Of a DNA stretch of 64,000 nt, positions 1 to 64,000 are shown piece by piece. Numbering within the stretch: position 1 is the first letter of the stretch; every line of letters starts with the position of its first letter. The position numbers were made by a program, and so were the translations under genes. Source of the stretch: Algisphaera agarilytica (GTDB taxonomy: Bacteria > Planctomycetota > Phycisphaerae > Phycisphaerales > Phycisphaeraceae); contig NZ_JACHGY010000001.1 in assembly GCF_014207595.1 (NCBI RefSeq), positions 2,114,836 to 2,178,835 on the forward strand. Direction: 5' to 3'. The notes under the pieces were generated by a model. That model ran no database searches, was not told the origin of the DNA, and saw only the letters and a list, made by a program, of their open reading frames with translations.

Positions 1-468
1 GGACGCAACTGGTTGGAGGACATGTTCGAGACCATGACCACCCGGCCGTTGATGCGGCCCGGCGAGCTGGAGCTGTACCGCTCGGTGGCCGAGACGGTGA
101 TGGCGCTCGCCGAAGCGGGGCGGGTGGTGTTGGTCGGTCAGGGCGCTGCGTTCATCACCCAGCAGCGCACCGGCGGGATCCACGTGCGTCTGGTCGCGCC
201 GCTGTCGCACCGCATCGAGACGACCGCGTGGGCGCGTCAGCTCACGCGTCGTGAAGCGCTGGAATACATCCGCCGGACCGAGCGTCGGCGGGAAGCGTTC
301 TTCCGCCGGTTCTGGCCGGACCAGAGCCTGACCGCCGAATCGTTCACGGTGACCTTCAACACGGCTCACAGCACGACCGATCAGCAGGTCGACGCACTGA
401 TTGCGATGTTGCCGCAGTACGCGCCGCAGCGCATCCTCGACACGGTGGAACTGCACGAGTCGCGGTAA
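1..468 (+). CDS. Cytidylate kinase-like family protein (5' truncated by window edge)
   Basis: The reading frame is open from base 1, so the N-terminal P-loop part lies outside the window; 155 C-terminal residues are seen. The pattern GRVVLVGQGAAF, then VRLVAPLSHRIE, then a basic helix (RRTERRREAFFRRFW) and FTVTFNTAHST matches the C-terminal half of the cytidylate-kinase-like (Cytidylate_kin2) family, where the arginine-rich segment forms the lid and the last motif resembles DLVLNT. These proteins are predicted nucleotide kinases, but the substrate of this branch is not established. The next gene lies on the opposite strand, so this gene ends its own transcription unit. Confidence 0.65.
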   Translation, partial: GRNWLEDMFETMTTRPLMRPGELELYRSVAETVMALAEAGRVVLVGQGAAFITQQRTGGIHVRLVAPLSHRIETTAWARQLTRREALEYIRRTERRREAFFRRFWPDQSLTAESFTVTFNTAHSTTDQQVDALIAMLPQYAPQRILDTVELHESR

Positions 469-601
469 GCGAAAACCGCAGTTTCAACATGAAGTAACGT
501 TTAGCGGGCGGCACGAAGTGCACCGCGCGTGTCGTTTCAGAATCGATCGGACGCGGGACGCTGCGCGTCACCCGCTAAACACGAGTGGGCGCAATGTGAA
601 C

Positions 602-1441
602 TCAGCCGCGCCACGCGGTCCAGTATCCCTGCATTCGTTTGAGGAACGCGGGGGTTGTCTCGACGAAGAGCTGCTGCCGGAGGCGGGCGGTGTCTTGGCC
701 GTACTGGGCGAGGGTCTCATCGATCCGGGCGAGTAGCGCTTCGTGCTGTTCCGTAGCGGGACGCAGGGCGGCGAGCTGGGCTTGTTTGCGGGCGTTGCGC
801 TCGAGTGCTCGCAGCGCTTTGCGGTAGGGTTCGAGCAGCACGGGGCAGGCGCGTTCAAAGCTCTGGAGCTGTAGGGCCAGGCGGTCCAGGGCATCAGCGG
901 TGTCTGCGGCGGGGCCGTTGGTCTGCACGAGTTTGGCCGCGCGCTGATATGACAAGCGCAGGCCGGGGGTCAGGAGTTCGAACCCGCCGTCGGGCAGGTG
1001 CCAGTAGCGGGCCCGCATGCGCAGTTCCGCGAGGTCGGCGACGAGGCGAAGCTGCTTGGGGTCGGGGCCCTGCTTCTTGCGCTTGCGCGGCTTGGCCTCG
1101 GCGGTGTCGGCGATGAGTTGTTCCCGCAACGCCTGGACGTCGAGCTTGGGGTCTTGGTTGGCGACGTCGGCGAGCGTGTCGAGCCGGAGGTCGGCGACGG
1201 GGGAGAGCTGTTTGAGGCAACGCACGACCTGCCGGTGCTCGCGGTTGAACACTTCGCCGCCGAGAGGTCGCCGGAACTGGTGCAGCAGGGCTTGGAGGCG
1301 TTGCAGTTCGCGGCGGGCGGCGGCGGGGTCGGCCGAGCCGTTGCCGGTGAGCGATTCGATCGCCGCGTCGAGCTGGCGCGTGGCGCCGCGGCGGACGGCT
1401 TTAACGATCGGGTCGGTGCGTTTAATCAAAAGCGGCGGCAT
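602..1441 (-). CDS. CHAD domain protein
   Basis: This 279-residue, strongly helical protein is rich in Arg, Leu and Ala. It has repeated basic helices spaced as in CHAD domains (conserved histidine alpha-helical domain), for example RRELQRLQALLHQFRRPLGG, a central RLVADLAELRMRARYW segment and LEPYRKALRALERNARK. CHAD domains bind polyphosphate and often accompany CYTH phosphatases, but no CYTH gene is next to it here. A KPRKRKKQ basic linker sits near residue 140. There is no signal peptide, so it is probably cytoplasmic or granule-bound. It lies 47 bases downstream of bamA on the same strand and may be co-transcribed. The family call rests on pattern only. Confidence 0.65.
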   Translation of the reverse strand: MPPLLIKRTDPIVKAVRRGATRQLDAAIESLTGNGSADPAAARRELQRLQALLHQFRRPLGGEVFNREHRQVVRCLKQLSPVADLRLDTLADVANQDPKLDVQALREQLIADTAEAKPRKRKKQGPDPKQLRLVADLAELRMRARYWHLPDGGFELLTPGLRLSYQRAAKLVQTNGPAADTADALDRLALQLQSFERACPVLLEPYRKALRALERNARKQAQLAALRPATEQHEALLARIDETLAQYGQDTARLRQQLFVETTPAFLKRMQGYWTAWRG

Positions 1442-1488
1442 GGCCCCAGCTTAGCGAACCGCAGATATGAGGGGTGTGAAAAACCCGC

Positions 1489-4053
1489 TTACTGGAACGG
1501 GATATCGATCGCGAAGCTGACGCTGCGTTCTTCGTCGAAGTCTTCGGACACGAGCGGGATGGCGAAGTCGATGGCGAACGGGGCCTGGCTGAGGAAGGCG
1601 ACGTTGAGGCGGATGCCCGCGCCGACGCTGACCCGCCACTGGTCGAGGTTGATGTCGTTGTCCGAGGTCAGGGTGCCCTGGTCGGTGAAGACCACGCCGC
1701 GGAGGTATTGGTCGGCGATGGGGAATTCGTACTGCAGTCCGGTGAGCAGGAGGAACTCGCCGCCGACCGCGTCTTCGCCGAGGGTCAGGGTGTCGGCCCG
1801 GATGCCGCGTGGGCCCATGCCCCGGTTCTCGAAGCCGCGGAAGGTCGAGTGGCCGCCGGCGTAGAAACGTTCGAACAGCGGGGCTTCGCCTTCGTCGAAG
1901 ATGTACCCGCCGTCGATGCGGAACCGCAGCACGCTCTTGCGGTCCAGAAAGTCCTGGGCGACGGTCCAGAACTTGTCGTAGGACACGTTGGCCTTGGTGA
2001 AGTTGAAGTCGCCCCCCAGGGCACCGACTTGTTCCACGGTCAGCGTGGTGCGGCTGCCGACCGAGGGGGTCAGGGCGCTGTCGGTGGTGCTGCGGCGGAT
2101 GCGGAGGCTGGCGCCGGTGACGAGGTTGGTGCCCTCGACCGCGAACACATCCAGAGCGCCTTCGTCTTCGATGTCGGTGATGCGGACGTTCTCGGCCCGG
2201 AGGCGGACGGAGGCGGACCAGATGTCGCCGAAGCGTTTGCCCAGGCCGATCCGGCCGCCGCTGCGTCGCTCGTCGAAGTCGCGGTCGCGGTCGCTGTCGG
2301 AGAAGAAGGCCTCGGTGTCGAAGAAGTAGTTGGTGTCGTAGAAGAACGGGTCGCTGAGGCCGATGGAGTACCGGCTGTTGTCGCTGCCGGGCTGGAGCGT
2401 GAGGTTGAACGTCTGGCCGCCGCCGCGGAAGGCGCGGTTGGCCAGGAAGTCGTCGAGCGACTCGGGCACGTCGGTGATGTCGAAGTTGCGTTGGGTGATG
2501 TCGATCGCGCCCAGCAGGCCGTCGTCGGAGCTGATGGTGGCGCCGAAGGAGATCGAGCCGGTGTTGCGTTCGTTGACTTCGACCAGGACGTCGCGTTGGT
2601 CGTCGGTGGGGTCGCCCAGCACGGTGACCACGGCGTTGCTGAACAGCGGGGTTTCATTCAATCGGCGTCGGGTGTCGTTGAGGCCTTGGCGGTCGAAGGG
2701 CCGGCCGGGTGTGATGCCGCGGAGCTCGCGGAGGATCACCTTGGTGCGGGTCAGGGTGTTGCCCCGCACGGTGACCTTGCCCACGGTGCTGGGCGTGCCC
2801 TCGTCGATGGTGACCAGCAGGTCGACGGTGTTGGTTTCGGGGTTGAATTGGCGGTCGATGCCCGAGGCGCGGGCGTCGTTGGTGTTGCGGCGGACCAGGC
2901 GGGTGTTGAGGTAGCCGAGCTTGCCGTAGAGGTTGGTGATGTTCGTGGCCGAGCGTTCGAGCTGCTGGCTGGAGTAGATCTCGCCGGGCTGCAGCTCCAT
3001 GTGCCGGACGATCTGCTCGGCGGAGAACAGGAGCGGTTGCCCGCGGTGCCCCTCGACGCGGACCTCGCCGACGGTCCAGCGGGGGCCTTCGGTCACGAGG
3101 AACGTCACGATCGCGTCGCGCTGGTTGTCGCTCACGGTGATCTGCCGGTCGACCTCGGCCTCGAGGTAGCCGCGCTGTTGGTAGTAATCACGGAGGCGGG
3201 CGGCGTCGAGCTTGAGCTCTTCGCGGTTGACCACGTGCTTCTCGCCGAACACGGGGAACCAGGTGCTGGCGCTGATCTGCTTGCGCAGCTCGTCGTTGCT
3301 GAGGATCTGGTTGCCCTCGAACCGGATCTGCCGGATGCGGATGCGTGGGCCTTCACGCACGATGAAGATCAGCCGGCGGTCGTTGTCCAACGCGTCCTGG
3401 TCGATCGACACGTCGGTGACGAAGTAGCCTTCCGTCTCATACGCCGCGAGGATCGCACGCTTGGCCCGGTCGATGATGAACGGGTCGATCGCGTCCCCCG
3501 CACGGAGCTGGACCAGCGGGAGCAGTTCGGTGACTGCCAGCGCTCGCGCGCCGCGGATTTCGACGCTGGTGAGGATGGGCAGCTCGTCGAGGTCGAAGAT
3601 CAGGTTGATGCCGCCGTCGTCCAGGGACTCGGCCCGAGCGGTCACGAGGCTGAAGAAGCCCAGGTTGGTGATGCGCACCACGTCCTGCTCGACCGTGAAC
3701 TTGTTGTAGGGCTGGCCCACCTGCGAGCGGAGCTGGTTCTCGACGAAGCGTGACTCGATCTGCTCCAGACCATCCAGCGTGATGCTGCGGATGGGCCGGC
3801 CGTCGAATTCCAGGCCCTGCGCGAATGCGGGGGAAGCGACCAGCACCATCAGCGTGACGCATAGGCCAAGCAGGGCGGTGAGCCGGAGTTTGAGGGGTGC
3901 CCCCGGCGATCGGAGGACGCGGCCTGGGCGATCTTGCCTCTCTCTCCCGCAGGTCGCCGCATTGGCGCACCGCCCGCGTGGCGATCGGGCGTGCTGGGAT
4001 CGCGGGATGGGGGTCAAGCGGGGCTCTCCAGATCGTCGAGGCGGGGTGAACAA
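1489..4053 (-). CDS. bamA: Outer membrane protein assembly factor BamA
   Basis: BamA is the outer-membrane beta-barrel insertase. After a signal peptide near residues 54-77 (LRLTALLGLCVTLMVLVASP then AFAQG) comes a run of POTRA repeats to about residue 430; examples are IRSITLDGLEQIESRFV, GPRIRIRQIRFEGNQIL, GPRWTVGEVRVEGH and TPSTVGKVTVRGNTLT. A C-terminal Bac_surface_Ag barrel follows, with the typical FERFYAGGHSTFRGF and GGEFLLLTGLQYEFP segments and a terminal aromatic/Gln end (DIPFQ). The length of about 800 mature residues fits the family. The start is uncertain: the outermost in-frame start is TTG at 4053, which leaves about 50 arginine-rich residues before the hydrophobic signal. No ATG lies at the expected place, and the only nearby ATG falls inside the signal sequence. 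Confidence 0.9.
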   Translation of the reverse strand: MFTPPRRSGEPRLTPIPRSQHARSPRGRCANAATCGRERQDRPGRVLRSPGAPLKLRLTALLGLCVTLMVLVASPAFAQGLEFDGRPIRSITLDGLEQIESRFVENQLRSQVGQPYNKFTVEQDVVRITNLGFFSLVTARAESLDDGGINLIFDLDELPILTSVEIRGARALAVTELLPLVQLRAGDAIDPFIIDRAKRAILAAYETEGYFVTDVSIDQDALDNDRRLIFIVREGPRIRIRQIRFEGNQILSNDELRKQISASTWFPVFGEKHVVNREELKLDAARLRDYYQQRGYLEAEVDRQITVSDNQRDAIVTFLVTEGPRWTVGEVRVEGHRGQPLLFSAEQIVRHMELQPGEIYSSQQLERSATNITNLYGKLGYLNTRLVRRNTNDARASGIDRQFNPETNTVDLLVTIDEGTPSTVGKVTVRGNTLTRTKVILRELRGITPGRPFDRQGLNDTRRRLNETPLFSNAVVTVLGDPTDDQRDVLVEVNERNTGSISFGATISSDDGLLGAIDITQRNFDITDVPESLDDFLANRAFRGGGQTFNLTLQPGSDNSRYSIGLSDPFFYDTNYFFDTEAFFSDSDRDRDFDERRSGGRIGLGKRFGDIWSASVRLRAENVRITDIEDEGALDVFAVEGTNLVTGASLRIRRSTTDSALTPSVGSRTTLTVEQVGALGGDFNFTKANVSYDKFWTVAQDFLDRKSVLRFRIDGGYIFDEGEAPLFERFYAGGHSTFRGFENRGMGPRGIRADTLTLGEDAVGGEFLLLTGLQYEFPIADQYLRGVVFTDQGTLTSDNDINLDQWRVSVGAGIRLNVAFLSQAPFAIDFAIPLVSEDFDEERSVSFAIDIPFQ

Positions 4054-4407
4054 AGGGTGGCCGATGGGGTTGCGTCTCGGCTTGCCCGACGCGGTCCGTG
4101 TGGCCCGAGGCGGAGCCGAGAGTTTAATCGAAAGCGCTGGCAGGGGCGTAGATTGTGGCGGTTTAGTGAGGAGAAATCGGGTTATCCGGGCCCGCCGGGG
4201 GAATCACTTGTCGCCCTGCGATGTGCCCCCTAAACTGGTGATTGCGGCAAGACGAAGGCCCCCGTAGCGGGCCAGTCACGCCTCTTCACCGATTGGCCTC
4301 CCCCGGACCCGTGCCGGGGCGATCACTGGGCGGTCATTAGATCGGCCCCACACCGGAACCGCCCCCGGACAACCCCGCCGGTAAACCCCGGCCCCGAAGG
4401 GACCCCC
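4054..4407. other. Intergenic region between divergent bamA and pdhA
   Basis: This 354-base region separates two divergent genes, so it should carry promoters in both directions. I see no coding frame with a good ribosome site. A short hairpin, GGCCC-CCGTA-GCGGGCC, lies near 4257-4273. No convincing -35/-10 pair was identified. Confidence 0.4.
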
Positions 4408-5589
4408 ATGAGCACCGCCACGAAGGACCAAGCCTCGGCCGAAAAAGCCTCGGGCAACGCCCCTACCTCCAACGGAGCCTCCGTGACTTCATCCCAAGAC
4501 CCCGTCGCCGACCTGTCCAATGAGCAGCTCCTGAAGATGCTCAGCGACATGATGCTCATCCGCCGCTTCGAAGAGCGCACCATGCAGGCCTACCAGCAGG
4601 CCAAGATCGGCGGCTTCTGCCACATCTACATCGGTCAGGAAGCCACCGCCGTCGGCTCGATCGGCGCCACCAACAACGACGACCCCATCGTCACCGCCTA
4701 CCGCGACCACGGCCACGCCCTGGCCCGCGGCATGCACCCCAACGCCTGCATGGCGGAGATGTACGGCAAGGTCACCGGCTGTGCCAAGGGCAAGGGCGGC
4801 TCGATGCACATGTTCGACAAGCCCAACGCCATGTACGGCGGCCACGCCATCGTCGGCGGCCAGAACCCCCTCGGTGCCGGCCTCGGCTGGGCGATCCAAT
4901 ACAACGCCGAATCCAAGGTCGCCCTCTGCTACATGGGTGACGGGGCCCTGAACCAGGGCGCGACCCACGAGGCGATGAACCTCGCGTCGATCTACAACCT
5001 GCCGCTGATCTTCGTCCTCGAAAACAACGGCTACTCCATGGGCACCGACATCGCCCGCGGCACCGCCATGGCCCACGATCAGAAGTCCCGGGCCGAGGCC
5101 TACGGCCTGCGTTACTTCGAGTGCGACGGCCAAGACGTCCTCGACACCTACCGCACGTTCAAGGCCGCCGTCGACGGCGCCCGCAACGCCCGGCCGATCA
5201 ACTACAACGAAGAGACCGGTAAACGCGAATCGATCCCGACCTACGACCGCGACGGCCGCACGCCCGGCCCCGCCTACGTCAACGTCAAGACGTACCGCTA
5301 CCAAGGCCACTCGATGTCCGACCCGCAGAAATACCGCACCAAAGACGAGGTCGCGGACTTCAAGGAAGTCGACTGCATCAACCGCCTGGTCAACTGGATG
5401 ATCGAGCACGACAAGGCCACGCAGGAAGAAATCACCGCGCTCGATAAGGCCGCCCAGCAAGCGAGCAAAGACGCGATCAAGTTCGCCGAGGAATCGCCGG
5501 ACATGCCGATCGAAGAGCTGTACACGGATGTGTACGTGAACGTGTTTGGGCCGTACAAGAAGGGCGAAGCTCACCCTGACTTCCGATGA
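4408..5589 (+). CDS. pdhA: Pyruvate dehydrogenase E1 component, alpha subunit
   Basis: This is the thiamine-diphosphate-binding subunit of the E1 heterotetramer, which decarboxylates pyruvate. A low-complexity Ala/Ser-rich lead of about 35 residues precedes the conserved core. The core shows MMLIRRFEERTMQAY, the GHALARG and KGKGGSMHMFD segments, and the ThDP/Mg motif starting GDGALNQG near residue 176 and closing with ENNGYSMGT. The phosphorylation-loop-like region TYRYQGHSMSDPQKYR is also present. At 393 residues it is slightly longer than usual because of the lead and a short insertion near residues 265-290. A GAAGGGA ribosome site precedes the ATG. The partner E1 beta lies downstream. The ATGA stop overlaps a tiny membrane ORF. 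Confidence 0.95.
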   Translation: MSTATKDQASAEKASGNAPTSNGASVTSSQDPVADLSNEQLLKMLSDMMLIRRFEERTMQAYQQAKIGGFCHIYIGQEATAVGSIGATNNDDPIVTAYRDHGHALARGMHPNACMAEMYGKVTGCAKGKGGSMHMFDKPNAMYGGHAIVGGQNPLGAGLGWAIQYNAESKVALCYMGDGALNQGATHEAMNLASIYNLPLIFVLENNGYSMGTDIARGTAMAHDQKSRAEAYGLRYFECDGQDVLDTYRTFKAAVDGARNARPINYNEETGKRESIPTYDRDGRTPGPAYVNVKTYRYQGHSMSDPQKYRTKDEVADFKEVDCINRLVNWMIEHDKATQEEITALDKAAQQASKDAIKFAEESPDMPIEELYTDVYVNVFGPYKKGEAHPDFR

Positions 5590-5741
5590 GTAAAGAGAAG
5601 CCTGGTAACCGAATAAATTCTCGTTTGAGATTCTTTTTGTTTGCTCTTGGGCTGGTTTTGCTAGGGATTTTGGCAGTTTTGATTTGGTATAGCGTCCTGT
5701 ACTACTCAATCATCAAGACTTTTATTGAATCGTTTGGATGA
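5586..5741 (+). CDS. Small single-pass membrane protein, unrecognised (51 aa)
   Basis: The ATG overlaps the pdhA stop codon by four bases (ATGA), the classic arrangement for translational coupling. The product starts with a basic stretch (MSKEKPGNRINSRLR), continues with a strongly hydrophobic segment of about 22 residues (FFLFALGLVLLGILAVLIWY) and ends IIKTFIESFG, so one transmembrane helix with the N-terminus inside is expected. Base composition is clearly more AT-rich than pdhA on either side. No family is recognised. Position, overlap and the coherent membrane topology argue for a real gene, although a chance frame of this size cannot be excluded. Confidence 0.5.
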   Translation: MSKEKPGNRINSRLRFFLFALGLVLLGILAVLIWYSVLYYSIIKTFIESFG

Positions 5742-5747
5742 TGGCAG

Positions 5748-5867
5748 ATGGCCGCTGACCAAGACGACAAAACATGGATCGTTGCCCTGGTCGTATTCGG
5801 CCTGATGGGTGTCGCCGCCCCGGTCATCGCCCTCGTTCTATTTTTCGTAATCGCCGCGATGAGTTGA
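5748..5867 (+). CDS. Small single-pass membrane protein, unrecognised (39 aa)
   Basis: A second mini ORF begins seven bases after the previous stop. Translation gives MAADQDDKTW, then a hydrophobic stretch to the end (IVALVVFGLMGVAAPVIALV followed by LFFVIAAMS), so it is an acidic N-tail plus one long transmembrane helix. It sits between the first mini ORF and pdhB, in the same direction. No homologue is recognised. Together the two mini ORFs fill nearly all of the 334-base gap between the two E1 subunit genes, which is unusual because pdhA and pdhB are normally adjacent. Confidence 0.4.
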   Translation: MAADQDDKTWIVALVVFGLMGVAAPVIALVLFFVIAAMS

Positions 5868-5923
5868 ATTGAAACGAAACCGCAGCCGACCGGCTGCCTG
5901 TAGGAAAAGAAGAGAAGAACCCC

Positions 5924-6967
5924 ATGGTTGCAGCCGACCGAAAGATTCAATACCGCGAAGCCCTGCGTGAAGCGATGCAGGAAGAGATGCGTCTGGACGA
6001 CCGCATCTTCCTGATGGGCGAAGAGGTCGCCGAGTACAACGGGGCCTACAAAGTCTCCGAAGGCATGCTCGACGAGTTCGGCCCCCGCCGGATCGTGGAC
6101 TCGCCCATCTCCGAGACCGGCTTCGCGGGCTTGGGCATCGGTGCGGCGATGTACGGCCTCCGCCCGATCATCGAGTTCATGTCCTGGTCGTTCTGCCTCG
6201 TCAGTGCCGACCAGATCATCAACAACGCTCCGAAAATGCTGTACATGTCCGGCGGCCAGTTCGGCTGCCCGATCGTCTTCCGCGGCAACAACGGCGCGGG
6301 CGGACAGCTCGGCTCGACCCACTCCTGGTCGGTCGAATCGATGTTCTCCAGCGTGCCCGGCCTCAAGCTTGCCGTGCCCGCCACCCCGCGTGACGCCAAG
6401 GGCCTCTTGAAGGCCGGCATCCAGGACGAAGACCCGTTCTTCAACCTCGAATCCGAGCGGATGCTCGGCATGGGTGCCCGCGGCGACAAGGACTTCTCCC
6501 GCTACCTCCACGGCGGCCTCTGGGCCCCCCCAGAAAACGACGACAACTTCGTCATCCCGCTCGGCCAAGCCGAGGTGATGAAAGAAGGCGCCGACTGCAC
6601 CGTCGTGTCCGCTGGCCGCCCGGTCCACTTCGCGCTGGAGGCCGCCGAGGCCCTCGAGAAGGAAGGCATCGACCTCGAGGTGATCAATCTCCGCACCTAC
6701 CGCCCGCTGGACATCGACACGGTGGCCAAGTCGGTCCGCAAGACCAACTACTGCGTCGTGGTCGATCAGAGCTGGCCGTTCGCGTCGGTCGGCAGCGAAG
6801 TCGCCGCTCAGGTCTACGAGACCTGCTTCGACGACCTGGACAACACCGTGGCCCGCGTGTTCAACGACGACGTGCCGGCCCCGTACAACCGGGCGATGGA
6901 GCAGGAGATGCTGCCCAACGCCCGCAAGATCGCCGAGGCGGTCCGTCAGACGACCTACAACGCCTGA
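5924..6967 (+). CDS. pdhB: Pyruvate dehydrogenase E1 component, beta subunit
   Basis: This 347-residue transketolase-like subunit completes the E1 active site with PdhA. It has the N-terminal core YREALREAMQEEMRLD, FLMGEEVAEYNGAYKVSEGM, and the TPP-proximal SPISETGFAGLGIGAAM. The GNNGAGGQLGSTHS segment precedes the C-terminal transketolase_C domain (VVSAGRPVHFALEAAEALEK, then INLRTYRPLDIDTV). AAGAGAAG lies just ahead of the ATG as ribosome site. It is followed at once by a strong intrinsic terminator, so pdhA, the mini ORFs and pdhB form one unit that excludes pdhC. Confidence 0.95.
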   Translation: MVAADRKIQYREALREAMQEEMRLDDRIFLMGEEVAEYNGAYKVSEGMLDEFGPRRIVDSPISETGFAGLGIGAAMYGLRPIIEFMSWSFCLVSADQIINNAPKMLYMSGGQFGCPIVFRGNNGAGGQLGSTHSWSVESMFSSVPGLKLAVPATPRDAKGLLKAGIQDEDPFFNLESERMLGMGARGDKDFSRYLHGGLWAPPENDDNFVIPLGQAEVMKEGADCTVVSAGRPVHFALEAAEALEKEGIDLEVINLRTYRPLDIDTVAKSVRKTNYCVVVDQSWPFASVGSEVAAQVYETCFDDLDNTVARVFNDDVPAPYNRAMEQEMLPNARKIAEAVRQTTYNA

Positions 6968-7294
6968 TTTCAGCCCAATCCCGCTTTCCCAGACCCCGCT
7001 TTTGGCGGGGTTTTTTTATGCGCATGTGAACCTGGGTAACGCGGTGATGTGAATCTGGGTGGTTTTTAGCAGTTGGGGTAGCCCCTAACTGGCTCGGTGT
7101 CGGGTGAACCCTGAAAAATTTGCGGATGGCTTGCCTCGCGGTGGATTTGTGGCTCACTTCCCTTGAACGAAACGCACCCCGGAGTCAGGGGCACACGGGC
7201 CACGGCCGGCCCAGGTTCCGTTCGACATTCCGCACCTGCCGCAGACCACCAAGGATTCTCGGCCAGGCCAGTCGCATCAGGAAAGGTCTCCAAC
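6968..7294. other. Intergenic region upstream of PEP-CTERM protein gene
   Basis: Apart from the terminator at its left end, this region holds no supported gene. A possible upstream extension of the following frame (from 7163) has Arg/Pro/Gly-rich shadow composition and lacks a ribosome site, so I treat it as untranslated leader. Confidence 0.4.
6993..7017 (+). terminator. Intrinsic terminator of pdhA-pdhB
   Basis: A perfect stem ACCCCGC / GCGGGGT with a five-base loop is followed by an uninterrupted T run. It lies 25 bases after the pdhB stop. Confidence 0.85.
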
Positions 7295-7669
7295 ATGACG
7301 AACATCGCCTCCACCAACCTCACCAAACTTCTCGCCGCGACCGCGGTGCTGGCCGCCATCCTCTTCACCGTCGGCCAAGCCGAAGCGGGCACCCAGATGC
7401 CCTACTGGAAGAAGATGCAGCTTCAGAGCCAATACACCACCCCGCCCGCCTCCACCAACGACCCCATCGTTCTGGTGAAGGAAACCGAGCCCCAAGACAA
7501 CGGCGACAACGAGCGTGTCGGCGACAACAACTGGCCCGGCGACATGGGTGGCGGCGGCGACAACGGCGGTAAGCCCTCGGCCGTCCCGACCCCCTCGGCC
7601 GTCCTCGGCGGCATCGCGATGCTCGGCCTGATCGCCGGCCGTCGCCAACGCCGCGACGAAGACGCCTGA
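7295..7669 (+). CDS. PEP-CTERM-type anchored small secreted protein
   Basis: This 124-residue protein has an N-terminal signal peptide (KLLAATAVLAAILFTVGQAEA), a short hydrophilic Gly/Asn/Asp-rich centre (DNGDNERVGDNNWPGDMGGG) and a C-terminal sorting signal made of VPTPSA, a hydrophobic helix (VLGGIAMLGLIAG) and a basic tail RRQRR. That tail is the PEP-CTERM variant common in Phycisphaerae, read by an exosortase-type enzyme. No enzymatic domain is visible. The ATG at 7295 is chosen over an upstream in-frame start because it has a GAAAGG ribosome site and puts the signal peptide at the N-terminus. A strong terminator follows, so it is probably monocistronic. Confidence 0.75.
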   Translation: MTNIASTNLTKLLAATAVLAAILFTVGQAEAGTQMPYWKKMQLQSQYTTPPASTNDPIVLVKETEPQDNGDNERVGDNNWPGDMGGGGDNGGKPSAVPTPSAVLGGIAMLGLIAGRRQRRDEDA

Positions 7670-7714
7670 TCCCAAGCGAGTTCGACTCGCGGACAACCTG
7701 CCCCTGACCCGAAG

Positions 7715-7746
7715 CCCCCGGCGTTATTTTGAGCCGGGGGTTTTTT
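7715..7746 (+). terminator. Intrinsic terminator
   Basis: The stem CCCCCGGC / GCCGGGGG with a ten-base loop is followed by six T. It ends the PEP-CTERM gene. Confidence 0.85.
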
Positions 7747-7759
7747 CATGCGCTGTTCA

Positions 7760-7826
7760 GTAGGTCAGGCATGCTTGCCTGACGCGGTTCTCTGTGTTCG
7801 GCGTCAGGCAAGCGTGCATGATCTAC
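7760..7826. repeat. Dispersed palindromic repeat, family A, copy 1
   Basis: Left arm GTAGGTCAGGCATGCTTGCC and right arm GGCAAGCGTGCATGATCTAC form an imperfect inverted repeat around a variable loop. The same element occurs at 54566-54635 and 61091-61158. This copy is the most diverged, with three changes in the right arm. All copies are intergenic. Confidence 0.8.
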
Positions 7827-7980
7827 GAAACAGCCGTTCCTCCGGGTTTATGTGGTCCCGCTGAGACAAGCCCCCGCGACTGCGATACCATGCAGGGCCG
7901 CACCGCGACGCCTGTCAACGCTCGCAACCCCGCTCCCGGGGCACGGTGCGCTACCCCTCACCTCGCAACGGAGACCCGCC

Positions 7981-9267
7981 ATGCCCATCGAAATCACCAT
8001 GCCCCGCCTGTCCGACACCATGGAAGAAGGCACGCTGATCAAATGGCGGGTCGCTGAGGGCGACAAGGTCGCTTCGGGTGATCACCTGGCCGACGTCGAA
8101 ACCGACAAGGCCACCATGGAACTCCAGGCGTTCGACGACGGCACCGTCGCCCAGGTCTCGGTCGGCGAAGGCGACACCGTGCCCGTGGGTGCCCGCATCC
8201 TCGTGCTCGCGGAAGACGGCGAGTCGGCCGAGGACGCCGTGAGCAACGCCGGCGACGCCTCGTCCAACGGCAGCGCCCCCGCACCCGAAGCCCCCAAAGA
8301 AGAAGCAGCGTCTGAACCCGCTCCCGCGGCTCCGGTCGCCGCCGCACCGAGTGGCGGCAAGATCCGCGTCTCGCCCTTGGCCCGCAAGCTCGCCGAGGAG
8401 TACGGCGTCGACCTCGCCACCGTCACCGGCACCGGCCCCGACGGCCGCATCATCAAGCGTGACGTCCTCGCCGCGGCTCAGGGCGGTGGTGCCGCACCGG
8501 CCGCCGCGCCTTCGACGCCCGCCCCCGCACCGGCCGCGCCCGTCGCCCCCATGGGCCTCGAAGCCAAGACCATCTCCCTGACGGGGATGCGCAAGACCAT
8601 CGCCAAGCGTCTGGTCGAGTCCAAGACCACCGTGCCGCACTTCCAGGTCAGCGTGGCCGTGAACATGGACCCGCTGATGGAGCTCCGAAAGACCATCAAC
8701 GGCCAGCTCGAGTCGCAGGGCATCAAGCTGTCCATCAACGACTTCGTCACCCGGGCCGTGGCCCTGGCCTGCGTCGAACACCCCGCGGTCAACAGCTCGT
8801 GGAACGGCGACAGCATCATCCAGCACGGCAGCGTCAACGTCGGCGTCGCCATCAGCCTGCCCGAAGAAAAGGGCGGCGGCCTGCTGGTCGCCACCATCCG
8901 CGACACCCACGCCAAGGGCCTGCGTCAGATCAGTGCCGACGTGAAGCAGCTCGCCAAGAACGCCCGCAGCGAAAAGGGCCTGACCGTCCAGGAGATGAGC
9001 GACTCGACCATCACCATCTCCAACCTCGGCATGCCGCAGTACGGCGTTACCCAATTCACCGCCATCGTGAACCCGCCCAACGCCGCGATTATCGCCGTGG
9101 GCGCCGCGATCCAGAAGCCCGTCGTCCGCAATGGCGAGATCGTCGTCGGCACCGAGATGAACGTCACCCTCTCCGGCGACCACCGCACCATCGACGGTGC
9201 CGTCGGCGCCGAGTACCTCGCGACCCTGAAACGCTACCTCGAAAACCCCGCGTCGCTGCTGGTGTAA
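7981..9267 (+). CDS. pdhC: Dihydrolipoamide acetyltransferase, E2 of pyruvate dehydrogenase
   Basis: This 428-residue E2 core protein transfers the acetyl group to CoA. There is one lipoyl domain at residues 1-80, with the lipoylated lysine in ETDKATMEL near residue 43. An Ala/Pro linker follows, then a peripheral-subunit-binding domain (VSPLARKLAEEYGVDL, DGRIIKRDVLAA), a second Ala/Pro linker and the catalytic domain. The active-site motif DHRTIDG lies near residue 400 and MSDSTITISNLGMPQYG before it. The ATG at 7981 follows GGAGA and gives the canonical MPIEITMPRLSDTMEEG start. It is transcribed apart from pdhA-pdhB, and no E3 gene is in the window. Confidence 0.95.
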   Translation: MPIEITMPRLSDTMEEGTLIKWRVAEGDKVASGDHLADVETDKATMELQAFDDGTVAQVSVGEGDTVPVGARILVLAEDGESAEDAVSNAGDASSNGSAPAPEAPKEEAASEPAPAAPVAAAPSGGKIRVSPLARKLAEEYGVDLATVTGTGPDGRIIKRDVLAAAQGGGAAPAAAPSTPAPAPAAPVAPMGLEAKTISLTGMRKTIAKRLVESKTTVPHFQVSVAVNMDPLMELRKTINGQLESQGIKLSINDFVTRAVALACVEHPAVNSSWNGDSIIQHGSVNVGVAISLPEEKGGGLLVATIRDTHAKGLRQISADVKQLAKNARSEKGLTVQEMSDSTITISNLGMPQYGVTQFTAIVNPPNAAIIAVGAAIQKPVVRNGEIVVGTEMNVTLSGDHRTIDGAVGAEYLATLKRYLENPASLLV

Positions 9268-9297
9268 AAGCGCGAAAGCCGATAGGTCCAACATAAG

Positions 9298-9336
9298 AAG
9301 CCCCCGCGTGTGATTAAACCGCGGGGGCTTGTTGGT
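9298..9336. terminator. Bidirectional terminator between pdhC and adk
   Basis: The stem AAGCCCCCGCG / CGCGGGGGCTT lies between the two convergent genes. On the minus strand the hairpin begins with AAGC and is followed by a short T-rich stretch, so it can serve both. Confidence 0.75.
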
Positions 9337-9344
9337 TGGTTAGT

Positions 9345-10001
9345 TTAAGACTCAAGTGAGGTAGGCTGCTCAAGCTCGAGTTTCTCGCAGATCTCAGCGA
9401 ACACCGTGTCGCGGTCTTGGGTGCCGTCGATGCGCAAAACCAGCTCTTTTTTGTCGAACAATTCGAGCGTCGGGAGGGTTTTGCTGGTGAAGTCGCCCAA
9501 GCGTTTGTTCAGGGCTTCTTCGTTGTCGTCCGCCCGGGCGACGAGTCGGCCGCCGCAGACGTCGCAGGTGTCTTCGACTTCGGGGCGGTGGAAGATGAGG
9601 TTGTAGTCCAGCTTGCAGTTCGAGCAGATCCGGCGGGCGAGGGCGCGTTCGATGGTGACGCGTTTGGGCACGTCGATGTAGATCACCGCGTCGACGTCGT
9701 AGCTCTCGAGGAAGAACTGGGCCTGTTCGACGTTGCGGGGGAAGCCGTCGAGGATGAAGCCGTAGTTCCAGTCGTGCTCGGACAGCCGGCGTCGGATGAT
9801 CTCTTCGACGATCTCATCGGGGACGAGTTGGCCCGCGTCGATCAGCCGTTTGATCCGCGCGGCGAGCTTGGTGTGGCTCTGCACGTGCCAACGGAAGATG
9901 TCGCCGACGCTGAAGTGCGAGAGGTTGAGCTTTTTCTTGAGCAGCTTGGCTTGGGTGCCTTTGCCCGAGCCCTGGGGGCCCATGATGATGTACTTGTGCA
10001 C
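9345..10001 (-). CDS. adk: Adenylate kinase
   Basis: This 218-residue enzyme catalyses ATP + AMP = 2 ADP. The P-loop GPQGSGKGTQ is at residues 8-17 and the NMP-binding region begins HFSVGDIFRWHV. FILDGFPRNVEQAQFF is the family signature. The LID carries a zinc-type four-cysteine set, CSNC and later CDVC, as in Gram-positive-type adenylate kinases. A GTG start at 10001 (VHKYIIMGPQGSGKG) gives the usual spacing to the P-loop; longer in-frame starts add non-homologous Arg/Pro-rich sequence. A TATACT -10-like element lies about 60 bases upstream. Confidence 0.93.
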   Translation of the reverse strand: MHKYIIMGPQGSGKGTQAKLLKKKLNLSHFSVGDIFRWHVQSHTKLAARIKRLIDAGQLVPDEIVEEIIRRRLSEHDWNYGFILDGFPRNVEQAQFFLESYDVDAVIYIDVPKRVTIERALARRICSNCKLDYNLIFHRPEVEDTCDVCGGRLVARADDNEEALNKRLGDFTSKTLPTLELFDKKELVLRIDGTQDRDTVFAEICEKLELEQPTSLES

Positions 10002-10270
10002 GGGGGTTCTCGCGGGTTGGAGGGTGGCGCGTGGGCCATGTCCGGGGGGATCGAGCAGAGTATAACGCTGCGCGGGTCGGGGCCGGGGTGTGACGGCTGG
10101 GCAAACCCCGCCGGTTGTGAGGGCCCGGGGAGGGATGTCCCGCGCATTTGCCCAGCGGGCGCAGGATCGTGAACCGTGAACTTCCGATAGCACCGATAGT
10201 CTCTGTCGGCGTTCTGGCCCAGTGAGGGCGGCCCTGAGACGGTTTGTTGGTCAAGGCTCAGACGCGTCTT

Positions 10271-11026
10271 ATGCGAAGAGTGGTCGATATTTTCGTAGTC
10301 CTGATCGTCGTGGCGGTCGTGGTGTTTGTGGTGCAGTCGCGCCCGTCGCCCGAGGACAAAGCCGCGAGCGTGGCCGATGTGCAACACGCGCTGGAGCGGC
10401 TCTACGACCGCGCATCGTACTACGGAGCCCTGGACAACAGCCTCGAAACCACCCGGACGCTGTGGCCCGTGGCGATGATGCCCGAGTGGTTCGGCGACTC
10501 GTTGCCCGCCAACACCCTCCTGCCCGGCGTGGCGTCGGAATCCTCGCACCGCGTGATCACCCACCCCCGGCCGTGGATCGATGTCGCCCCGCCCGGCGAC
10601 CAATCGTCTCACCCGCCGGATCCCGTCGCGGTCCGCAGTGACCAGGCCCAGTTCTGGTACAATCCCAACGTCGGGCTGTTCCGCGCCCGTGTGCCGGCGC
10701 AACTCGGCGAGGACGAGGCCCTGGCCCTCTACAACGAACTCAACGGCGTTGAGGTCACCCAGCTCGAACGCGACACCAATCCCGCCCGCACCCCGCTGGC
10801 GTACACGCCGGGCAACACGCCCAGCGCGACGCTCGCCTCGCGTGAGCCCACGGCCCCCGAGAAAGTCGCCCCGACGGTCTCGAGCCGCGGCAGCCGGACC
10901 TCGCTGTTCATGTCCGACAGCCCATCCCCGAAGCACGGCGAGCAACAAGCCGCCGAGCCGACCATCGAGGAAGAGCCGGCCCGCGTTCGCGGCCGCAGCC
11001 GGATGAAAGATCAGACGCCCGGCTGA
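10271..11026 (+). CDS. Membrane-anchored protein of unknown function
   Basis: This 251-residue protein begins MRRVVDIFVVLIVVAVVVFVV, a single N-terminal transmembrane helix with no cleavage site. A periplasm-facing domain follows that I do not recognise; it holds YDRASYYGALDNSLETTRTLWP, WFGDSLPANTLLPG and AQFWYNPNVGLFRARVP. The last 80 residues are Pro/Ser/Glu-rich and probably disordered. The FWYNPNVGLFRARV motif and the size resemble pseudopilin-like or general-secretion accessory proteins only vaguely, so no function is assigned. A TTG codon nine residues upstream is an alternative start; the ATG is preferred because the positive residues sit directly before the helix. Confidence 0.55.
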   Translation: MRRVVDIFVVLIVVAVVVFVVQSRPSPEDKAASVADVQHALERLYDRASYYGALDNSLETTRTLWPVAMMPEWFGDSLPANTLLPGVASESSHRVITHPRPWIDVAPPGDQSSHPPDPVAVRSDQAQFWYNPNVGLFRARVPAQLGEDEALALYNELNGVEVTQLERDTNPARTPLAYTPGNTPSATLASREPTAPEKVAPTVSSRGSRTSLFMSDSPSPKHGEQQAAEPTIEEEPARVRGRSRMKDQTPG

Positions 11027-11094
11027 ACCCAACCGACATCGCCTGAACCCGTCCAGCCCGTCCCCGGCGGGTCCGTGTCGCTACAATCCCGGCC

Positions 11095-12321
11095 ATGCCC
11101 GAGATTGTTCAAACCGTGTTGCCCAACGGCCTGACCGTCGTGGCCGAGCCGATCCCCGGCGCTTCCTCGCTGGCGATGACGTTGCTGACCCCCGCCGGAT
11201 TGGCCAGCCAGCCCGTCGATCAGCAGGGCGTCGCGCCGCTGCTCAGCGAGATGATCTGCCGCGGCGCGGGAGGCAAAACCGCCCGCCAGCACAGCGACGC
11301 GCTCGACACCCTCGGCGTGCAACGCTCGACCGACGCCCAGACCCGCTTCTTCCGCATCGGCGCGACCATGATCGGCTCGAAGATGAAAGAGGCCCTGCCC
11401 CTGCTCTTCGACATGGCCCGCACGCCCACGCTGGCCGAGGAAGCCCTGGCCCCGAGCGTGGACCTCTCGATCCAGGCGATCGACAGCCTGGCGGACGAGC
11501 CACAACGCCGGGCGATGCTTGAGCTGCGGTCGCAACATTACCCCGATCCGGTCGGCCGGCCACCGGTGGGCGTGCGCGAACACCTCGAAAACATGACCGT
11601 CGACACCGTGCGCAAGTTCTGGTTCGAGCATTTCGTCGCACGCGGCTCCATCCTCGGGTTTGCCGGCAGCTTCGACACCGATGAACTGCTCGCCACGGTC
11701 AACGACTTGCTCGGCGACTGGGGCGGCGAGGCCCACCCCGCTCACGGACAAGGCGCTGGCACTGGCGGCGTCCACCACGTCCACACCGATTCGACCCAGG
11801 TGCACATCGCTCTGGCTTACCCCACCATCCCCGACACCCACGAAGACCGCGTCTTGCAGCAGGCGGCTACGGCGGTGCTCTCCGGCGGCATGTCGGGCCG
11901 ACTCTTCACCGAGGTGCGCGAGAAGCGCGGCCTGGTGTATTCGGTCTACGCGACCTACGCCGGCCAGAAGGACCGTGGCGATGTGCTCGCTTACGCCGGC
12001 ACGACCGTGCCCCGAGCGCAGGAGACGTTGGATGTGCTCAGCGGCGAGTTGCGGCGGTTGTCGGAGGGTGTAAACCAAAGCGAGTTCGAACGCGCGATCG
12101 TCGGTATGAAGTCCAGCCTCGTGATGCAGGGCGAGTCCACTACCGCCCGCGGCGCATCGATCGCCTCGGACGTCTACGTGTTCGGCCAGCCACGTTCGCT
12201 GGAGTACGCCGCCTCGGAAGTCGACGCGGTGACGCTCGACCAGCTCAACGCCTACCTCAAGGCTAATCCGCCCGGCGACATGACCATCGTCACCCTTGGC
12301 CCCGAGCCGTTGAAAGCCTGA
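11095..12321 (+). CDS. M16 family peptidase homologue lacking the zinc-binding motif
   Basis: This 408-residue M16 (insulinase/processing peptidase) protein has two homologous halves. The N-half starts [19 protein letters not shown], and the C-half has the conserved [21 protein letters not shown]. Where active enzymes have HxxEH inside GxAHFLEHM, this protein reads GVAPLLSEM, so all three key positions (His, Glu, His) are replaced. It is therefore probably a non-catalytic partner subunit or a substrate-binding protein, as in alpha subunits of two-subunit M16 enzymes. No catalytic partner is nearby. There is no signal peptide. It is followed after nine bases by coaB. Confidence 0.85.
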
Positions 12322-12330
12322 GACCCGCCG

Positions 12331-12963
12331 ATGAAAGTTCTCATCACCGCCGGCCCGACGCGTGAACCGATCGACGAGGTCCGCTTCATCAGCAACCGCT
12401 CCAGCGGTCGTATGGGCTTTGCTCTCGCCGACGCCGCGGCGAAGGCCGGGCACGACGTGACGCTGCTGCTCGGGCCTGTGCTCGCGCCGACGACACTGGG
12501 CGACCGGGTTAACGTGTTGCGTTTCCAAACCACCGCGGAACTGCAGGCGCTGCTCGAAGAACACTTCCCAGCGTGTGATCAGCTCATCATGGCCGCGGCC
12601 GTGGCCGACTACCGCGTGGCGAACTTCACCGAAGGCAAGACCGAGCGGAAGAAGCACCTCAAGATCGAACTCGAGGGCACCCCCGACCTCGTCGCGGGCA
12701 TCGCCAAGACGAAGAGCGACGATCAGCAGGTCATCGCGTTTGCGTTAGAGGAACCCCACGAACTCGAAGCCCGCGCCGTCGCGAAGATGAAGCGCAAGGG
12801 CGTGGACGCGATCGTCGCCAATCCATTGGTGACGATGGAGGGCGACTCGGTTAACGCGATTCTGTTGCACGCCGATGGGCAACGCGAACAGCCCGACGGC
12901 GGAAGTGCGATGACCAAGGAAGCCTTCGCCGGTTGGCTGATCGATCGGCTCAGCGCTCGATGA
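12331..12963 (+). CDS. coaB: Phosphopantothenate--cysteine ligase (stand-alone CoaB)
   Basis: This 210-residue protein corresponds to the C-terminal DFP domain of the usual CoaBC fusion. It shows [25 protein letters not shown], which is the nucleotide-binding and signature region, then [31 protein letters not shown] and the substrate-binding [15 protein letters not shown]. It joins cysteine to 4'-phosphopantothenate in coenzyme A synthesis. The decarboxylase (CoaC) half is absent, so it must be encoded elsewhere. It is the second gene of a unit with the M16 homologue, and its 3' end overlaps the convergent glycosidase gene by 14 bases. Confidence 0.88.
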
Positions 12964-15691
12964 TCGTGTAGAGGCGGTTCTGTGGGAGGGTGACCACTAT
13001 GCTGTTATTTTCGGCCTCCCACGTAACGATGTCATTGGTTGGTAAGCCGTTTATATCAAGTGCAATGACTCGCTTGAAAAGATGCTTGGGGTTATGAAAT
13101 TCGATCGAAGCTTCGATCTTCTTCAGTATCCAAGGTTGGCCACCTAATGAATTTATCTTGCCGGATCGCGTTGCTAAAAAACCTGACAAGCTTTCTTCGG
13201 TTACGGCTTGGATCAGGATCTTGCGTGATTGATCAATGGGCTTATCGTCGAGTGAAGTTACTGTGATTTGACCAAAATAGTTATTTGATCGTATAGATAA
13301 GTTTGATAAAAAAACGCCTGGGGTATTTACAAAGAAGCCTGCTGCGGCCTGGGTATGTGGGGAGTCGATAGATACTATTCCCGCCTTCCAATCCCATTGG
13401 AAACTGTCGTTATGTGTGCGCATCTGTTGGGATAGACGATTGATCGAACCGTTTAGATTTAATTGGAGATCTGCATCGCCGGGTTGATCGAACGACCGTG
13501 ACACCCGACCGACGTAGGCGGAAAAAGGATCGAACGTTTCAAGGTCGCCGGCCATCTTCGCGCCCGGCTGGACGTCGGCGGCGCGGAAGCCGTCGAGCGC
13601 CGCATCGGTCACGGCGGCGGTGCCTTCGAGGTTGAACAGGTTTTCGGTCCGTAATGCTTCATGCACCACGATGTCCGCTTCGGGCAGGTCACCGCGGCGG
13701 GCCATCAGCGCCATCGCGGGGAACATGCCGGCCATCGTCGGGGTGGCGAGCGCGAACTTATTCATCGTCGTGTCGAAATCGCCGGTGGCGTTCCAGATGA
13801 AAAAGTTGACCGCGTCGATCCCCTGAAGCGACATGGCCGCGGCGGTGAGCAGCGTCGCGTCGGCCCGGTAGTGGTTCGGCGTGGTCCAGCCCATCTCCGA
13901 GATCATCTGCGGGTGGCCTTCGACCTGATTGGTTCGCAGCGGCGGACGCTGGGGCAGTAGGACCGCAGCGCGGCTGTCGAAGGTCTGGCCGACGCGGACC
14001 GAGTACGACGCAGCGTCGCCCTCGTGTTTGGGGTTGAAGTAGCCGTGTTGATCGATGACGTCGGTCGCGGTGTAGGTCCAGCGTTCGACCGCGTCCATTA
14101 GCGTCGGGTCGGCGGCGTACCAGTTTGAAGCGCTGATCAGGCCTTCGTAACCCAACTCGTCACGCAGCACGCGCACCGCCTTTTCGTAGAACCCGCGCTG
14201 CAACCCGGCGAGAAACTCGACCTGCTCGGCCACCCGTTTGAGTTCGTGGTTGGAGAGCTTGTCTTTCGCCTCACGCGTCATGTGCCAAGCGTCGTACACG
14301 CCGACACGGCCGCCGTCCCAGTCGTCGTTGTCGTGCTTGGCTTTGCGCCAGGGTTTGCGGGCGGCCTCGAGTGAGCCGTGCTTCTGTTTGAGGTGGTCGG
14401 CGAATTTTCGTTCGAGCAGTTCCCACTGCGCGGCGGGCAGGTTCTTCTCATCGAAAGTCCAGAAGAACAGGTTGTCTTCGTTGCACAATTCGATCAGCCC
14501 GAGTGCGGGATCGTTTGCCAGCGGCAGCCCGGTGTGCGGGTTGGGTGTTGTGAGCAGCTCGCGCATCGCGTCGAAGTAGTGCTGCTGTGCCTTGTCGTTG
14601 AAGAACAACACCGCGAAGGGCTTGCGTTTGTCGGCGGGGAGGGTGTCGTAGCCCGCGAGGCCGAGGCGGCCGCCGTCGTTGATCCACAGCGGGAAGTACC
14701 AGCTGAGGTTGGTGTAGATCCCTTGGGTTTTGGCGGCGGCGACGAGGTGGTGGAGGCGTTCAACTTTGACGGGGTCGAGTGTGACCGGGCTGGTGGCGGT
14801 GCCGTAGGTCAGGCCGTTGTCGATCCAGAGCGGGCTGTGGTGGCGGATCATGTTGACGCCGAGCTTGGCGAGGCGTCGGGTGGTGTGCTGGACGATGTGG
14901 TCGGGTTGGCCGGCTTCCTGGGCGCTGAGGTTCACGCCCCAGAAGCGGACGGGGGTGCCGTCGCCGAGGTGGATGGAGTTGCCATCCGGTGATTTTCGGA
15001 GTGGGCCGTGCGTGCCCGCTTCGGGTTCGTTGAGGTGGCGCAGGTCGAGCAGGGTGTCGTCGCGGAAGGTGTCGAGTGGTTCATCCAGCGCGAACCACCC
15101 ATCGGGCACCTCAACGCCATCCGCCGCCCGTTCGCCCGGCTTGAATTTGCCACGCGGGAAGAACGGCTCACGGCTGAGCACGAAACAATCAAGCCCCGCC
15201 ACGGCGTCTTCACCGGGCTGCAGCGCGAGTTGAATCTCAAAGGTCGTCTCCCCCGCGGACAATTCGACCGTGTCGAGGTACACCCAGTCGACCTCAGCGT
15301 CTTTAGGAAGCCGCTGCCGATCGACTAACGGGATGTCACGTCCCAGTGTCTGCCACGCCGCTTCGCCGAAGCGGTAGTGCATCGGTCCGTGCCGCCAGAA
15401 CTTGCGGACCCACAGTTGGTATTCGCCCGCCTCGGGGATGTCGAGTTCGTAACTGGCCTGGGGCGGGTCGGCGGTGGCGATCCCCGTGCTGGTGAGCCAA
15501 GCACCGCCGGAGAGGTACTGCCAGCCCGGATCGTCATTGGCGGAGAACCAAGTCTGCTCCGGAAAGGTTGAGGTGTTCGGCGACTCGGCCTCCCACCACA
15601 CAAACGTCGGCCCGGGATCAGCGACGGCGGCACCGGCCAGGCCCGCAAGCCCAACCGCCACGCTCCACGCTAACGCCCGGCCTCGCTTCAA
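12950..15691 (-). CDS. Large secreted glycoside hydrolase-like protein (clan GH-A type)
   Basis: This 913-residue exported protein has the signal peptide ALAWSVAVGLAGLAGAAVA. A jelly-roll/carbohydrate-binding-like region lies near residues 25-170 (WWEAESPNTSTFP, YQLWVRKFWRHGPMHYRFG). A (beta/alpha)8 region follows: FWGVNLSAQEAG, LGVNMIRHHSPLWIDNG, LIELCNEDN with a likely acid/base Glu, and ISEMGWTTPNHYRAD with a likely nucleophile Glu. A beta-rich C-terminus completes it. The substrate is unknown. The TTG start is supported by AGGAGAGG just upstream, inside the end of der, three bases away. The last 170-180 codons (12965-13500) are much more AT-rich than the rest. Confidence 0.75.
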   Translation of the reverse strand: MKRGRALAWSVAVGLAGLAGAAVADPGPTFVWWEAESPNTSTFPEQTWFSANDDPGWQYLSGGAWLTSTGIATADPPQASYELDIPEAGEYQLWVRKFWRHGPMHYRFGEAAWQTLGRDIPLVDRQRLPKDAEVDWVYLDTVELSAGETTFEIQLALQPGEDAVAGLDCFVLSREPFFPRGKFKPGERAADGVEVPDGWFALDEPLDTFRDDTLLDLRHLNEPEAGTHGPLRKSPDGNSIHLGDGTPVRFWGVNLSAQEAGQPDHIVQHTTRRLAKLGVNMIRHHSPLWIDNGLTYGTATSPVTLDPVKVERLHHLVAAAKTQGIYTNLSWYFPLWINDGGRLGLAGYDTLPADKRKPFAVLFFNDKAQQHYFDAMRELLTTPNPHTGLPLANDPALGLIELCNEDNLFFWTFDEKNLPAAQWELLERKFADHLKQKHGSLEAARKPWRKAKHDNDDWDGGRVGVYDAWHMTREAKDKLSNHELKRVAEQVEFLAGLQRGFYEKAVRVLRDELGYEGLISASNWYAADPTLMDAVERWTYTATDVIDQHGYFNPKHEGDAASYSVRVGQTFDSRAAVLLPQRPPLRTNQVEGHPQMISEMGWTTPNHYRADATLLTAAAMSLQGIDAVNFFIWNATGDFDTTMNKFALATPTMAGMFPAMALMARRGDLPEADIVVHEALRTENLFNLEGTAAVTDAALDGFRAADVQPGAKMAGDLETFDPFSAYVGRVSRSFDQPGDADLQLNLNGSINRLSQQMRTHNDSFQWDWKAGIVSIDSPHTQAAAGFFVNTPGVFLSNLSIRSNNYFGQITVTSLDDKPIDQSRKILIQAVTEESLSGFLATRSGKINSLGGQPWILKKIEASIEFHNPKHLFKRVIALDINGLPTNDIVTWEAENNSIVVTLPQNRLYTIIER

Positions 15692-15694
15692 GCT

Positions 15695-17122
15695 CTACCT
15701 CTCCTTGTCGTATTCCCGCGATGCGATACGGTCCTCGGCGTGCATCTTCGGCTTGCCGCGGATCAGCAGCCGGATCGGCACTTCCGAGAACGGCAGCTCG
15801 TCCCGCATCCGGTTCATCAAGAACGTCTGGTAGTTGTGATCAAACAAGTCGGGGATGTTCACGAACAGCGCGATCGTCGGCGGATTCGTTTCGAGCTGCG
15901 TGGCGTAGTAGATCTTCGCCTGCTTGCCGCCCTTGCTCGCGGCGGGGCCACGCTCGGTCATGATCTGCTCGATGAACTGGTTGATCTCCGAGGTGGTCAT
16001 CCGGTGGCTGGCCTGCTCGTGCAGGTTGAGCGCCATCGCGACGACTTCCTGCATGCCCTCTTCTTGCGCGGCACTGATGAAGATGATCGGGGCGAACGGC
16101 AAGCCCTTGAGCGAGTCGTCGAGATACTCGACGTACTCTTCCTGGGTGTAGTTTTCCTGGGCGAGGTCCCACTTGTTCACGACGATGACGGTGGGGCGGT
16201 GGTGCTTGTTGATCTCGCCCACGAGCTGGTGGTCGACCTGGCTGACGGGCACGGCGGCGTCGATCAATAGCAGACAGACATCGGCCCGACGCACACTGCG
16301 GAGCGAGCGGTGCTGGGAGTAGAACTCGATGTCGCCGTCGAGGGACTTGGTCTTACGGACGCCGGCGGTGTCGATGCAGGTGAAGATCTTTTTACCTTCG
16401 CCGGTGTCGAGTTCCATACGGACGTCGACGCTGTCGCGGGTGGTGCCCGCCTTCTCGGAGACGATGACGCGTTCGCTGCCCGCGAGCGCGTTGATCAGCG
16501 TGGACTTGCCTGCGTTGCGCTTGCCGACCAGCGCGAGCTTGATGCCCGGGTCGGTGTCAACGTCTTGGCCTTCGGCGGGGACCACGCCTTCGAGTGCTTC
16601 GCGGAGGCGGTCGGTGAAGCGGTGGACGTGGTACTTGGTCTTGGCCGAGACGAAGATGGGTTCGCCGAAGCCGAGCGCCGCGGTTTCGTAGGCGGCGGCT
16701 TCGAGGTTCTCCGCGTCGACCTTGTTGGCCACGAGCAGGACGGGCTTGGACTGTGCGCCGCTGGTGCGCAGAGCCTTGGCGACGGTGTTGTCGAGCGGGA
16801 CGACTCCGGTCTGGGCGTCGACGACGAATAGGACGATATCCGCCTCGGCCAGGCCGTTGGCGATCTGCTGCTCGACCTCGGCGGTGAGCTGCATGGAGTC
16901 TTCGATGCCCATGCCGCCGGTGTCGATGAGCTCGGCCTTGAGGAATTCGCCGTTGGGCTCTTCACGCGGCGGGGGCAGGGCGATGGTGGTGGAGATTCGG
17001 TCGCGGGTGACCCCGGCGGTGGGGTCGACGATCGACACGCGGCGTCCCGCCAGCAGGTTGAGCAGGCTGGACTTGCCCACGTTGGGGCGGCCGACGATGA
17101 CGATTTTGGGGAGGGCAGGCAT
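15695..17122 (-). CDS. der: Ribosome-associated GTPase Der (EngA)
   Basis: Der is a double-GTPase that assists 50S ribosome maturation. The first G domain has [16 protein letters not shown] and NKVD; the second has [20 protein letters not shown] and NKWD. A C-terminal KH-like domain ends near [12 protein letters not shown]. The ATG at 17122 gives 475 residues and the usual start [19 protein letters not shown] longer form starting GTG at 17179 would overlap the tsaB stop (GTGA) and add 19 residues encoded partly by a heptamer repeat. The overlap is suggestive of coupling, but the extra residues are unlike the family. Confidence 0.93.
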
Positions 17123-17148
17123 TTCGGATTTCGGATTTCGGATTTCGG
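17121..17148. repeat. Tandem heptamer repeat ATTTCGG x4
   Basis: Four perfect tandem copies of ATTTCGG sit between the tsaB stop and the der ATG. If read in the der frame they encode EIRNPKSE-like residues. Confidence 0.85.
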
Positions 17149-17175
17149 TTTGGAAACCCATGGGTAGCGGTGCGG

Positions 17176-17793
17176 TCACTCCGGGCCGTGGCGTTCGTCC
17201 CAGAGGGTGACGGCTTCGGGCTCGCGGATGTAGGCCGGGGCGAGGGTCAACGCATCATCGTACTCGTTGTTTGCCGCGGCGGCACGGCCCAGCCGATGCA
17301 GCACCCGCACGTCCGGCTCGGCGGGGGCCGCGTCCTCCAGCGTGTCGGCGATCAGCGGCAGGTCGGTCGCCCGGATCTCGTCGAGGCTGCGCAGGGCAGG
17401 TTCGAGGCCCGCCGAGGGGGCGGCCGACCAGGCGGTGTCACGTTTGACGTTGAGCCCGACGATGGAGCCCGGGTGCTGGGCGCAGAGCAGGTCGAGCGTA
17501 GACACTCCCACAATCTTCACGCCCAGGGACAGCGACAGCATCTTCGCGGTGGCGATGGCGATGCGCAGCCCGGTGAACGAGCCGGGCCCGAGCGAGACGT
17601 AGACCTCGCCGAGGTCGGCGGGTTTGAGTTGGTGGTTGCGGCACAACGTGTCGATCGTCGGCACGAGGTCGAGGTTGTGCCGACGCTTGGCGGGCAGTTC
17701 GAGCACTTCGAGGATCTCGTCGCCGCGCCCGAGCGCGAGAAAGCCACGCCGGGACGACGTTTCGATCGCGAGGTTGTGCTGCGGTTGGGCCAC
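17176..17793 (-). CDS. tsaB: tRNA threonylcarbamoyladenosine biosynthesis protein TsaB
   Basis: TsaB is the ASKHA-fold, non-catalytic partner of TsaD in t6A37 tRNA modification. The N-terminus [18 protein letters not shown] and the core signature [27 protein letters not shown] are diagnostic. The C-terminal half is diverged, ending [14 protein letters not shown], which matches the family's conserved PxYLR element. At 205 residues it is of normal length. It is followed by der and preceded by trpD on the same strand. Confidence 0.9.
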
Positions 17794-17812
17794 GGCGGAG
17801 TCTTGGATTCGC

Positions 17813-18847
17813 TTACGCGTTGGTGAGTTGGATCAAGGTGTCCAGGACGTTCTTCGCCCGGCCGTCGGCAATCGCGGCGGCGGCGAGTTCGAGGCCTTCT
17901 TCCAGCGAATCGGCCACGCCGCCGACCTGCAGCGCCGCGGCGGCGTTGAGCACGGTGATGTCGCGGGCTGGGCCGGCCTCGTTGTCGAGCACCTGCTTCA
18001 CGATCACCGCGCTGTCGGCGGGCGTTTGGATCGTCACCGAGTCGGGCAACGCAAAGGGCATTCCCAACGCCGCGGGATCGATCGGGTACGACTTGGTCAT
18101 GTCGTGGTGCACCTGCACCGCTTGGGCGGGGCCGAAGGTGGTGAGTTCGCCGAGGCTGTGGCCGTCGGGCAGGACGCTATGGACCAACAGGCAGTGCTCG
18201 GCATCGAGACGGAGCAGCGCCTGCGACATCAGGTCCGCCACCTCGGGCGAGGGCACGCCGATGAGTTGGCGTTTGGCGCCGGCGGGGTTGGTCAGCGGGC
18301 CGATGAGGTTGAACACCGTGCGGAAGCCCAGCGCAGCACGCACGGGCCCGGCGTATTTCATCGCGGGGTGGTGCGCGGGGGCAAAGCAGAAGCACATGCC
18401 CGCTTCGTCGAGGCATTTCGTCAGGACGTCGGGATCGGCCTGGAGGTTGACGCCCAGGTTCTCCAGCACGTTGGACGATCCGGATCGTGAGGTGACCGAG
18501 CGGTTGCCGTGCTTCGCCACGCCCAGACCCAACGGCCGGCCCGCGCCCGCGGCGACGAGAGCGGCGGTCGTGGAGATGTTGAAGAACGTCGACCCCGTGC
18601 CGCCCGCCCCGCAGGTGTCGATGATCGTCAGCCCCTCGGGCACGTTCACGGGCACAGCCTTCTGCCGCATCACGGTGGCCGCCCCAACGACTTCATCGAC
18701 AGTCGGCCCACGCTGTGCGATCAGCGCGAGCATCGCCCCGGTCTGCGCCGGCTCGGCCTGGCCGGACATGATGAGTTCAAAACCTTCGATCGCCTGTTCC
18801 GCACTGAGCGGTTGGCCATCGACGAGTTGCGAGAGGAGCTGCTTCAT
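17813..18847 (-). CDS. trpD: Anthranilate phosphoribosyltransferase
   Basis: This 344-residue enzyme of tryptophan synthesis joins anthranilate and PRPP. The N-terminal helical domain reads AEQAIEGFELIMSGQAEPAQ. The PRPP/Mg region shows DTCGAGGTGSTFFNIST and KHGNRSVTSRSGSSNVLE; the anthranilate site region is HHPAMKYAGPVRAALGFRTV, followed by NLIGPLTNPA. The ATG at 18847 gives the typical MKQLLSQLVDG start; longer in-frame extensions run into unrelated genes. No other trp gene is adjacent, so the gene is dispersed here and sits in a housekeeping run with tsaB and der. Confidence 0.94.
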   Translation of the reverse strand: MKQLLSQLVDGQPLSAEQAIEGFELIMSGQAEPAQTGAMLALIAQRGPTVDEVVGAATVMRQKAVPVNVPEGLTIIDTCGAGGTGSTFFNISTTAALVAAGAGRPLGLGVAKHGNRSVTSRSGSSNVLENLGVNLQADPDVLTKCLDEAGMCFCFAPAHHPAMKYAGPVRAALGFRTVFNLIGPLTNPAGAKRQLIGVPSPEVADLMSQALLRLDAEHCLLVHSVLPDGHSLGELTTFGPAQAVQVHHDMTKSYPIDPAALGMPFALPDSVTIQTPADSAVIVKQVLDNEAGPARDITVLNAAAALQVGGVADSLEEGLELAAAAIADGRAKNVLDTLIQLTNA

Positions 18848-18939
18848 AGCCCAGAGTGTACCGGACACCGGCCACGAACTGACAAAACAATGCTTGTTAA
18901 CCCGCGTTAGCTGCGGGTCTTGACCCCGCGCGTCCCCCA

Positions 18940-19188
18940 TCACGCAAACAGCGTCAACACCCACAACCCCGCCGCCGCGGCACCCATGAAGATGAAGATC
19001 TGCAGCGCGAGGATCGCCGATTTCCGTGGCAGCTCCCGCAGGTCGCGGAGCTTGATGGTCTTGTAGGCGACCGACACCAGGATCACCAGCGGGATGAACA
19101 GCGCGACCCACGCCGAGGAGTTGCCGATTGGCAGCGGGTCGATGAACGGGCGGAAGGCCAACAGCAGGGGGGCGAGCGGGCTCATCAT
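18940..19188 (-). CDS. Small two-helix membrane protein, unknown function
   Basis: This 82-residue protein has two hydrophobic helices (WVALFIPLVILVSVAYKTI and LALQIFIFMGAAAAGLWVLT) separated by a short charged loop, KLRDLRELPRKS. Its ATG overlaps the stop of the upstream membrane-protein gene by four bases, which points to translational coupling and a shared role. No family is recognised beyond the general pattern of a small conserved inner-membrane protein. Confidence 0.65.
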   Translation of the reverse strand: MMSPLAPLLLAFRPFIDPLPIGNSSAWVALFIPLVILVSVAYKTIKLRDLRELPRKSAILALQIFIFMGAAAAGLWVLTLFA

Positions 19189-19718
19189 GTCGCCACCCCT
19201 TGCGGAGGCGACGGGGTTTGGGGTGAGGCGGGGGCGTCACGGCCGTCGCGCGGGTCGCGGTAGAGCACATCGATGATCGCCAGCAGGTTGAGCAGCCCGG
19301 CGAGCGAGGTGAAGAGCGTGCCCTGTTCCTGGGCGCGGGCGAAGGCGGGCTCGAAGGGCGGGTTGTCTTCGGGGTCGAAGGTGCCGTCGTGTTCACGGAC
19401 GAGCTTGACGCGGTATTGGTTGGCGGCGAAGGACGGGGCGATGAGCATCTGGCCGAGGAACCACGCGGGGTGGTCGTTGCGGTCGATGACGGAGATGCCG
19501 CCGATGAGCAGCCCCGACAACCAGAGCGAGCCGATGGTCACCGCCAGGACGACCGCACGCTGGGGTTGGCCCAGGACGAAGTGCCCCAGCCCGGGCAGCA
19601 GCCAACCGAGAAAGGCCGCGGCGAAGTTCCACTTCGCGGAGGGGCTTGGGGTCTTTGCACCAGACGACGCGGCGGGCGGGCTGGGGGGCAGATCGGGGGT
19701 GGGGGCGTCGGCGGCCAT
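19185..19718 (-). CDS. Polytopic membrane protein, probably DUF6677-type
   Basis: This 177-residue protein has a Pro/Ser-rich cytoplasmic head, then AAAFLGWLLPGLGHFVLGQPQRAVVLA, whose PGLGH-xxxG-Q pattern recalls TM2/DUF6677-type membrane proteins. Further hydrophobic stretches follow (ITIGSLWLSGLLIGGISV, FTSLAGLLNLLAIIDVLY). The segment between them carries FAANQYRVKLVREHDGTFDPEDNPPF. The function is unknown. It is the first gene of the run with the two-helix protein. The ATG at 19718 is chosen because residues upstream look like shadow coding and the Met lies at the start of the Pro-rich head. Confidence 0.6.
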   Translation of the reverse strand: MAADAPTPDLPPSPPAASSGAKTPSPSAKWNFAAAFLGWLLPGLGHFVLGQPQRAVVLAVTIGSLWLSGLLIGGISVIDRNDHPAWFLGQMLIAPSFAANQYRVKLVREHDGTFDPEDNPPFEPAFARAQEQGTLFTSLAGLLNLLAIIDVLYRDPRDGRDAPASPQTPSPPQGVAT

Positions 19719-19783
19719 GATCGGTTGCGGTTGTGCCGGGTAGGCCGGTTGTAGCGGTCGACACAAAAAGTGCGCGGCGGGGA

Positions 19784-19811
19784 TTGACAAAAAAGCGAGG
19801 CCCGATAGTTT
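19784..19811 (+). promoter_or_regulatory. Sigma70-type promoter of the polyacidic protein gene
   Basis: A perfect TTGACA at 19784-19789 is followed after 16 bases by TAGTTT at 19806-19811, in the divergent intergenic region. A leader of about 85 bases would precede the ATG at 19904. Confidence 0.6.
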
Positions 19812-19903
19812 AACCGCCATCGGGGTTTGGACAACGATCGGCGAGCGTCGCCGCGTTGGGTTCAACCCTGTGAAGTGGCTGCATTTACGCGGAGGATGCG
19901 ATC

Positions 19904-20173
19904 ATGGACGAAGCCCCAACCATCCCTTGGGACAACGCCGAAACCTGGGGAGAACGTGACATCTGGGGCACTGCGCCGTTGACGATGTCGATCGACGACG
20001 AAGACGAACTGGATGACGACGACATTTTCGACGATGAAGATGAAGACGACGAGCTCCTCGACGATGACGACGACGAGGACGATTTTTTCGACGACGACGA
20101 AGAAGACGAAGACCTCCTCGACGACGAAGACGACGACGACTTCGACTACTTCGCCCCCGACGATGACGATTGA
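19904..20173 (+). CDS. Extremely acidic small protein (89 aa)
   Basis: After a 28-residue lead (MDEAPTIPWDNAETWGERDI...) about 60 residues are almost purely Asp and Glu with spaced Leu/Phe/Ile pairs (DDDDIFDDEDEDDELLDDDD and so on), ending DYFAPDDDD. A GGAGG ribosome site eight bases before the ATG and a TTGACA promoter support expression. The spaced hydrophobic pairs make a plain simple-sequence artefact less likely. Possible roles are metal or cation buffering or DNA mimicry, but nothing in the sequence decides. It overlaps nothing; the next gene starts 53 bases on. Confidence 0.7.
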   Translation: MDEAPTIPWDNAETWGERDIWGTAPLTMSIDDEDELDDDDIFDDEDEDDELLDDDDDEDDFFDDDEEDEDLLDDEDDDDFDYFAPDDDD

Positions 20174-20226
20174 CCCCGGCCGACCTTGTTGGTGACGCCC
20201 GGTCGATCCAGACCGGAGACCCCCGC

Positions 20227-20637
20227 ATGGCCGCACCTCAAGACAACGCCTCTTCCGACGATTCCGCCCGTGACGAAGTCTACCGCGGCCCCGACCGACG
20301 CAAGAACGTCGTCGACGCCCGTACCCCCGGCACCGGCCTCGAACGCCGCCGCGGCCCCGGCCGTCGCCGCACCGATTTCATGAAGTCCGCTGAAGAAGGC
20401 GAGATGACCCAGGAGCAGTTCCTGTTCATCAAGGCGATCGATGCGTACAAACGTGTGAATCAGCGGCCGTTCCCCACGTGGACCGAGGTGCTCGAGATCA
20501 TCCGCAAGCTCGGCTACCGCAAGACCACGGACATGGAACTCGACATCCCCGGTGCCGAGGACTGGACCGAGCCCGCCGACGCCCCGGCCTTCCCCAAGCC
20601 CGACGCGAACTACGCCGACGACTCCGAGGCGGCCTGA
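20227..20637 (+). CDS. Conserved-looking hypothetical protein with basic head
   Basis: This 136-residue protein begins with an acidic patch, then YRGPDRRKNVVDARTPGTGL and ERRRGPGRRRTDF, which are arginine-rich segments with two copies of an RG/GPxRR pattern. A predicted helical core follows (MTQEQFLFIKAIDAYKRVNQ, then PTWTEVLEIIRKLGYRKT). The core looks like a small helix-turn-helix-like or protein-interaction domain of the kind that keeps WTEVLEIIRxLGYRK. There is no signal or membrane segment. No function is assigned. The ATG at 20227 follows CCGGAGA. Confidence 0.6.
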   Translation: MAAPQDNASSDDSARDEVYRGPDRRKNVVDARTPGTGLERRRGPGRRRTDFMKSAEEGEMTQEQFLFIKAIDAYKRVNQRPFPTWTEVLEIIRKLGYRKTTDMELDIPGAEDWTEPADAPAFPKPDANYADDSEAA

Positions 20638-20680
20638 ATCGCCCGCTCCCCGGCTCACGCCGCAACCCGAAACTCTTTCC

Positions 20681-20713
20681 AGCCCCGTCTCGCAAGCGAC
20701 GGGGTTGTTTTTT
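20681..20713 (+). terminator. Intrinsic terminator
   Basis: The stem CCCCGTC / GACGGGG with an eight-base loop is followed by TTGTTTTTT, downstream of the basic-head protein gene. Confidence 0.8.
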
Positions 20714-20759
20714 GCTTCCCGGTACACGCCCCCGGGCGACTTCTCGTACACTCCCGCCC

Positions 20760-21266
20760 ATGTCTGCCCCCACCGGCCCCGAGCTGCCCTACAAAATCGC
20801 GGTGTTGTGCTACCTCTTCGATGAAGAAGGGCGGGTGCTCCTGCTGCACCGACGCAAGCCCCCGAACCGCGACCTCTACTCCCCCGTGGGCGGCAAGCTC
20901 GAACAGGGCATCGGCGAAAGCCCAACCACCTGCGCGGTCCGTGAGATCGAGGAAGAGGTCGGGCTCACCATCGCCGAGGACGACCTGCACCTCACCGGGA
21001 TCGTCTCCGAAGCGGGCTACGAGCACCAGACCCACTGGCTGATGTTCCTCTACGAAGTCACCCGGCCCGTCACCGTCGAACGCAAGACCTTCGACGAAGG
21101 CACGCTCGAGTGGTTCTCCGCGGACGAGATCGAGGCCCTGCCGCTGCCCGAGACGGATCGCAAGGTGATCTGGCCGCAGTTCTGGGCCCACCGTGGACGT
21201 TTTTTCGCGGTCCATATCGATTGCCAGGGCCCGGAGATCGCCTGGCGGCTCGAGCAGAGCTTCTGA
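20760..21266 (+). CDS. Nudix hydrolase
   Basis: This 168-residue MutT-like protein has the Nudix helix recognisable as GGKLEQGIGESPTTCAVREI then EEEVGL, with the REIEEEVG catalytic core intact but two extra residues between the Gly and the first Glu of the usual box. The N-terminal strand KIAVLCYLFDEEGRVLLLHR and C-terminal LEWFSADEIEALPLPETDR fit the fold. It hydrolyses a nucleoside diphosphate linked to some moiety X; the substrate is not predictable. The ATG at 20760 is chosen because the family starts there; upstream in-frame residues belong to a shadow frame. Confidence 0.85.
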   Translation: MSAPTGPELPYKIAVLCYLFDEEGRVLLLHRRKPPNRDLYSPVGGKLEQGIGESPTTCAVREIEEEVGLTIAEDDLHLTGIVSEAGYEHQTHWLMFLYEVTRPVTVERKTFDEGTLEWFSADEIEALPLPETDRKVIWPQFWAHRGRFFAVHIDCQGPEIAWRLEQSF

Positions 21267-21496
21267 TCTCGGGTCCGAGATGCGAGCCAAACTGAGTCTG
21301 CGGGGCCTCGCTGGCCGATAGTGCAGGGGTGATTTCAAGGCGTCCCGGCCAAGGTCCGCAATGAGTTATCAGCGGATTGGGGAGAAATCCAGATAGGCTG
21401 GCCCGACGCCGAATTACGTCGTATTCTGTTAAACTGGCGACCCAGGCCGATACCGGCCCCCGAACCCTGAAACTTCACCGTAAGGACCTTCCGACG

Positions 21497-21925
21497 ATGA
21501 CCACGCCGATCCGCAGCCGTTTTGCCACCACCCTGCTTGCGACCGTTTGCCTTCTGGCCGTGCTGGTCTTCACCGGCTGCTCGAAGGACCGCCACGTCTA
21601 CCGCTCCACCGCGGTGGCCCCCAAGAGCGTGTCGATCGTCTCGGTCGAGACCGGCAACACCCTCTGGACCAAGAACGTGCCCATCGGCGAACAGCTGCTT
21701 CTGGACTTCTCCCGCAAGGGCAAGGGCGGTGAAGAGTGGCGCAGCCCCAACATCCCCGCCGACAAGGTCGAGTGGGAAACCTGGACGCTCGACTCCATCG
21801 CGGAGTACGGCGGCAACAAGATGAAGGGCGGCACCAAGACCAACAGCGGCTCGGTCGACCTGCCCGGACAAGCCATCATGATCAAGGTCGACATCCTCGA
21901 CCCTGAAGTCGGCACCGCCGGCTGA
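21497..21925 (+). CDS. Small lipoprotein of unknown function
   Basis: The signal peptide TTLLATVCLLAVLVFTGC ends in a lipobox (LVFTGC), so the mature protein is lipidated at Cys24 or thereabouts and lies in the envelope. The mature domain of about 118 residues starts SKDRHVYRSTAVAPKSVSIV and is beta-rich with a Gly/Lys patch (RKGKGGEEW). No family is recognised. AAGGA precedes the ATG at the right distance. The gene is followed by another exported protein on the same strand 85 bases later. Confidence 0.75.
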   Translation: MTTPIRSRFATTLLATVCLLAVLVFTGCSKDRHVYRSTAVAPKSVSIVSVETGNTLWTKNVPIGEQLLLDFSRKGKGGEEWRSPNIPADKVEWETWTLDSIAEYGGNKMKGGTKTNSGSVDLPGQAIMIKVDILDPEVGTAG

Positions 21926-22010
21926 TCCCGCGGGCCGTCGGATGTACGGCCCGGTCGGTGACATCTCAAACCCGTGAGCGGCCGCAGCGAAAGCCCGAGC
22001 CGATCCCCGC

Positions 22011-22841
22011 ATGAGCTACATGACGCCCATGACGAAACACTTCGCCACCCTGACGGGTGGTGTTTTGTTGTGGGGTGGCGTATTGATGGGCTCGCCCGCA
22101 GCGGCGCAAACCGCTTCGGGGGGCGGGGTGGACGCAAGCGTCGCAGACCGCGACCCCCTGGCCACGAGTCTCCGGCGGGTTGAGCCGGGTAACGCCCAGT
22201 TCTCGTTTCAGAACCGATTGACGCGGACCAACTTCCGTGTGGGCTGGTCGCCCTTTGCCCCCGCGACCGATCCCGGCACCGGGCTCACCCACACCCACCA
22301 ATACCAGTACCGCAGCCCCGGGCTCCGGGCCCTGATCGATCGCCCCGAATACGTCCCCGTGCGCGGCGGCGGCGAGGTGATGATCATCCCCGCCAACACC
22401 GTGTTTCAACTCACCCTCGAACGCCCCGCCGACTCGGGTGACGAAGAGCCCACCGCCCACGCCAACTACCAGGACTACCGCCTGGGCCACCACGCCAACC
22501 CCGGCACTCACGGCAGCGCCTCGGGCATGGCGTTCCCGGACCTGCGCCTGGATCGCGTCCCGGTCAGCGAACTCTCGCCCATCCCCCACCCGTCGCAGAT
22601 GCGCTTCCCCCTTGCCGCGTTTCCCAACGGGATTCCTGAAGACACCCGCGAGGCCGACCAAGCCGACGCCGAGCAAGACGAAGATTCGGGTGCCGAATCA
22701 CAAGCCGACACCCAAAGCACCGACTCGACCACCTCCGGCCAAGCCGATTCCGAGCAGGGCGCCGAAACCCAACCGGAATCCGCCAGCGCTGAATCCGAAA
22801 CGTCTGCGGAAGCCCAATCCGATTCGGCCGCCGCGGAATAA
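22011..22841 (+). CDS. Secreted protein with acidic low-complexity tail
   Basis: This 276-residue protein has a signal peptide (TGGVLLWGGVLMGSPAAAQ). A domain of about 180 residues is not recognised (FSFQNRLTRTNFRVGWSPFA, VMIIPANTVFQLTLERP, MAFPDLRLDRVPVSELSPI). A 65-residue tail is made of Glu, Asp, Ser, Gln, Ala and Thr. The ATG at 22020 (MTPMTK) is an equally good start. It is probably periplasmic. It is convergent with panC. Confidence 0.6.
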   Translation: MSYMTPMTKHFATLTGGVLLWGGVLMGSPAAAQTASGGGVDASVADRDPLATSLRRVEPGNAQFSFQNRLTRTNFRVGWSPFAPATDPGTGLTHTHQYQYRSPGLRALIDRPEYVPVRGGGEVMIIPANTVFQLTLERPADSGDEEPTAHANYQDYRLGHHANPGTHGSASGMAFPDLRLDRVPVSELSPIPHPSQMRFPLAAFPNGIPEDTREADQADAEQDEDSGAESQADTQSTDSTTSGQADSEQGAETQPESASAESETSAEAQSDSAAAE

Positions 22842-22881
22842 GGTTTTCGTTTCCAATCCCCACAACGCGTTGTGTGAGCGG

Positions 22882-23730
22882 CTACGGCATCGTCTCGCTC
22901 AGCACCGCGTTGTCGATCAGCCGAACCTTCCCCAGCCGACCCGCGACGAGGGCCACGCTTTCGGTGGGCACCACGCTGTCGATCTCGCCCAGTGTCCGGG
23001 CGTGACGCACGGCGGCGTAGTCGACCTCGAGGTGGTAGGCCTGCATCACATCACGCATCATCGCCTCGATCGCGACGGGGTCTGGCTCGCCGTCGGCCGC
23101 CATCTGCTGGGCCTGCTTCAGTGCTTTGGACAGACCGAGAGCGTGCTTGCGCTCGTCGCCTTCCAGATACCGGTTGCGGCTGCTCATCGCCAGGCCGTCG
23201 TCTTCGCGCACGGTCGGCACCTCGATGATGTCGATCGGCAGCATCAGGTCGTTGATCATCGCGCTGACGACCGCGAGCTGCTGGTAGTCCTTTCGGCCGA
23301 ACGTCACCGCATCGGGCCGCACCAGGTTGAGCAGCTTCAGCACCACCCGGCAGACGCCGGCGAAGTGCCCGGGGCGCTGGGCCCCTTCCAGCCCGTCCGC
23401 CACGCCCGGCACGGTCAGCTCTACGCCCGGCACGCCCGGCGGATACACCGTCTCGGCCTCGGGTGCGAACACCAGATCCGCCCCTGCTGTCTCGCACTTG
23501 GCGGTGTCGACTTCGAGCGTGCGTGGGTAGCGGTTGAAGTCTTCGTGCGGGCCGAACTGGGTCGGGTTCACAAAGATGCTGACCACCACGTGATCCGCGG
23601 CTCGGCGGGCGTACCCCAGGTGGGCCAGGTGCCCGGCGTGCAGTGCCCCCATCGTCGGGACCAACGCGACACGTCCACCCAGAGATTGTCGGGCCTGTCG
23701 TAACTCGTCAAGGGTTCTGCAGATCAGCAT
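22882..23730 (-). CDS. panC: Pantothenate synthetase
   Basis: This 282-residue enzyme condenses pantoate and beta-alanine using ATP. It has VPTMGALHAGHLAHLGYARR, which holds the HIGH-like motif in the form HAGH. SIFVNPTQFGPHEDFNRYPR and the KDYQQLAVVSAMINDLMLPI region follow, and then the KMSKS-like MSSRNRYLEGDER. The length is typical. It is a single gene, with coaB 10 kb away as the other coenzyme A gene in the window. Confidence 0.95.
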   Translation of the reverse strand: MLICRTLDELRQARQSLGGRVALVPTMGALHAGHLAHLGYARRAADHVVVSIFVNPTQFGPHEDFNRYPRTLEVDTAKCETAGADLVFAPEAETVYPPGVPGVELTVPGVADGLEGAQRPGHFAGVCRVVLKLLNLVRPDAVTFGRKDYQQLAVVSAMINDLMLPIDIIEVPTVREDDGLAMSSRNRYLEGDERKHALGLSKALKQAQQMAADGEPDPVAIEAMMRDVMQAYHLEVDYAAVRHARTLGEIDSVVPTESVALVAGRLGKVRLIDNAVLSETMP

Positions 23731-23915
23731 GGGCCGAGAGTGTAACGCGAACGATTTGGGATTGCGGGTCGCCTAATTTCTGAGTGGATTCACCCGCTCG
23801 TCGATCGAGTTGAACGGATTGACGGTGCGATCCGGTCTGCCGTCCCGAATCGGGCGGGATGGGTGCCGACGGGCGTATCCGGGCCACAGGAGGCCCGCGG
23901 TTGCCGTTCCGCGAC

Positions 23916-24842
23916 CTACGGAGCCGGGTGTTGACTTACGTACTCTTCGAAGAGGTCGCGTAGAGCCTCCATCGTGCATGCTTCGTCTTGGAGCCCCGAG
24001 GTCCAATACCAGACCATGCCGGTGTCCGACACGTCGGCCTTGCCCACGATGCCGTGGTAGCCCCAGATGCTTTTTCCGTTTTCATCCGCCCGCTGCGACA
24101 GCTCGATCCGTTCGTAGAGCCAGTTGATCCGCTCGTCTTCGTGGTCGCGGGCCCAGTTCCACGTCTTGATGCTTCGGTAGAGTTGTTTGTTTTGGTTCCC
24201 GATGAAGTAGGTCATTTCGGGACTCACCCCCTCGATGTTCACGACCCATCGGTCCTCGAGTTTGGGGGGTGCACTGGTGTAGTCACCGCGGTAGCCGTAG
24301 TCGTCCCCGCGGTGGTTGGCGGGGTGGTGGGTGATCACGTAAACGAACTGCCGCTTGTCGGGTTGGGCCGCGACAAGGGCTTGGTAGAGCAGGTCCGGCT
24401 CGCCCGCAAGGATGAACCACAGCGGGTCTTCTGCGGTCGAGTCGTTGATGCACCGGGTCAGGTCGTCGATCGTCTCTTGCTGCTGGGTGATGCAGTTGAA
24501 AAACGTTTCGACGTGGGGGAACTGGCCCCAGCGTGCCGCGGTGCCGTCGCAGTTGTCTTGCATGGCCTGCTGCCGCGTGAGCCCATCGGGTCCCATCCCT
24601 TCGGCGTCTTGTTTTTTCTTGCGCAGGTCACACGAGTGGGAGTAATGCACCAGACGATCGGCATGCCCCTGGCTGATCAGCATGGCCAGCGTCACCGGCG
24701 TTGCGGCGATGTCGTCCGCGTCTCGGAAATTTCCATCGACCATGATCGCCAGCCGCCCAGCAGGCGGCGTGGCGAACGCGTCGAGGGGCAATAGAACTGT
24801 AGCGCAGAGAAGAAATACAAAGACGCTGGTGAATTTTGACAT
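23916..24842 (-). CDS. Secreted protein, possible nucleoside hydrolase-like fold
   Basis: This 308-residue protein has the signal peptide SVFVFLLCATVLLPLDAFA. The mature start LAIMVDGNFRDADDIAATPV resembles the metal-binding Asp cluster at the N-terminus of inosine/uridine nucleoside hydrolases and DUF1593 proteins (Asp-x-Asp-x-x-Asp-Asp). The rest (SHSCDLRKKKQDAEGMGPDG, FVYVITHHPANHRGDDYGYR, TGMVWYWTSGLQDEACTMEA) is not a family I can name. Several conserved-looking Cys and His occur. The call is tentative. It lies 65 bases downstream of a glycosyltransferase gene on the same strand. Confidence 0.5.
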   Translation of the reverse strand: MSKFTSVFVFLLCATVLLPLDAFATPPAGRLAIMVDGNFRDADDIAATPVTLAMLISQGHADRLVHYSHSCDLRKKKQDAEGMGPDGLTRQQAMQDNCDGTAARWGQFPHVETFFNCITQQQETIDDLTRCINDSTAEDPLWFILAGEPDLLYQALVAAQPDKRQFVYVITHHPANHRGDDYGYRGDYTSAPPKLEDRWVVNIEGVSPEMTYFIGNQNKQLYRSIKTWNWARDHEDERINWLYERIELSQRADENGKSIWGYHGIVGKADVSDTGMVWYWTSGLQDEACTMEALRDLFEEYVSQHPAP

Positions 24843-24907
24843 GGAGGTTTTAGACCTAAAACGTAGTGCTGGTGAAACCGATGGGAATCGATTCGTTCAT
24901 CCCCTAA

Positions 24908-25999
24908 TCACCCCGGGAACGGCAGTGGCGAGCCGGCGGTGCTGCGATACAAGCTGAGGATCCGCTCGATCTGGTCGGAGGCCAGGCGTTCATCGTGAAC
25001 CCAGGCGCGGGACCGCATGCCCAGGTCCGCCGCGTCGTCGGGCTCACGCACCACGCGCATGAGCAGTTCCGCCCAGGCGTTGGCGTCGGGCTCGTCCACC
25101 AGCCACGCGGTATGGTCGGGGATGAGGTAGTCGAGCATGTCGTCCGCCGCCGCGAGCACGGGTACCGCGTGAGCCATCGCAAGCAACGTGACGCTGCGCG
25201 ACCGCTCCAGCGTTTGGGGGTGGACGATGGCGTCGGCCATGAGCAGCATCTCGCGGTGGCCCAAACGCCGGGGGACGAACGAGAGGTTGCCCAGGAGGTT
25301 CAACCGTTGCGCGGCTTTCCAGACCTGGTGCTGGTCGGTGCGTTGGCCGTCGAAGAAGAACTGTACATCCGGGCGCTCGGCGACGAGCAGGGCGATGCCT
25401 TCGAGAAGGTATTGGTACTGGTCGTCCATCACCCCGTCGCCGCAGACCGCGATACACGGGGCTTCGCCGGGGGTGCGGTTGTTGAGGTGGGGATCGCCCA
25501 CGTGGACGCCGGGCACGATGGTTTCGACGCGGACCAGATTCTGCGTGCGGTCGCGCAGCTCGTGGGCGATGGGCTCGGTGGTCGCGCAGAAGACGCTGCG
25601 CGTCGGGTTGAGTTGTCGCACGAGTTTGGTCGCCTGGCGGACGTCGTCGAGGGACGAGGCGTTGAAAACGACGGGCAGGTCGAGTTGGTCGCCGATGATG
25701 GCGGCGGGCTGCCAGAGGTCGCCGTGCATGGCGTGGAGCAGCTCGGCGCCTTCGTGGTCGATCGCGTCGCAGAGCTTGACGATCCGCCGGTGGTTGACCG
25801 CCGCGAACTTGGATTCGCGCCACGTCAGCTTCCGGCCGAAGAGCGACGAATCGCCCAGCCCCAGGCTCTTGCCGCCGACGTCGGCGGGCATGATCCGCGT
25901 GAGCTTGACCTGCTCATCGATCAGCCCGACGGTGAGCTGTTGAAACGCGGTCAGCTCGTCGTCCAGCCACGCGGTGTTGGTCAGCAGCGCCGTGTGCAT
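24908..25999 (-). CDS. Glycosyltransferase, GT4-like
   Basis: This 363-residue protein shows two Rossmann-like halves. The C-terminal half has the GT-B sugar-nucleotide region LGHREMLLMADAIVHPQTLE, then RSRSVTLLAMAHAVPVLAAA and DMLDYLIPDHTAWLVDEPDA, with Glu in place of the usual ExFG pattern (LERSRSVTLLEAMA-like arrangement). The N-terminal half has LLHAMHGDLWQPAAIIGDQL. It has no signal or transmembrane region. The acceptor is unknown. The stop is 65 bases before the next minus-strand gene, and prmC lies divergently 126 bases away. Confidence 0.75.
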   Translation of the reverse strand: MHTALLTNTAWLDDELTAFQQLTVGLIDEQVKLTRIMPADVGGKSLGLGDSSLFGRKLTWRESKFAAVNHRRIVKLCDAIDHEGAELLHAMHGDLWQPAAIIGDQLDLPVVFNASSLDDVRQATKLVRQLNPTRSVFCATTEPIAHELRDRTQNLVRVETIVPGVHVGDPHLNNRTPGEAPCIAVCGDGVMDDQYQYLLEGIALLVAERPDVQFFFDGQRTDQHQVWKAAQRLNLLGNLSFVPRRLGHREMLLMADAIVHPQTLERSRSVTLLAMAHAVPVLAAADDMLDYLIPDHTAWLVDEPDANAWAELLMRVVREPDDAADLGMRSRAWVHDERLASDQIERILSLYRSTAGSPLPFPG

Positions 26000-26125
26000 G
26001 GCTCCAGTTTAACTGGTGCCCGAGGAGGAAAGCCATAAAACAACCGAGTAGGAAATCGTTGGCCCCCGGCGTGTCCCGTATTTCCGCTTCCTTGCTCTTC
26101 TGTTTTCCTGCCCTACCATGTCCCC

Positions 26126-27184
26126 ATGGACACCTGGACGACCCGCAAGCTCCTGTCATGGACGACCCAGCATTTTGAGGACAAGGGCGTGGATTCCCCC
26201 CGCGTCGCGGCGGAGATGCTGCTCGGGCATGTCTTGGATGTCCCCCGATTGAAGCTGTACATGGAGCCGGACCGTCCCGCTTCCGAAGAGGAACGGCAGA
26301 CGTTTCGCGAACTGGTCACCCGGGCGGGCAAGCATGAGCCTGTAGATTACCTCATCGGCAAAGCCCCGTTTTTCGGGCTGGAGCTGCGGGTGACTCCCGC
26401 GGTGCTCATCCCCCGACCGAGCACCGAGACGATCATCGAGTATGTCCTGCAAGCGGTGCGCTCGCCCCAACGCGTGGCTGAGGCGCTTCCGGTATTCGCT
26501 GAAGAGCAGGTCCAACCCCGCGATTCAGCATCGGCCCCCGCCGGCGAACTCACCTACGAACCCGAGCCGATGCCGGAAGAATCCCAGACCGAGTCGGAAG
26601 CCATCGCGACCGAGCAGGAAGACTCCGCGTTTGAGCCGCCCGCTCCCAAGCCCGCGCCGGGTTTCAACGGCCGGATCGCCGACGTCTGCACCGGCAGCGG
26701 CGCGATTGCTGTGACCCTGGCGACGCAGCTGCCCGAAGCCACCTTCGTCGCCACCGACCTCAGCGAAGACGCTTTGGCAATCGCCCGACAGAACGCCGAG
26801 GACCACGGCGTGGCCGACCGCATCGAGTTCCGCCACGGCAGCCTCTACGAGCCGTTGGGCGATGAGCGTTTTGATTTCGTGTTGAGCAACCCGCCGTACA
26901 TCAGCGACGCGGAGTGGGCCGAGGTGTTGCCCAACGTGAAAGACTACGAGCCGACGATGGCGCTGCGCAGCGGTGCCGACGGACTGGACCACCTGCGTCC
27001 GCTGATCGCCGACGCCTCCCGCTATCTCTTGCCTCAAGGACAAATCCTGCTGGAGATGTCTTCGACCCAGGCGGACGCGGTTGAGCGCTTCGCCTCGGAA
27101 GCGGGGCTCAGCGACATCGCGGTGTTGAAAGACCACGAAGAGTTCCCACGGATCGTTGTGGGTCGGGCCACGGGTGCGCAATAA
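26126..27184 (+). CDS. prmC: Peptide chain release factor N5-glutamine methyltransferase with acidic insert
   Basis: PrmC methylates the GGQ glutamine of release factors. An N-terminal helical domain (residues 1-75) carries AAEMLLGHVLDVPRLKLY. AAEMLLG and PVDYLIGKAPFFGLELRV precede VLIPRPSTETIIEYVL. The SAM domain has ADVCTGSGAIAVTLATQ and the catalytic NPPYI motif followed by SDAEWAEVLPNVKDYEP. Between the two parts, residues about 115-178 form an extra Glu/Pro/Ser-rich low-complexity insert (EPEPMPEESQTESEAIATEQ), which makes the protein 352 instead of about 280 residues. All catalytic motifs are intact. Confidence 0.92.
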   Translation: MDTWTTRKLLSWTTQHFEDKGVDSPRVAAEMLLGHVLDVPRLKLYMEPDRPASEEERQTFRELVTRAGKHEPVDYLIGKAPFFGLELRVTPAVLIPRPSTETIIEYVLQAVRSPQRVAEALPVFAEEQVQPRDSASAPAGELTYEPEPMPEESQTESEAIATEQEDSAFEPPAPKPAPGFNGRIADVCTGSGAIAVTLATQLPEATFVATDLSEDALAIARQNAEDHGVADRIEFRHGSLYEPLGDERFDFVLSNPPYISDAEWAEVLPNVKDYEPTMALRSGADGLDHLRPLIADASRYLLPQGQILLEMSSTQADAVERFASEAGLSDIAVLKDHEEFPRIVVGRATGAQ

Positions 27185-27186
27185 AA

Positions 27187-27246
27187 AACCGCTTGCGGTT
27201 TATCGCTCCGGGATTGGTGCGCTATACCGCAAGCGGTTGAGTTTTG
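27187..27246. terminator. Bidirectional terminator after prmC
   Basis: Arms AACCGCTTGCGGT (27187-27199) and ACCGCAAGCGGTT (27226-27238) are perfectly complementary around a 26-base loop. The minus-strand side has six T after the stem (AAAAAA at 27183-27188), the plus side GTTTTG. The flanking genes are convergent. Confidence 0.7.
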
Positions 27247-27257
27247 TCTTCGATGAC

Positions 27258-27974
27258 TTACCGCATCACAACGGTCTCGCCAACCAACCGCACGGGCTGC
27301 TGACGGAGCTTGTTGTTGCTGGTGAGCGTGCCGGGGGTGGTGTAGGTGTAGGCACGGGTGCGGCGGACCATGACCGGCTGGAGGACGGGGTTGCCTTCGC
27401 TGTCGAGGACGGGCTCGCCGGTGATCGGGTCGATCGCGGCCCGCAACACGGGCTTGCCGGTGCTGGGCGAGATCAGTTGCTTGGTTTCGCCGTCGGCGCC
27501 CGCGAAGAAGACGGTGAACTCATCCACGTCTTTTTGCGAGGCGGGCCAGATGGCCACGCTTTCCTTGGCGAAGTCTTCGCCCTGCAGCAGACGGCCCAGT
27601 ACGTCGTCGGGGCTCTCGAGCAGGTCGTTGCCGAGACGTTCGGCGATGGCGGGGTAGACGTTCTGGGGGATCTGGCGGCCCGCGGTGACGATCCGGCCGT
27701 GGTTGTCCACGACGCTGACTTCGGGGATGAACAGGCGGTCTTCGTTGGTGTTGTTGATGACCTTGTAGGGGAGGTACCAGTACCAGACCATCCGGCCCTT
27801 GGCGTCGGGGACGGCGATGGGCTGGGGGTTCTTGACTTCGAGCTCAAACTCCCAGGTGGGGTTGATGATCGAGGGCTCGGCAAAGGTGCCGGGGCTGTCC
27901 TGGGCGGTGGATTGCAGGCTCAAGCCCAGAAGCACACAGGGGACCAGAGCGGAAAGAAGCAGCAGGTGACGCAT
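27258..27974 (-). CDS. Secreted protein of unknown function
   Basis: This 238-residue protein has a signal peptide (LLLLSALVPCVLLGLSLQST then AQ). The mature part reads WEFELEVKNPQPIAVPDAKG, MVWYWYLPYKVINNTNEDRL and FIPEVSVVDNHGRIVTAGRQ, an immunoglobulin-like or beta-sandwich pattern. It has a later segment KDVDEFTVFFAGADGETKQL and a DPITGEPVLDSEGNPVLQPV stretch. No domain is recognised. The residues suggest a planctomycete-specific exported family, but this cannot be confirmed here. Confidence 0.6.
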   Translation of the reverse strand: MRHLLLLSALVPCVLLGLSLQSTAQDSPGTFAEPSIINPTWEFELEVKNPQPIAVPDAKGRMVWYWYLPYKVINNTNEDRLFIPEVSVVDNHGRIVTAGRQIPQNVYPAIAERLGNDLLESPDDVLGRLLQGEDFAKESVAIWPASQKDVDEFTVFFAGADGETKQLISPSTGKPVLRAAIDPITGEPVLDSEGNPVLQPVMVRRTRAYTYTTPGTLTSNNKLRQQPVRLVGETVVMR

Positions 27975-28132
27975 GGGGCGGATTCCTCAGCGATGAAATT
28001 CGTGCCGGGAGAGTCTCGAACGAGTGATCCCAGCGGTCCCACAGTGTACGAGCGGGCCATCCGCAGGGCAACGGTTGTGACCGGTGTTCGGTTTTCGGAC
28101 ATCGCCCGACGGCCCGGGATGGGCTCGGGGGC

Positions 28133-28774
28133 CTATTTGAGCTCGACCGACCAGTAGGCGTTGTCCAGGAAGTTGCGCCAGGAGGCGTACTTGTCGTGCC
28201 CCACGCGGAGGCTGATCGCGGGGTTGCGGCGGGGCTTCACGGGCTTGCGGATCAGCGGCATCCGGGCCTGTTCCGGCGTTCGGCCGCCTTTCTTCGAGTT
28301 GCAGCCCACGCAGCAGCAGACCAGGTTGGCCCAGCTCGCTCCGCCGCCCTGCGAACGGGGGATCACGTGGTCGAGGCTCAGCTCGTTGGTCGAGAAGTGC
28401 TTGCCGCAGTATTGGCAGCGGTTGTGGTCGCGGGCAAAGATGTTGCGGCGGTTGAGCTTGACGCCCTGCTCGGGCAGGCGGTCGTAGCCCAACAGCCGGA
28501 TGATCTTGGGTACGGCCAGATGCATGCGGACCGTCTGGACGTATTCGTAGGCGGGATCGTCTTCGTGGATCTCGAACTCGGCCCGGGCCTGGGAGAGCTC
28601 GGCCCAGTCGGCGAAGCCGTGCCCGGTGTAGCTGCCGTCGTCCACCCGGATCACTTCCGCCATGTCGCGGACGAGCATGGAAAAGGCTTTGCGGGCATCG
28701 ACGACACGGATGGCCATCCACAACTTGTTGAGTACAAGCACGTGGCTGTTGAGTGCGGTAGGCGATCCGGTCAT
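28133..28774 (-). CDS. HNH endonuclease family protein
   Basis: This 213-residue protein has a C-terminal zinc-bound HNH domain: CQYCGKHF, LDHVIPRSQGG (the DH pair) and NLVCCCVGCNSKKGG with the second Cys pair. An N-terminal region of about 90 residues (LVLNKLWMAIRVVDARKAFS) is the one found in stand-alone HNH proteins of planctomycetes and many other bacteria. The natural role is unclear; candidates are DNA repair or a domesticated homing-type nuclease. The ATG at 28774 is preferred over a TTG nine codons upstream because it follows GAAAGGG. It is not part of a phage or restriction cluster. Confidence 0.85.
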   Translation of the reverse strand: MTGSPTALNSHVLVLNKLWMAIRVVDARKAFSMLVRDMAEVIRVDDGSYTGHGFADWAELSQARAEFEIHEDDPAYEYVQTVRMHLAVPKIIRLLGYDRLPEQGVKLNRRNIFARDHNRCQYCGKHFSTNELSLDHVIPRSQGGGASWANLVCCCVGCNSKKGGRTPEQARMPLIRKPVKPRRNPAISLRVGHDKYASWRNFLDNAYWSVELK

Positions 28775-28928
28775 ACGACACAAACCCTTTCTCACGATCA
28801 ACGATATCCGTAGAGAATCCTACTCCGAGTGACGTTATCGGTCCACGATAAAATCGTGTGAAAACGTGAGTTGGGTGTGTGCGGCGGGCCGAACATGGGT
28901 CAACGGATCGGCAGGCTTTGCGGGCTCG

Positions 28929-28957
28929 TTGCCGAGCGGACGGCAATCCGCTACGCT
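28929..28957 (+). promoter_or_regulatory. Promoter of tRNA-Tyr
   Basis: TTGCCG at 28929-28934 and TACGCT at 28952-28957 are separated by 17 bases. The first tRNA base lies 14 bases after the -10 element. Confidence 0.6.
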
Positions 28958-28970
28958 ATGCGGCTCAATC

Positions 28971-29053
28971 GGGCGAATGCCAGAGCGGCCAATTGGGACG
29001 GGCTGTAAACCCGTTGGCTTACGCCTACGCAGGTTCGAATCCTGCTTCGCCCA
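28971..29053 (+). tRNA. tRNA-Tyr (anticodon GTA)
   Basis: The acceptor GGGCGAA pairs with TTCGCCC. The anticodon arm is ACGGG-CTGTAAA-CCCGT, giving GTA. A long class II variable arm follows (around TGGCTTACGCCTAC), then T-arm GCAGG-TTCGAAT-CCTGC and discriminator A. CCA is not encoded (CTA follows). Confidence 0.95.
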
Positions 29054-29092
29054 CTACCCGGTGGCTTTTCATCCCAACCCGGCTTGAAAGCG

Positions 29093-29139
29093 ACCAACGA
29101 TCTACCCCGGCCTTTGGTCGGGGTTATTCGTTGGTTTTT
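29093..29139 (+). terminator. Terminator downstream of tRNA-Tyr
   Basis: The outer stem ACCAACGA / TCGTTGGT encloses an inner stem ACCCCG / CGGGGT, followed by TTTTT. Confidence 0.75.
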
Positions 29140-29152
29140 CGCAGGCATACGC

Positions 29153-29428
29153 TCACCAGAACCTGCCCCCACCCAGCAGGAACCAGAAGAACGAAATCAG
29201 CAGCAACGCCGCGGTGAGGATGTAAATCCCCCGCTTCCACGACGGGGCGGCGGGGTCGAGCTCTCCGTCTTCATCGTCGTAGATCGGCAGGTCCAGGCCG
29301 TCGTACATCGTGTCGTCCGACCAGCCGGTTTCTTCATCCGAGCCGCACTCGGGGCAGGCCAAAGCGCCGCTGGGCACCTTCGCGCCGCAGTTGGGGCAGT
29401 CGAACGTGACACGGTGCTGCTTGGCCAT
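29153..29428 (-). CDS. Zinc-ribbon membrane protein (91 aa)
   Basis: The N-terminus carries a CPNC and CPEC zinc ribbon (residues 11-31) of the kind VTFDCPNCGAKVPSGALACP. An acidic linker follows (DDEDGELDP), then one C-terminal transmembrane helix (GIYILTAALLLISFFWFLLG). This zinc-ribbon plus tail-anchor layout is common in planctomycete small proteins, and the role is unknown. The ATG is only three bases past the dnaA stop, so it lies directly downstream of dnaA on the same strand and is probably co-transcribed. Confidence 0.75.
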   Translation of the reverse strand: MAKQHRVTFDCPNCGAKVPSGALACPECGSDEETGWSDDTMYDGLDLPIYDDEDGELDPAAPSWKRGIYILTAALLLISFFWFLLGGGRFW

Positions 29429-29430
29429 GC

Positions 29431-30912
29431 TCAGGCCGCCACGTTTTGCATCACTCGGCGGCGCAGGTCTTCGACGAGTTGCACTGGCGTGGTCGCGTCG
29501 GGCTGGCCGGGCAGGAGCATGGGCTGGTTGTCTTCGAGTTGGCGGGTCATGCGTTGCACGGCCGTGACCACCGTGGAGTGGCTGGGCTTGTTCAGGGCCG
29601 CGGCGATCTCGGGGTAACTCAGCGTGGTCATCTGCTTGGCGAGGTAGACCGTGATCGCCCGGGCGAGCACCACCATGCGGTGACGAGACGAGCCGGCGAC
29701 CTGCGCGATCGGCACGTTGAGGTGCTCGCACACGGTGTCCTGGATGTCGGTGAAGCGGACCGGGCGTTTGGCGGCGAGCTGACGCTGGTCCGCGAAGAGC
29801 TTCTCAGCCAGGGCGCGGTTGACCAGGCGCGTCGGGCCTTGCGGCTGGGCGAGCGTGGCCAAGGCGTGGAGGTGGGCGAGGGTGCCTTCGATCTCGCGGA
29901 CCGAACGCCCCGCGTGGGCCGCCACCAGCTCATCGAGCTGCGATTGCAGCACCAGTCCGCGGTTGCTCGCCAGGCGGTTGATCAGCGACAGCCGTGTTGC
30001 CTGATCGGGGGCTTGGAGCTGAACGACCAGCCCCTGCATACACCGGCTGACCAACGCGTCGCTGAACTTCTTGATCAGCTTGGGGTGGCTGTCGCTGGCG
30101 AGGATGACGCGCGAGCCGGAGAGCTCGATGTGGTCGAAGCTGTGGAGGAATTCCTGCTGGGTTTTTTCTTTGTTGGCAAAGAAGCCGATGTCGTCGACCG
30201 CGAGCAGGTCGAGGCGGCGCATCTTCTTGCGGAAGGTGTCGAGGGTGTTGCTGCGGACCGCGGTGATGTATTCGTTGGTGAACTGCTCGCCGGTGGTGTA
30301 GAGCACGCGGGCCTGGGGCTGGCGTTCGCGGACGCGGCGGCAGGCGGCCTGGAGCAGGTGGGTCTTGCCCATGCCGCAGTCGCTGTGGAGGAACAGCGGC
30401 CCGGTCGAGGTGGGGTTGTTGTCTTCGGGGCCGGTGTCGGCGAGCGAGAGGGCGGCGGCGTAGGCCAACTCGTTGCACGGACCGACGACAAAGTCTTCGA
30501 AACGATGGCGGAACGAGGTTGCGGGTGCGGCATCGCCGGAGTCTCGTCGGCGGCTTGGGGATTGAGGCCGGGGGGTGCTGCCGGCAGCCGCGTTGTCGCG
30601 CAACGGATTGGGCCGGGCCGTGTCGGATTGGCGGGCGAAGCGGTCAGGCTCGACGCAGAGGTCCAGCCGCAATTCGCCCTGTTCGTCCAGCCCCGCCTCG
30701 GCGCGGGCGGCTTGGCGCAACTCATCCGAAAAATCGTTACGGATCTTCTCTGCGACGAAACGGTTGGGCACCGCCACGCGGAGCGTGTGGTCTTGGTCGC
30801 TGTAGTCCAACTGCACCGACGGCTGAATCCACAACTCATACCGCCGCTGCCCCACTTTTTGGGCGAGTCGGTCGGCGATGCGCGAATTGATACCGTCGTG
30901 GCGTGTGGACAT
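29431..30912 (-). CDS. dnaA: Chromosomal replication initiator protein DnaA
   Basis: DnaA binds oriC and opens it. Domain I (residues 1-90) carries QRRYELWIQPSVQLDYSDQD. A Pro/Arg-rich domain II follows. The AAA+ domain holds Walker A GMGKTHL near residue 180, YTTGEQFTNEYITAVRSN, Walker B LLAVDDIGFFANKEKTQQEF, and DSHPKLIKKFSDALVSRCMQ, which includes sensor 1. Domain IV has the DnaA-box signature around KPSHSTVVTAVQRM and YLAKQMTTLSYPEIAAAL. At 493 residues it is of normal length. The ATG at 30912 gives MSTRHDGINSRIA. The candidate oriC lies 450-570 bases upstream. Confidence 0.97.
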   Translation of the reverse strand: MSTRHDGINSRIADRLAQKVGQRRYELWIQPSVQLDYSDQDHTLRVAVPNRFVAEKIRNDFSDELRQAARAEAGLDEQGELRLDLCVEPDRFARQSDTARPNPLRDNAAAGSTPRPQSPSRRRDSGDAAPATSFRHRFEDFVVGPCNELAYAAALSLADTGPEDNNPTSTGPLFLHSDCGMGKTHLLQAACRRVRERQPQARVLYTTGEQFTNEYITAVRSNTLDTFRKKMRRLDLLAVDDIGFFANKEKTQQEFLHSFDHIELSGSRVILASDSHPKLIKKFSDALVSRCMQGLVVQLQAPDQATRLSLINRLASNRGLVLQSQLDELVAAHAGRSVREIEGTLAHLHALATLAQPQGPTRLVNRALAEKLFADQRQLAAKRPVRFTDIQDTVCEHLNVPIAQVAGSSRHRMVVLARAITVYLAKQMTTLSYPEIAAALNKPSHSTVVTAVQRMTRQLEDNQPMLLPGQPDATTPVQLVEDLRRRVMQNVAA

Positions 30913-31550
30913 GAACCACCTGCTCCTTTCCGCCGTGCGGCCTGCCGTGACGCGAGCCGGGCGTGGGTTTTTCGTGCGAGAGAGGGGTGACGTGTGATTC
31001 GCCAGAATGGCTGTCTGATGCGTCCCTGACTCCGCAACTGATTTTGAGATGGGTCCTTCCGAAATGCCCCTGACCGAGATCCGCCCAACCCTCTCCGTTA
31101 CGACGTCGGCATCGGTGTTCCAGTCAAGCTCGACCTACACGCTCGGCGGGGCCGGCGTCGGGCTAAAGTTGACTGGCCTGTCCTTGGCGTCGTGGTCACT
31201 GAATCGTGACGGGGTGGCGTTTTCACACAGGCTGCGGATTCCTTCCGCGAAGATGGAGAATATGGATTGCCGCATGCCCTATCAACCTTGTTAGCACCGT
31301 GTTTATCGGGTTGAAATTCTCAGCCACAGAGAAGACAGCAGGTTAGAGCAATGATTCTTTTTATCCCCACCTCAAAGTGGACATGTGTACATCGCTGTGG
31401 ATAACAGACCACACAATCTGAACGCCGCATTAACGCTTCGTTTACCCGGTGGTTACGAAACTTACACCGCTTATCCACCGCTCATGATCGTTAGATCCCA
31501 TAGCCCCGCATCGAGTGTGGGTCCGGTAACCGATGGCGGACGGTTCGGGG
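30913..31550. other. Long intergenic region between dnaA and a GNAT gene
   Basis: Its right half, about 31280-31500, is clearly more AT-rich than the surroundings and holds the DnaA boxes listed separately. The left half has no supported gene; an 81-codon frame at 31049 lacks a ribosome site and coding character. Confidence 0.5.
31361..31479. other. Candidate replication origin (oriC) with DnaA boxes
   Basis: A perfect DnaA box TTATCCACA is present on the minus strand (TGTGGATAA at 31396-31404). One-mismatch boxes TTATCCCCA (31361-31369) and TTATCCACC (31471-31479) lie on the plus strand. The region is AT-rich and sits directly upstream of dnaA, the commonest place for oriC. Confidence 0.6.
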
Positions 31551-32546
31551 TTAGGGCGTGTATATCAACGCGGTCTTGCGGATACTGACGCGGAAGCCCA
31601 GCCCCTGGTACAGGCGCAGCGCCGGGGTGTTCCGGTCGTCCACCGCCAGAAACAGATCGCCGCGGCCGTGCTTGTGCGTCAGGTCCAGGGCATAACGCAT
31701 CAAGACCTTCGACAGCCCCTGCCCCCGTGCATGCGGGCTCACACCCAGATAGACCAGTTCGAATCCCGCGTTCCCGGTCGATTCCGCGAGCAGCAGCACC
31801 CCTGCGGGACGCCCCAGGCCGTCGCGCCAGACCGTCCAGTGGGCCGGATCGAACCGCCCGGTGGCCATGTGCCCGGCGATGATGTCGTCCATCTCGCGAA
31901 GTCCCAGCAGCCCGGGGCAATCCTGGGTGCCTTCGTAGCTCTCGGAGATGGCTTGGGAAAACACCGGCCGGGCGGACTCTGACCAGTGGACCGGCGTGAG
32001 GATTTCGCCGTCCAACGTCACCGGGGGCAGCGGGGCGAAGACTTTCCCGGGGCGCTGCATGTACGCCAACTCAGCGAGGAAGCGGAACCCGCCCGCCTCG
32101 AATGCGCGTTGCTGCAGGTTTTGGCCCTGCTCCAGCAAGGTCTGGATCAGCCGGATCTTCACCGCATCGACCTCCGACAAGGCCCAGGCGATCAGCTGCC
32201 CGCTCAGCGAGACGCGCCCGTGGGACCCGACGGGCGAAAGAAACAGCATCGCGGTCTTGCCCACGCCGGGGACGATCAGGGTCGACGCGGCCAAGCGCCT
32301 GCCGTCCCACGCGACCCACAGCCCCGACAGGTCCAGGCTGTTCTGCTGCGCAAATGCCAGGAAGGGCGCGACGGCAGGGTCGTCGGGGTTGCGTTGCCCG
32401 GTGAGCAAGACCGACAGGGCGTCCCTTTGCAGGGCTTGACCGACACGCTCAAAACGTGCTGTGGGTGCGGGGTTGGTCGGGCTGGCGGGTGGTGACATAG
32501 ACGGCAACGGCGTACAGGGGGCGTGAGTGAGCGTGTCCGGACCCAT
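31551..32546 (-). CDS. GNAT family N-acetyltransferase, tandem-GNAT architecture
   Basis: This 331-residue protein's C-terminal half carries the acetyl-CoA-binding motif LVYLGVSPHARGQGLSKVLM (V-x-P-xx-RGxG) and a closing NTPALRLYQGLGFRVSIRKT. The N-terminal half has a weaker, second GNAT-like pattern (AAST then LIVPGVGKTAMLFLSP). The tandem arrangement recalls mycothiol-synthase-like proteins, but no substrate can be named. The ATG at 32546 follows an AGGA site; ATG at 32498 has none. It is divergent from the ECF sigma gene 61 bases away. Confidence 0.75.
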   Translation of the reverse strand: MGPDTLTHAPCTPLPSMSPPASPTNPAPTARFERVGQALQRDALSVLLTGQRNPDDPAVAPFLAFAQQNSLDLSGLWVAWDGRRLAASTLIVPGVGKTAMLFLSPVGSHGRVSLSGQLIAWALSEVDAVKIRLIQTLLEQGQNLQQRAFEAGGFRFLAELAYMQRPGKVFAPLPPVTLDGEILTPVHWSESARPVFSQAISESYEGTQDCPGLLGLREMDDIIAGHMATGRFDPAHWTVWRDGLGRPAGVLLLAESTGNAGFELVYLGVSPHARGQGLSKVLMRYALDLTHKHGRGDLFLAVDDRNTPALRLYQGLGFRVSIRKTALIYTP

Positions 32547-32607
32547 GTGAGATCCTGAATCTCCGCTCGGCTGGAATAATCTTACCGGGCGTGCGGTTGA
32601 TTGACCG

Positions 32608-33213
32608 GTGAGTGAGACAGACCAACCCCAGCAATGGCTTGATCAGCACGGCGACGCCTTGTTCGCTTACGCCTGGCGGCGCGTCGGTGAGCGTGAAGTG
32701 GCGGAAGACCTGGTGCAGGACACGCTGCTGGCGGCGTGGAAGCACCGGGACACCTTTCGCCGTGAATCGTCCAGGCGTACCTGGCTGATCGCCATCCTGC
32801 GTCGAAAAATCATCGATGAACACCGCAAGCGGGCCAAGATGCCTTCACTGACCGTGCTCCCCGAGGCAGGCGAGTGGTTTACCGGCCGGGGGCGATGGAA
32901 AGACAAGCCGTCTTCGTGGGGCAACGACCCGGTGGACGAGTGTGAGATGGGTGATTTCCGGCGTGTTTTGGCCGGGTGCATCGATCGGCTGCCCGAAGAT
33001 CAGGCGGCGGCATTCAAGCTACGGGCTGTGCGTGATCTGCCCACGCAAGATTGTTGTAAGCAATTGGGCGTTACCACGTCTAACCTCGGGGTGCGGCTGT
33101 ACCGCGCCCGCATGGCGCTTCGGCGATGCCTGGAGCTGGGGTGGTTCAAACCCACACCCCGAAGCAAGCCCGCGTCTGAGCCGCGGATGGGCCGGGTCGC
33201 TCCGGCAAAGTGA
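32608..33213 (+). CDS. ECF-type RNA polymerase sigma factor
   Basis: This 201-residue sigma70-family protein has sigma region 2 (LFAYAWRRVGEREVAEDLVQ, DTLLAAWKHRDTFR, then RRTWLIAILRRKIIDEHRKR) and region 4 (DRLPEDQAAAFKLRAVRDLP then TQDCCKQLGVTTSNLGVRLY). The linker of about 45 residues between them is longer than usual. It starts at GTG (32608). A small zinc-binding anti-sigma-like gene follows after 17 bases. The regulon is unknown; the next gene is a secreted PEP-CTERM protein, which may or may not be a target. Confidence 0.9.
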   Translation: MSETDQPQQWLDQHGDALFAYAWRRVGEREVAEDLVQDTLLAAWKHRDTFRRESSRRTWLIAILRRKIIDEHRKRAKMPSLTVLPEAGEWFTGRGRWKDKPSSWGNDPVDECEMGDFRRVLAGCIDRLPEDQAAAFKLRAVRDLPTQDCCKQLGVTTSNLGVRLYRARMALRRCLELGWFKPTPRSKPASEPRMGRVAPAK

Positions 33214-33230
33214 CCTTTGGACCGTAGAGC

Positions 33231-33497
33231 ATGGTGCGTTACCTCAAAGCCGGCCTCTTCATCTTGAGTGGGACCTGCGAGCAGGTCAGCCGGCTGATCT
33301 CCGATGAATGCGACCGTCCGCTGACTTCGGAGGAACGCTGGGCCAGCCGGGTCCACCGCTTGAACTGCAAGCAGTGCCGCCGTTTCCGTGTGCAGGTGCG
33401 CTTCCTGGAGTCGATGTTGGGTCGGCAACGGTTCGCCCCGGGACTAACGCCCCAGGCTCGCGACCGCATTTCACGGAGCATTCGAAAACTGAAATGA
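33231..33497 (+). CDS. Soluble anti-sigma factor-like protein (ZAS motif)
   Basis: This 88-residue protein contains HRLNCKQC, a HxxxCxxC zinc anti-sigma (ZAS) motif near residue 44, preceded by CEQVSRLISDECDRPLTSEE, the helix in which ZAS proteins keep their fourth ligand. The C-terminus is a basic helix (ARDRISRSIRKLK). No membrane segment is present, so it would act in the cytoplasm. Its position directly after the ECF gene supports a sigma/anti-sigma pair. Confidence 0.75.
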   Translation: MVRYLKAGLFILSGTCEQVSRLISDECDRPLTSEERWASRVHRLNCKQCRRFRVQVRFLESMLGRQRFAPGLTPQARDRISRSIRKLK

Positions 33498-33612
33498 AAT
33501 TTTTGATACCCGCTGTAATCGATCCTGAAAACCTCCGTCCAAGTTCTCGATAGCCGGCTGTGGTTCAGCCGGCAGATGTCTAGAACCTTTCGACAGCAGT
33601 TGGAGGAATATC

Positions 33613-34443
33613 ATGCGAGGATTCATTTCGATCATTAAGGAACACAAGACCGCAGCCATCGTAGCTTGCCTTTTGGTGGGTACCTCGACCGGCGCGATCG
33701 CTCAGGCCGATGGCGACATCAAGGTGGAGGTCATCAACGAAGGCAACTCGGACTTCTTCCTGACCCCGGTGTGGTTTGGTTTTCACAACGGCCAGTTCGA
33801 TTTTTTCAATAGCGGCGAGGCCGCATCCGCTTCGCTCGAAGCCATCGCCGAAGACGGGATCGTTGACGGATTGGTGGCCGACTTCACCGCCGCGCCCGGT
33901 GTGCCGGGTGACATCCAGGGGGTGGTCTCGAACCCCGCGGGCTTCGGCGGCGCTCCGGTCATTGACCCCGGCGAAACCGCGACCGGATTCGTCACCCCGA
34001 TCAACCCCTCGGCGTACCAGTACTTCTCGTTCGCTTCGATGATCATCCCGTCCAACGACACCTTCATTGGCAACGACAACCCGTTCGCCTACCAGGTGTT
34101 CACCGATAGCGACGAGATCAACGACCCCTCCGGCGTGTTCACGATCCAGATCTTCGGCAGCGATCTCTACGACGCGGGCACCGAAGTCAACGACGGCCTG
34201 GGCGCCGCGTTCTCCGCCGCCGCGGGCGTGTCCACGGACGAAAACGGCACGGTCGGCCCGCTCGGCGACGAAAACCTGCTGACCTTCTTCGACGGCCAGA
34301 CCGCCGCGGGTACGACCGTGACCGACTTTATCGGCTCCGGCGAACTGCTCGCCACGATCAACATCAGCATCGTCCCCGAGCCCGCCTCCGCGTCCTTGCT
34401 GGGGCTGGGCGTGGCCGCACTGGCGGTCCGCCGTCGCAAGTGA
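33613..34443 (+). CDS. Spondin_N domain protein with PEP-CTERM anchor
   Basis: This 276-residue exported protein has a signal peptide (TAAIVACLLVGTSTGAIAQ). A spondin-N-like domain follows: VEVINEGNSDFFLTPVWFGF then HNGQFDFFNSGEAASASLEA, the pattern of the bacterial Spondin_N family. The C-terminal sorting signal is VPEPAS, a hydrophobic stretch LLGLGVAALAV and RRRK. Such proteins are surface-exposed, probably adhesive. TGGAGGAATATC precedes the ATG. A terminator follows. Confidence 0.85.
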   Translation: MRGFISIIKEHKTAAIVACLLVGTSTGAIAQADGDIKVEVINEGNSDFFLTPVWFGFHNGQFDFFNSGEAASASLEAIAEDGIVDGLVADFTAAPGVPGDIQGVVSNPAGFGGAPVIDPGETATGFVTPINPSAYQYFSFASMIIPSNDTFIGNDNPFAYQVFTDSDEINDPSGVFTIQIFGSDLYDAGTEVNDGLGAAFSAAAGVSTDENGTVGPLGDENLLTFFDGQTAAGTTVTDFIGSGELLATINISIVPEPASASLLGLGVAALAVRRRK

Positions 34444-34493
34444 TCCAAGACCCCCTCGGGTAGAACACTCCACCCCAATCGCAGCCCCGTGTG

Positions 34494-34516
34494 CCCCGTG
34501 CATGCGGGGTTGTTTA
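34494..34516 (+). terminator. Intrinsic terminator
   Basis: CCCCG-TGCATG-CGGGG followed by TTGTTTATT, downstream of the spondin-domain gene. Confidence 0.65.
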
Positions 34517-34712
34517 TTGGGACCCGAATCCTTGAGAACCGTCACAACCCGCACGAGCCTCACAACCGCTGGGGTTTCAACTCGAGCAGATTAAGTCGAG
34601 TCGGACTTTCCCCGATGGGGCGGTTAGTGAAGTTGGGTAAACCCGAGCCGTATCCGCGGATCGCTGGGTTTGTTCGGCGGGTGCCGACCACTTCGATCTT
34701 GGGAGAAACGAC

Positions 34713-35363
34713 ATGGCTTCTGCAAAAGTTAACGGCAATCACAACGGCTCAAGCACGCATCAAGCGGGCAAGAAAGACAAGGCCGCCGAACTCTTCGCCA
34801 AACAGGTGTTCACCACCGGCGAAGCGGCAGAAGTCTGCAAGGTCTCGCAGCAAACCATCATCCGCTGCTTCGACGCCGGTCGGCTCAACGGCTTCCGCGT
34901 GCCGGGCTCGCGCTTCCGCCGTATCCCCCGCGAAGAACTGATCCGGTTCATGAAGGCCAACGACATCCCCACCGACGGCTTCGCCACCGGCAAGAAGAAG
35001 GTGCTGGTCGTGGACGACGATCCGAACATCGTCGAGCTGTTCACCGACCTGTTCAGTAACGACAGCCGGCTCGAGGTCCGCAGCGCCGCCACCGGGTACG
35101 ACGCGGGCATCGTGTCGTCCACCTTCAAGCCCGACCTCATGATCCTCGACTACATGCTGCCCGACATCAACGGCAACGTGGTCTGCGAAACTGTCCGCAA
35201 AAACGATCAACTCAAAGAGATGAAGATCATCATCGTTTCGGGTGTCGTGAACCGCGGCGAGATCGACGCGTTGCTCGCCGCCGGGGCCGACGAATTCGTC
35301 AAGAAACCATTCGATTTGGAGAAGTTGATGCAGCGGGTCGAGGTCATGCTCGAGCTCGCCTGA
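34713..35363 (+). CDS. Excisionase-type HTH plus response-regulator receiver protein
   Basis: This 216-residue fusion has an excisionase/MerR-type HTH at residues 30-85 (FTTGEAAEVCKVSQQTIIRC, FRVPGSRFRRIPREELIRFM). The receiver occupies residues 92-215 with an intact phosphorylation set: VVDDDP acidic pair, MILDYMLPD, IIVSGV and VKKPF. The DNA-binding domain at the N-terminus is the reverse of the usual order. The gene heads a signalling module with an HDOD-histidine kinase 42 bases downstream. GGGAGAAA precedes the ATG. Confidence 0.85.
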   Translation: MASAKVNGNHNGSSTHQAGKKDKAAELFAKQVFTTGEAAEVCKVSQQTIIRCFDAGRLNGFRVPGSRFRRIPREELIRFMKANDIPTDGFATGKKKVLVVDDDPNIVELFTDLFSNDSRLEVRSAATGYDAGIVSSTFKPDLMILDYMLPDINGNVVCETVRKNDQLKEMKIIIVSGVVNRGEIDALLAAGADEFVKKPFDLEKLMQRVEVMLELA

Positions 35364-35405
35364 CGTTTGCCCCTCCATCCCAATTCCCCGGGGGCGTAGC
35401 AAGAC

Positions 35406-37799
35406 ATGGTTTCTCACGAACTCTCCAAGCCGCGCCGCATCGAACTCATCCTGCGGCAGATCGAGACGTTGCCCACGCTCCCCGCGGTGGCGACGAAGCT
35501 GTTGTCGTTGACCGCCGATGACGACTCCAACGCCAAAGAAGTCACCAGCCTGATCCAGAGCGACCCTTCGCTGACCGCGAAGGTCTTGTCGCTTTGTAAG
35601 ACGGCCGACAAAGGCGTGCGTAATGACGTGTTGACCATCGACCGGGCGGTGGTGCTTCTGGGTTTCAACGCGATCCGCAACGCCGTGCTTTCCGTGAAGG
35701 TGCTCGAAGTCTTCGGGGGCGACATCGATGGCGACCTGGACCAGCCGATGGCCGGGGGCCGTCTCGCGCAGGACGCCGAAGGTTCGTCCAAGACGCGGCT
35801 GGACCGCAAGGGCCTGTGGCTGCACAGCCTGGCCGTGGCCATCGCCGCCGAGCAGATCGCCAAAGCCCACCGCGACGCCGACCTGCCCGCCGAGGAAGCC
35901 TTCGTCTGCGGGCTGCTGCACGACATCGGCAAGCTGGCGCTCGACCACGTGCTGCCGCGTAGCTACGGCCGTGTGGTCGAGTTGGCGGACCTGCACCGCA
36001 GCGACATCGCCGAGGTCGAGCGCAAGATCGTCGGCCTGGACCACCACACCGCCGGCAAACGCCTCGCCGAGCAGTGGAACCTGCCGCTGCGCCTGCAAGA
36101 CAGCATCTGGCTGCACGGCTCGCCCTACGAAACACTGCCCCACGTCGAGCACCGCCGGATGATCGGCCTGGTCAAGCTCGCCGACGCCGTCGTCCGCGGT
36201 CGCCACGTCGGCTACTCGGGCAACCACACCCCGGGACAGGTCGAAGCCCTCGCCGAGCAGCTGGACCTGTCTCTCGACAAGATCCACGAAGCCACCGCGG
36301 ACCTGTTCCCGAAACTCGAAGACCGTGGCCAGGCCCTGGGCATCCACGACGACCCGTCGCACGAGCTCGCCCTCGAATCGATCCAACGCGCCAACGCCGC
36401 GCTGGGCAAAGCCAACGATGCGCTCGAGCGCCGCTCCCGCGTCGCGGCGGGGCAGGCAAAAGTGCTGGATGTGCTTAGCACATTCAACGCCTCGGCCGCC
36501 CCGGCCCGTTCGGTGCAAGACGCCATCGATGCGGTCGTGAAGTCGTCACAACAACTCATGGGCGACGGCTTCTACGCCGTGATCTACCCCACGCGTCACC
36601 ACGACGTGAGCGACCCCGACGCCGCGCCCCGCCCCGATGGCTACTGGCTCATCAGCCAGTACAACAATCACGGCGAACCCGCCGACGCCCGCTACATCGA
36701 TACCCCGCCGCACACGCCCGACATCGCGGCGCTCGACGCGTCGCGATCGATCGGCGTCGAGCTGATGGGCGTGCTGCCGTGGATCGCCGACTACCTCATC
36801 GCCGCGGAAGACCTGCGCGACGTCAAGATGCTGCCGCTGCCTTGCGGCTGGGGCACCGTGGCGATCCTGCTGCACGACAAAGAGAAACTACCGGGCTGGG
36901 GCGTGCTCGGCCCGTTGGCGGGGACCTGGGGCAACGCCATTGCCGCGGCCGCGCAGCACGCCGGGGCGCGTCGGCTCAGCGAAGAGCTCGCCTCGGCCAA
37001 CGCCGCACTCGCTGCGACGCAGGAAAAACTGCTGCACACCGAATCACTCGCCCGCCTCGGCGAGATGGCCGCCGGCGCTGCCCACGAGATGAACAACCCG
37101 TTGGCGGTGATCTCCGGACGCAGCCAGCTCATGAGCATGACCCTCGACCCGGGAAGCGACCACCAGAAGTCCGCCCAGATGATCTTCCGCGAGTCGCACC
37201 GACTCAGCGACCTGATCTCGTGCCTCCGCATGTTTGCCGATCCGCCCATGGCCGACCGCAAGCCCGCCGACCTCGGCACGGTGTTGAAGAACGTTGTCGA
37301 AAAGGTCCGCAAGGGTGCCGCCAAACGCAAGGCGAAGTACGGCATCGATCTCCAGGTGCCCGCCGGCATCCCCGCGGTCGAGATCGACGCGGCGCAGATC
37401 GACCGCGCGGTGACCGAGCTCTTGTTCAACGCGGTGCAGGCCGAGCCCAAGTCCGCGGTGTTGGTGAAGGTGGTGATCGATCCGCCGTTCGACACGCCCG
37501 GTAATCCGGACGTACCGGTCAACTCCGAGTCGGAGCCGTCTGTGCCGGTTAGCGAAGTTGCGGCCCAACGCACGCTGCACATCCAGGTGACGGACGATGG
37601 TGAGGGCATGGACGACCACACGCTGAATCACGCGTTGGACCCGTTTTTCTCGGCAAAAACCGCGGGCCGTCAGGTAGGCATGGGCCTGCCCCGTGCGCAG
37701 CAACTCGCACAGGCCCACGGCGGGTCGGTCCGGTTGCGCAGCGAGCTGGGCAAAGGAACCGTCGCAACTTTGTCGGTCGCACTCGATTCGCCTCAGTGA
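35406..37799 (+). CDS. HDOD-GAF sensor histidine kinase
   Basis: This 797-residue protein has an N-terminal HDOD domain (to about 300) with ETLPTLPAVATKLLSLTADD and an HD-type CGLLHDIGKLALDHV near residue 172. A GAF-like region lies at about 350-530, then a coiled segment (EELASANAALAATQEKLLHT). The HisKA domain carries the phospho-acceptor His near 559 in GAAHEMNNPLAVISGRSQLM. The HATPase has N-box ELLFNAVQAEP near 669, DDGEGMDD, and GRQVGMGLPRAQQLAQAHGG. It has no transmembrane segment, so it is a cytoplasmic sensor. It very probably phosphorylates the neighbouring HTH-receiver protein. Confidence 0.9.
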   Translation: MVSHELSKPRRIELILRQIETLPTLPAVATKLLSLTADDDSNAKEVTSLIQSDPSLTAKVLSLCKTADKGVRNDVLTIDRAVVLLGFNAIRNAVLSVKVLEVFGGDIDGDLDQPMAGGRLAQDAEGSSKTRLDRKGLWLHSLAVAIAAEQIAKAHRDADLPAEEAFVCGLLHDIGKLALDHVLPRSYGRVVELADLHRSDIAEVERKIVGLDHHTAGKRLAEQWNLPLRLQDSIWLHGSPYETLPHVEHRRMIGLVKLADAVVRGRHVGYSGNHTPGQVEALAEQLDLSLDKIHEATADLFPKLEDRGQALGIHDDPSHELALESIQRANAALGKANDALERRSRVAAGQAKVLDVLSTFNASAAPARSVQDAIDAVVKSSQQLMGDGFYAVIYPTRHHDVSDPDAAPRPDGYWLISQYNNHGEPADARYIDTPPHTPDIAALDASRSIGVELMGVLPWIADYLIAAEDLRDVKMLPLPCGWGTVAILLHDKEKLPGWGVLGPLAGTWGNAIAAAAQHAGARRLSEELASANAALAATQEKLLHTESLARLGEMAAGAAHEMNNPLAVISGRSQLMSMTLDPGSDHQKSAQMIFRESHRLSDLISCLRMFADPPMADRKPADLGTVLKNVVEKVRKGAAKRKAKYGIDLQVPAGIPAVEIDAAQIDRAVTELLFNAVQAEPKSAVLVKVVIDPPFDTPGNPDVPVNSESEPSVPVSEVAAQRTLHIQVTDDGEGMDDHTLNHALDPFFSAKTAGRQVGMGLPRAQQLAQAHGGSVRLRSELGKGTVATLSVALDSPQ

Positions 37800-37910
37800 T
37801 TGCCCGATGACCACGTTGGAGCAAGCCCGACCGCGGGGCTCTCGGCGAGACGAAAGGTCGTCCCGTTGACCGCGGAGCGAGGGTGAGTCGAAAGAAGTCT
37901 GGAGTTTCCC

Positions 37911-39080
37911 GTGCCCGCCAAGCGGACCCCCACCACCGCCAAGAAGAACAAAGCCCGCCGCCGCACCTGCCGTGTGCTGCTGGTCGAGGCCAGCCCCGAA
38001 CGCCGCAAGGCCCTCGAAGCCTGCGGCACGGCCCACCGTCCGATGAGCGTGGTGCACGCCCCGACGCTGACCCAAGCCCGCAAGTACCTCGCCGACCATT
38101 CCGTCGACCTGGCCGTGATCGCCCCCCAACTCCCCGACGGTTCGGGCTTCGACCTGACCGCCGAGCTCACCCGGATGAGCCACACCACCGCCAAGATCGT
38201 GATCGGCGTCACCGAAGACTTCAGCAAAGCCCAGCAGGCCCTGCGTGCCGGTGCGGACGACTACATCGTCGACGGCCTCGAGTTCGAAGAGCTCTCGACC
38301 CGTGTCGCCGAGGCGCTCGACCGCAAGACCCGCGACAAGGCCCACGTCCAGCGCGTCGAACGCCTGCGTCGCCTGTGCAAGAAACTCAACGCCGCCCGCG
38401 AAGAAGTGTCGAAGCAGGTGGATATCCTCTGCAACGACCTGGTTACCGCGTATCAGGAACTCGCCTGCCAGATGCAGAATGTGGTGCAGACCTCCGAGTT
38501 CGACAGCGTTGTTCAGGACGAGCTCGACCTCGAAGCGCTGCTCCGTAAAACCCTCGAACACCTGATGGCCAAGCTCGGCCCCGCCAACGCGGCCATCTTC
38601 CTGCCCGCGACCATGGACGAATATTCGCTGGGCGGTTACGTGAACTACGACTGCACCAAAGAGTCGGCCGACATGCTGCTCCAGCAGCTCGCCGACAGCC
38701 TGGCCCCGCGCGTCGCCGCCCACCAGGACATGATCCACCTCACCGAACGTGAGGCGATCGAACGCTGGATCGGCCAGGACGCCGGGATGCTCGGCGATTC
38801 GGAACTACTCGCCGTGCCCTGCATGCACGACGACGAATGCCTGGCCGTGCTGGTGCTCTTCCGCGATGTGGATCAGCCGTTTGTTGAAGAACACCTGGAC
38901 CGTGTCTCGGCCCTGGGCCCGCTGATGGGCGAGTCGCTGGAGCGGATCATCCGCGTCCACCACCGCTCGCTCTTCGACCCCGAAGACGCCGAGAGCTACG
39001 GCGAGTCCTACAGCGACGACGCCGACAACCCCTTCGGCGTCGACATGGACGACGACTACGACGACGAACTGCCGTTCTGA
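37911..39080 (+). CDS. Degenerate receiver-GAF protein
   Basis: This 389-residue protein has a receiver-like domain (30-145) that has lost the phosphorylation residues: the acidic pair is replaced (LLVEASPERRKAL), the phospho-Asp strand reads LAVIAPQLPDGSG, and the final lysine position reads ADDYIVDG. A helical linker (VEQ-like RLRRLCKKLNAAREEVSKQV) leads to a GAF-like domain (AAIFLPATMDEYSLGGYVNY to LLAVPCMHDDECLAVLVLFR). The C-terminus is acidic (DMDDDYDDELPF). GTG start with upstream GGAG. Probably a phosphorylation-independent adapter in the module. Confidence 0.8.
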   Translation: MPAKRTPTTAKKNKARRRTCRVLLVEASPERRKALEACGTAHRPMSVVHAPTLTQARKYLADHSVDLAVIAPQLPDGSGFDLTAELTRMSHTTAKIVIGVTEDFSKAQQALRAGADDYIVDGLEFEELSTRVAEALDRKTRDKAHVQRVERLRRLCKKLNAAREEVSKQVDILCNDLVTAYQELACQMQNVVQTSEFDSVVQDELDLEALLRKTLEHLMAKLGPANAAIFLPATMDEYSLGGYVNYDCTKESADMLLQQLADSLAPRVAAHQDMIHLTEREAIERWIGQDAGMLGDSELLAVPCMHDDECLAVLVLFRDVDQPFVEEHLDRVSALGPLMGESLERIIRVHHRSLFDPEDAESYGESYSDDADNPFGVDMDDDYDDELPF

Positions 39081-39103
39081 GTCTGTCGAGTTTGATGGTC
39101 CCA

Positions 39104-39162
39104 ATAGCTGCGACGCCACGCGTCGCAGCCCCCCCTTCAGCGACGCGTGGCGTCGCAGCTAT
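39104..39162. repeat. Family B palindrome, copy at 3' side of the RAYT gene
   Basis: Arms at 39104-39126 (ATAGCTGCGACGCCACGCGT plus CGC) and 39140-39162 are perfectly complementary over 23 bases around a 13-base loop. Confidence 0.9.
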
Positions 39163-39641
39163 AACTTATCGTCCCCCTCTTTCCAGAATAGCGCGTGGTG
39201 TCCAGGCAGATACCCTGCGACTAATCGCTCGAAATGCGCTTGATCCTTCACTCGTTTCCCGCTTCCACCCCGCGACATCCAATCACGCTTCCCGAATGTC
39301 GAGTTGAGTTTGCGCGTCATGGAATGCCGGGCCGAGGATCGCAGCCCCTTCCAATCTCGATCATCGTTCCAGCTGAGCAAGGCGTGGACGTGGGTCGGAT
39401 CCACCGCAACCGCATGCAACCGATACGCCAACGGCTCCGTAGCGTTTCGGAGTGTTTCGAGGATCAAAGCCTGTTGCTCTGGGCTCCAAATCACCGCGGC
39501 CCCGCTCATTCGCTCCCGGTATGCGGCCGCCGCTGTTTCGTCCGTAGGCATTACCCCGTCGTGATCCCGCCGGACATAGCCCCGCGGTCGGTCGGGCATC
39601 CACGACCCGTAGGTGTGCCAAGTGAAGAGGTAGCAAGGCAT
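39159..39641 (-). CDS. REP-associated tyrosine transposase (RAYT)
   Basis: This 160-residue Y1 (HUH) transposase begins MPCYLFTWHTYGSWMPDRP, the start of the RAYT group. It has the HUH motif in DPTHVHALLSW and a C-terminal AGYLPGHHALFW with the likely catalytic Tyr, preceded by the basic segment SMTRKLNSTFGKRDW. It is expected to nick and move or copy the flanking REP-like palindromes. The ATG at 39641 follows GGGGAG; the frame stays open upstream through the repeat, but that part has no ribosome site and is encoded by the palindrome. No IS200-type partner tnpB is present. Confidence 0.85.
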   Translation of the reverse strand: MPCYLFTWHTYGSWMPDRPRGYVRRDHDGVMPTDETAAAAYRERMSGAAVIWSPEQQALILETLRNATEPLAYRLHAVAVDPTHVHALLSWNDDRDWKGLRSSARHSMTRKLNSTFGKRDWMSRGGSGKRVKDQAHFERLVAGYLPGHHALFWKEGDDKL

Positions 39642-39670
39642 CGATACTCCCCGATAAGCAGAAAGCCGCA

Positions 39671-39728
39671 ATAGCTGCGACGCCACGCGTCGTGGCACAT
39701 CCACAGCGACGCGTGGCGTCGCAGCTAT
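39671..39728. repeat. Family B palindrome, copy at 5' side of the RAYT gene
   Basis: Arms 39671-39693 and 39706-39728 are complementary except for one base, and are almost identical to the arms of the other copy; the loops differ. It lies just upstream of argH. Confidence 0.9.
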
Positions 39729-39746
39729 TTCGATAAGATACCGCCT

Positions 39747-41168
39747 ATGAGTCAAAAACCCTGGGAACACGCTAAATCATCGGGCAGCGAGGGCGATCCG
39801 CTCGCGGCGCGGTTTGTCTCGTCGCTGGACTACGACAAACGCCTCTACAAACACGACATCGCCGGATCCATCGCCCACGCGCGGATGCTGCTGAAGGTCG
39901 GCCTGATCACCGACGGCGACCTTGCCGAGATCGAGCGCGGCCTGAGCGAGATCGAATCCGAGATCGACGAGCAGGGCGACGCCTGGCCCGGCTGGAAGGT
40001 CGAGCTCGAAGACGTGCACATGTGCGTCGAAGCCGCGCTGATCGAGAAGACCGGTGACGCGGGGCGGAAGCTGCACACTGGACGTAGTCGGAACGATCAG
40101 GTTGCAACTGATTTGATGTTGTGGCTTGAATACGATGGTTATGTTGGGATTCAATCGCGGTGGGAGCCGATTATGTCGGCTTTTGTCGACTTGGCTGACA
40201 AATACGGCCACATCGTAATGCCTTCTTACACACACCTTCAGCGTGCGCAACCTATCGTTGTCGGTGGTGAATTGATGGCGTGGGCATTGATGCTGCAACG
40301 TGCATTTAATCGTATTAGTTCCCCTTACCAGCTTCGTGATTTCTTTCCACTTGGAAGCGGTGCTATTGCAGGTTCTTCACTGCCACTCGATCGTCGCCAT
40401 TCGAGTCAGGAATTGGGTAGTCCTTACTGGGATCAATTAACTTTAAACTCAGAATCGAGTATCGAAGGGACAGCCAATCGCGATATGGCGTTGGACTTTG
40501 TCTGGGGATTATCGATGATCTCAACAGCGCTCTCCCGCTGGGCGGAGCAGTGGATCATCTACGCCACGACGGAGTTCGGTTTCATCACGCTCGACAACCT
40601 GTACACCACCGGGTCGTCGATGATGCCGCAGAAGCAGAACCCGGACATGCTCGAGCTGATCCGCGGGAAGACCGGGCAGGTGTACGGCTCGCTCATGGCG
40701 CTCTTGACCATGTGCAAGGGCATCACCATCGGCTACAACCGCGACCTGCAGGAAGACAAGCGCCACGTCTTCGCCGCCTACGACGCGGTGTGCGACTGCC
40801 TGGATATGGCCGCGGCGATCGTGCGGACGACCACGTTCAACGAAGAGCGGATCAAGGCCGGCCTGAACCGCGGCTACCTCGACGCGACGAGTTTGGCGGA
40901 GTACCTCGTGACCAAGGGCGTGCCCTTCCGCACCAGCCACCAGCACGTTGGGGCGCTGGTCCGCCTAGCGGGTGAACTCGATAGGCACGAACTCAAGAAG
41001 CTCACCCTCGACGAGATGAAAGGCGTCTGCGACGCAATCGAAGAAGACGTCTACGACTGGCTCGGCCCGGAGAACGTGGTCAAACGCTACCAGTCGGCCG
41101 GTAACGCGGGGGTAAGCGGCTTCGAGGCGCAGCTCGCGTCATGGAAAGAGCGGTTAGGGAATAGCTAA
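39747..41168 (+). CDS. argH: Argininosuccinate lyase
   Basis: This 473-residue enzyme of the fumarase superfamily splits argininosuccinate into arginine and fumarate. It has the substrate-binding HTGRSRNDQVATDL region, SYTHLQRAQPI, and the flexible signature loop GSSMMPQKQNPD, with Gln in place of the more common Lys-Lys spacing. The C-terminal domain is normal (RTSHQHVGALVRLAGE). The stretch 40076-40525, coding for the central helical core, is visibly AT-rich (45% GC in one hand-counted 60-base line against 65% just downstream), though the protein stays conserved there. The ATG lies 19 bases from the palindrome. Confidence 0.95.
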   Translation: MSQKPWEHAKSSGSEGDPLAARFVSSLDYDKRLYKHDIAGSIAHARMLLKVGLITDGDLAEIERGLSEIESEIDEQGDAWPGWKVELEDVHMCVEAALIEKTGDAGRKLHTGRSRNDQVATDLMLWLEYDGYVGIQSRWEPIMSAFVDLADKYGHIVMPSYTHLQRAQPIVVGGELMAWALMLQRAFNRISSPYQLRDFFPLGSGAIAGSSLPLDRRHSSQELGSPYWDQLTLNSESSIEGTANRDMALDFVWGLSMISTALSRWAEQWIIYATTEFGFITLDNLYTTGSSMMPQKQNPDMLELIRGKTGQVYGSLMALLTMCKGITIGYNRDLQEDKRHVFAAYDAVCDCLDMAAAIVRTTTFNEERIKAGLNRGYLDATSLAEYLVTKGVPFRTSHQHVGALVRLAGELDRHELKKLTLDEMKGVCDAIEEDVYDWLGPENVVKRYQSAGNAGVSGFEAQLASWKERLGNS

Positions 41169-41176
41169 GGCAATTT

Positions 41177-41267
41177 GCTCGGATGGTTCGGATTGATTCG
41201 GATTTGATCCAAGGCCAGAATTGGATTGATCCGGTCTTGAATCCGATCCCATCCGAACCATCCGAGC
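41177..41267. repeat. Long imperfect hairpin between argH and the FHA kinase gene
   Basis: GCTCGGATGGTTCGGAT (41177-41193) and ATCCGAACCATCCGAGC (41251-41267) are perfectly complementary. The pairing continues inward with some mismatches to about 27 bases, and inner GATCCAA/TTGGATTGATCC segments can pair too. No T run follows. Confidence 0.75.
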
Positions 41268-41300
41268 TAAAATCCAAGGCAGTAAGAAAGGCCACACGCT

Positions 41301-42983
41301 TTGCTCGTACTCACTGTCATCCAGGGCCCGGACAAGGGGCGTCGCTTCGAGCTGCCGGACCACGAGCCGCAGCAGATCGGGCGATCGTCCGAGGCGTTGC
41401 CGCTCAAGGACCAGACCATCTCCCGCCGCCACGCCGAGATGACCCCGGACGGGGGGCGTTGGATCCTGCGTGACCTGGGCTCGAGCAACGGCACGTTCGT
41501 CAACGGCGTGCGCGTGACCGAGGCCCGCCTGCTGCACCCCGGCGACCAGATCCGTGCGGGCACGTCGCTGCTGATCTTTGGCGAAGACCCCGAGGGGGCG
41601 CAACGCCGAAAGCTCGGCGGCATCCGCCTGGCGGGGCGGAAAGAAATCGATGTCAACGTCGAGCACACCGTCGCGAGTAACGACGACTCGATGATCATGA
41701 GCTCGCCCGACCCGAAGCAGTCGGCCGAGTTTCAGCTGAGCATCATCTACGAGCTGGTCAACCTGATCGGCACGATCACGGACAAGCAGGAGCTGTACGA
41801 GAAGGTGATGGAGGTGGTGTTTAACTACTTCGATGCCGACCGAGGCTTCATTCTGGTGACGGAGAAGATCGGCGACCCGCCCGAACCCATGGTGGTGCGG
41901 CGTCGACACGACGGCGGGCGTAACCTGCTGCCCGAGCTGCGCGACAAGGGCAAGCCGATCACGATCAGCCGGACGATCGTGCAGTACGTCATGCAGAAAC
42001 AGGTGGGCGTGCTGTCGAGCAACGCGATGAGCGACGAGCGTTTCGCTGCGGGCGACAGCGTGCAGGGCTACGGGATCCGCTCGGCGATGTGCGTTCCAAT
42101 CAAATACAAGGATCGGATCTACGGCGTGATCCAGGTCGACTCGAAGATCGCCAACTACACCTACACAGAAGACCAGCTGACCCTGCTGACCGCCATCGGC
42201 GTGCAGACCGGTTTGGCGCTGGCCAACCTGCGCCTCGTTGAAGAACGGCTGCGCAGCGAACGCCTCGCGGGTGTCGGCCAAACCGTGGCGTCGCTGTCGC
42301 ACTCGATCAAGAACATCCTCCAGGGCATGCGCGGCGGGGCGGACGTGGTCGAGCTGGGCCTGCGCAAGCAGAACATGGGCGTGGTCAACTCCGGCTGGGA
42401 GATCGTCTCGCGGAACCTCGAGCGCATCTACGAGCTGACCATGAACATGCTGGCCTACTCCAAGCAGCGTCGGCCTGAGATCGAGATGGAAAACCTCGTG
42501 CCGCTGCTCGAAGAGGTCGCGGCGCTGGTGAGCAAGCAGTACGAGAACAAGAAAGTCGCGCTCATCCAGGACTTCGCGCCGGATATGCCGCCCGTGCCGA
42601 TCGATGGTGGGGCGATCCACCAGGCGGTGCTGAACCTGCTGAGCAACGCGCTCGACGCGGTCGAGCCGGAGGAAGGCATCGTGACGCTGCGGTGCGAGTT
42701 CGACGCCTCGGCCGACCGCGTGGTGGTGTCGGTGGCGGACAACGGCGAGGGCATGAGCCCGTCAACCAAACGCACGCTGTTCGAGCCTTTCCACTCGACC
42801 AAGGGCCTGCGCGGCACCGGCCTGGGCCTGGTGGTGACCAAGAAAGTCGTGGACGAGCACGGCGGGACGATCAAGGTGGAGTCGACGCGCGACGTGGGCA
42901 CGACTTTTACGATCCTGCTTCCGGTCACGATGGGCTCGGCGCCCGCCTCGGCGGACACCCACGGGCCGGGCCTGGCGGTGTAA
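41301..42983 (+). CDS. FHA-GAF sensor histidine kinase
   Basis: This 560-residue cytoplasmic kinase has an FHA domain at 1-95 (IGRSSEALPLKDQTISRRHA, LGSSNGTFVNGVRV). A GAF domain lies at about 150-300 with SAMCVPIKYKDRIYGVIQVD. HisKA has the acceptor His near 333 in LSHSIKNILQGMRGG. The HATPase has LLSNALDAVEPEEG, DNGEGMSPSTKRTLFEPFHS and GTGLGLVVTKKVVDEHGG. The FHA domain ties it to phosphothreonine signalling. TTG start with AAGAAAGG upstream. No receiver gene is adjacent. Confidence 0.9.
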   Translation: MLVLTVIQGPDKGRRFELPDHEPQQIGRSSEALPLKDQTISRRHAEMTPDGGRWILRDLGSSNGTFVNGVRVTEARLLHPGDQIRAGTSLLIFGEDPEGAQRRKLGGIRLAGRKEIDVNVEHTVASNDDSMIMSSPDPKQSAEFQLSIIYELVNLIGTITDKQELYEKVMEVVFNYFDADRGFILVTEKIGDPPEPMVVRRRHDGGRNLLPELRDKGKPITISRTIVQYVMQKQVGVLSSNAMSDERFAAGDSVQGYGIRSAMCVPIKYKDRIYGVIQVDSKIANYTYTEDQLTLLTAIGVQTGLALANLRLVEERLRSERLAGVGQTVASLSHSIKNILQGMRGGADVVELGLRKQNMGVVNSGWEIVSRNLERIYELTMNMLAYSKQRRPEIEMENLVPLLEEVAALVSKQYENKKVALIQDFAPDMPPVPIDGGAIHQAVLNLLSNALDAVEPEEGIVTLRCEFDASADRVVVSVADNGEGMSPSTKRTLFEPFHSTKGLRGTGLGLVVTKKVVDEHGGTIKVESTRDVGTTFTILLPVTMGSAPASADTHGPGLAV

Positions 42984-43186
42984 AGCTGGGGAAGTGTGTG
43001 CGAAAAGAGGGTTTGGTTTTTGCCTTGGGGCTCTACAATGGCCGATGTTTGATGGACGTCGAGCCGTTTGTCGCCGATTGAGTGGTAACGAGGCGGTTTG
43101 GCGGTCCGTAGAGGCTGGCGATCGTTTTTTCTTTTGCCCGTTCGGGCAAGATGGCAATAGAACCTCACCCTAGGCGTTAAAACCCC

Positions 43187-44689
43187 ATGGCGATGACTAC
43201 CTCGATCTCGGTGATCCCGGCGGAGCAGTTCGATCAGGCTTCGGCCTGGCACCTTCTCAACCGGGTCGGTTACGGCGGAACCCCGTCTCAAGTCCGTGAA
43301 CTGCAAGCGCTTGGGTTAGACAAGGCGGTCGATCATCTGGTCGATTACGCCCAGATCGACGTCTCGCACCTGCCGGGTGTCGAGCTCGACCCGGACGTCA
43401 TGCGGAAGCTGACCCAGGACGAACGAAAGCGGTATCAAACCGCCCGGCGGGAGGGGAATCAGGACGTTCTTGATGAGCAGCGGCGGTTTAATCTGCAAGC
43501 CCGCCAGGCCGACCAGAAGATGATGAACGAGTTGCGGCGGTGGTGGTTCGACCGGATGGTCGCGACGCCCCGCCCGGCCGAGGACCGCCTGACCCTGTTC
43601 TGGCACGGCCACTTCGCCAGCAGCTGGCGCAGCGTCCGCGACACCTACCTCATGTACCAGCAGCACCAGATGCTGCGCGACAACGCCAACGGCAACTTCA
43701 CCGACCTCGCCCGGGGCATCGTGCGCGACCCGGCGATGCTCAAGTATCTGAACAACAACCAGAACAACAAACGCAAGCCCAACGAAAACCTGGCCCGCGA
43801 ATTGATGGAACTCTTCACGCTGGGCGTCGGCCACTACACCGAAGAAGACATCAAGGCCGGGGCCCGCGCCCTCACCGGCTACCACATCGACGACAACGAC
43901 TTCATCTTCCGCCAGGGCCAACACGATGCCACCGAGAAAACCATCCTCGGCAAGCAGGGCACGTTCGACGGCGATGACTTCGTGGACATCCTGCTTCGCC
44001 AGGACAGCTGCTCGAAGTTTGTCGCGGCCAAGCTCTACGACGCGTTTGTCGCGGACGTCGGCGACGTGTATGAAAACGTCCCCGCCGAGAACCGCAAGGT
44101 CATCGATCAGATCGCGGCGGAACTCGAGAAGAACAACTTCGAGATCAAGCCCGTCTTGGCCAAGCTGTTCAAGAGCCAGCACTTCCACAGCGCGGACATC
44201 GTCGGCAAGAAGATCAAAGACCCCACGCAACTGACCGTCGGCACGATGCGGAACCTCGGCCTGCCCACGCGGGACCGCAGCCTGATCGAGAAAGGCATGG
44301 GCGCGATGGGGCAGGTGCTCTTCGAGCCGCCGACGGTTGACGGCTGGGACGGCGGACGGTCGTGGATCAACACCTCGACCTTGTTCGTCCGGCAGAACCT
44401 GACGACATATCTCGTCAGCAACAAGCACCCCGCGAAGAAAACCAAGAAGAAGAACCTCAACATCGGCTACGACCCGCAGTCCTGGCTGGCCCAGACGGAT
44501 GACAAATCCCCCAAGTCGGTGACCGATTTCATGATCGATCACCTCGTTGGTCCGCATACGCCCGCGGCCCGCCGTGCACCGGCCCATCAGTTTGTCGCTT
44601 CCCGTGAAGACGGCGATCAGATGACCAACGAAACGCTGGTGGCCTTGGCCTGCCTGATCACCGCGATGCCGGAGTACCAGCTTTGCTGA
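43187..44689 (+). CDS. DUF1800 family protein
   Basis: This 500-residue protein has AWHLLNRVGYGGTPSQVREL at the start, RWWFDRMVATPRPAEDRLTL then FWHGHFASSWRSV, and the ENLARELMELFTLGVGHYTE region, all typical of DUF1800. The family is nearly always encoded with a DUF1501 protein, as here, 141 bases upstream of it. No cleavable signal peptide is visible. The function is not known; the pair is often linked to secreted or surface-bound enzymes in planctomycetes. The C-terminus contains a basic Lys-rich patch (HPAKKTKKKNLN). Confidence 0.9.
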   Translation: MAMTTSISVIPAEQFDQASAWHLLNRVGYGGTPSQVRELQALGLDKAVDHLVDYAQIDVSHLPGVELDPDVMRKLTQDERKRYQTARREGNQDVLDEQRRFNLQARQADQKMMNELRRWWFDRMVATPRPAEDRLTLFWHGHFASSWRSVRDTYLMYQQHQMLRDNANGNFTDLARGIVRDPAMLKYLNNNQNNKRKPNENLARELMELFTLGVGHYTEEDIKAGARALTGYHIDDNDFIFRQGQHDATEKTILGKQGTFDGDDFVDILLRQDSCSKFVAAKLYDAFVADVGDVYENVPAENRKVIDQIAAELEKNNFEIKPVLAKLFKSQHFHSADIVGKKIKDPTQLTVGTMRNLGLPTRDRSLIEKGMGAMGQVLFEPPTVDGWDGGRSWINTSTLFVRQNLTTYLVSNKHPAKKTKKKNLNIGYDPQSWLAQTDDKSPKSVTDFMIDHLVGPHTPAARRAPAHQFVASREDGDQMTNETLVALACLITAMPEYQLC

Positions 44690-44829
44690 CGCGAAGCCGT
44701 GATGAGTGACGATTGAGCTGCGATGAGGAATATCGCTGCCACGAGTCCTTGTCACCGATCGTTTGGGCCTTGAAACTCATCCCTGTTCACTGTTTACTCA
44801 TCACTTCTACCGCGTCCGAAGGAAGCCCC

Positions 44830-46143
44830 ATGTGTGATCATTACCACCCCCAGAGTTGCGACACCCCCGGCCTGACCGAGTCGGGCTTCACGCGTCGCCG
44901 ATTCCTGGGCCACGGCCTGGGCCTGGTCTCCGCGGCGACGACGGTGCCCGCGTTCCTGATGCGTGCCGGCGACGCTCTTGCGGCAGACACCACGATGCGT
45001 CTTTCGAGCAAGCCCGGCGTTCCTGACGATCGGGTGTTGGTCGTGGTGCAGCTCTCGGGCGGTAACGACGGGCTCAACACCGTGATCCCCTACGGCCAGG
45101 ACATCTACTACAAGTCGCGCCCCACGCTGGGCATCAAGGCCGACCAGGTCCTGAAGGTCGACGGCGTTGATGGCCTGGGCCTGCATCCCTCGCTCGCCCC
45201 GATCCAGGAGATGATGCAGGGCGGCCTCGCTTGTGCCGTTCAGGGTGTGGGCTATCCGAACCCGAACCGCTCGCACTTCTCGTCGATGGACATCTGGCAC
45301 ACCGCCGACGCCTCGGCCGCGGGGCAGGGCGGGCGCGGTTGGATCGGCACGGCACTCGACAGCCTCGAACAACCCACGGGCCTCGATTGCCTCAACATCG
45401 GCAAGAGTGCGCCGCTCGCGACCCTCGGCAAGACCTCACGCCCCGTGAGCTTCGAAAACGCCCAGCTCTTCCGCTGGGCCGGCCGTGACCTCGACAAGCA
45501 GGTCAGCGAAACCTACGACCAGGTCCACGACACCGCCGTCGACTCCGGCAGCGAAGACCCGCTGGCTTTCATCAACCGCACCTCGATGGACGCCCAGGTC
45601 GCCTCGGACAAGGTCCGCAAGGCCACGTGGGCCAAGAGCAAGACCAAGTGGCCCGGCGGCAACAGCCTTGGGCGCCAGCTCGAGATGGTCGCCAAGATGA
45701 TCCGCGCCGAGTTGCCGACGCGGGTGTACTACGTCGCCCTCGGCGGCTTCGACACCCACGCCAACCAGCTCAACAACCACCAACGCCTGATGGACCAGTT
45801 CGCCAAGGCGATGAAGGCGTTCTACGACGAGCTCGAAGCCACCGGCAACCGCTCGCGCGTCGTCAGCCTCGCCTTCAGCGAATTCGGCCGACGCGTGCGG
45901 CAGAACGCCTCGGCGGGTACCGACCACGGCTGTGCCGGCCCGTCCTTCGTCTTCGGCGAACACGTCAACCCCGGCATCCTCGGCACGCACCCGTCGCTGA
46001 CCGAACTCGAAAAAGGCGACCTCGTTTTCAACACCGACTTCCGCAGCCTATACACCGACCTGCTGCAGGACTGGATGAAGATGGACGCCAAGCTCGCGCT
46101 GGGACAGGACTACCCCTCGGCCGGCATCTTGCGGGCCGTGTGA
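44830..46143 (+). CDS. DUF1501 family protein with Tat signal
   Basis: This 437-residue protein carries a twin-arginine signal (FTRRRFLGHGLGLVSAATTV). The sulfatase/alkaline-phosphatase-like DUF1501 domain follows: VLVVVQLSGGNDGLNTVIPY, NPNRSHFSSMDIWHTAD, VALGGFDTHANQLNNHQRLM and FSEFGRRVRQNASAGTDHGC. The ATG at 44830 is chosen because AAGGAAG precedes it and the Tat motif lies 20 residues in; in-frame upstream codons add nothing typical. It pairs with the DUF1800 gene. Confidence 0.9.
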   Translation: MCDHYHPQSCDTPGLTESGFTRRRFLGHGLGLVSAATTVPAFLMRAGDALAADTTMRLSSKPGVPDDRVLVVVQLSGGNDGLNTVIPYGQDIYYKSRPTLGIKADQVLKVDGVDGLGLHPSLAPIQEMMQGGLACAVQGVGYPNPNRSHFSSMDIWHTADASAAGQGGRGWIGTALDSLEQPTGLDCLNIGKSAPLATLGKTSRPVSFENAQLFRWAGRDLDKQVSETYDQVHDTAVDSGSEDPLAFINRTSMDAQVASDKVRKATWAKSKTKWPGGNSLGRQLEMVAKMIRAELPTRVYYVALGGFDTHANQLNNHQRLMDQFAKAMKAFYDELEATGNRSRVVSLAFSEFGRRVRQNASAGTDHGCAGPSFVFGEHVNPGILGTHPSLTELEKGDLVFNTDFRSLYTDLLQDWMKMDAKLALGQDYPSAGILRAV

Positions 46144-46166
46144 CGACTTCTCTCAACTCCTACTCG

Positions 46167-46206
46167 CACAAAGCCTCGGGCCGGTGTCCGAGGCTTTGTG
46201 CTTTTG
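46167..46206. terminator. Bidirectional terminator
   Basis: CACAAAGCCTCGG / CCGAGGCTTTGTG with an eight-base loop followed by CTTTTG, between convergent DUF1501 and FkbM genes. Confidence 0.8.
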
Positions 46207-46218
46207 ATTGACGGTGGT

Positions 46219-46950
46219 TTACCAGCCCAAGCGTTTGGGGTTCACAAAGACCGCGTCCGCAAACAGCACGCGTTCGTTTTCGTCGTGGCGGGGTTTGTAC
46301 AGGCTGTAGAGGCCGAAGCCGTGCTCGCGCAGGACCAGGTCGATGTCGCTGTACGTCGCGCCGCCCTCGTAGAAGTTCTGGAAGAAGACCTCGGTGTAGA
46401 TCGCCACGACCGATTCGTCGAGCAGCCGTGACGCGCCACGCATCATGTCGGCCTCGCCGCCCTGGATGTCCATCTTGATGAACTGCACGCCGTCGATGTT
46501 GTTGTCGTCGGCCCACTGGTCCAGCGTTGTCGCGGGCACGGTCATCTGCGCCTTGTGCGCCGCCTGCTCGGGGTAGGCCTTCTTCATCGCGTCGTTGGTC
46601 TGATACAGCGACGACGATCCCGGGTCGGCGGTGACGTAGAACGTCTTCTCGCCGGGCGTGTCCGACAGCACCACCGGGTAGTGGTGGTAGCGCGGCTGCT
46701 CGGCGTGCAGCTCGGCCAGAGCGGGGGCGTAGTCCGGGTTCGGCTCGAACATGTGCAGCTGGGCCGTGGTGAACCGCTTGCCGAAGCGCTTGGCGATCCG
46801 GCCGTCGCTGGCCCCGGCGTCGACGATGTGCTTGATGTCGATATCGCGCAGCAGCTTGGCGATCGTGGGGTACGGGTCGTCGAGCGATTGCAGGTTGGGC
46901 TTGCCGCGGTAGAGCAGGTGCCGAGCGAGGACTTTGAGGGGTTTGCCCAT
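46219..46950 (-). CDS. FkbM family methyltransferase
   Basis: This 243-residue SAM-dependent enzyme has IKHIVDAGASDGRIAKRFGK (motif I), LHMFEPNPDYAPALAELH and the FkbM-type VQFIKMDIQGGEADMMRGAS. It is expected to methylate a hydroxyl on a sugar or lipid, here probably of the polysaccharide made by this operon. It is the last gene of the cluster and is followed by a terminator. Confidence 0.85.
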   Translation of the reverse strand: MGKPLKVLARHLLYRGKPNLQSLDDPYPTIAKLLRDIDIKHIVDAGASDGRIAKRFGKRFTTAQLHMFEPNPDYAPALAELHAEQPRYHHYPVVLSDTPGEKTFYVTADPGSSSLYQTNDAMKKAYPEQAAHKAQMTVPATTLDQWADDNNIDGVQFIKMDIQGGEADMMRGASRLLDESVVAIYTEVFFQNFYEGGATYSDIDLVLREHGFGLYSLYKPRHDENERVLFADAVFVNPKRLGW

Positions 46951-46982
46951 GCGTTTTCGGTTCCAGAATCGGGGGGTAGGGG

Positions 46983-48170
46983 TTAGCTCAGAGCCGCGCC
47001 GGGGTATTTAACCAGCCGGTCGAGTTGCGAGGCGCACTCGAGGATATTCGAGAAGCCCGCGTCGTCGCCGAAGATCATCTGGCGTCGGCCCTTGGGGGCG
47101 GTGCCGGGCAGGAGGCTGCGCAGCTTCATTTTCACCGCCCGCTCGCTGTTCTTGAGTTGGCGCTTGGCGGCCATGATCCCCAACTCGCGTTTCAGCCCGG
47201 GGTACTCCGAGGCCAGTGCGGTGACTTCTTCCAAGCGGTCATCCACCGGGAAGCCCCGGCCTTTCATGTCGAGAAGCGCCAGGTAGCAGCCGCGGTAAAA
47301 CGCCCGCCAGTTCAATTCGTAGTCGGCAAACGTCTCGGGACACAGCGACTTGGCATTCAGCAGCGTGTCGGCTACGGTCGTGTTGACCATGTTCATCTTG
47401 AACGGCAGCTGCTGGTAGATGTCGCCCTTGAACTCGGCTTCGAACGCGGCGCTCGCTTCGGTCGTGCCCAGGCTCTGGCTGGCGCCGATGCTCTGCGGGC
47501 TTGCTCCGGCGAGGGCGAGCGCTTCGTCGATAAACAGGAAGTCTTCAAGCTTGGAGAGCAGCATGACGCTCGACCCGACGTCGGGTGCGGGACCGATGAA
47601 GAAACGTCCCGCCTCGGCCTGGATTTCTTTGATCAGGTCCTGCCGGCACACCGCGCTGAACAGCATCGGCGAGTGCTTCTGGTAGGCCGAGGTGTCGAAC
47701 CAGCCGCGCAGCTCCGACTTGGTCTCACGGCGGATCGCGGTGTTGCTCGGCGGGCGGTAGGTCAGCGTGTTGCGGTATTCCGACTCCAGCCAGTTGGGGT
47801 AGCAGTAGGCGTAGCGCTGCCAAGTGATCAGCGGCCGGCCGGTGTTCTGGATCTCGGCGTCCAGGCGGGACAGCAGCCGGGGGTTGAGTGCGTCGTCGTC
47901 GCAAAGGATGATCGCGTACTCGCCGTCCGCCTGGTTGATCGCAAACTCCCAGCTGTCGGGCATCGCCAGGACTTCGTCGGTCTCGACGTAGCTCACCCGC
48001 TCGTGTTCTTCGGCGAGGGCCTTGCCAACTGCGGCGGTCTCGTCTTCCGACGAGTTGTTCGAGATGACCACGGAGAAGTCGTCGTGCTGCTGCTGGACGG
48101 CGCTGAGCACCGAATTGGGCAGCAGCTTGCAGCGGTTGCGGGTCGGGATCACGATGCAGAATTTCGGCAT
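46983..48170 (-). CDS. Glycosyltransferase family 2 protein
   Basis: This 395-residue GT-A enzyme begins FCIVIPTRNRCKLLPNSVLS, has VVISNNSSEDETAAVG, and the metal-binding Asp cluster in YAIILCDDDALNP. The C-terminal 190 residues (GRFFIGPAPDVGSSVMLLSK, FKMNMVNTTVADTLLNAKSL) are an accessory region with little to recognise. No transmembrane segment is present. The acceptor is unknown. Confidence 0.85.
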   Translation of the reverse strand: MPKFCIVIPTRNRCKLLPNSVLSAVQQQHDDFSVVISNNSSEDETAAVGKALAEEHERVSYVETDEVLAMPDSWEFAINQADGEYAIILCDDDALNPRLLSRLDAEIQNTGRPLITWQRYAYCYPNWLESEYRNTLTYRPPSNTAIRRETKSELRGWFDTSAYQKHSPMLFSAVCRQDLIKEIQAEAGRFFIGPAPDVGSSVMLLSKLEDFLFIDEALALAGASPQSIGASQSLGTTEASAAFEAEFKGDIYQQLPFKMNMVNTTVADTLLNAKSLCPETFADYELNWRAFYRGCYLALLDMKGRGFPVDDRLEEVTALASEYPGLKRELGIMAAKRQLKNSERAVKMKLRSLLPGTAPKGRRQMIFGDDAGFSNILECASQLDRLVKYPGAALS

Positions 48171-48220
48171 GGGTCATGTACCCTATCGGCGGCGGCGAAC
48201 CCGAGCAACGCGGCGGGCCA

Positions 48221-49114
48221 TCAGTCCGATGACCGCCATTCATCGATCGCTTTGGACAAACCCGCCCGGAGATCAAAACGCGGCGTGAAGCCGACTTCTT
48301 CTTGAAGACGCTTGGCGTCCGCCACGACCCGGGGGAAGTCGTCGCTGCCGGTGGTTTGGGCCGCGAATTGAAGTAGTTCGGGTCGGCCGACGATCTGGCC
48401 AATCGTTTCGGCGATCTCGCGGACGGCCACGGCCTGACCCGTCCCGATATTCACCGGCCCGGTCACGTCCGACGCCAGCAGTTGGCTCAACGCCTCGGCC
48501 GCATCGCCGACGTAAATGAAATCACGCTGCTGCGTCCCCGCGCTGCACTGGGCGGGCTCGCCCGCAAGCAGACGGCGGGCGACGTAGCTGGTGAGTTTCG
48601 CCTCGGGTTCGCCGGGGCCGTAGGGCCAGAACACCCGTGCCCACGCCGAGGTGATCGGCAGGCTGGTGAGGTACGCGTGAAGTTCCACCTTCGATTGTCC
48701 GTAGATGGAAGCGGGCGCGATCGGTGTGGTGTGTTCCTCGCAAACGCCCGCCGACCAGTCGTATTCCGCACACGTCCCCAGCCCCACGACACGCTGGCCG
48801 CCCGCAGCAAGAAACGCATCGAACAACGCCTTGCTGCGTTCGAGCCATTCGGTATTGCTCGGCGAGGTCCAGTACTCGCCGGGGGTGGTGATCCACGCGA
48901 GGTGGATGAGATGTGTCGGCTTGGCTTGTTGCATCAACCCGGCCGGGTCATCCTGCATGAGATCGTGCGGATGCCAATGCACACCCGCCGATTCGTCCGT
49001 CGCTGGCAAGGCCCGCGCGATCGCATGCACCTCATCAAACCCCTCGGCCAGCCTCGGCAGGAGGTGCTGGCCGATGAAGCCGGTCGCGCCGGTGACGAGA
49101 GCCCGCCGGGTCAT
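48221..49114 (-). CDS. NAD-dependent sugar epimerase/dehydratase (extended SDR)
   Basis: This 297-residue SDR has GATGFIGQHLLPRL (nucleotide binding) and YGQSKVELH (YxxxK catalytic pair). The substrate end has NIGTGQAVAVREIAETIGQI. In this operon it most likely reduces or epimerises the CDP-4-keto sugar. It overlaps the CmcI-like gene by four bases (ATGA), so the two are coupled. Confidence 0.85.
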   Translation of the reverse strand: MTRRALVTGATGFIGQHLLPRLAEGFDEVHAIARALPATDESAGVHWHPHDLMQDDPAGLMQQAKPTHLIHLAWITTPGEYWTSPSNTEWLERSKALFDAFLAAGGQRVVGLGTCAEYDWSAGVCEEHTTPIAPASIYGQSKVELHAYLTSLPITSAWARVFWPYGPGEPEAKLTSYVARRLLAGEPAQCSAGTQQRDFIYVGDAAEALSQLLASDVTGPVNIGTGQAVAVREIAETIGQIVGRPELLQFAAQTTGSDDFPRVVADAKRLQEEVGFTPRFDLRAGLSKAIDEWRSSD

Positions 49115-49851
49115 GCGCTGGGTTTACGGCGGAGGTAGCCGTCGGGGTTGGAGGTGAGCAGCAGCTTCTCGTTGATGAATTTCTCCGAGACGAAGTCATC
49201 GGTCTCGGTGAGGTACTGCCGCATCGCGGTCATCGGGTTGTCGCCGACGCCCCAGGGGCGATCACGCTCGGTGGGCGTGATGTCGAGTTCGACGGCCGTG
49301 TCGGCAACGATCAGCGATTGGCTTGGCGAGACCAGCGGGGCGTAGGCGCGGAGCTCGGCGAGTACGTGGTCGTGGGTGTGGTTGGAGTCGAGCACGACCA
49401 TGACCCGCTCGGCGTCGCCGATGGATTGCCGGACTTGCTCCAATGTCGCGTCAGCCACGGCGTCGGCTTCGATGAGTTCGACGCGGTGGGCCAGCGGGTG
49501 GGTCTCGATCGATTCACGGTTGTGCGGGCGGATCTCGATGTCGACGCCGATGACTTTGCCTTCGCCCAGGAGTTGGAGCATCGCGGCGGAGAAGAGGATC
49601 GACCCGCCGCGGGCGACGCCGGTCTCGACGATGACTTGGGGCTTGGTTTCCCAGATGATTTCCTGCATCGCACAGATGTCGTCGGGCGACTGGATGATCG
49701 GCACGCCCATCCACGACCACATGTAGGTGTAGTCGTATTCGTAAGCCTTGGCGTAGAGCGTGTTGGCCGCGTCGCGGACGGCGGGGTCCTGGCTCATGCG
49801 GTTGGCGTCTTGCCGTTTCTTGGCTTCGAATTCCTGGCGGTCGTCTTTCAC
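49111..49851 (-). CDS. CmcI/cephalosporin hydroxylase-family methyltransferase
   Basis: This 246-residue SAM-fold protein has VIVETGVARGGSILFSAAML (motif I) and VIGVDIEIRPHNRESIETHP. The conserved VMVVLDSNHTHDHVLAELRA follows, typical of the CmcI/rhamnosyl O-methyltransferase family. Despite the family name, members in sugar clusters are thought to act as O-methyltransferases. It sits between the epimerase and 3,5-epimerase genes. Confidence 0.85.
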   Translation of the reverse strand: MKDDRQEFEAKKRQDANRMSQDPAVRDAANTLYAKAYEYDYTYMWSWMGVPIIQSPDDICAMQEIIWETKPQVIVETGVARGGSILFSAAMLQLLGEGKVIGVDIEIRPHNRESIETHPLAHRVELIEADAVADATLEQVRQSIGDAERVMVVLDSNHTHDHVLAELRAYAPLVSPSQSLIVADTAVELDITPTERDRPWGVGDNPMTAMRQYLTETDDFVSEKFINEKLLLTSNPDGYLRRKPSA

Positions 49852-49870
49852 GGGGCGTTCCTTGGCGGGG

Positions 49871-50401
49871 TCAGGGGGTGTAGTCGGGGTAGTGGGCGTC
49901 GCGGTCGCCGATCACGGCGGGGGCGGCGGGCCAGTCGATGCCGAAGGCCGGGTCATCGTATCGCACACCCCGCGCCGCGTCGGCGACGTAGGGGGCGCCC
50001 ATCATGTAGAAGACCTCGCAGTCGTCTTCGAGGGTGATGAACCCGTGGGCACAGCCGTCGGGGATGTACAGGCTCTGGTGGTTGTCGGCCGAGAGCTCGA
50101 GGCCGAACCACTGGCGGTGCGTCGGCGAGTCGGGCCGGAGGTCCACCGCGACGTCGAACACCCGGCCTTGGGTGACGCGGACGAGCTTGGGCTCGCCGTG
50201 CGGGGCTTGCTGGTAGTGCATGCCGCGGAGGGTGTGCTTCTTTGTGTTCAGCGATGTGTTGCATTGAACCGCGTCGAACGTGATCCCCGCCTGGGCGAAC
50301 GTGTCCCAGCAGAACGTCCGGGCGAACGCGCCGCGCTCATCGGCGATCGGCTCGAGTTCGACCACGTGGACGCCGGGGATCGGGGTAGGCTCTAGTCGCA
50401 T
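49871..50401 (-). CDS. rfbC: dTDP-4-dehydrorhamnose 3,5-epimerase homologue
   Basis: This 176-residue cupin-fold epimerase has DERGAFARTFCWDTFAQAG, the catalytic His in TLRGMHYQQAPH and the YIPDGCAHGFITLED strand. RVFDVAVDLRPDSP is also present. Here the substrate is more likely a CDP-linked 4-keto sugar than dTDP-4-dehydrorhamnose, since the neighbours make CDP-4-keto-6-deoxyglucose. The ATG at 50401 is used; a GTG two codons upstream is possible. Confidence 0.85.
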   Translation of the reverse strand: MRLEPTPIPGVHVVELEPIADERGAFARTFCWDTFAQAGITFDAVQCNTSLNTKKHTLRGMHYQQAPHGEPKLVRVTQGRVFDVAVDLRPDSPTHRQWFGLELSADNHQSLYIPDGCAHGFITLEDDCEVFYMMGAPYVADAARGVRYDDPAFGIDWPAAPAVIGDRDAHYPDYTP

Positions 50402-50430
50402 AGGCACGGGAGAGATAAGAGCGGAGTCGC

Positions 50431-51660
50431 TCAGCGGATCGTCGGCGAGGGCACAGGCACGATGAACTTCCCGCCCGCCTCGCGGTAGGCCTGCTGCTGC
50501 TTGAGGATTTCTTCGGCAAAGTTCCAGGTCAGCAGCAGCGTGTAGTCGGGCTGTTTCTCGATCAGCTCTTCCGGGGCGACGATGGGCAGGTGATTGCCCG
50601 GAGCGAGCTTGCCCTGCTTGTGGGTCGAGCGGTCGGCGATGAAGTCGAGCTGCTGGCTGTCGATGCCCATGTAGTTCATGAGCGTGCTGCCCTTGGCCGA
50701 GGCGCCGTAGGCGGCGATCGAGTGGCCCTTGGCTTTGAGGTCGTTGAGCATGGCGACGAGCGTGTCGCGCAGCATTTCGACGCGCTGGGCGAAGTCGCGG
50801 TAGTAGTCGAGCTTGTCCATGCCCAGCTCTTTTTCCTCGGCGAGCAGGGCGGCGACGGTCTCGTCGACCGGGTTGCCCTTGGGTGAGGTGTGGACCTGGA
50901 GGCTGCCGCCGTGGATGGGCGTGCGTTCGACGTGGACGACTTCGAGGCCGTGCCGCTCGAACAGTGCCGAGAGGGCGGTCATGGAGAAGTAGCAGAGGTG
51001 CTCGTGGTAGATGGTGTCGAACTCGACGCCGTCGATCATGTCCCGGGCGTAGGGCGCTTCGAGTATGAACACGCCGTCGGGCTTGAGCAGCGCGGCGACC
51101 CCGGCGATGAAGCCGTTGAGGTCGGGCACGTGGGCAACCACATTGTGGGCGTGCATCACGTCAGCCCGCTTTCCGTCTGCGACGAGCTTCTTGGCGAGGT
51201 CTTCGGAGAAGAACTCGTTGAGCGTCTCGACGCCGTTGGCCTGGGCGACCTCGGCGATGTTGCTGGCGGGCTCGACGCCCAGCACCGGCACACCCGCCCC
51301 GGCGTAGTTCTTGAGCAAGTAGCCGTCATTGCTGGCCGGCTCGATCACGAGGCTGTCCGGGCCGAGGTTCTTCTTGGCGATCATCCGCGACGCTAGGTCC
51401 GCGGCGTGCTGGAGCATCGTGTCTGAGAACGAAGAGAAGTACGGGTAGTCGCTGAACATCGCCTCGGGCGGCACCTCTTCGTCGATCTGCACCAAGGCGC
51501 ACTCGGGGCAGAAGACCAGCCGCAGCGGGAAGGTCGCGCAGGGCTTGCCGGATTTCGCGGGATCGACCAGCGCGTTGGCGAGCGGGGTCTTGCCCAGGTC
51601 GAGGATCGTCTCGCAGGAGGTGCAGCCGCAGGATCGGCAGGAGTAGGCCGATATTTTCAT
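50431..51660 (-). CDS. Zinc-binding sugar C-methyltransferase
   Basis: This 409-residue protein has an N-terminal zinc site (SCRSCG, then FCPECALVQ) of the Methyltransf_13 type. A SAM domain follows with [39 protein letters not shown], and the C-terminal Methyltransf_14 domain ([18 protein letters not shown]). This three-part layout is that of deoxysugar C-3 methyltransferases such as the TylC3 group. The ATG overlaps the rfbG stop by four bases. Confidence 0.88.
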
Positions 51661-52646
51661 TCGGAAGTCTCGAAGTAGTGGTTGTACCAGTCGATGGTCC
51701 GCTCGAGGCCGACGTCCAGGTCGTGCAGCGGCGACCAGCCCAGCACGCTGCGGGCCCGGCTGGCGTCGAGGCATTGCTCGCGGATCTCGTGGCTGGCTTC
51801 GTTGCGGATGTCCGGCTTGAGGTCGCTACCCATCAGCTTGAGGACCAGCTCGGTGATCTCGGTGACGGTGTGGCGGTGGCCGTAGGAGAAGTTGAACGCC
51901 TCGCCCGATAGCTCGGGCTTCTCGGCGAGTTGCTCGGCCAGCAGGGTATAGGCTGCGGCGCCGTCTTCCACGTAGAAGTAGTCGCGGATGAACGTGCCAT
52001 CGGAGCGGATGATCGGCCGCTGTCCGCGGATGATCGAGCGGAGCGTGCCGGGGATGATGCGGTTGAAGTTCAGGTCGCCCCCACCGTAGAAGTTGCCGCA
52101 GCGGGTGATGGCGACGGGCGTGCCATAGGTGTTGGCGTACGTCTGGGCGATCAGGTCGCCGCAGCTCTTGGACACGTCGTAGGGGTGTTTGCCCTGCAAC
52201 GGCATGTCTTCGTTGTACGGCTGAACCTCCTGGTCACCATACGCCTTGTCCGACGACGCCATCACGATCGACTTCACGGTCGGCGTTCGGCGGCACGCTT
52301 CGAGCAGGCACCACGTCCCGGCGATGTTCGACTCAAACGTCGACACCGGGTTGCGATTCGCCACGCCGACAATGGTTTGCGCCGCGAGGTGTAGCACGGT
52401 GTTGATCTCGTATTCGCCGAGCACCCGTTCGAGCAGCGCTTGGTCGCACACGTCGCCACGTACAACCTTGACCTGTTTCAATAGTTCTTCGCCGAGCAGG
52501 ATCGACTGCGGCACGTGGTCACGGACGAGGCAGACGACATCGGCGCCCAGTTCGAGTAGGCGTTTAACGGTCCACCCGCCGACGAGACCCGTCGCGCCAG
52601 TGACCAGCGTGGGCCGATCGATCCAATGGGAAGCTTGCTCAGTCAT
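51657..52646 (-). CDS. rfbG: CDP-glucose 4,6-dehydratase
   Basis: This 329-residue SDR has [19 protein letters not shown], the catalytic [16 protein letters not shown] (YxxxK), [11 protein letters not shown] and [20 protein letters not shown], which is specific for the CDP-glucose dehydratases. It converts CDP-glucose to CDP-4-keto-6-deoxyglucose, the branch point of CDP-deoxysugars. It overlaps rfbF by eight bases. Confidence 0.93.
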
Positions 52647-53412
52647 GCCACACCTTCCACGGCGGATCGCCCTCTAGCCACATCTCGTTGAGCAGCGAAA
52701 CCTCGCGCTGCGTGTCCATGCACTGCCAGAAGCCGTCGTGTTTAAACACCGCCAGCTTCCCGTCCGCCGCGAGCTTTTCGAGGATGCCTTTTTCCAGGTT
52801 CGTGTCGGGGCCGTTGAAGTACTCGCTCACGCCCCGATCCATGACCATGTAGCCGCCGTTGATCCAGCCCTCGCGGACCTGGGACTTTTCGCTGAAGCGG
52901 GTGATAAGGTCGCCGTCGAAGTCGAGGCTGCCGAAGCGGGCGGTGGGGCGGACCGCGGTGAGCGTGACGAGCGCATCATTGTTCTTGTGGAAGTCGAGCA
53001 GGGCGGTCAGATCGACGTTGGCCACGCCGTCGCCGTAGGTCAGCATGAACGTGTCGCCGGGCATGCGGTCGAAGAGCTTTTCGAGTCGGCCGCCGGTGTT
53101 GGTGTGGAGCCCGGTGTCGATGAGGTGTACCCGCCAGTCTTCGGTCTGGGGCCGGGCGATCTCGACGTTGCCGTCTTTGAGGTCGATGCTGAGGTCGCCG
53201 CCGAGCTGGTAGTAGTTCAGGAAGTACTGCTTGATCATCGAGCCCTTGTAGCCGAGCGCGATCCAGAAATCCTTGAAGTCGTGCTGGGCGTAGAGCTTCA
53301 TGATGTGCCAGAGGATCGGCCGGCCGCCGATCTCGACCATCGGCTTGGGCCGAACTTCGGTCTGTTCGGACAAGCGGGTGCCCAGACCCCCTGCGAGTAA
53401 AACCACATCCAT
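52639..53412 (-). CDS. rfbF: Glucose-1-phosphate cytidylyltransferase
   Basis: This 257-residue nucleotidyltransferase has [20 protein letters not shown] then [13 protein letters not shown] (signature and Lys) and the metal-site region [35 protein letters not shown] and [20 protein letters not shown] complete the family pattern. It makes CDP-glucose from CTP and glucose-1-phosphate. It heads the sugar-nucleotide part of the operon. Confidence 0.94.
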
Positions 53413-53480
53413 GTGCGTTTCCAGAACGGGTGCGAATCAGCACACAATATAGTCGGATGCGCGTGTTGACGCCGACCCGC

Positions 53481-54500
53481 TCAGCGGGCGGGTCGGGCGA
53501 CGATCTGCCGCCAGAACTCGGTGAGTTGTTGGGTGAGCGCGGTGCGTCCGTGGACTTTTTCCACATACGCCCGGCCCCGCTCGCCCATCGCTCGGCGTCG
53601 AGACGCGTCCTCGGCCAATCGGACGATGGCGCTGGCCCACGCATCGCTCGTATCGGCCGTCAACGCCCGGGCCCATTCGCCTTCACCCGCCGCCACGACA
53701 TTCTCGCCCACCGCCGAGCCCACCCACGGCAGGCCCCAGGCCATGTACTGCAGGATCTTGTACGGACACTTGCCGCGGGTCCACAGCGTGTCGGGCATCG
53801 GGCACAGGCCCAGGTCGGCCTCGCGTAGCGCCCGGTCCTGTTCCTCGGGCGACCAGGGGCGGTGGTCCACCTCCAGCTTCGAGCCGGGGAACTCGAGCTT
53901 TTTCCCGCCCACGAGGCGGAGCTGCAGCGGAACCTCGGTGTCGAGTCGTGTAAAGACATCCGCGATATCACGGAGATAGACCTGCGTGCTGGTCGAACCG
54001 AGCCAGAGCAGGGTGACGGGCTGGCCATCCGTCGATTCCCGCACGGGCACGGCGTCGGGCAGGTCCACCGCCATCGGCATGATCTCGATCGGGTGGCCGA
54101 AGGGCTCGGACAGGTCAGCGAGGAAGCGGCTGCCCACCAGCGACGCATCCGCCCGGCCGACGGTCGCATTGAACCGCCGTCGGCGGACCCAGCTCGGCTG
54201 ACCGCCGTTCTTGCTCGAATAACTCAGTGGATCGTCGAAGTCGATCACCCAGAGTTTGGCCGCTGCGCGGACCGCCTTGGCGTCGCGGGTGGTGAGGATG
54301 TTGCGGTGCCACCACACCGCGTCGGCCCGACGCATCTCGTCGAGCAGGGCCTTGCGTTCGGGTCCGGGCTTGGGCCAGGTGCGCGGGGTGACGGTGATCC
54401 CCTGCTCGGCCAGCGGGGCGATCCAGTTCTCGACGCGCTGCTGGTACGACGCGGAGTCGGGCTTGCGGGTCACCGAGAGGATCTGGATCGGGTCGGCCAT
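53481..54500 (-). CDS. Glycosyltransferase, GT4/GT1-like
   Basis: This 339-residue GT-B type protein starts MADPIQILSVTRKPDSASYQ, has VDHRPWSPEEQDRALREADL, and the C-terminal GKCPYKILQYMAWGLPWVGS segment, which is the E/KxxLQYMAxGxPVV-type sugar-nucleotide site. The start at ATG 54500 is preferred; the open frame extends 20 codons upstream. It is the first gene of the minus-strand operon; a family A repeat lies upstream of it. Confidence 0.8.
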   Translation of the reverse strand: MADPIQILSVTRKPDSASYQQRVENWIAPLAEQGITVTPRTWPKPGPERKALLDEMRRADAVWWHRNILTTRDAKAVRAAAKLWVIDFDDPLSYSSKNGGQPSWVRRRRFNATVGRADASLVGSRFLADLSEPFGHPIEIMPMAVDLPDAVPVRESTDGQPVTLLWLGSTSTQVYLRDIADVFTRLDTEVPLQLRLVGGKKLEFPGSKLEVDHRPWSPEEQDRALREADLGLCPMPDTLWTRGKCPYKILQYMAWGLPWVGSAVGENVVAAGEGEWARALTADTSDAWASAIVRLAEDASRRRAMGERGRAYVEKVHGRTALTQQLTEFWRQIVARPAR

Positions 54501-54565
54501 GGGACCCGCGATGATACACTGGCCCGCCGACGTGACGCTGCTGATCCGCACGGTGGTCACCTATT

Positions 54566-54635
54566 CGTAGGTCAGGCATGCCTGCCTGACAAAGCCCTTG
54601 GTGATTCGGCGTCAGGCAAGCATGCCTGACCTACG
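54566..54635. repeat. Dispersed palindromic repeat, family A, copy 2
   Basis: Arms of 25 bases (54566-54590 and 54611-54635), one mismatch, 20-base loop. It sits between divergent genes for a glycosyltransferase and a kinase-like protein. Confidence 0.9.
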
Positions 54636-54676
54636 GCAGCGATGTGAAGCATGTATCGACCTTAATTCGAGGCTCT

Positions 54677-55408
54677 ATGTCCGATTCCCCCTTGCCAGAA
54701 CCGACCGCCGAACTCCCCGAGCCCGCCGAGCTTCTGGCGTTGCCTGAGGCGAAGGTGTTCAAGCAGGACCGCCGGAGCCGGGTGTGGTCGGTGGAAGACG
54801 GCTCGGGTCGGCGATGGGCGATCAAGCGTTTCGAGCACAGCCCGCTGCGTCAGCGGCTGGTCGCCAAAGTCGGCCAACACCCCGCCCAACGTGAGGTGAA
54901 GTGGCACGCCAAGCTCATCGCGGCGGAGCTGCCGGTGGTCCCGATCTTTGCGGCGGGACACGACGCATCCGGCCGGCAGTGGCTGATCACACCCTGGCGT
55001 GGCGACGACCTGGCGGAGTGGATTCAAGACGGGCGTCTGGCGGATGATCCCGCCCTGCGGCACGACGTGACCCGGCAACTCGGTGCGATCGCCGGGCGGA
55101 TCATGCAGATGCGGGTGTTCAACCGCGACTTCAAGGCCCGCAACTTTGTGGTGGACGAGCAAGGCAAGGTCTGGCTGATCGACGCCGGCGGTTGCCGGGG
55201 CGGCAAGGGCACGCCGTTGCTGGCGTTCGCGCTGCGGATGCTTACGCTGCTGAACCGTACGGCAAGAGGAGCCGCGAAGGAATCGGGCCGGGCCGACGCA
55301 TTGCCCTCGCGCACCGATCGTCAGCGGTTTTTCCGGACAATGACGGCCGCTTGGCCGAGCCTGCCCGACGGGATGCAGCACCTGCCGCGATCGCAAGAGT
55401 TCGATTGA
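54677..55408 (+). CDS. Kdo/InaA-type lipopolysaccharide kinase-like protein
   Basis: This 243-residue protein has the atypical kinase pattern WAIKRFEHSPLRQRL (Lys), the catalytic loop NRDFKARNFVV and WLIDAGGCRGGKG, where HRD reads NRD and DFG reads DAG. It resembles WaaP/InaA/Kdo kinases that phosphorylate LPS inner-core sugars. The neighbouring sugar operon fits that role. The ATG at 54677 follows GAGG; a GTG at 54644 is possible. Confidence 0.75.
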   Translation: MSDSPLPEPTAELPEPAELLALPEAKVFKQDRRSRVWSVEDGSGRRWAIKRFEHSPLRQRLVAKVGQHPAQREVKWHAKLIAAELPVVPIFAAGHDASGRQWLITPWRGDDLAEWIQDGRLADDPALRHDVTRQLGAIAGRIMQMRVFNRDFKARNFVVDEQGKVWLIDAGGCRGGKGTPLLAFALRMLTLLNRTARGAAKESGRADALPSRTDRQRFFRTMTAAWPSLPDGMQHLPRSQEFD

Positions 55409-55426
55409 GTTTCAGCTTCGGCCGAA

Positions 55427-56089
55427 TCAGCGCATCGACAGGTACCACTTGCCTTCGTAGCGGTCGAAGGTCCAGGGGTCCAGCTGGTCGCCGGTGGAGG
55501 TGCTGATCGTGACGACGGCGGTGGCGACGTCGTCCTCGATCGTGAGATCGTTGATGGCGGTGATCTCGGCGTCGAGCGCCTGCTTGTCTTCTTCTGCCGC
55601 GGGGTCGGCGTTGTCCCCGGCGTCTTCGGAGGTGGCCAGCTGGGTCTTGCTGTACTGCATGCTGAAGATCAGCGACATCGCGTCGACGAAGAAGCCCTCG
55701 GGATCGCCCATGCGTTTGGCCAGCCGTTTGGTCTCGGCTTCGGCGTTGTCGCTCATCATGACGTCCATCGGATTGAAGTTTCGGGGCAGGTGGTTGTCCA
55801 CCAGCTCGCCGAGTCGGGGGTCGCTGCCGGGCTGTTGCGCCATGGCGGCTAGGGCCAGAGCCATCTGCCCGATGATCTCGTCGCGGCGGGCTGGGGAGAC
55901 GGTGGCGACGAAGGCTTCCCAGTCCCGGTCATTGAACGCGTCCCGGGCGGCTTCGTAGGCGGCCTCGGGGGAGCCGAAGCCGCGCTCGGGGGTCTCGCCG
56001 TCCTGGGTTTCCTGCCCAAGCGAAGGCAGGGCGAGGGCCAGCATGGCCAGCAGGGCGGTCAAAGGGATCAGGCGGAGGGCTTGGGGCAT
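55427..56089 (-). CDS. Secreted protein of unknown function
   Basis: This 220-residue protein has a signal peptide (IPLTALLAMLALALPSLG). The mature part begins GSPEAAYEAARDAFNDRDWE then AFVATVSPARRDEIIGQMAL, and ends with a beta strand pattern (VATAVVTISTST, WTFDRYEGKWYLSM). This is the SnoaL/NTF2-like layout often seen in planctomycete exported proteins with a closing W-x-L. The assignment is weak. Confidence 0.6.
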   Translation of the reverse strand: MPQALRLIPLTALLAMLALALPSLGQETQDGETPERGFGSPEAAYEAARDAFNDRDWEAFVATVSPARRDEIIGQMALALAAMAQQPGSDPRLGELVDNHLPRNFNPMDVMMSDNAEAETKRLAKRMGDPEGFFVDAMSLIFSMQYSKTQLATSEDAGDNADPAAEEDKQALDAEITAINDLTIEDDVATAVVTISTSTGDQLDPWTFDRYEGKWYLSMR

Positions 56090-56279
56090 GGGGAGGGCTC
56101 CGGTGGGGTGGGCCTTCTATGATATCTCAGGGAAACAGGGCCGAACACGGCCGGTCCCGCGCAGCGACACATCACAAGCCCCGCTGCCCTACAATCTGCC
56201 CCTTCCGCCCGCGCCAGTCCGCCGGGCCGATGCCCAAAATCACCCCGTACGCCCCCGGCCCGACGCCCCACGCACACCG

Positions 56280-58094
56280 ATGTCTACCCCGACCCACATC
56301 CGCAACTTCTGCATCATCGCCCACATCGACCACGGCAAGTCCACCCTGGCCGACCGCATGCTGCAGGGCACCGGCGTGATGCACGAGCGCAACGCCCGGG
56401 AGCAGACCCTCGACAACATGGACCTCGAGCGTGAGCGTGGCATCACGATCAAGGCCTCGGCCGTGTCCGTCGAGCACGAGTACAAGGGCGAGACCTACGA
56501 GCTCAACTTCATCGATACCCCCGGCCACGTCGACTTCCACTACGAAGTCTCCCGCGCCCTGGCGGCGTGTGAAGGCGCGGTCTTGGTGGTGGACGCGACC
56601 CAGGGCGTCGAGGCCCAGACGGTCGCCAACCTGTACAAGGCCGTGGACGCCAACCTCGAACTCATCCCGGTCATCAACAAGATCGACCTGCCCAGCGCCC
56701 AACCCGAAGAGCGGGCGATGCAGGTCGAGGAAGTGCTCGGCCTCGACGCCGCCGACTGCATCATGACCTCGGCCAAGACCGGCGTGGGTGTGGCTGAACT
56801 GCTCGACGCCATCTGCGCCCGCTTCCCCGAGCCGCAGGGCAACCCCGACGCTCCGCTTCAAGCGCTGATCTTCGACGCGATCTACGACGACTACCGCGGC
56901 GTGGTCGTCTACTTCCGGATGATGAACGGCCGGATGAAAAAGGGTGACCGCATCCTCATGATGGGTGCCCAGCGCACTTACCAGGTCACCGAGCTCGGCA
57001 AGTTCCGCCCCGAGATGACCCCCACCACCGAGGCCTTCGAAGCAGGCGACGTGGGCTACATGGTCGCGGCGATTAAGACCCTCGAAGACGTCAACATCGG
57101 CGATACCATCACCCTCGACACCGCCCGCTGCGACGAGCCCCTGCCCGGCTACGAAGAGCCGGCCCCGATGGTCTACTGCGACTTCTACCCGTCCGGCGAC
57201 ACCCAGTTCGACGAACTCCGCGACGCCATCGCCCGGCTGCACGTCAACGACGCCAGCTACACCTACGAGCCCACCAACTCCGAAGCCCTCGGCTCCGGTT
57301 TCCGCTGCGGCTTCCTGGGCATGCTCCACATGGACATCATCCAGGAGCGCCTCGAACGCGAGGGCAACGTCAGCATCGTCCAGACCGCGCCGACCGTGAC
57401 CTACGAGATCAAGATCGTCGGCAAGGGCGGCGACACCGAGGTGATCCAGATCACCAACCCCGCCGAGCTGCCGGACATGAGCAAGGTCAAAGACATCCGC
57501 GAGCCCATCGTCGCCGCGGAGATCATCACGCCGACCTCCAGCATCGGCGACATCATGAAGCTCTGCGAGCAGCGCCGCGGCGTGTACAAATCACAGAAGT
57601 TCCTGGCCGACGACCGGCAGATCCTCGAATACGACCTGCCCCTGGCCGAGATCATTTACGACTTTTTCGACAAACTGAAATCCATCACCTCCGGCTACGG
57701 CACGATGGACTACCACGTCACCGGGTTCAACTCCGACAACCTCGTGAAGATGGACGTGCTGGTCAACGGCAACCCCGTCGAGGCGTTGTCCCTGATCGTG
57801 CACCGCAGCAAGGCCGAGTTCCGCGGCCGCCACCTGCTCAAACGCCTCAAAGAGCAGATCGACCGCCACCTCTTCGAGATCCCGCTCCAAGCCGCGATCG
57901 GCGGCAAGATCATCGCCCGCGAAACCATCAAGTCTGTCGGCAAGAACGTGACCGCCAAGTGCTACGGCGGCGACGTGTCACGGAAACGCAAACTGCTTGA
58001 GAAGCAGAAGAAGGGCAAGGAGCGCATGAAGAAGGTCGGCAGCGTCGACATCCCCCAAGAAGCCTTCATGTCGGTGCTCGACACCGGCGAATGA
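56280..58094 (+). CDS. lepA: Elongation factor 4 (back-translocase)
   Basis: This 604-residue translational GTPase starts at ATG 56280, giving STPTHIRNFCIIAHIDHGKS (G1), ERGITIK (switch I), DTPGHVDF (G3), NKID (G4) and a TSAKTG region (G5). The LepA-specific C-terminal domain has YSVEALSLIVH-like NPVEALSLIVHRSK and GKIIARETIKSVGKNVTAKC then YGGDVSRKRKLLEKQKKGKE. It is of normal length. A long upstream in-frame extension has shadow composition. Confidence 0.97.
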   Translation: MSTPTHIRNFCIIAHIDHGKSTLADRMLQGTGVMHERNAREQTLDNMDLERERGITIKASAVSVEHEYKGETYELNFIDTPGHVDFHYEVSRALAACEGAVLVVDATQGVEAQTVANLYKAVDANLELIPVINKIDLPSAQPEERAMQVEEVLGLDAADCIMTSAKTGVGVAELLDAICARFPEPQGNPDAPLQALIFDAIYDDYRGVVVYFRMMNGRMKKGDRILMMGAQRTYQVTELGKFRPEMTPTTEAFEAGDVGYMVAAIKTLEDVNIGDTITLDTARCDEPLPGYEEPAPMVYCDFYPSGDTQFDELRDAIARLHVNDASYTYEPTNSEALGSGFRCGFLGMLHMDIIQERLEREGNVSIVQTAPTVTYEIKIVGKGGDTEVIQITNPAELPDMSKVKDIREPIVAAEIITPTSSIGDIMKLCEQRRGVYKSQKFLADDRQILEYDLPLAEIIYDFFDKLKSITSGYGTMDYHVTGFNSDNLVKMDVLVNGNPVEALSLIVHRSKAEFRGRHLLKRLKEQIDRHLFEIPLQAAIGGKIIARETIKSVGKNVTAKCYGGDVSRKRKLLEKQKKGKERMKKVGSVDIPQEAFMSVLDTGE

Positions 58095-58156
58095 TGGGCA
58101 AGGCTTACACCCTGATTTGAGTAATCACGTTACGACGTTACGGGATGGCTTCAGCC

Positions 58157-59197
58157 CTATCCGCCGTACTCACACAGTTGTGTGATTTGCTGCGGAGCCA
58201 TCGCCGCATCGAGTGCGTGGGGGTCGACCTGGATCGCCTGGGCCTGGCGCGCCCGGGCGAGTTGTTTGTCGTCGAGGTCGCGGATGATCTCGGCGGTCAC
58301 CCGGCCACGGGTCGCGCTCCAGGTCCCGCCGAACACGGCCGCGAGGTGGCGGTACATGTGCACGGCATACCCGGGCCCGAAGATCTCGACGAGGTGGAAC
58401 GGCTCGTCGGGTTTGGTGTGGCCGGCCTTGAACACCATGGCAGCGAGGGCGGCGCCGTGGACCGCGACGATGCTCTGGGCGTTCCGCAGCATCGACCACT
58501 GCCTTTCCAACGGGTGGTCTTCAAAGTACACCCGCTCGTAGCCCCGATCACGCAGCAGGGGCCAGATCTCCGAGTCGTCGTTATCCACCCGGCGCACGCC
58601 ACGCCGGGCGATGTAGAGCTTGCGGGGGGTGTCTGAGGTGGAACCGGGGAAGTCGAGGTTGAACAGGCGGGGGTACCACTCGTAGAAGTGGCCGGACTTG
58701 GTCTCATCGAGGATCAGGCCTTCGACCGGCCCATCGGTCCGGACGGTGTTGAAGCCCAGGAGCGTGTAGGCACGCTCGGCCATTGCTGAAGCGCGTTTGC
58801 GGAGGACCGCGGTGATCGGGAAGTCCGGGGCACCGTGCGCGGCGAGCTGCTCGCGGGCCAGCAGCATCCGCGAGACCTGATTGGTCAGGACGTGGGCGAT
58901 GTTGCCGTCTGCATCCCGCCGGGTGTCGACGATCAGCTGGCCATCGATTTTTTGCGCGGGAGTACGCAGGGCCTCTCGGCGGTGCAGCGGGTTGCGGCTC
59001 AGCGGCACCTTCCCGAGCGATGTAGTGGAACCTTCAAAGGTGCGCACCGCGATGGACCGCGGCGCGTTGCGGTAGGGCGGGGCGTAGATGTTTTCGGTGG
59101 AGGCGTTCCACGCGCTGTTGAGGCGTGTGGCGTGGCCGACCGTCCAGGCCTCGGGGACATCAATCGACTCCAGTTCCAGCTCAACATCAATCTGCAT
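58157..59197 (-). CDS. Glycosyltransferase family 61 (DUF563-like) protein
   Basis: This 346-residue protein has PRKLYIARRGVRRVDNDDSE, YFEDHPLERQWSMLRNAQSI and VAVHGAALAAMVFKAG, the conserved GT61 block with the H-G-A-A/G-L motif, and HLVEIFGPGYAVHMYRHLA. Such enzymes transfer xylose or related sugars; the acceptor is unknown. The ATG at 59197 is used; TTG at 59212 is a longer option. It lies apart from the main sugar operon. Confidence 0.75.
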   Translation of the reverse strand: MQIDVELELESIDVPEAWTVGHATRLNSAWNASTENIYAPPYRNAPRSIAVRTFEGSTTSLGKVPLSRNPLHRREALRTPAQKIDGQLIVDTRRDADGNIAHVLTNQVSRMLLAREQLAAHGAPDFPITAVLRKRASAMAERAYTLLGFNTVRTDGPVEGLILDETKSGHFYEWYPRLFNLDFPGSTSDTPRKLYIARRGVRRVDNDDSEIWPLLRDRGYERVYFEDHPLERQWSMLRNAQSIVAVHGAALAAMVFKAGHTKPDEPFHLVEIFGPGYAVHMYRHLAAVFGGTWSATRGRVTAEIIRDLDDKQLARARQAQAIQVDPHALDAAMAPQQITQLCEYGG

Positions 59198-59319
59198 GGC
59201 AACCCCAGACAATTACGTGGTGGTAAGTGCGTCCCCGGGCTCGGCGTCCAATCGATCGATTGGCACCAAGTTCCCGTAACAAGATTTTGACCCCGGGCAT
59301 CCCCGTATAATCAATCTCC

Positions 59320-59757
59320 ATGGGTATTTTGCAGGATTATTCGTGCGGTGTCATCCCCTGCCGTTCCGGCGCGAACGGCAAGGAGTTTTTGCTCGTCCAG
59401 CTCCACGCGGGTCACTGGTCATTTCCGAAGGGGCACCCCGAGGCGGGCGAGACGCCGATCGAGACCGCCCGGCGAGAGTTGCGGGAAGAAACGGGCCTGA
59501 CGGATATCACGCTGCTCGAATCCCCGGCGTTTGAAGAGATGTATTCCTTCACGAAACGATCCGGGAAGGTCGTCGAGAAGACCGTGACCTATTACCTCGG
59601 CGAGCTCTCGGACCCTTCGGCCGAGGTGTCGGTGCAGCCCGAAGAGGTGGCGGATTTCGCGTGGGGCGACGCCGAGGCCACGATGCAGCGGATGACGTTT
59701 GCCGAGGGCCGACGGTTGTTCGGGGAAGTCTTGGATTATCTGGACGTTTCGGGCTAA
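59320..59757 (+). CDS. Nudix hydrolase, Ap4A-hydrolase-like
   Basis: This 145-residue protein has a complete Nudix box in [20 protein letters not shown] followed by TGL, and an N-terminal strand typical of bis(5'-nucleosyl)-tetraphosphatase-type Nudix proteins ([29 protein letters not shown]). The W-S-F-P-K-G-H motif supports Ap4A-type hydrolysis, but the substrate is not proven. A separate Nudix protein is at 20760. Confidence 0.88.
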
Positions 59758-60116
59758 GGGGTTCGTTCTGTAGGGATTAGCGATCGGCGGGGCGGGGGGA
59801 TTTATCAGATTCGGCGGGGTGGGGTTTGCTCAGGTGGCCTGCATATCTTCTGTTCTGGTCGCCTGCTGCGGCGTGTGTCGCGGCAGGCCGACCCTTTTTG
59901 GGTTGTGGGTTAAGTCGCCCCAATGAGGGGTCGATGAAACCAAAGATCACGTATCTCTCGCCGTAGCCCTAACCGGGTTGCCCAGGAGAGGGCTTAGGCA
60001 AGCAATACGTGGTCCGACGGTCGAGCGTGTGGCTCGCCGTCAAACCGTGTTGAGTCGTGTGGGCTCAGCGGAGAAAGCCATAGTGGGCAACAGCCCCCGA
60101 AACAGGAGTTAGTCTT
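59758..60116. other. Long leader upstream of the pilin gene
   Basis: This 359-base region holds no supported gene. A hairpin (GCCTGC...GCAGGC, 59861-59888) followed by CCGACCCTTTTT may end the Nudix gene, and GACGG-TCGAGC / GCTCG-CCGTC forms a second hairpin near 60015-60040. No known riboswitch could be matched. Confidence 0.4.
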
Positions 60117-60641
60117 ATGTCGGCACGTACTTTGAAGGCTAAGGGTTTCACCCTTGTTGAAATTCTTATCGTTGTGGTCATCCTCGGCATCCTCGCCGCG
60201 ATCGTTATCCCCCAGTTCACCAGCGCTTCGGAGTCGGCTAAGGCTTCGAGCATCGTGACCCAGCTGCAAACCATCCGCAGCCAAATCGAGCTGTTCCAGA
60301 TTCAGCACAATGGTGATTACCCCCTTCTGACCGCCGCCACCGATGGCACGGCGTGGGACGTTCTGACCGAAGAAACCAACGTTGCTGGTAGCACCACCAT
60401 CACCGCTGGCGAAACCACCTACGGCCCCTACCTGCAGAAGGCCCCGGTTAACGGCTTCGAAGACAGCTCGGAAATCATCCTCGGCACCGGTACCGCCCTC
60501 GGCACCGCTGCTGCGGGTAGCGGCTGGCACTACAACGCCACGACCGGTGAAGTCAAGGTCAACATGGCCGCCGCCAAGGCGATCGAAGTTGGTCTGCTGG
60601 ACACCGGTGAAACCGAAAACGACGACGTCCGCGGCTACTAA
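60117..60641 (+). CDS. Type IV pilin / type II secretion major pseudopilin-like protein
   Basis: This 174-residue prepilin has the cleavage motif KG-FTLVEILIVVVILGILAA, with the Gly-Phe cleavage site and Glu5, then the hydrophobic helix. The mature domain contains AKASSIVTQLQTIRSQIELF, typical of GspG-like pseudopilins, and a Thr/Gly-rich C-terminus. AGGAG precedes the ATG. A very strong terminator follows, so it can be expressed at a high level alone. Whether it is a true pilin or a T2SS pseudopilin is not decided. Confidence 0.88.
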   Translation: MSARTLKAKGFTLVEILIVVVILGILAAIVIPQFTSASESAKASSIVTQLQTIRSQIELFQIQHNGDYPLLTAATDGTAWDVLTEETNVAGSTTITAGETTYGPYLQKAPVNGFEDSSEIILGTGTALGTAAAGSGWHYNATTGEVKVNMAAAKAIEVGLLDTGETENDDVRGY

Positions 60642-60670
60642 GCCACGAATCCGTCAGACAGCAAATTGAA

Positions 60671-60703
60671 ACGGTGGAGGCGAATAGCCTCCACCGTTTT
60701 TTT
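60671..60703 (+). terminator. Strong intrinsic terminator after the pilin gene
   Basis: A perfect 11-base stem ACGGTGGAGGC / GCCTCCACCGT with loop GAATA and a seven-T tract. Confidence 0.95.
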
Positions 60704-60796
60704 ACCGGACGGCCCGGGACAACCACAGTCTCCCCACGAACTGTCCGATGAAGATTCGGGATTAACCCCGCTTATTGACAAGCCCTGGAGCAATTT

Positions 60797-61081
60797 ATGA
60801 AAACCCTCCGCTACCTCAACACCGTGCTGACCGTCATCGCCATCCTGCTGACGCTCAACGTCTACATCCAACTGACCGGCACCCCCGCAGGCGCCGCGGT
60901 GTCCGTGGCCCAGGAAGCCCACGCGTCGGAGAAGAAACCCGTCCGCGGGGTGGGTTCCAGCGCCCAGGCTCAACTCGACCAGCTCAAAGAGATCAACGAA
61001 AACCTCGCCCGCCTGTCGGGCAAGCTGACCGACGGCTCGGTCCGCGTCAAAGTGGATTCGCTGCCGGCCGAAGGCGATTGA
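60797..61081 (+). CDS. Small anchored protein of unknown function (94 aa)
   Basis: An N-terminal hydrophobic helix (LNTVLTVIAILLTLNVYIQL) anchors or exports the protein. The rest is a helix with heptad-like Leu/Ile spacing (QAQLDQLKEINENLARLSGK) that may form a coiled coil. Its place between the pilin and pseudopilin genes suggests an envelope role. No family is recognised. Confidence 0.6.
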   Translation: MKTLRYLNTVLTVIAILLTLNVYIQLTGTPAGAAVSVAQEAHASEKKPVRGVGSSAQAQLDQLKEINENLARLSGKLTDGSVRVKVDSLPAEGD

Positions 61082-61090
61082 TCCGGAGAT

Positions 61091-61158
61091 GTAGGTCAGG
61101 CATGCCTGCCTGACGCTGGTCGATTGTGTGTTGTGTCAGGCAAGCATGCCTGACCTAC
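61091..61158. repeat. Dispersed palindromic repeat, family A, copy 3
   Basis: Arms 61091-61114 and 61135-61158, one mismatch, 20-base loop; nearly identical to copy 2 apart from the loop. Intergenic, 26 bases before the pseudopilin gene. Confidence 0.9.
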
Positions 61159-61183
61159 GGGGCTCATCCCGAACTACTCCGCC

Positions 61184-61702
61184 ATGATGAAACACCAACC
61201 ACATCCTGCTCGACGACGTAGCGCGGCTTACACCCTCGTTGAGGTGCTGTTGGTCGTCACGATCCTGGGGATCGTCAGTGTTTCGGTGATCCCGAGCATG
61301 CTGACGGCCGGCGAGATGGGCGTGCAGGCCGCGGCACGGGTGATCGTGGCCGACCTGCTCTACGCCCAGAACGAAGCCATCGCCCAGCAGGCATCACACA
61401 AGGTGGTGTTCGACGTGGCCAACAACTCCTACCAGATCCAGGACCAGAACGGCACGCCGTTGACGGTCGATTGGCTGGGGGGCTCGGCCAACAACTACAT
61501 CGTGGACTTCGCCAATGACCAGCGGTTCCAGGGCGTCACCATCACAGCGGTTGACTTCGGGGTCACCACCCCCAACGAGATTTCCTACGACAACCTCGGC
61601 GGCCCCTCCACGGGGGGAAGCATCACCATCCAGTTCGACCGACAGTCGTACCGGATCGATGTGGCCGAGTTCACCGGACGGGTCACCGTGACCCAGATTT
61701 AG
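61184..61702 (+). CDS. GspH/FimT-type pseudopilin
   Basis: This 172-residue prepilin-like protein has an N-terminal basic head and the motif AYTLVEVLLVVTILGIVSVS, where the Gly-Phe pair usual before TLVE is Ala-Tyr. The periplasmic domain has ARVIVADLLYAQNEAIAQQA and a beta-rich end with SITIQFDRQSYRIDVAEFTG, the GspH/FimT pattern of minor pseudopilins. A second ATG follows immediately. It is followed by pilM. Confidence 0.8.
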   Translation: MMKHQPHPARRRSAAYTLVEVLLVVTILGIVSVSVIPSMLTAGEMGVQAAARVIVADLLYAQNEAIAQQASHKVVFDVANNSYQIQDQNGTPLTVDWLGGSANNYIVDFANDQRFQGVTITAVDFGVTTPNEISYDNLGGPSTGGSITIQFDRQSYRIDVAEFTGRVTVTQI

Positions 61703-61787
61703 CAAACCGACGCGATCGGGCTCTGATCCAGCCCGGCCGACCAACGAACCAGGGAACACAAAGCGTCGGGGGAATGAGAGGCAGAAC

Positions 61788-62978
61788 GTGTTTGGAGGCA
61801 GTAGAAAGAAAAGCGAACTCCCCATCGGACTCGATGTGGGCGAGTGCGGCGTCAGGCTGATGCAGCTGTCGACCCGCGGCGGCCAGGTCAAGGTGATCGC
61901 GGCGGCCCGGGCATCGCTTCCCCAGGAAATGAATGCGGGTTCCGAGGGATACCACGCCGCGCTGGCCGCGGCGATCCAGCAGGCCTACAGCGAAGGCGGT
62001 TTTAGCGGGAACCGCGTTGTCACCTCGTTGCCCGTGTCGTCGGTGCAGTGCAAGAACCTGCGTCTGCCCATGATGCCCGCGGATGAGTTGGACTCGGCGG
62101 TGAAGTGGGAAGCCCAAGACCGCTTCCGTATGGGCAAAGGCCAGTGCTGCGTCCAGCACATGCACGCGGGGAACGTCAATCAGGGCGATGAGGTCCGTCA
62201 GGAACTGATTCTGCTCGCCGCGAAATTAGATCAGGTGGAAAGCCACGTCGCTGCGGTCACCGACTGCGGGTTGCGTCCCGTGGCGATCGACGCGGTGCCG
62301 TCGGCGCTCGCTCGCCTGTCGGCGATGCGCCAAACCCTTCTATCCGCCGAGTCGAACGGGTCCGAGGTTCAGGTGATCCTGGACATCGGGCAGAGCGCGA
62401 CCAAGGTATTGATCGCCCTGGATGGCCAGGTGCGGTTCTACAAGCCGATCGAGATCGGCGAAGGCACGTTTGATTCGGTCTTGTCCGGAGCAATGTCGAT
62501 TTCGCTCGACGAGGCCCGCGAGCTACGTCGCGGCATCGCCGCAATGGCCGGTGACTCCGAAGACCCGTCTGATTCCCCGAACGCAGAACAAAGCGCCAAA
62601 GTCATGGAAGCCTTGCAGCCCACGTTGAGCGAGCTCTCGCGTGAGGTCGGCCTGTGCTTGCGTTACTACGGCGTGACGTTCCGAGGTGCTCGGCCCGGTC
62701 ACGCCGACCTGGTCGGCGGGGGGGCGACGCCCTGGCTGGTGTCGGCCCTCGGCGAGTCGGCCGGTCTATCGCTGAGCCTGGATCAACCCCTGGGTGGCGT
62801 CGATCTTTCGGCCGTCCGTGACGTCATCAAGCCCGGAACCGAAGGGGCTTGGGCGGTCGCAGCGGGCCTGTCCATCCGCGACCACATGCAGCAGTTCACG
62901 GCGAATCCCGGGGCTGACCAAGACGAAGAATCTTCGGTGTTCACCGAAAACGCAACGACGAAGGAGGTGGCAGCATGA
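61788..62978 (+). CDS. pilM: Type IV pilus assembly ATPase-like protein PilM
   Basis: This 396-residue actin-like (ASKHA) protein has IGLDVGECGVRLMQLS, VTSLPVSSVQCKNLRLPMMP then ADELDSAVKWEA, and VILDIGQSATKVLIALDGQV; ATP-site segments DLVGGGATPWLVSAL and a C-terminal disordered tail. PilM links the inner-membrane PilN-PilO pair to the pilus motor. GTG start with GAGAGG upstream; ATGA overlap with pilN. Confidence 0.9.
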   Translation: MFGGSRKKSELPIGLDVGECGVRLMQLSTRGGQVKVIAAARASLPQEMNAGSEGYHAALAAAIQQAYSEGGFSGNRVVTSLPVSSVQCKNLRLPMMPADELDSAVKWEAQDRFRMGKGQCCVQHMHAGNVNQGDEVRQELILLAAKLDQVESHVAAVTDCGLRPVAIDAVPSALARLSAMRQTLLSAESNGSEVQVILDIGQSATKVLIALDGQVRFYKPIEIGEGTFDSVLSGAMSISLDEARELRRGIAAMAGDSEDPSDSPNAEQSAKVMEALQPTLSELSREVGLCLRYYGVTFRGARPGHADLVGGGATPWLVSALGESAGLSLSLDQPLGGVDLSAVRDVIKPGTEGAWAVAAGLSIRDHMQQFTANPGADQDEESSVFTENATTKEVAA

Positions 62979-63655
62979 CACGGGTCGACTTCCTTCCCGA
63001 ATCGTATCACCGCGTCCAGCAGCGGCGTGGCCGGTTGTTCAGGCAGGTCATCCTGCTGGGCGCGACCGTCGGCTGTCTCGCGGTGGCGACGATTGGCCTC
63101 AAGGCACACACCGCCAATCAGCTGCGGACCGCTGAACGCTTAGAAGAAACCGTTGAAGCCGAGCGCGCGGCGCTGGGGCTGATCACGGGCCTGGACCACG
63201 AACGCCAGGCCCTGCAGAAGTCGTTTGATCTCAAGCGTGAGCTCGATCCCCCGCTGACCTACGCCCAGGTCTTGGCGGCGTTTGGCCACGCCTTGCCCGA
63301 AGGTGTCGCGGTGTCCGAGCTGGCGATGACGTCGGTCCGCCCCGAGCCCGAGCGGATCACGGCCGAGGAATCCAAAGGACGTAAGCAAAACAAAGAAAAG
63401 GCAGATGAAAAGCGAGAGCCTCATCTGATCGGTCTGGAGCTCCGCGGGTTGGCGCCCGACGACCTGACGGTCGCGCAGTTGGTGTCGGCCCTGGATGAAC
63501 ACCCGATGTTTGGACGCGTCACCATGCGTTTCAGCGAAGGGGTCCAGATGCAGGGGCTGATCGCCCGTGAGTTCAGCCTGACCGCGACGGTGGACCTCGA
63601 CCGCGAGTTCCGCTGGACCAGCGATGTGACGGAGGAGGTGGCCCATGCAGATTGA
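62975..63655 (+). CDS. pilN: PilN-like type IV pilus inner-membrane protein
   Basis: This 226-residue protein has a short N-terminal PilM-binding motif (VDFLPESYH, as in INLLP), one transmembrane helix (VILLGATVGCLAVATIGLKA), a coiled-coil region and a ferredoxin-like C-terminal domain. A Lys/Glu-rich insert (KGRKQNKEKADEKREPH) lies between. It overlaps pilM (ATGA) and pilO (11 bases), so translation is coupled. Confidence 0.85.
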   Translation: MTRVDFLPESYHRVQQRRGRLFRQVILLGATVGCLAVATIGLKAHTANQLRTAERLEETVEAERAALGLITGLDHERQALQKSFDLKRELDPPLTYAQVLAAFGHALPEGVAVSELAMTSVRPEPERITAEESKGRKQNKEKADEKREPHLIGLELRGLAPDDLTVAQLVSALDEHPMFGRVTMRFSEGVQMQGLIAREFSLTATVDLDREFRWTSDVTEEVAHAD

Positions 63656-64000
63656 TAAATCGCAATGGATGGTGATGGGGGCGATCGGCTTCATGCTGGC
63701 CGCGTTTGCCTTGGGCGTTTGGTTGCCCGAGAGCAAGAAGGTGGCGGGCTATCAGGAACGGATCGCCAGCGCCGAGGAAGAGCTGGGCCCCAGCTTTTTC
63801 GAGCCGGCCATGATGGACCAGCGCGTCAACGAGGTTGAAGCGCTCAAGCAGGAGCTCAGCAACGCGACGCGCTACGTGCCTAACCGGCCTGAGCTCGCGT
63901 CGGTGCTGCGTAGCCTGAGCCAGGCCGTGGAATCTCAGGGCGTGTCGGAACAGAGCCTGCAGACGCGGGAAACCCGCCGCCACCTGCACTACTCGGAGAT
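63645..64000 (+). CDS. pilO: PilO-like protein (3' truncated by window edge)
   Basis: Starts at ATG 63645 after GGAGGAGG. The visible 118 residues give MQIDKSQWMVMGAIGFMLAA then FALGVWLPESKKVAG (one transmembrane helix) and a coiled-coil (YQERIASAEEELG, VNEVEALKQELSNATRYVPN). Order after pilM-pilN and the helix plus coiled coil fit PilO, the partner of PilN. The rest is outside the window. Confidence 0.75.
   Translation, partial: MQIDKSQWMVMGAIGFMLAAFALGVWLPESKKVAGYQERIASAEEELGPSFFEPAMMDQRVNEVEALKQELSNATRYVPNRPELASVLRSLSQAVESQGVSEQSLQTRETRRHLHYSE

Follow-up and report, generated by a model that had tools for sequence, protein, structure and literature searches.

A RAYT transposase between head-to-head REP pairs upstream of argH in Algisphaera agarilytica

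Organization of the locus

The window analysed here (the whole stretch of 64,000 nucleotides) contains a gene for a RAYT / TnpA_REP-type transposase, recognized from its motifs and predicted fold (39159..39641, minus strand; 160 aa and a TAG stop). It lies antisense to both of its neighbours, the host genes that flank the insertion: a gene for a response regulator + GAF protein on the left (37911..39080, plus strand) and argH, encoding argininosuccinate lyase, on the right (39747..41168, plus strand). The initial annotation placed a 160-residue HUH/Y1 RAYT gene between two palindromes of about 58 bases, one perfect over 23-base arms, the other with one mismatch, with different loops. The sequence bears this out, at lengths of 59 and 58 bases. 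The left palindrome (39104-39162) has perfect 23-base arms around a spacer of 13 bases; the right one (39671-39728) is part of a longer inverted repeat of 26 bases, 96% complementary with one mismatch, and its spacer is unlike that of the left. The transposase frame runs from 39641 to 39162 and its TAG stop (39161-39159) falls within the left palindrome, as had also been noted. The argH start was said to lie 19 bases from the repeat: the palindrome ends at 39728 and the ATG is at 39747, with 18 bases between them.

The palindromes are thus real, but they are not the basic repeat for which they had been taken. Each 23-base arm is a hairpin of its own, with a 7-bp stem and a 3-base loop (two arms were folded), of the form GCGACGC-CAC-GCGTCGC with a 5' TAG tag. 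Each palindrome hence consists of two REPs placed head to head, and the repeat itself measures 24 rather than 58 bases, made of TAGCT, the 7-bp stem with its CAC loop, and CTG. In the left pair, the outer unit (unit 1, 39105..39128, plus strand) has CAG instead of CTG as its 3' foot, and the inner unit (unit 2, 39138..39161, minus strand) is identical to the genome consensus and provides, with its TAG tag, the stop codon of the transposase. In the right pair, the inner unit (unit 3, 39672..39695, plus strand), upstream of the transposase, has one stem mismatch, and the outer unit (unit 4, 39704..39727, minus strand), which adjoins argH, is again identical to the consensus.

The transposase

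The protein has the HUH motif THVH (H84, H86), W91, a single tyrosine that is catalytic by alignment (Y144), and H148 four residues after it, on a predicted Y1 fold. H84, H86, W91, Y144 and H148 are invariant in all 33 proteins of our alignment, i.e., the window protein and 32 Planctomycetota relatives from the 35 loci found (L119, L123 and L128 were left out). We take the genera of these relatives to belong to the Planctomycetota, and checked the placement of Adhaeretor; the restriction to this phylum is partly built in, because the 35 loci were found with one peptide pattern of the protein's own group. Among more distant relatives inspected by eye, we observed Y---H in L022, L023, L046, L049 and L051, Y----Q in L047, L052 and L053, and Y---Q in L024.

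Taken alone, the window protein matches curated models poorly (Pfam Y1_Tnp, E 0.28; NCBIfam RAYT, 17.4 bits for a cut-off of 80), and it is not one of the 16 (of 20) proteins of a first alignment whose Pfam Y1_Tnp matches have E<=0.1, the best of these being 2e-8. A profile comparison with the E. coli RAYT aligned 52 columns around the HUH motif with a probability of 0.9%, and a profile search against the sequences of solved structures gave nothing at E<=1. The AlphaFold2 model has a pLDDT of 94.9. Compared with it, Foldseek ranks the REP-bound E. coli RAYT first (4er8_A; E 4e-6, TM 0.51/0.49, rmsd 7.5) and IS200-type transposases after it. The VIA-align matches include Thg1 and parvovirus nickase folds, which we take as sharing the predicted fold only.

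We also considered whether the element is simply an IS200/IS605 insertion sequence whose ends form hairpins. The HUH/Y1 fold is common to both kinds of enzyme, nine of the 20 proteins of the first alignment match the NCBIfam IS200 model at E<=0.01, and VIA-align scores IS200-type enzymes (Z 12.4-14.1, over ~100 residues) above 4er8 (Z 11.4, with 120 residues between 1 and 159 aligned at rmsd 2.8). Yet 4er8, the top Foldseek match, aligns over 1-159, whereas most IS200 matches end near 136, and one at 148. No tnpB adjoins the gene, whose neighbours are the response regulator and argH, and the hairpins carry TAG tags and come in inverted pairs. Moreover, the genome has one full match of the gene, plus three distant ones at 29-37% identity, for 16 REP units elsewhere: the RAYT gene has not multiplied like an insertion sequence. 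On copy number, tagged paired hairpins, lack of tnpB and the 4er8 match, we rejected an IS200 identity, which we consider very improbable. The locus is instead very probably a REPtron, i.e., one full copy of a RAYT (an HUH/Y1 single-strand DNA transposase) flanked by head-to-head REP pairs.

REP copies in the genome

A search with the 19-base core of the repeat at <=3 mismatches gave five matches in the window for 0.15 expected, one of them a self-overlap on the other strand. At <=2 mismatches there were 20 matches in the genome (4.17 Mb), four of them in the window, against none forward and one reverse for the reversed pattern used as control. These counts are far above expectation and control, so the repeats are not due to chance, and the genome has about 20 copies rather than two, mostly intergenic and some paired. 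The 20 aligned units share TAGCTGCGACGCCACGCGTCGCTG, with sharp edges and little conservation outside. Stems are perfect in 15 of them and have one mismatch in five. TAG is present in 15 of the 20; where a REPtron is expected to have GTAG/GTGG at its hairpin foot, eight units have ATAG and two GTAG. CT is found 5' of the stem in 17 and 3' of it in 14.

The 20 units occupy 14 places, 16 units being away from the transposase gene. Judged by nearby coding-like frames, 13 of these places are intergenic and one is inside a gene (at L014, L018 and L020, a frame overlapping a better one on the opposite strand was set aside by eye). Eight of the units are single, and the others form five head-to-head pairs, of which the window has two, besides a tail-to-tail pair at 373835. 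Since REPs usually exceed 100 copies per genome, as stated in PMC2817692, 20 copies are few for a REP family.

A covariance model built from the 20 units had 23 matches in the genome itself, none in one same-genus genome (G001) and one in the other (G002, E 0.054). As 150 candidates were scored per genome, high counts are lower bounds: at least 52 matches in G015, at least 66 in G043 and at least 44 in G032, besides four in G038 and one in G020 (E 0.078). A paired change of the stem (GCGACAC/GTGTCGC) was found in 12 of 13 matches in G032, three of three in G041 and one of two in G047, by a plain mismatch search that imposed no pairing rule. The REP family as a whole is older than the inserts, or has moved between lineages, since the same core is present in G015 and a near-identical one in G043. 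G015, from another genus, has 41 matches of the core, many without mismatch, and none of its own RAYTs exceeds 46% identity with that of the window; the match between RAYT and REP is therefore not exclusive. The genome G043, of the same family as A. agarilytica and rated 100% complete, is not one of those in which a RAYT was matched at E<=0.001, so REPs may exist without the enzyme; its repeats are perhaps an orphan REP family.

The REPtron may now be inactive or domesticated, its copies having spread earlier, perhaps via another RAYT, and the gene being kept for a host role or drifting. The stem mismatch in five of the 20 REPs, the off-consensus 3' foot in two of the four window units, and the abundance of REPs in G043, which is outside the 55 of 151 genomes that have a RAYT match, would fit this view. 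The frame is nevertheless open, all invariant residues are intact, and units 2 and 4 are identical to the consensus. We regard an inactive element as possible, though doubtful; it would be compatible with a REPtron in everything except present activity.

Insertions in the lineage

Relatives of the RAYT were found at E<=0.001 in 55 of 151 genomes, including that of A. agarilytica. At this threshold neither same-genus genome has a match; they are 78% (G001) and 91% (G002) complete, so some of these absences may be gaps. Among the 30 argH loci compared, including our own, the response regulator was matched upstream of argH in 14 of the 29 relatives. A RAYT was matched in none of the 29. In G001, the regulator and argH are adjacent without insert: the distance from the regulator stop to the conserved argH start motif, measured by script, is 77 bases, for 681 in A. 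agarilytica. It ranges from 77 to 287 in 11 relatives including G001, and is 655 and 761 in two others (one of the 14, L066, was not located). At L078, about 600 bases of other sequence lie in this gap.

The locus thus differs among relatives: neither same-genus genome has a RAYT match, and in one of them the flanking genes are adjacent. The initial annotation had named two outcomes that would argue against an active REP system, namely only two copies in the genome or the same locus in all relatives, and we found neither. Its REPtron reading holds, with some 20 REP copies and an insert-free locus in relatives.

Tagged hairpins of other sequence are present in the regulator-argH gap of relatives without a RAYT there, as pairs in L076 and L080 and as one hairpin in L091; L093 has one tagged hairpin upstream of argH. 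REPs have therefore landed in this gap more than once, and it is a recurrent landing site. The REPtron splits the regulator-argH neighbourhood and places two strong hairpins before argH (-34 and -33.5 kcal/mol, folded as DNA); it may affect argH expression, as the initial annotation suggested. The strong folding and the hairpins of the relatives could speak for palindromes that are kept, whatever their origin, because they act in transcription or mRNA stability of argH and its neighbour. Against such a role, neither palindrome is followed by a T run on the strand of argH, the same units lie beside many unrelated genes, with one pair inside a gene, and the gap has no tagged hairpin in the 10 other relatives measured. 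Between 39000 and 39800 we found no sigma-70-type promoter match, and one terminator-like match for a shuffled mean of 0.4, in a scan that takes loops of 3-8 only and so passes over long palindromes. We consider retention for argH highly unlikely, and mobility of a REPtron the better account.

Two other sites allow the same comparison. A REP pair inside a GTPase gene lengthens the frame by about 25 residues without shifting it. None of the 15 relatives in the alignment of this gene, G001 among them, has the insertion (20 loci were fetched and 17 aligned, our own included; the alignment of L132 was unusable). A REP pair can thus enter a coding frame without breaking it. The gene encodes an MMR_HSR1-type, 50S-binding-type GTPase domain above the Pfam cut-off, with a marginal FeoB_N match; an mnmE-like identity was dropped, because Pfam gives only these two. 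At 1510090, the two genes that flank a REP pair are also neighbours in G001 and G002, with no REP between them. At two further sites, the gene neighbouring the REP at 1899638 had no match in five genomes, and the neighbours of the 373835 site were not found together in relatives. Inserts at the compared sites are thus particular to the lineage, as of a REPtron that has moved, and gain in the lineage of A. agarilytica is the simplest account for the three sites (argH, GTPase gene and 1510090).

Hairpins and stop codons around related RAYTs

We searched 33 RAYT loci for hairpins under a strict rule (RTAG, 0-2 bases, a perfect stem >=6 and a loop of 2-6), counting as near those within 350 bases of the RAYT. 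There were 48 matches near RAYTs (~23 kb), against three in the 133.5 kb further out. By locus, 19 of the 33 have a 5' REP and 14 a 3' REP, 12 having both and 12 none. Because this rule demands RTAG, we repeated the search without the tag. Perfect hairpins with stems >=7 numbered 89 near the 33 RAYTs in ~23 kb, 43 of them with RTAG (ATAG/GTAG) on one strand, and 68 far from RAYTs in ~133.5 kb, with RTAG in three. Such a tagged hairpin is near the RAYT in 19 of the 33 loci, and stems vary between genomes.

The arrangement of the window, where the RAYT stop codon falls in a REP tag, recurs by strict count in five of the 33 loci (the window, L099, L117, L124 and L126, the last two being close relatives). 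By eye, we also saw it with imperfect hairpins at L101 and L113, and as a TAA variant at L094. It is not confined to transposases: the REP at 311842 (C1, L002) touches the end of a TsaE gene and its tag is the stop codon. A neutral account, by which an open frame simply ends at the first stop it meets in a REP that extends into it, may be enough. Given this account, and the report of GTAG REPs that give TAG stops to flanking ORFs (PMC3733652), we do not claim the arrangement as new. The same study (Di Nocera 2013), from which the terms HH and TT come, describes GTAG REPs in the PVC group, and Nunvar 2010 (PMC2817692) describes REPs near or directly after rayt stop codons. At L119 (3001-4785, the same region as L040), no stop separates the RAYT frame from that of a class-III aminotransferase, and the joint frame of 595 aa is either a fusion or merely the result of a missing stop.

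Class placement of the enzyme

According to Quentin 2018 (PMC6006769), the third metal ligand is the residue about four positions after the tyrosine; IS608 has Gln and the E. coli RAYT has Asn there. The study distinguishes three TnpA_Y1 classes, Y---Q, Y---NP and Y----Q. With His at Tyr+4 in all 33 aligned proteins, the window enzyme has neither the Gln of class 1 nor the Asn-Pro (Tyr+4/+5) of class 2; at Tyr+5, where class 3 has Gln, it has H149, and its REPs have a TAG instead of a CnGA foot. It thus fits none of the three published classes.

Comparison with known systems shows where it departs from them. Class 3, described in Planctomycetes, Acidobacteria and Proteobacteria (PMC6006769), has in common with our system the phylum and REP-like repeats beside the gene, but combines NHVH, Y----Q and a CnGA foot where ours has THVH, Y---H and a TAG foot. 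The E. coli RAYT (TnpA_REP, subclass 2.2, 4er8) has the same fold as predicted here, the HUH motif, a putative ligand at Tyr+4 and inverted REPs. It differs in its HMH at 59-61 and Y115/N119, for Y144/H148 in ours, and in REPs with a bulge (PMC8266576), unlike those of A. agarilytica. The REPtron Sm of S. maltophilia (group 3 RAYT; subclass 2.5) is like ours in its short REP, 5' tag and CT: its REP has 23 nt, a perfect 8-bp palindrome, a 3-nt loop, a 5' GTAG tag and CT cleavage (PMC8266576). In ours, the TAG of 15 of the 20 units follows A in eight and G in two, and the enzyme has THVH and Y---H, for DH[LF]H and Y---NP in S. maltophilia (Quentin 2018, PMC6006769).

The REPtron is therefore ordinary in kind, and its enzyme belongs to a group that is not covered by the published class table. 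The odds seem about even that this group is a separate class of Planctomycetota TnpA_Y1, to judge from sequences, with a putative three-His metal site (HUH and Tyr+4), ATAG/GTAG REPs of many stems, and a REP tag that repeatedly serves as transposase stop, possibly tying translation to the hairpin. In the open-access literature searched, no paper named REPs together with Phycisphaerae.

Possible mechanism of REP mobility

Biochemical data on three RAYTs are given in PMC8266576. Single-stranded REP is bound by the E. coli RAYT, which requires the GTAG tag and cleaves at CT; in S. maltophilia, binding tolerates changes of the tag and cutting suffers from them; and the Marinomonas RAYT cuts at CT and CA. 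By analogy, the window RAYT would bind the REP as a single-stranded hairpin, the 5' TAG tag would guide it, and its tyrosine would cut at a nearby CT. The freed strand could then be joined elsewhere, bringing REP pairs to mostly intergenic sites. The CT beside most REP stems matches the CT cleavage reported for the E. coli and S. maltophilia RAYTs (PMC8266576). Binding, CT cleavage and strand transfer are thus what we would expect of the enzyme from its studied homologues. Its sequence, and the presence or absence of inserts in relatives, suggest that it can mobilise its repeat, and we infer that this RAYT, rather than another or a lost one, moved the REP copies.

The loci gathered here, with a changed metal ligand, many REP stems and two like REPtrons in one genome, form a comparative set for the matching of RAYTs to REPs. 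They also bear on whether the residue at Tyr+4 sets the chemistry of cleavage.

A second REPtron in the same genome

The other REPtron is at C1:846304-847055 (L022, L181, L182), where a RAYT only distantly related to that of the window (35% identical over 5-95, and scoring 25.3 bits with Pfam Y1_Tnp for a cut-off of 23) lies between units of another REP, TTAGCCCCGGGCTCTGCCCGGG. This repeat has 44 matches at <=3 mismatches and none in controls, with a paired stem change in many copies, and the stop codon of the second RAYT is likewise within a REP tag. A small gene without a RAYT match, at C1:805993-806616 (L179), likewise lies between two pairs of the second REP. This arrangement, which may be due to chance, resembles a REPtron that carries other cargo.
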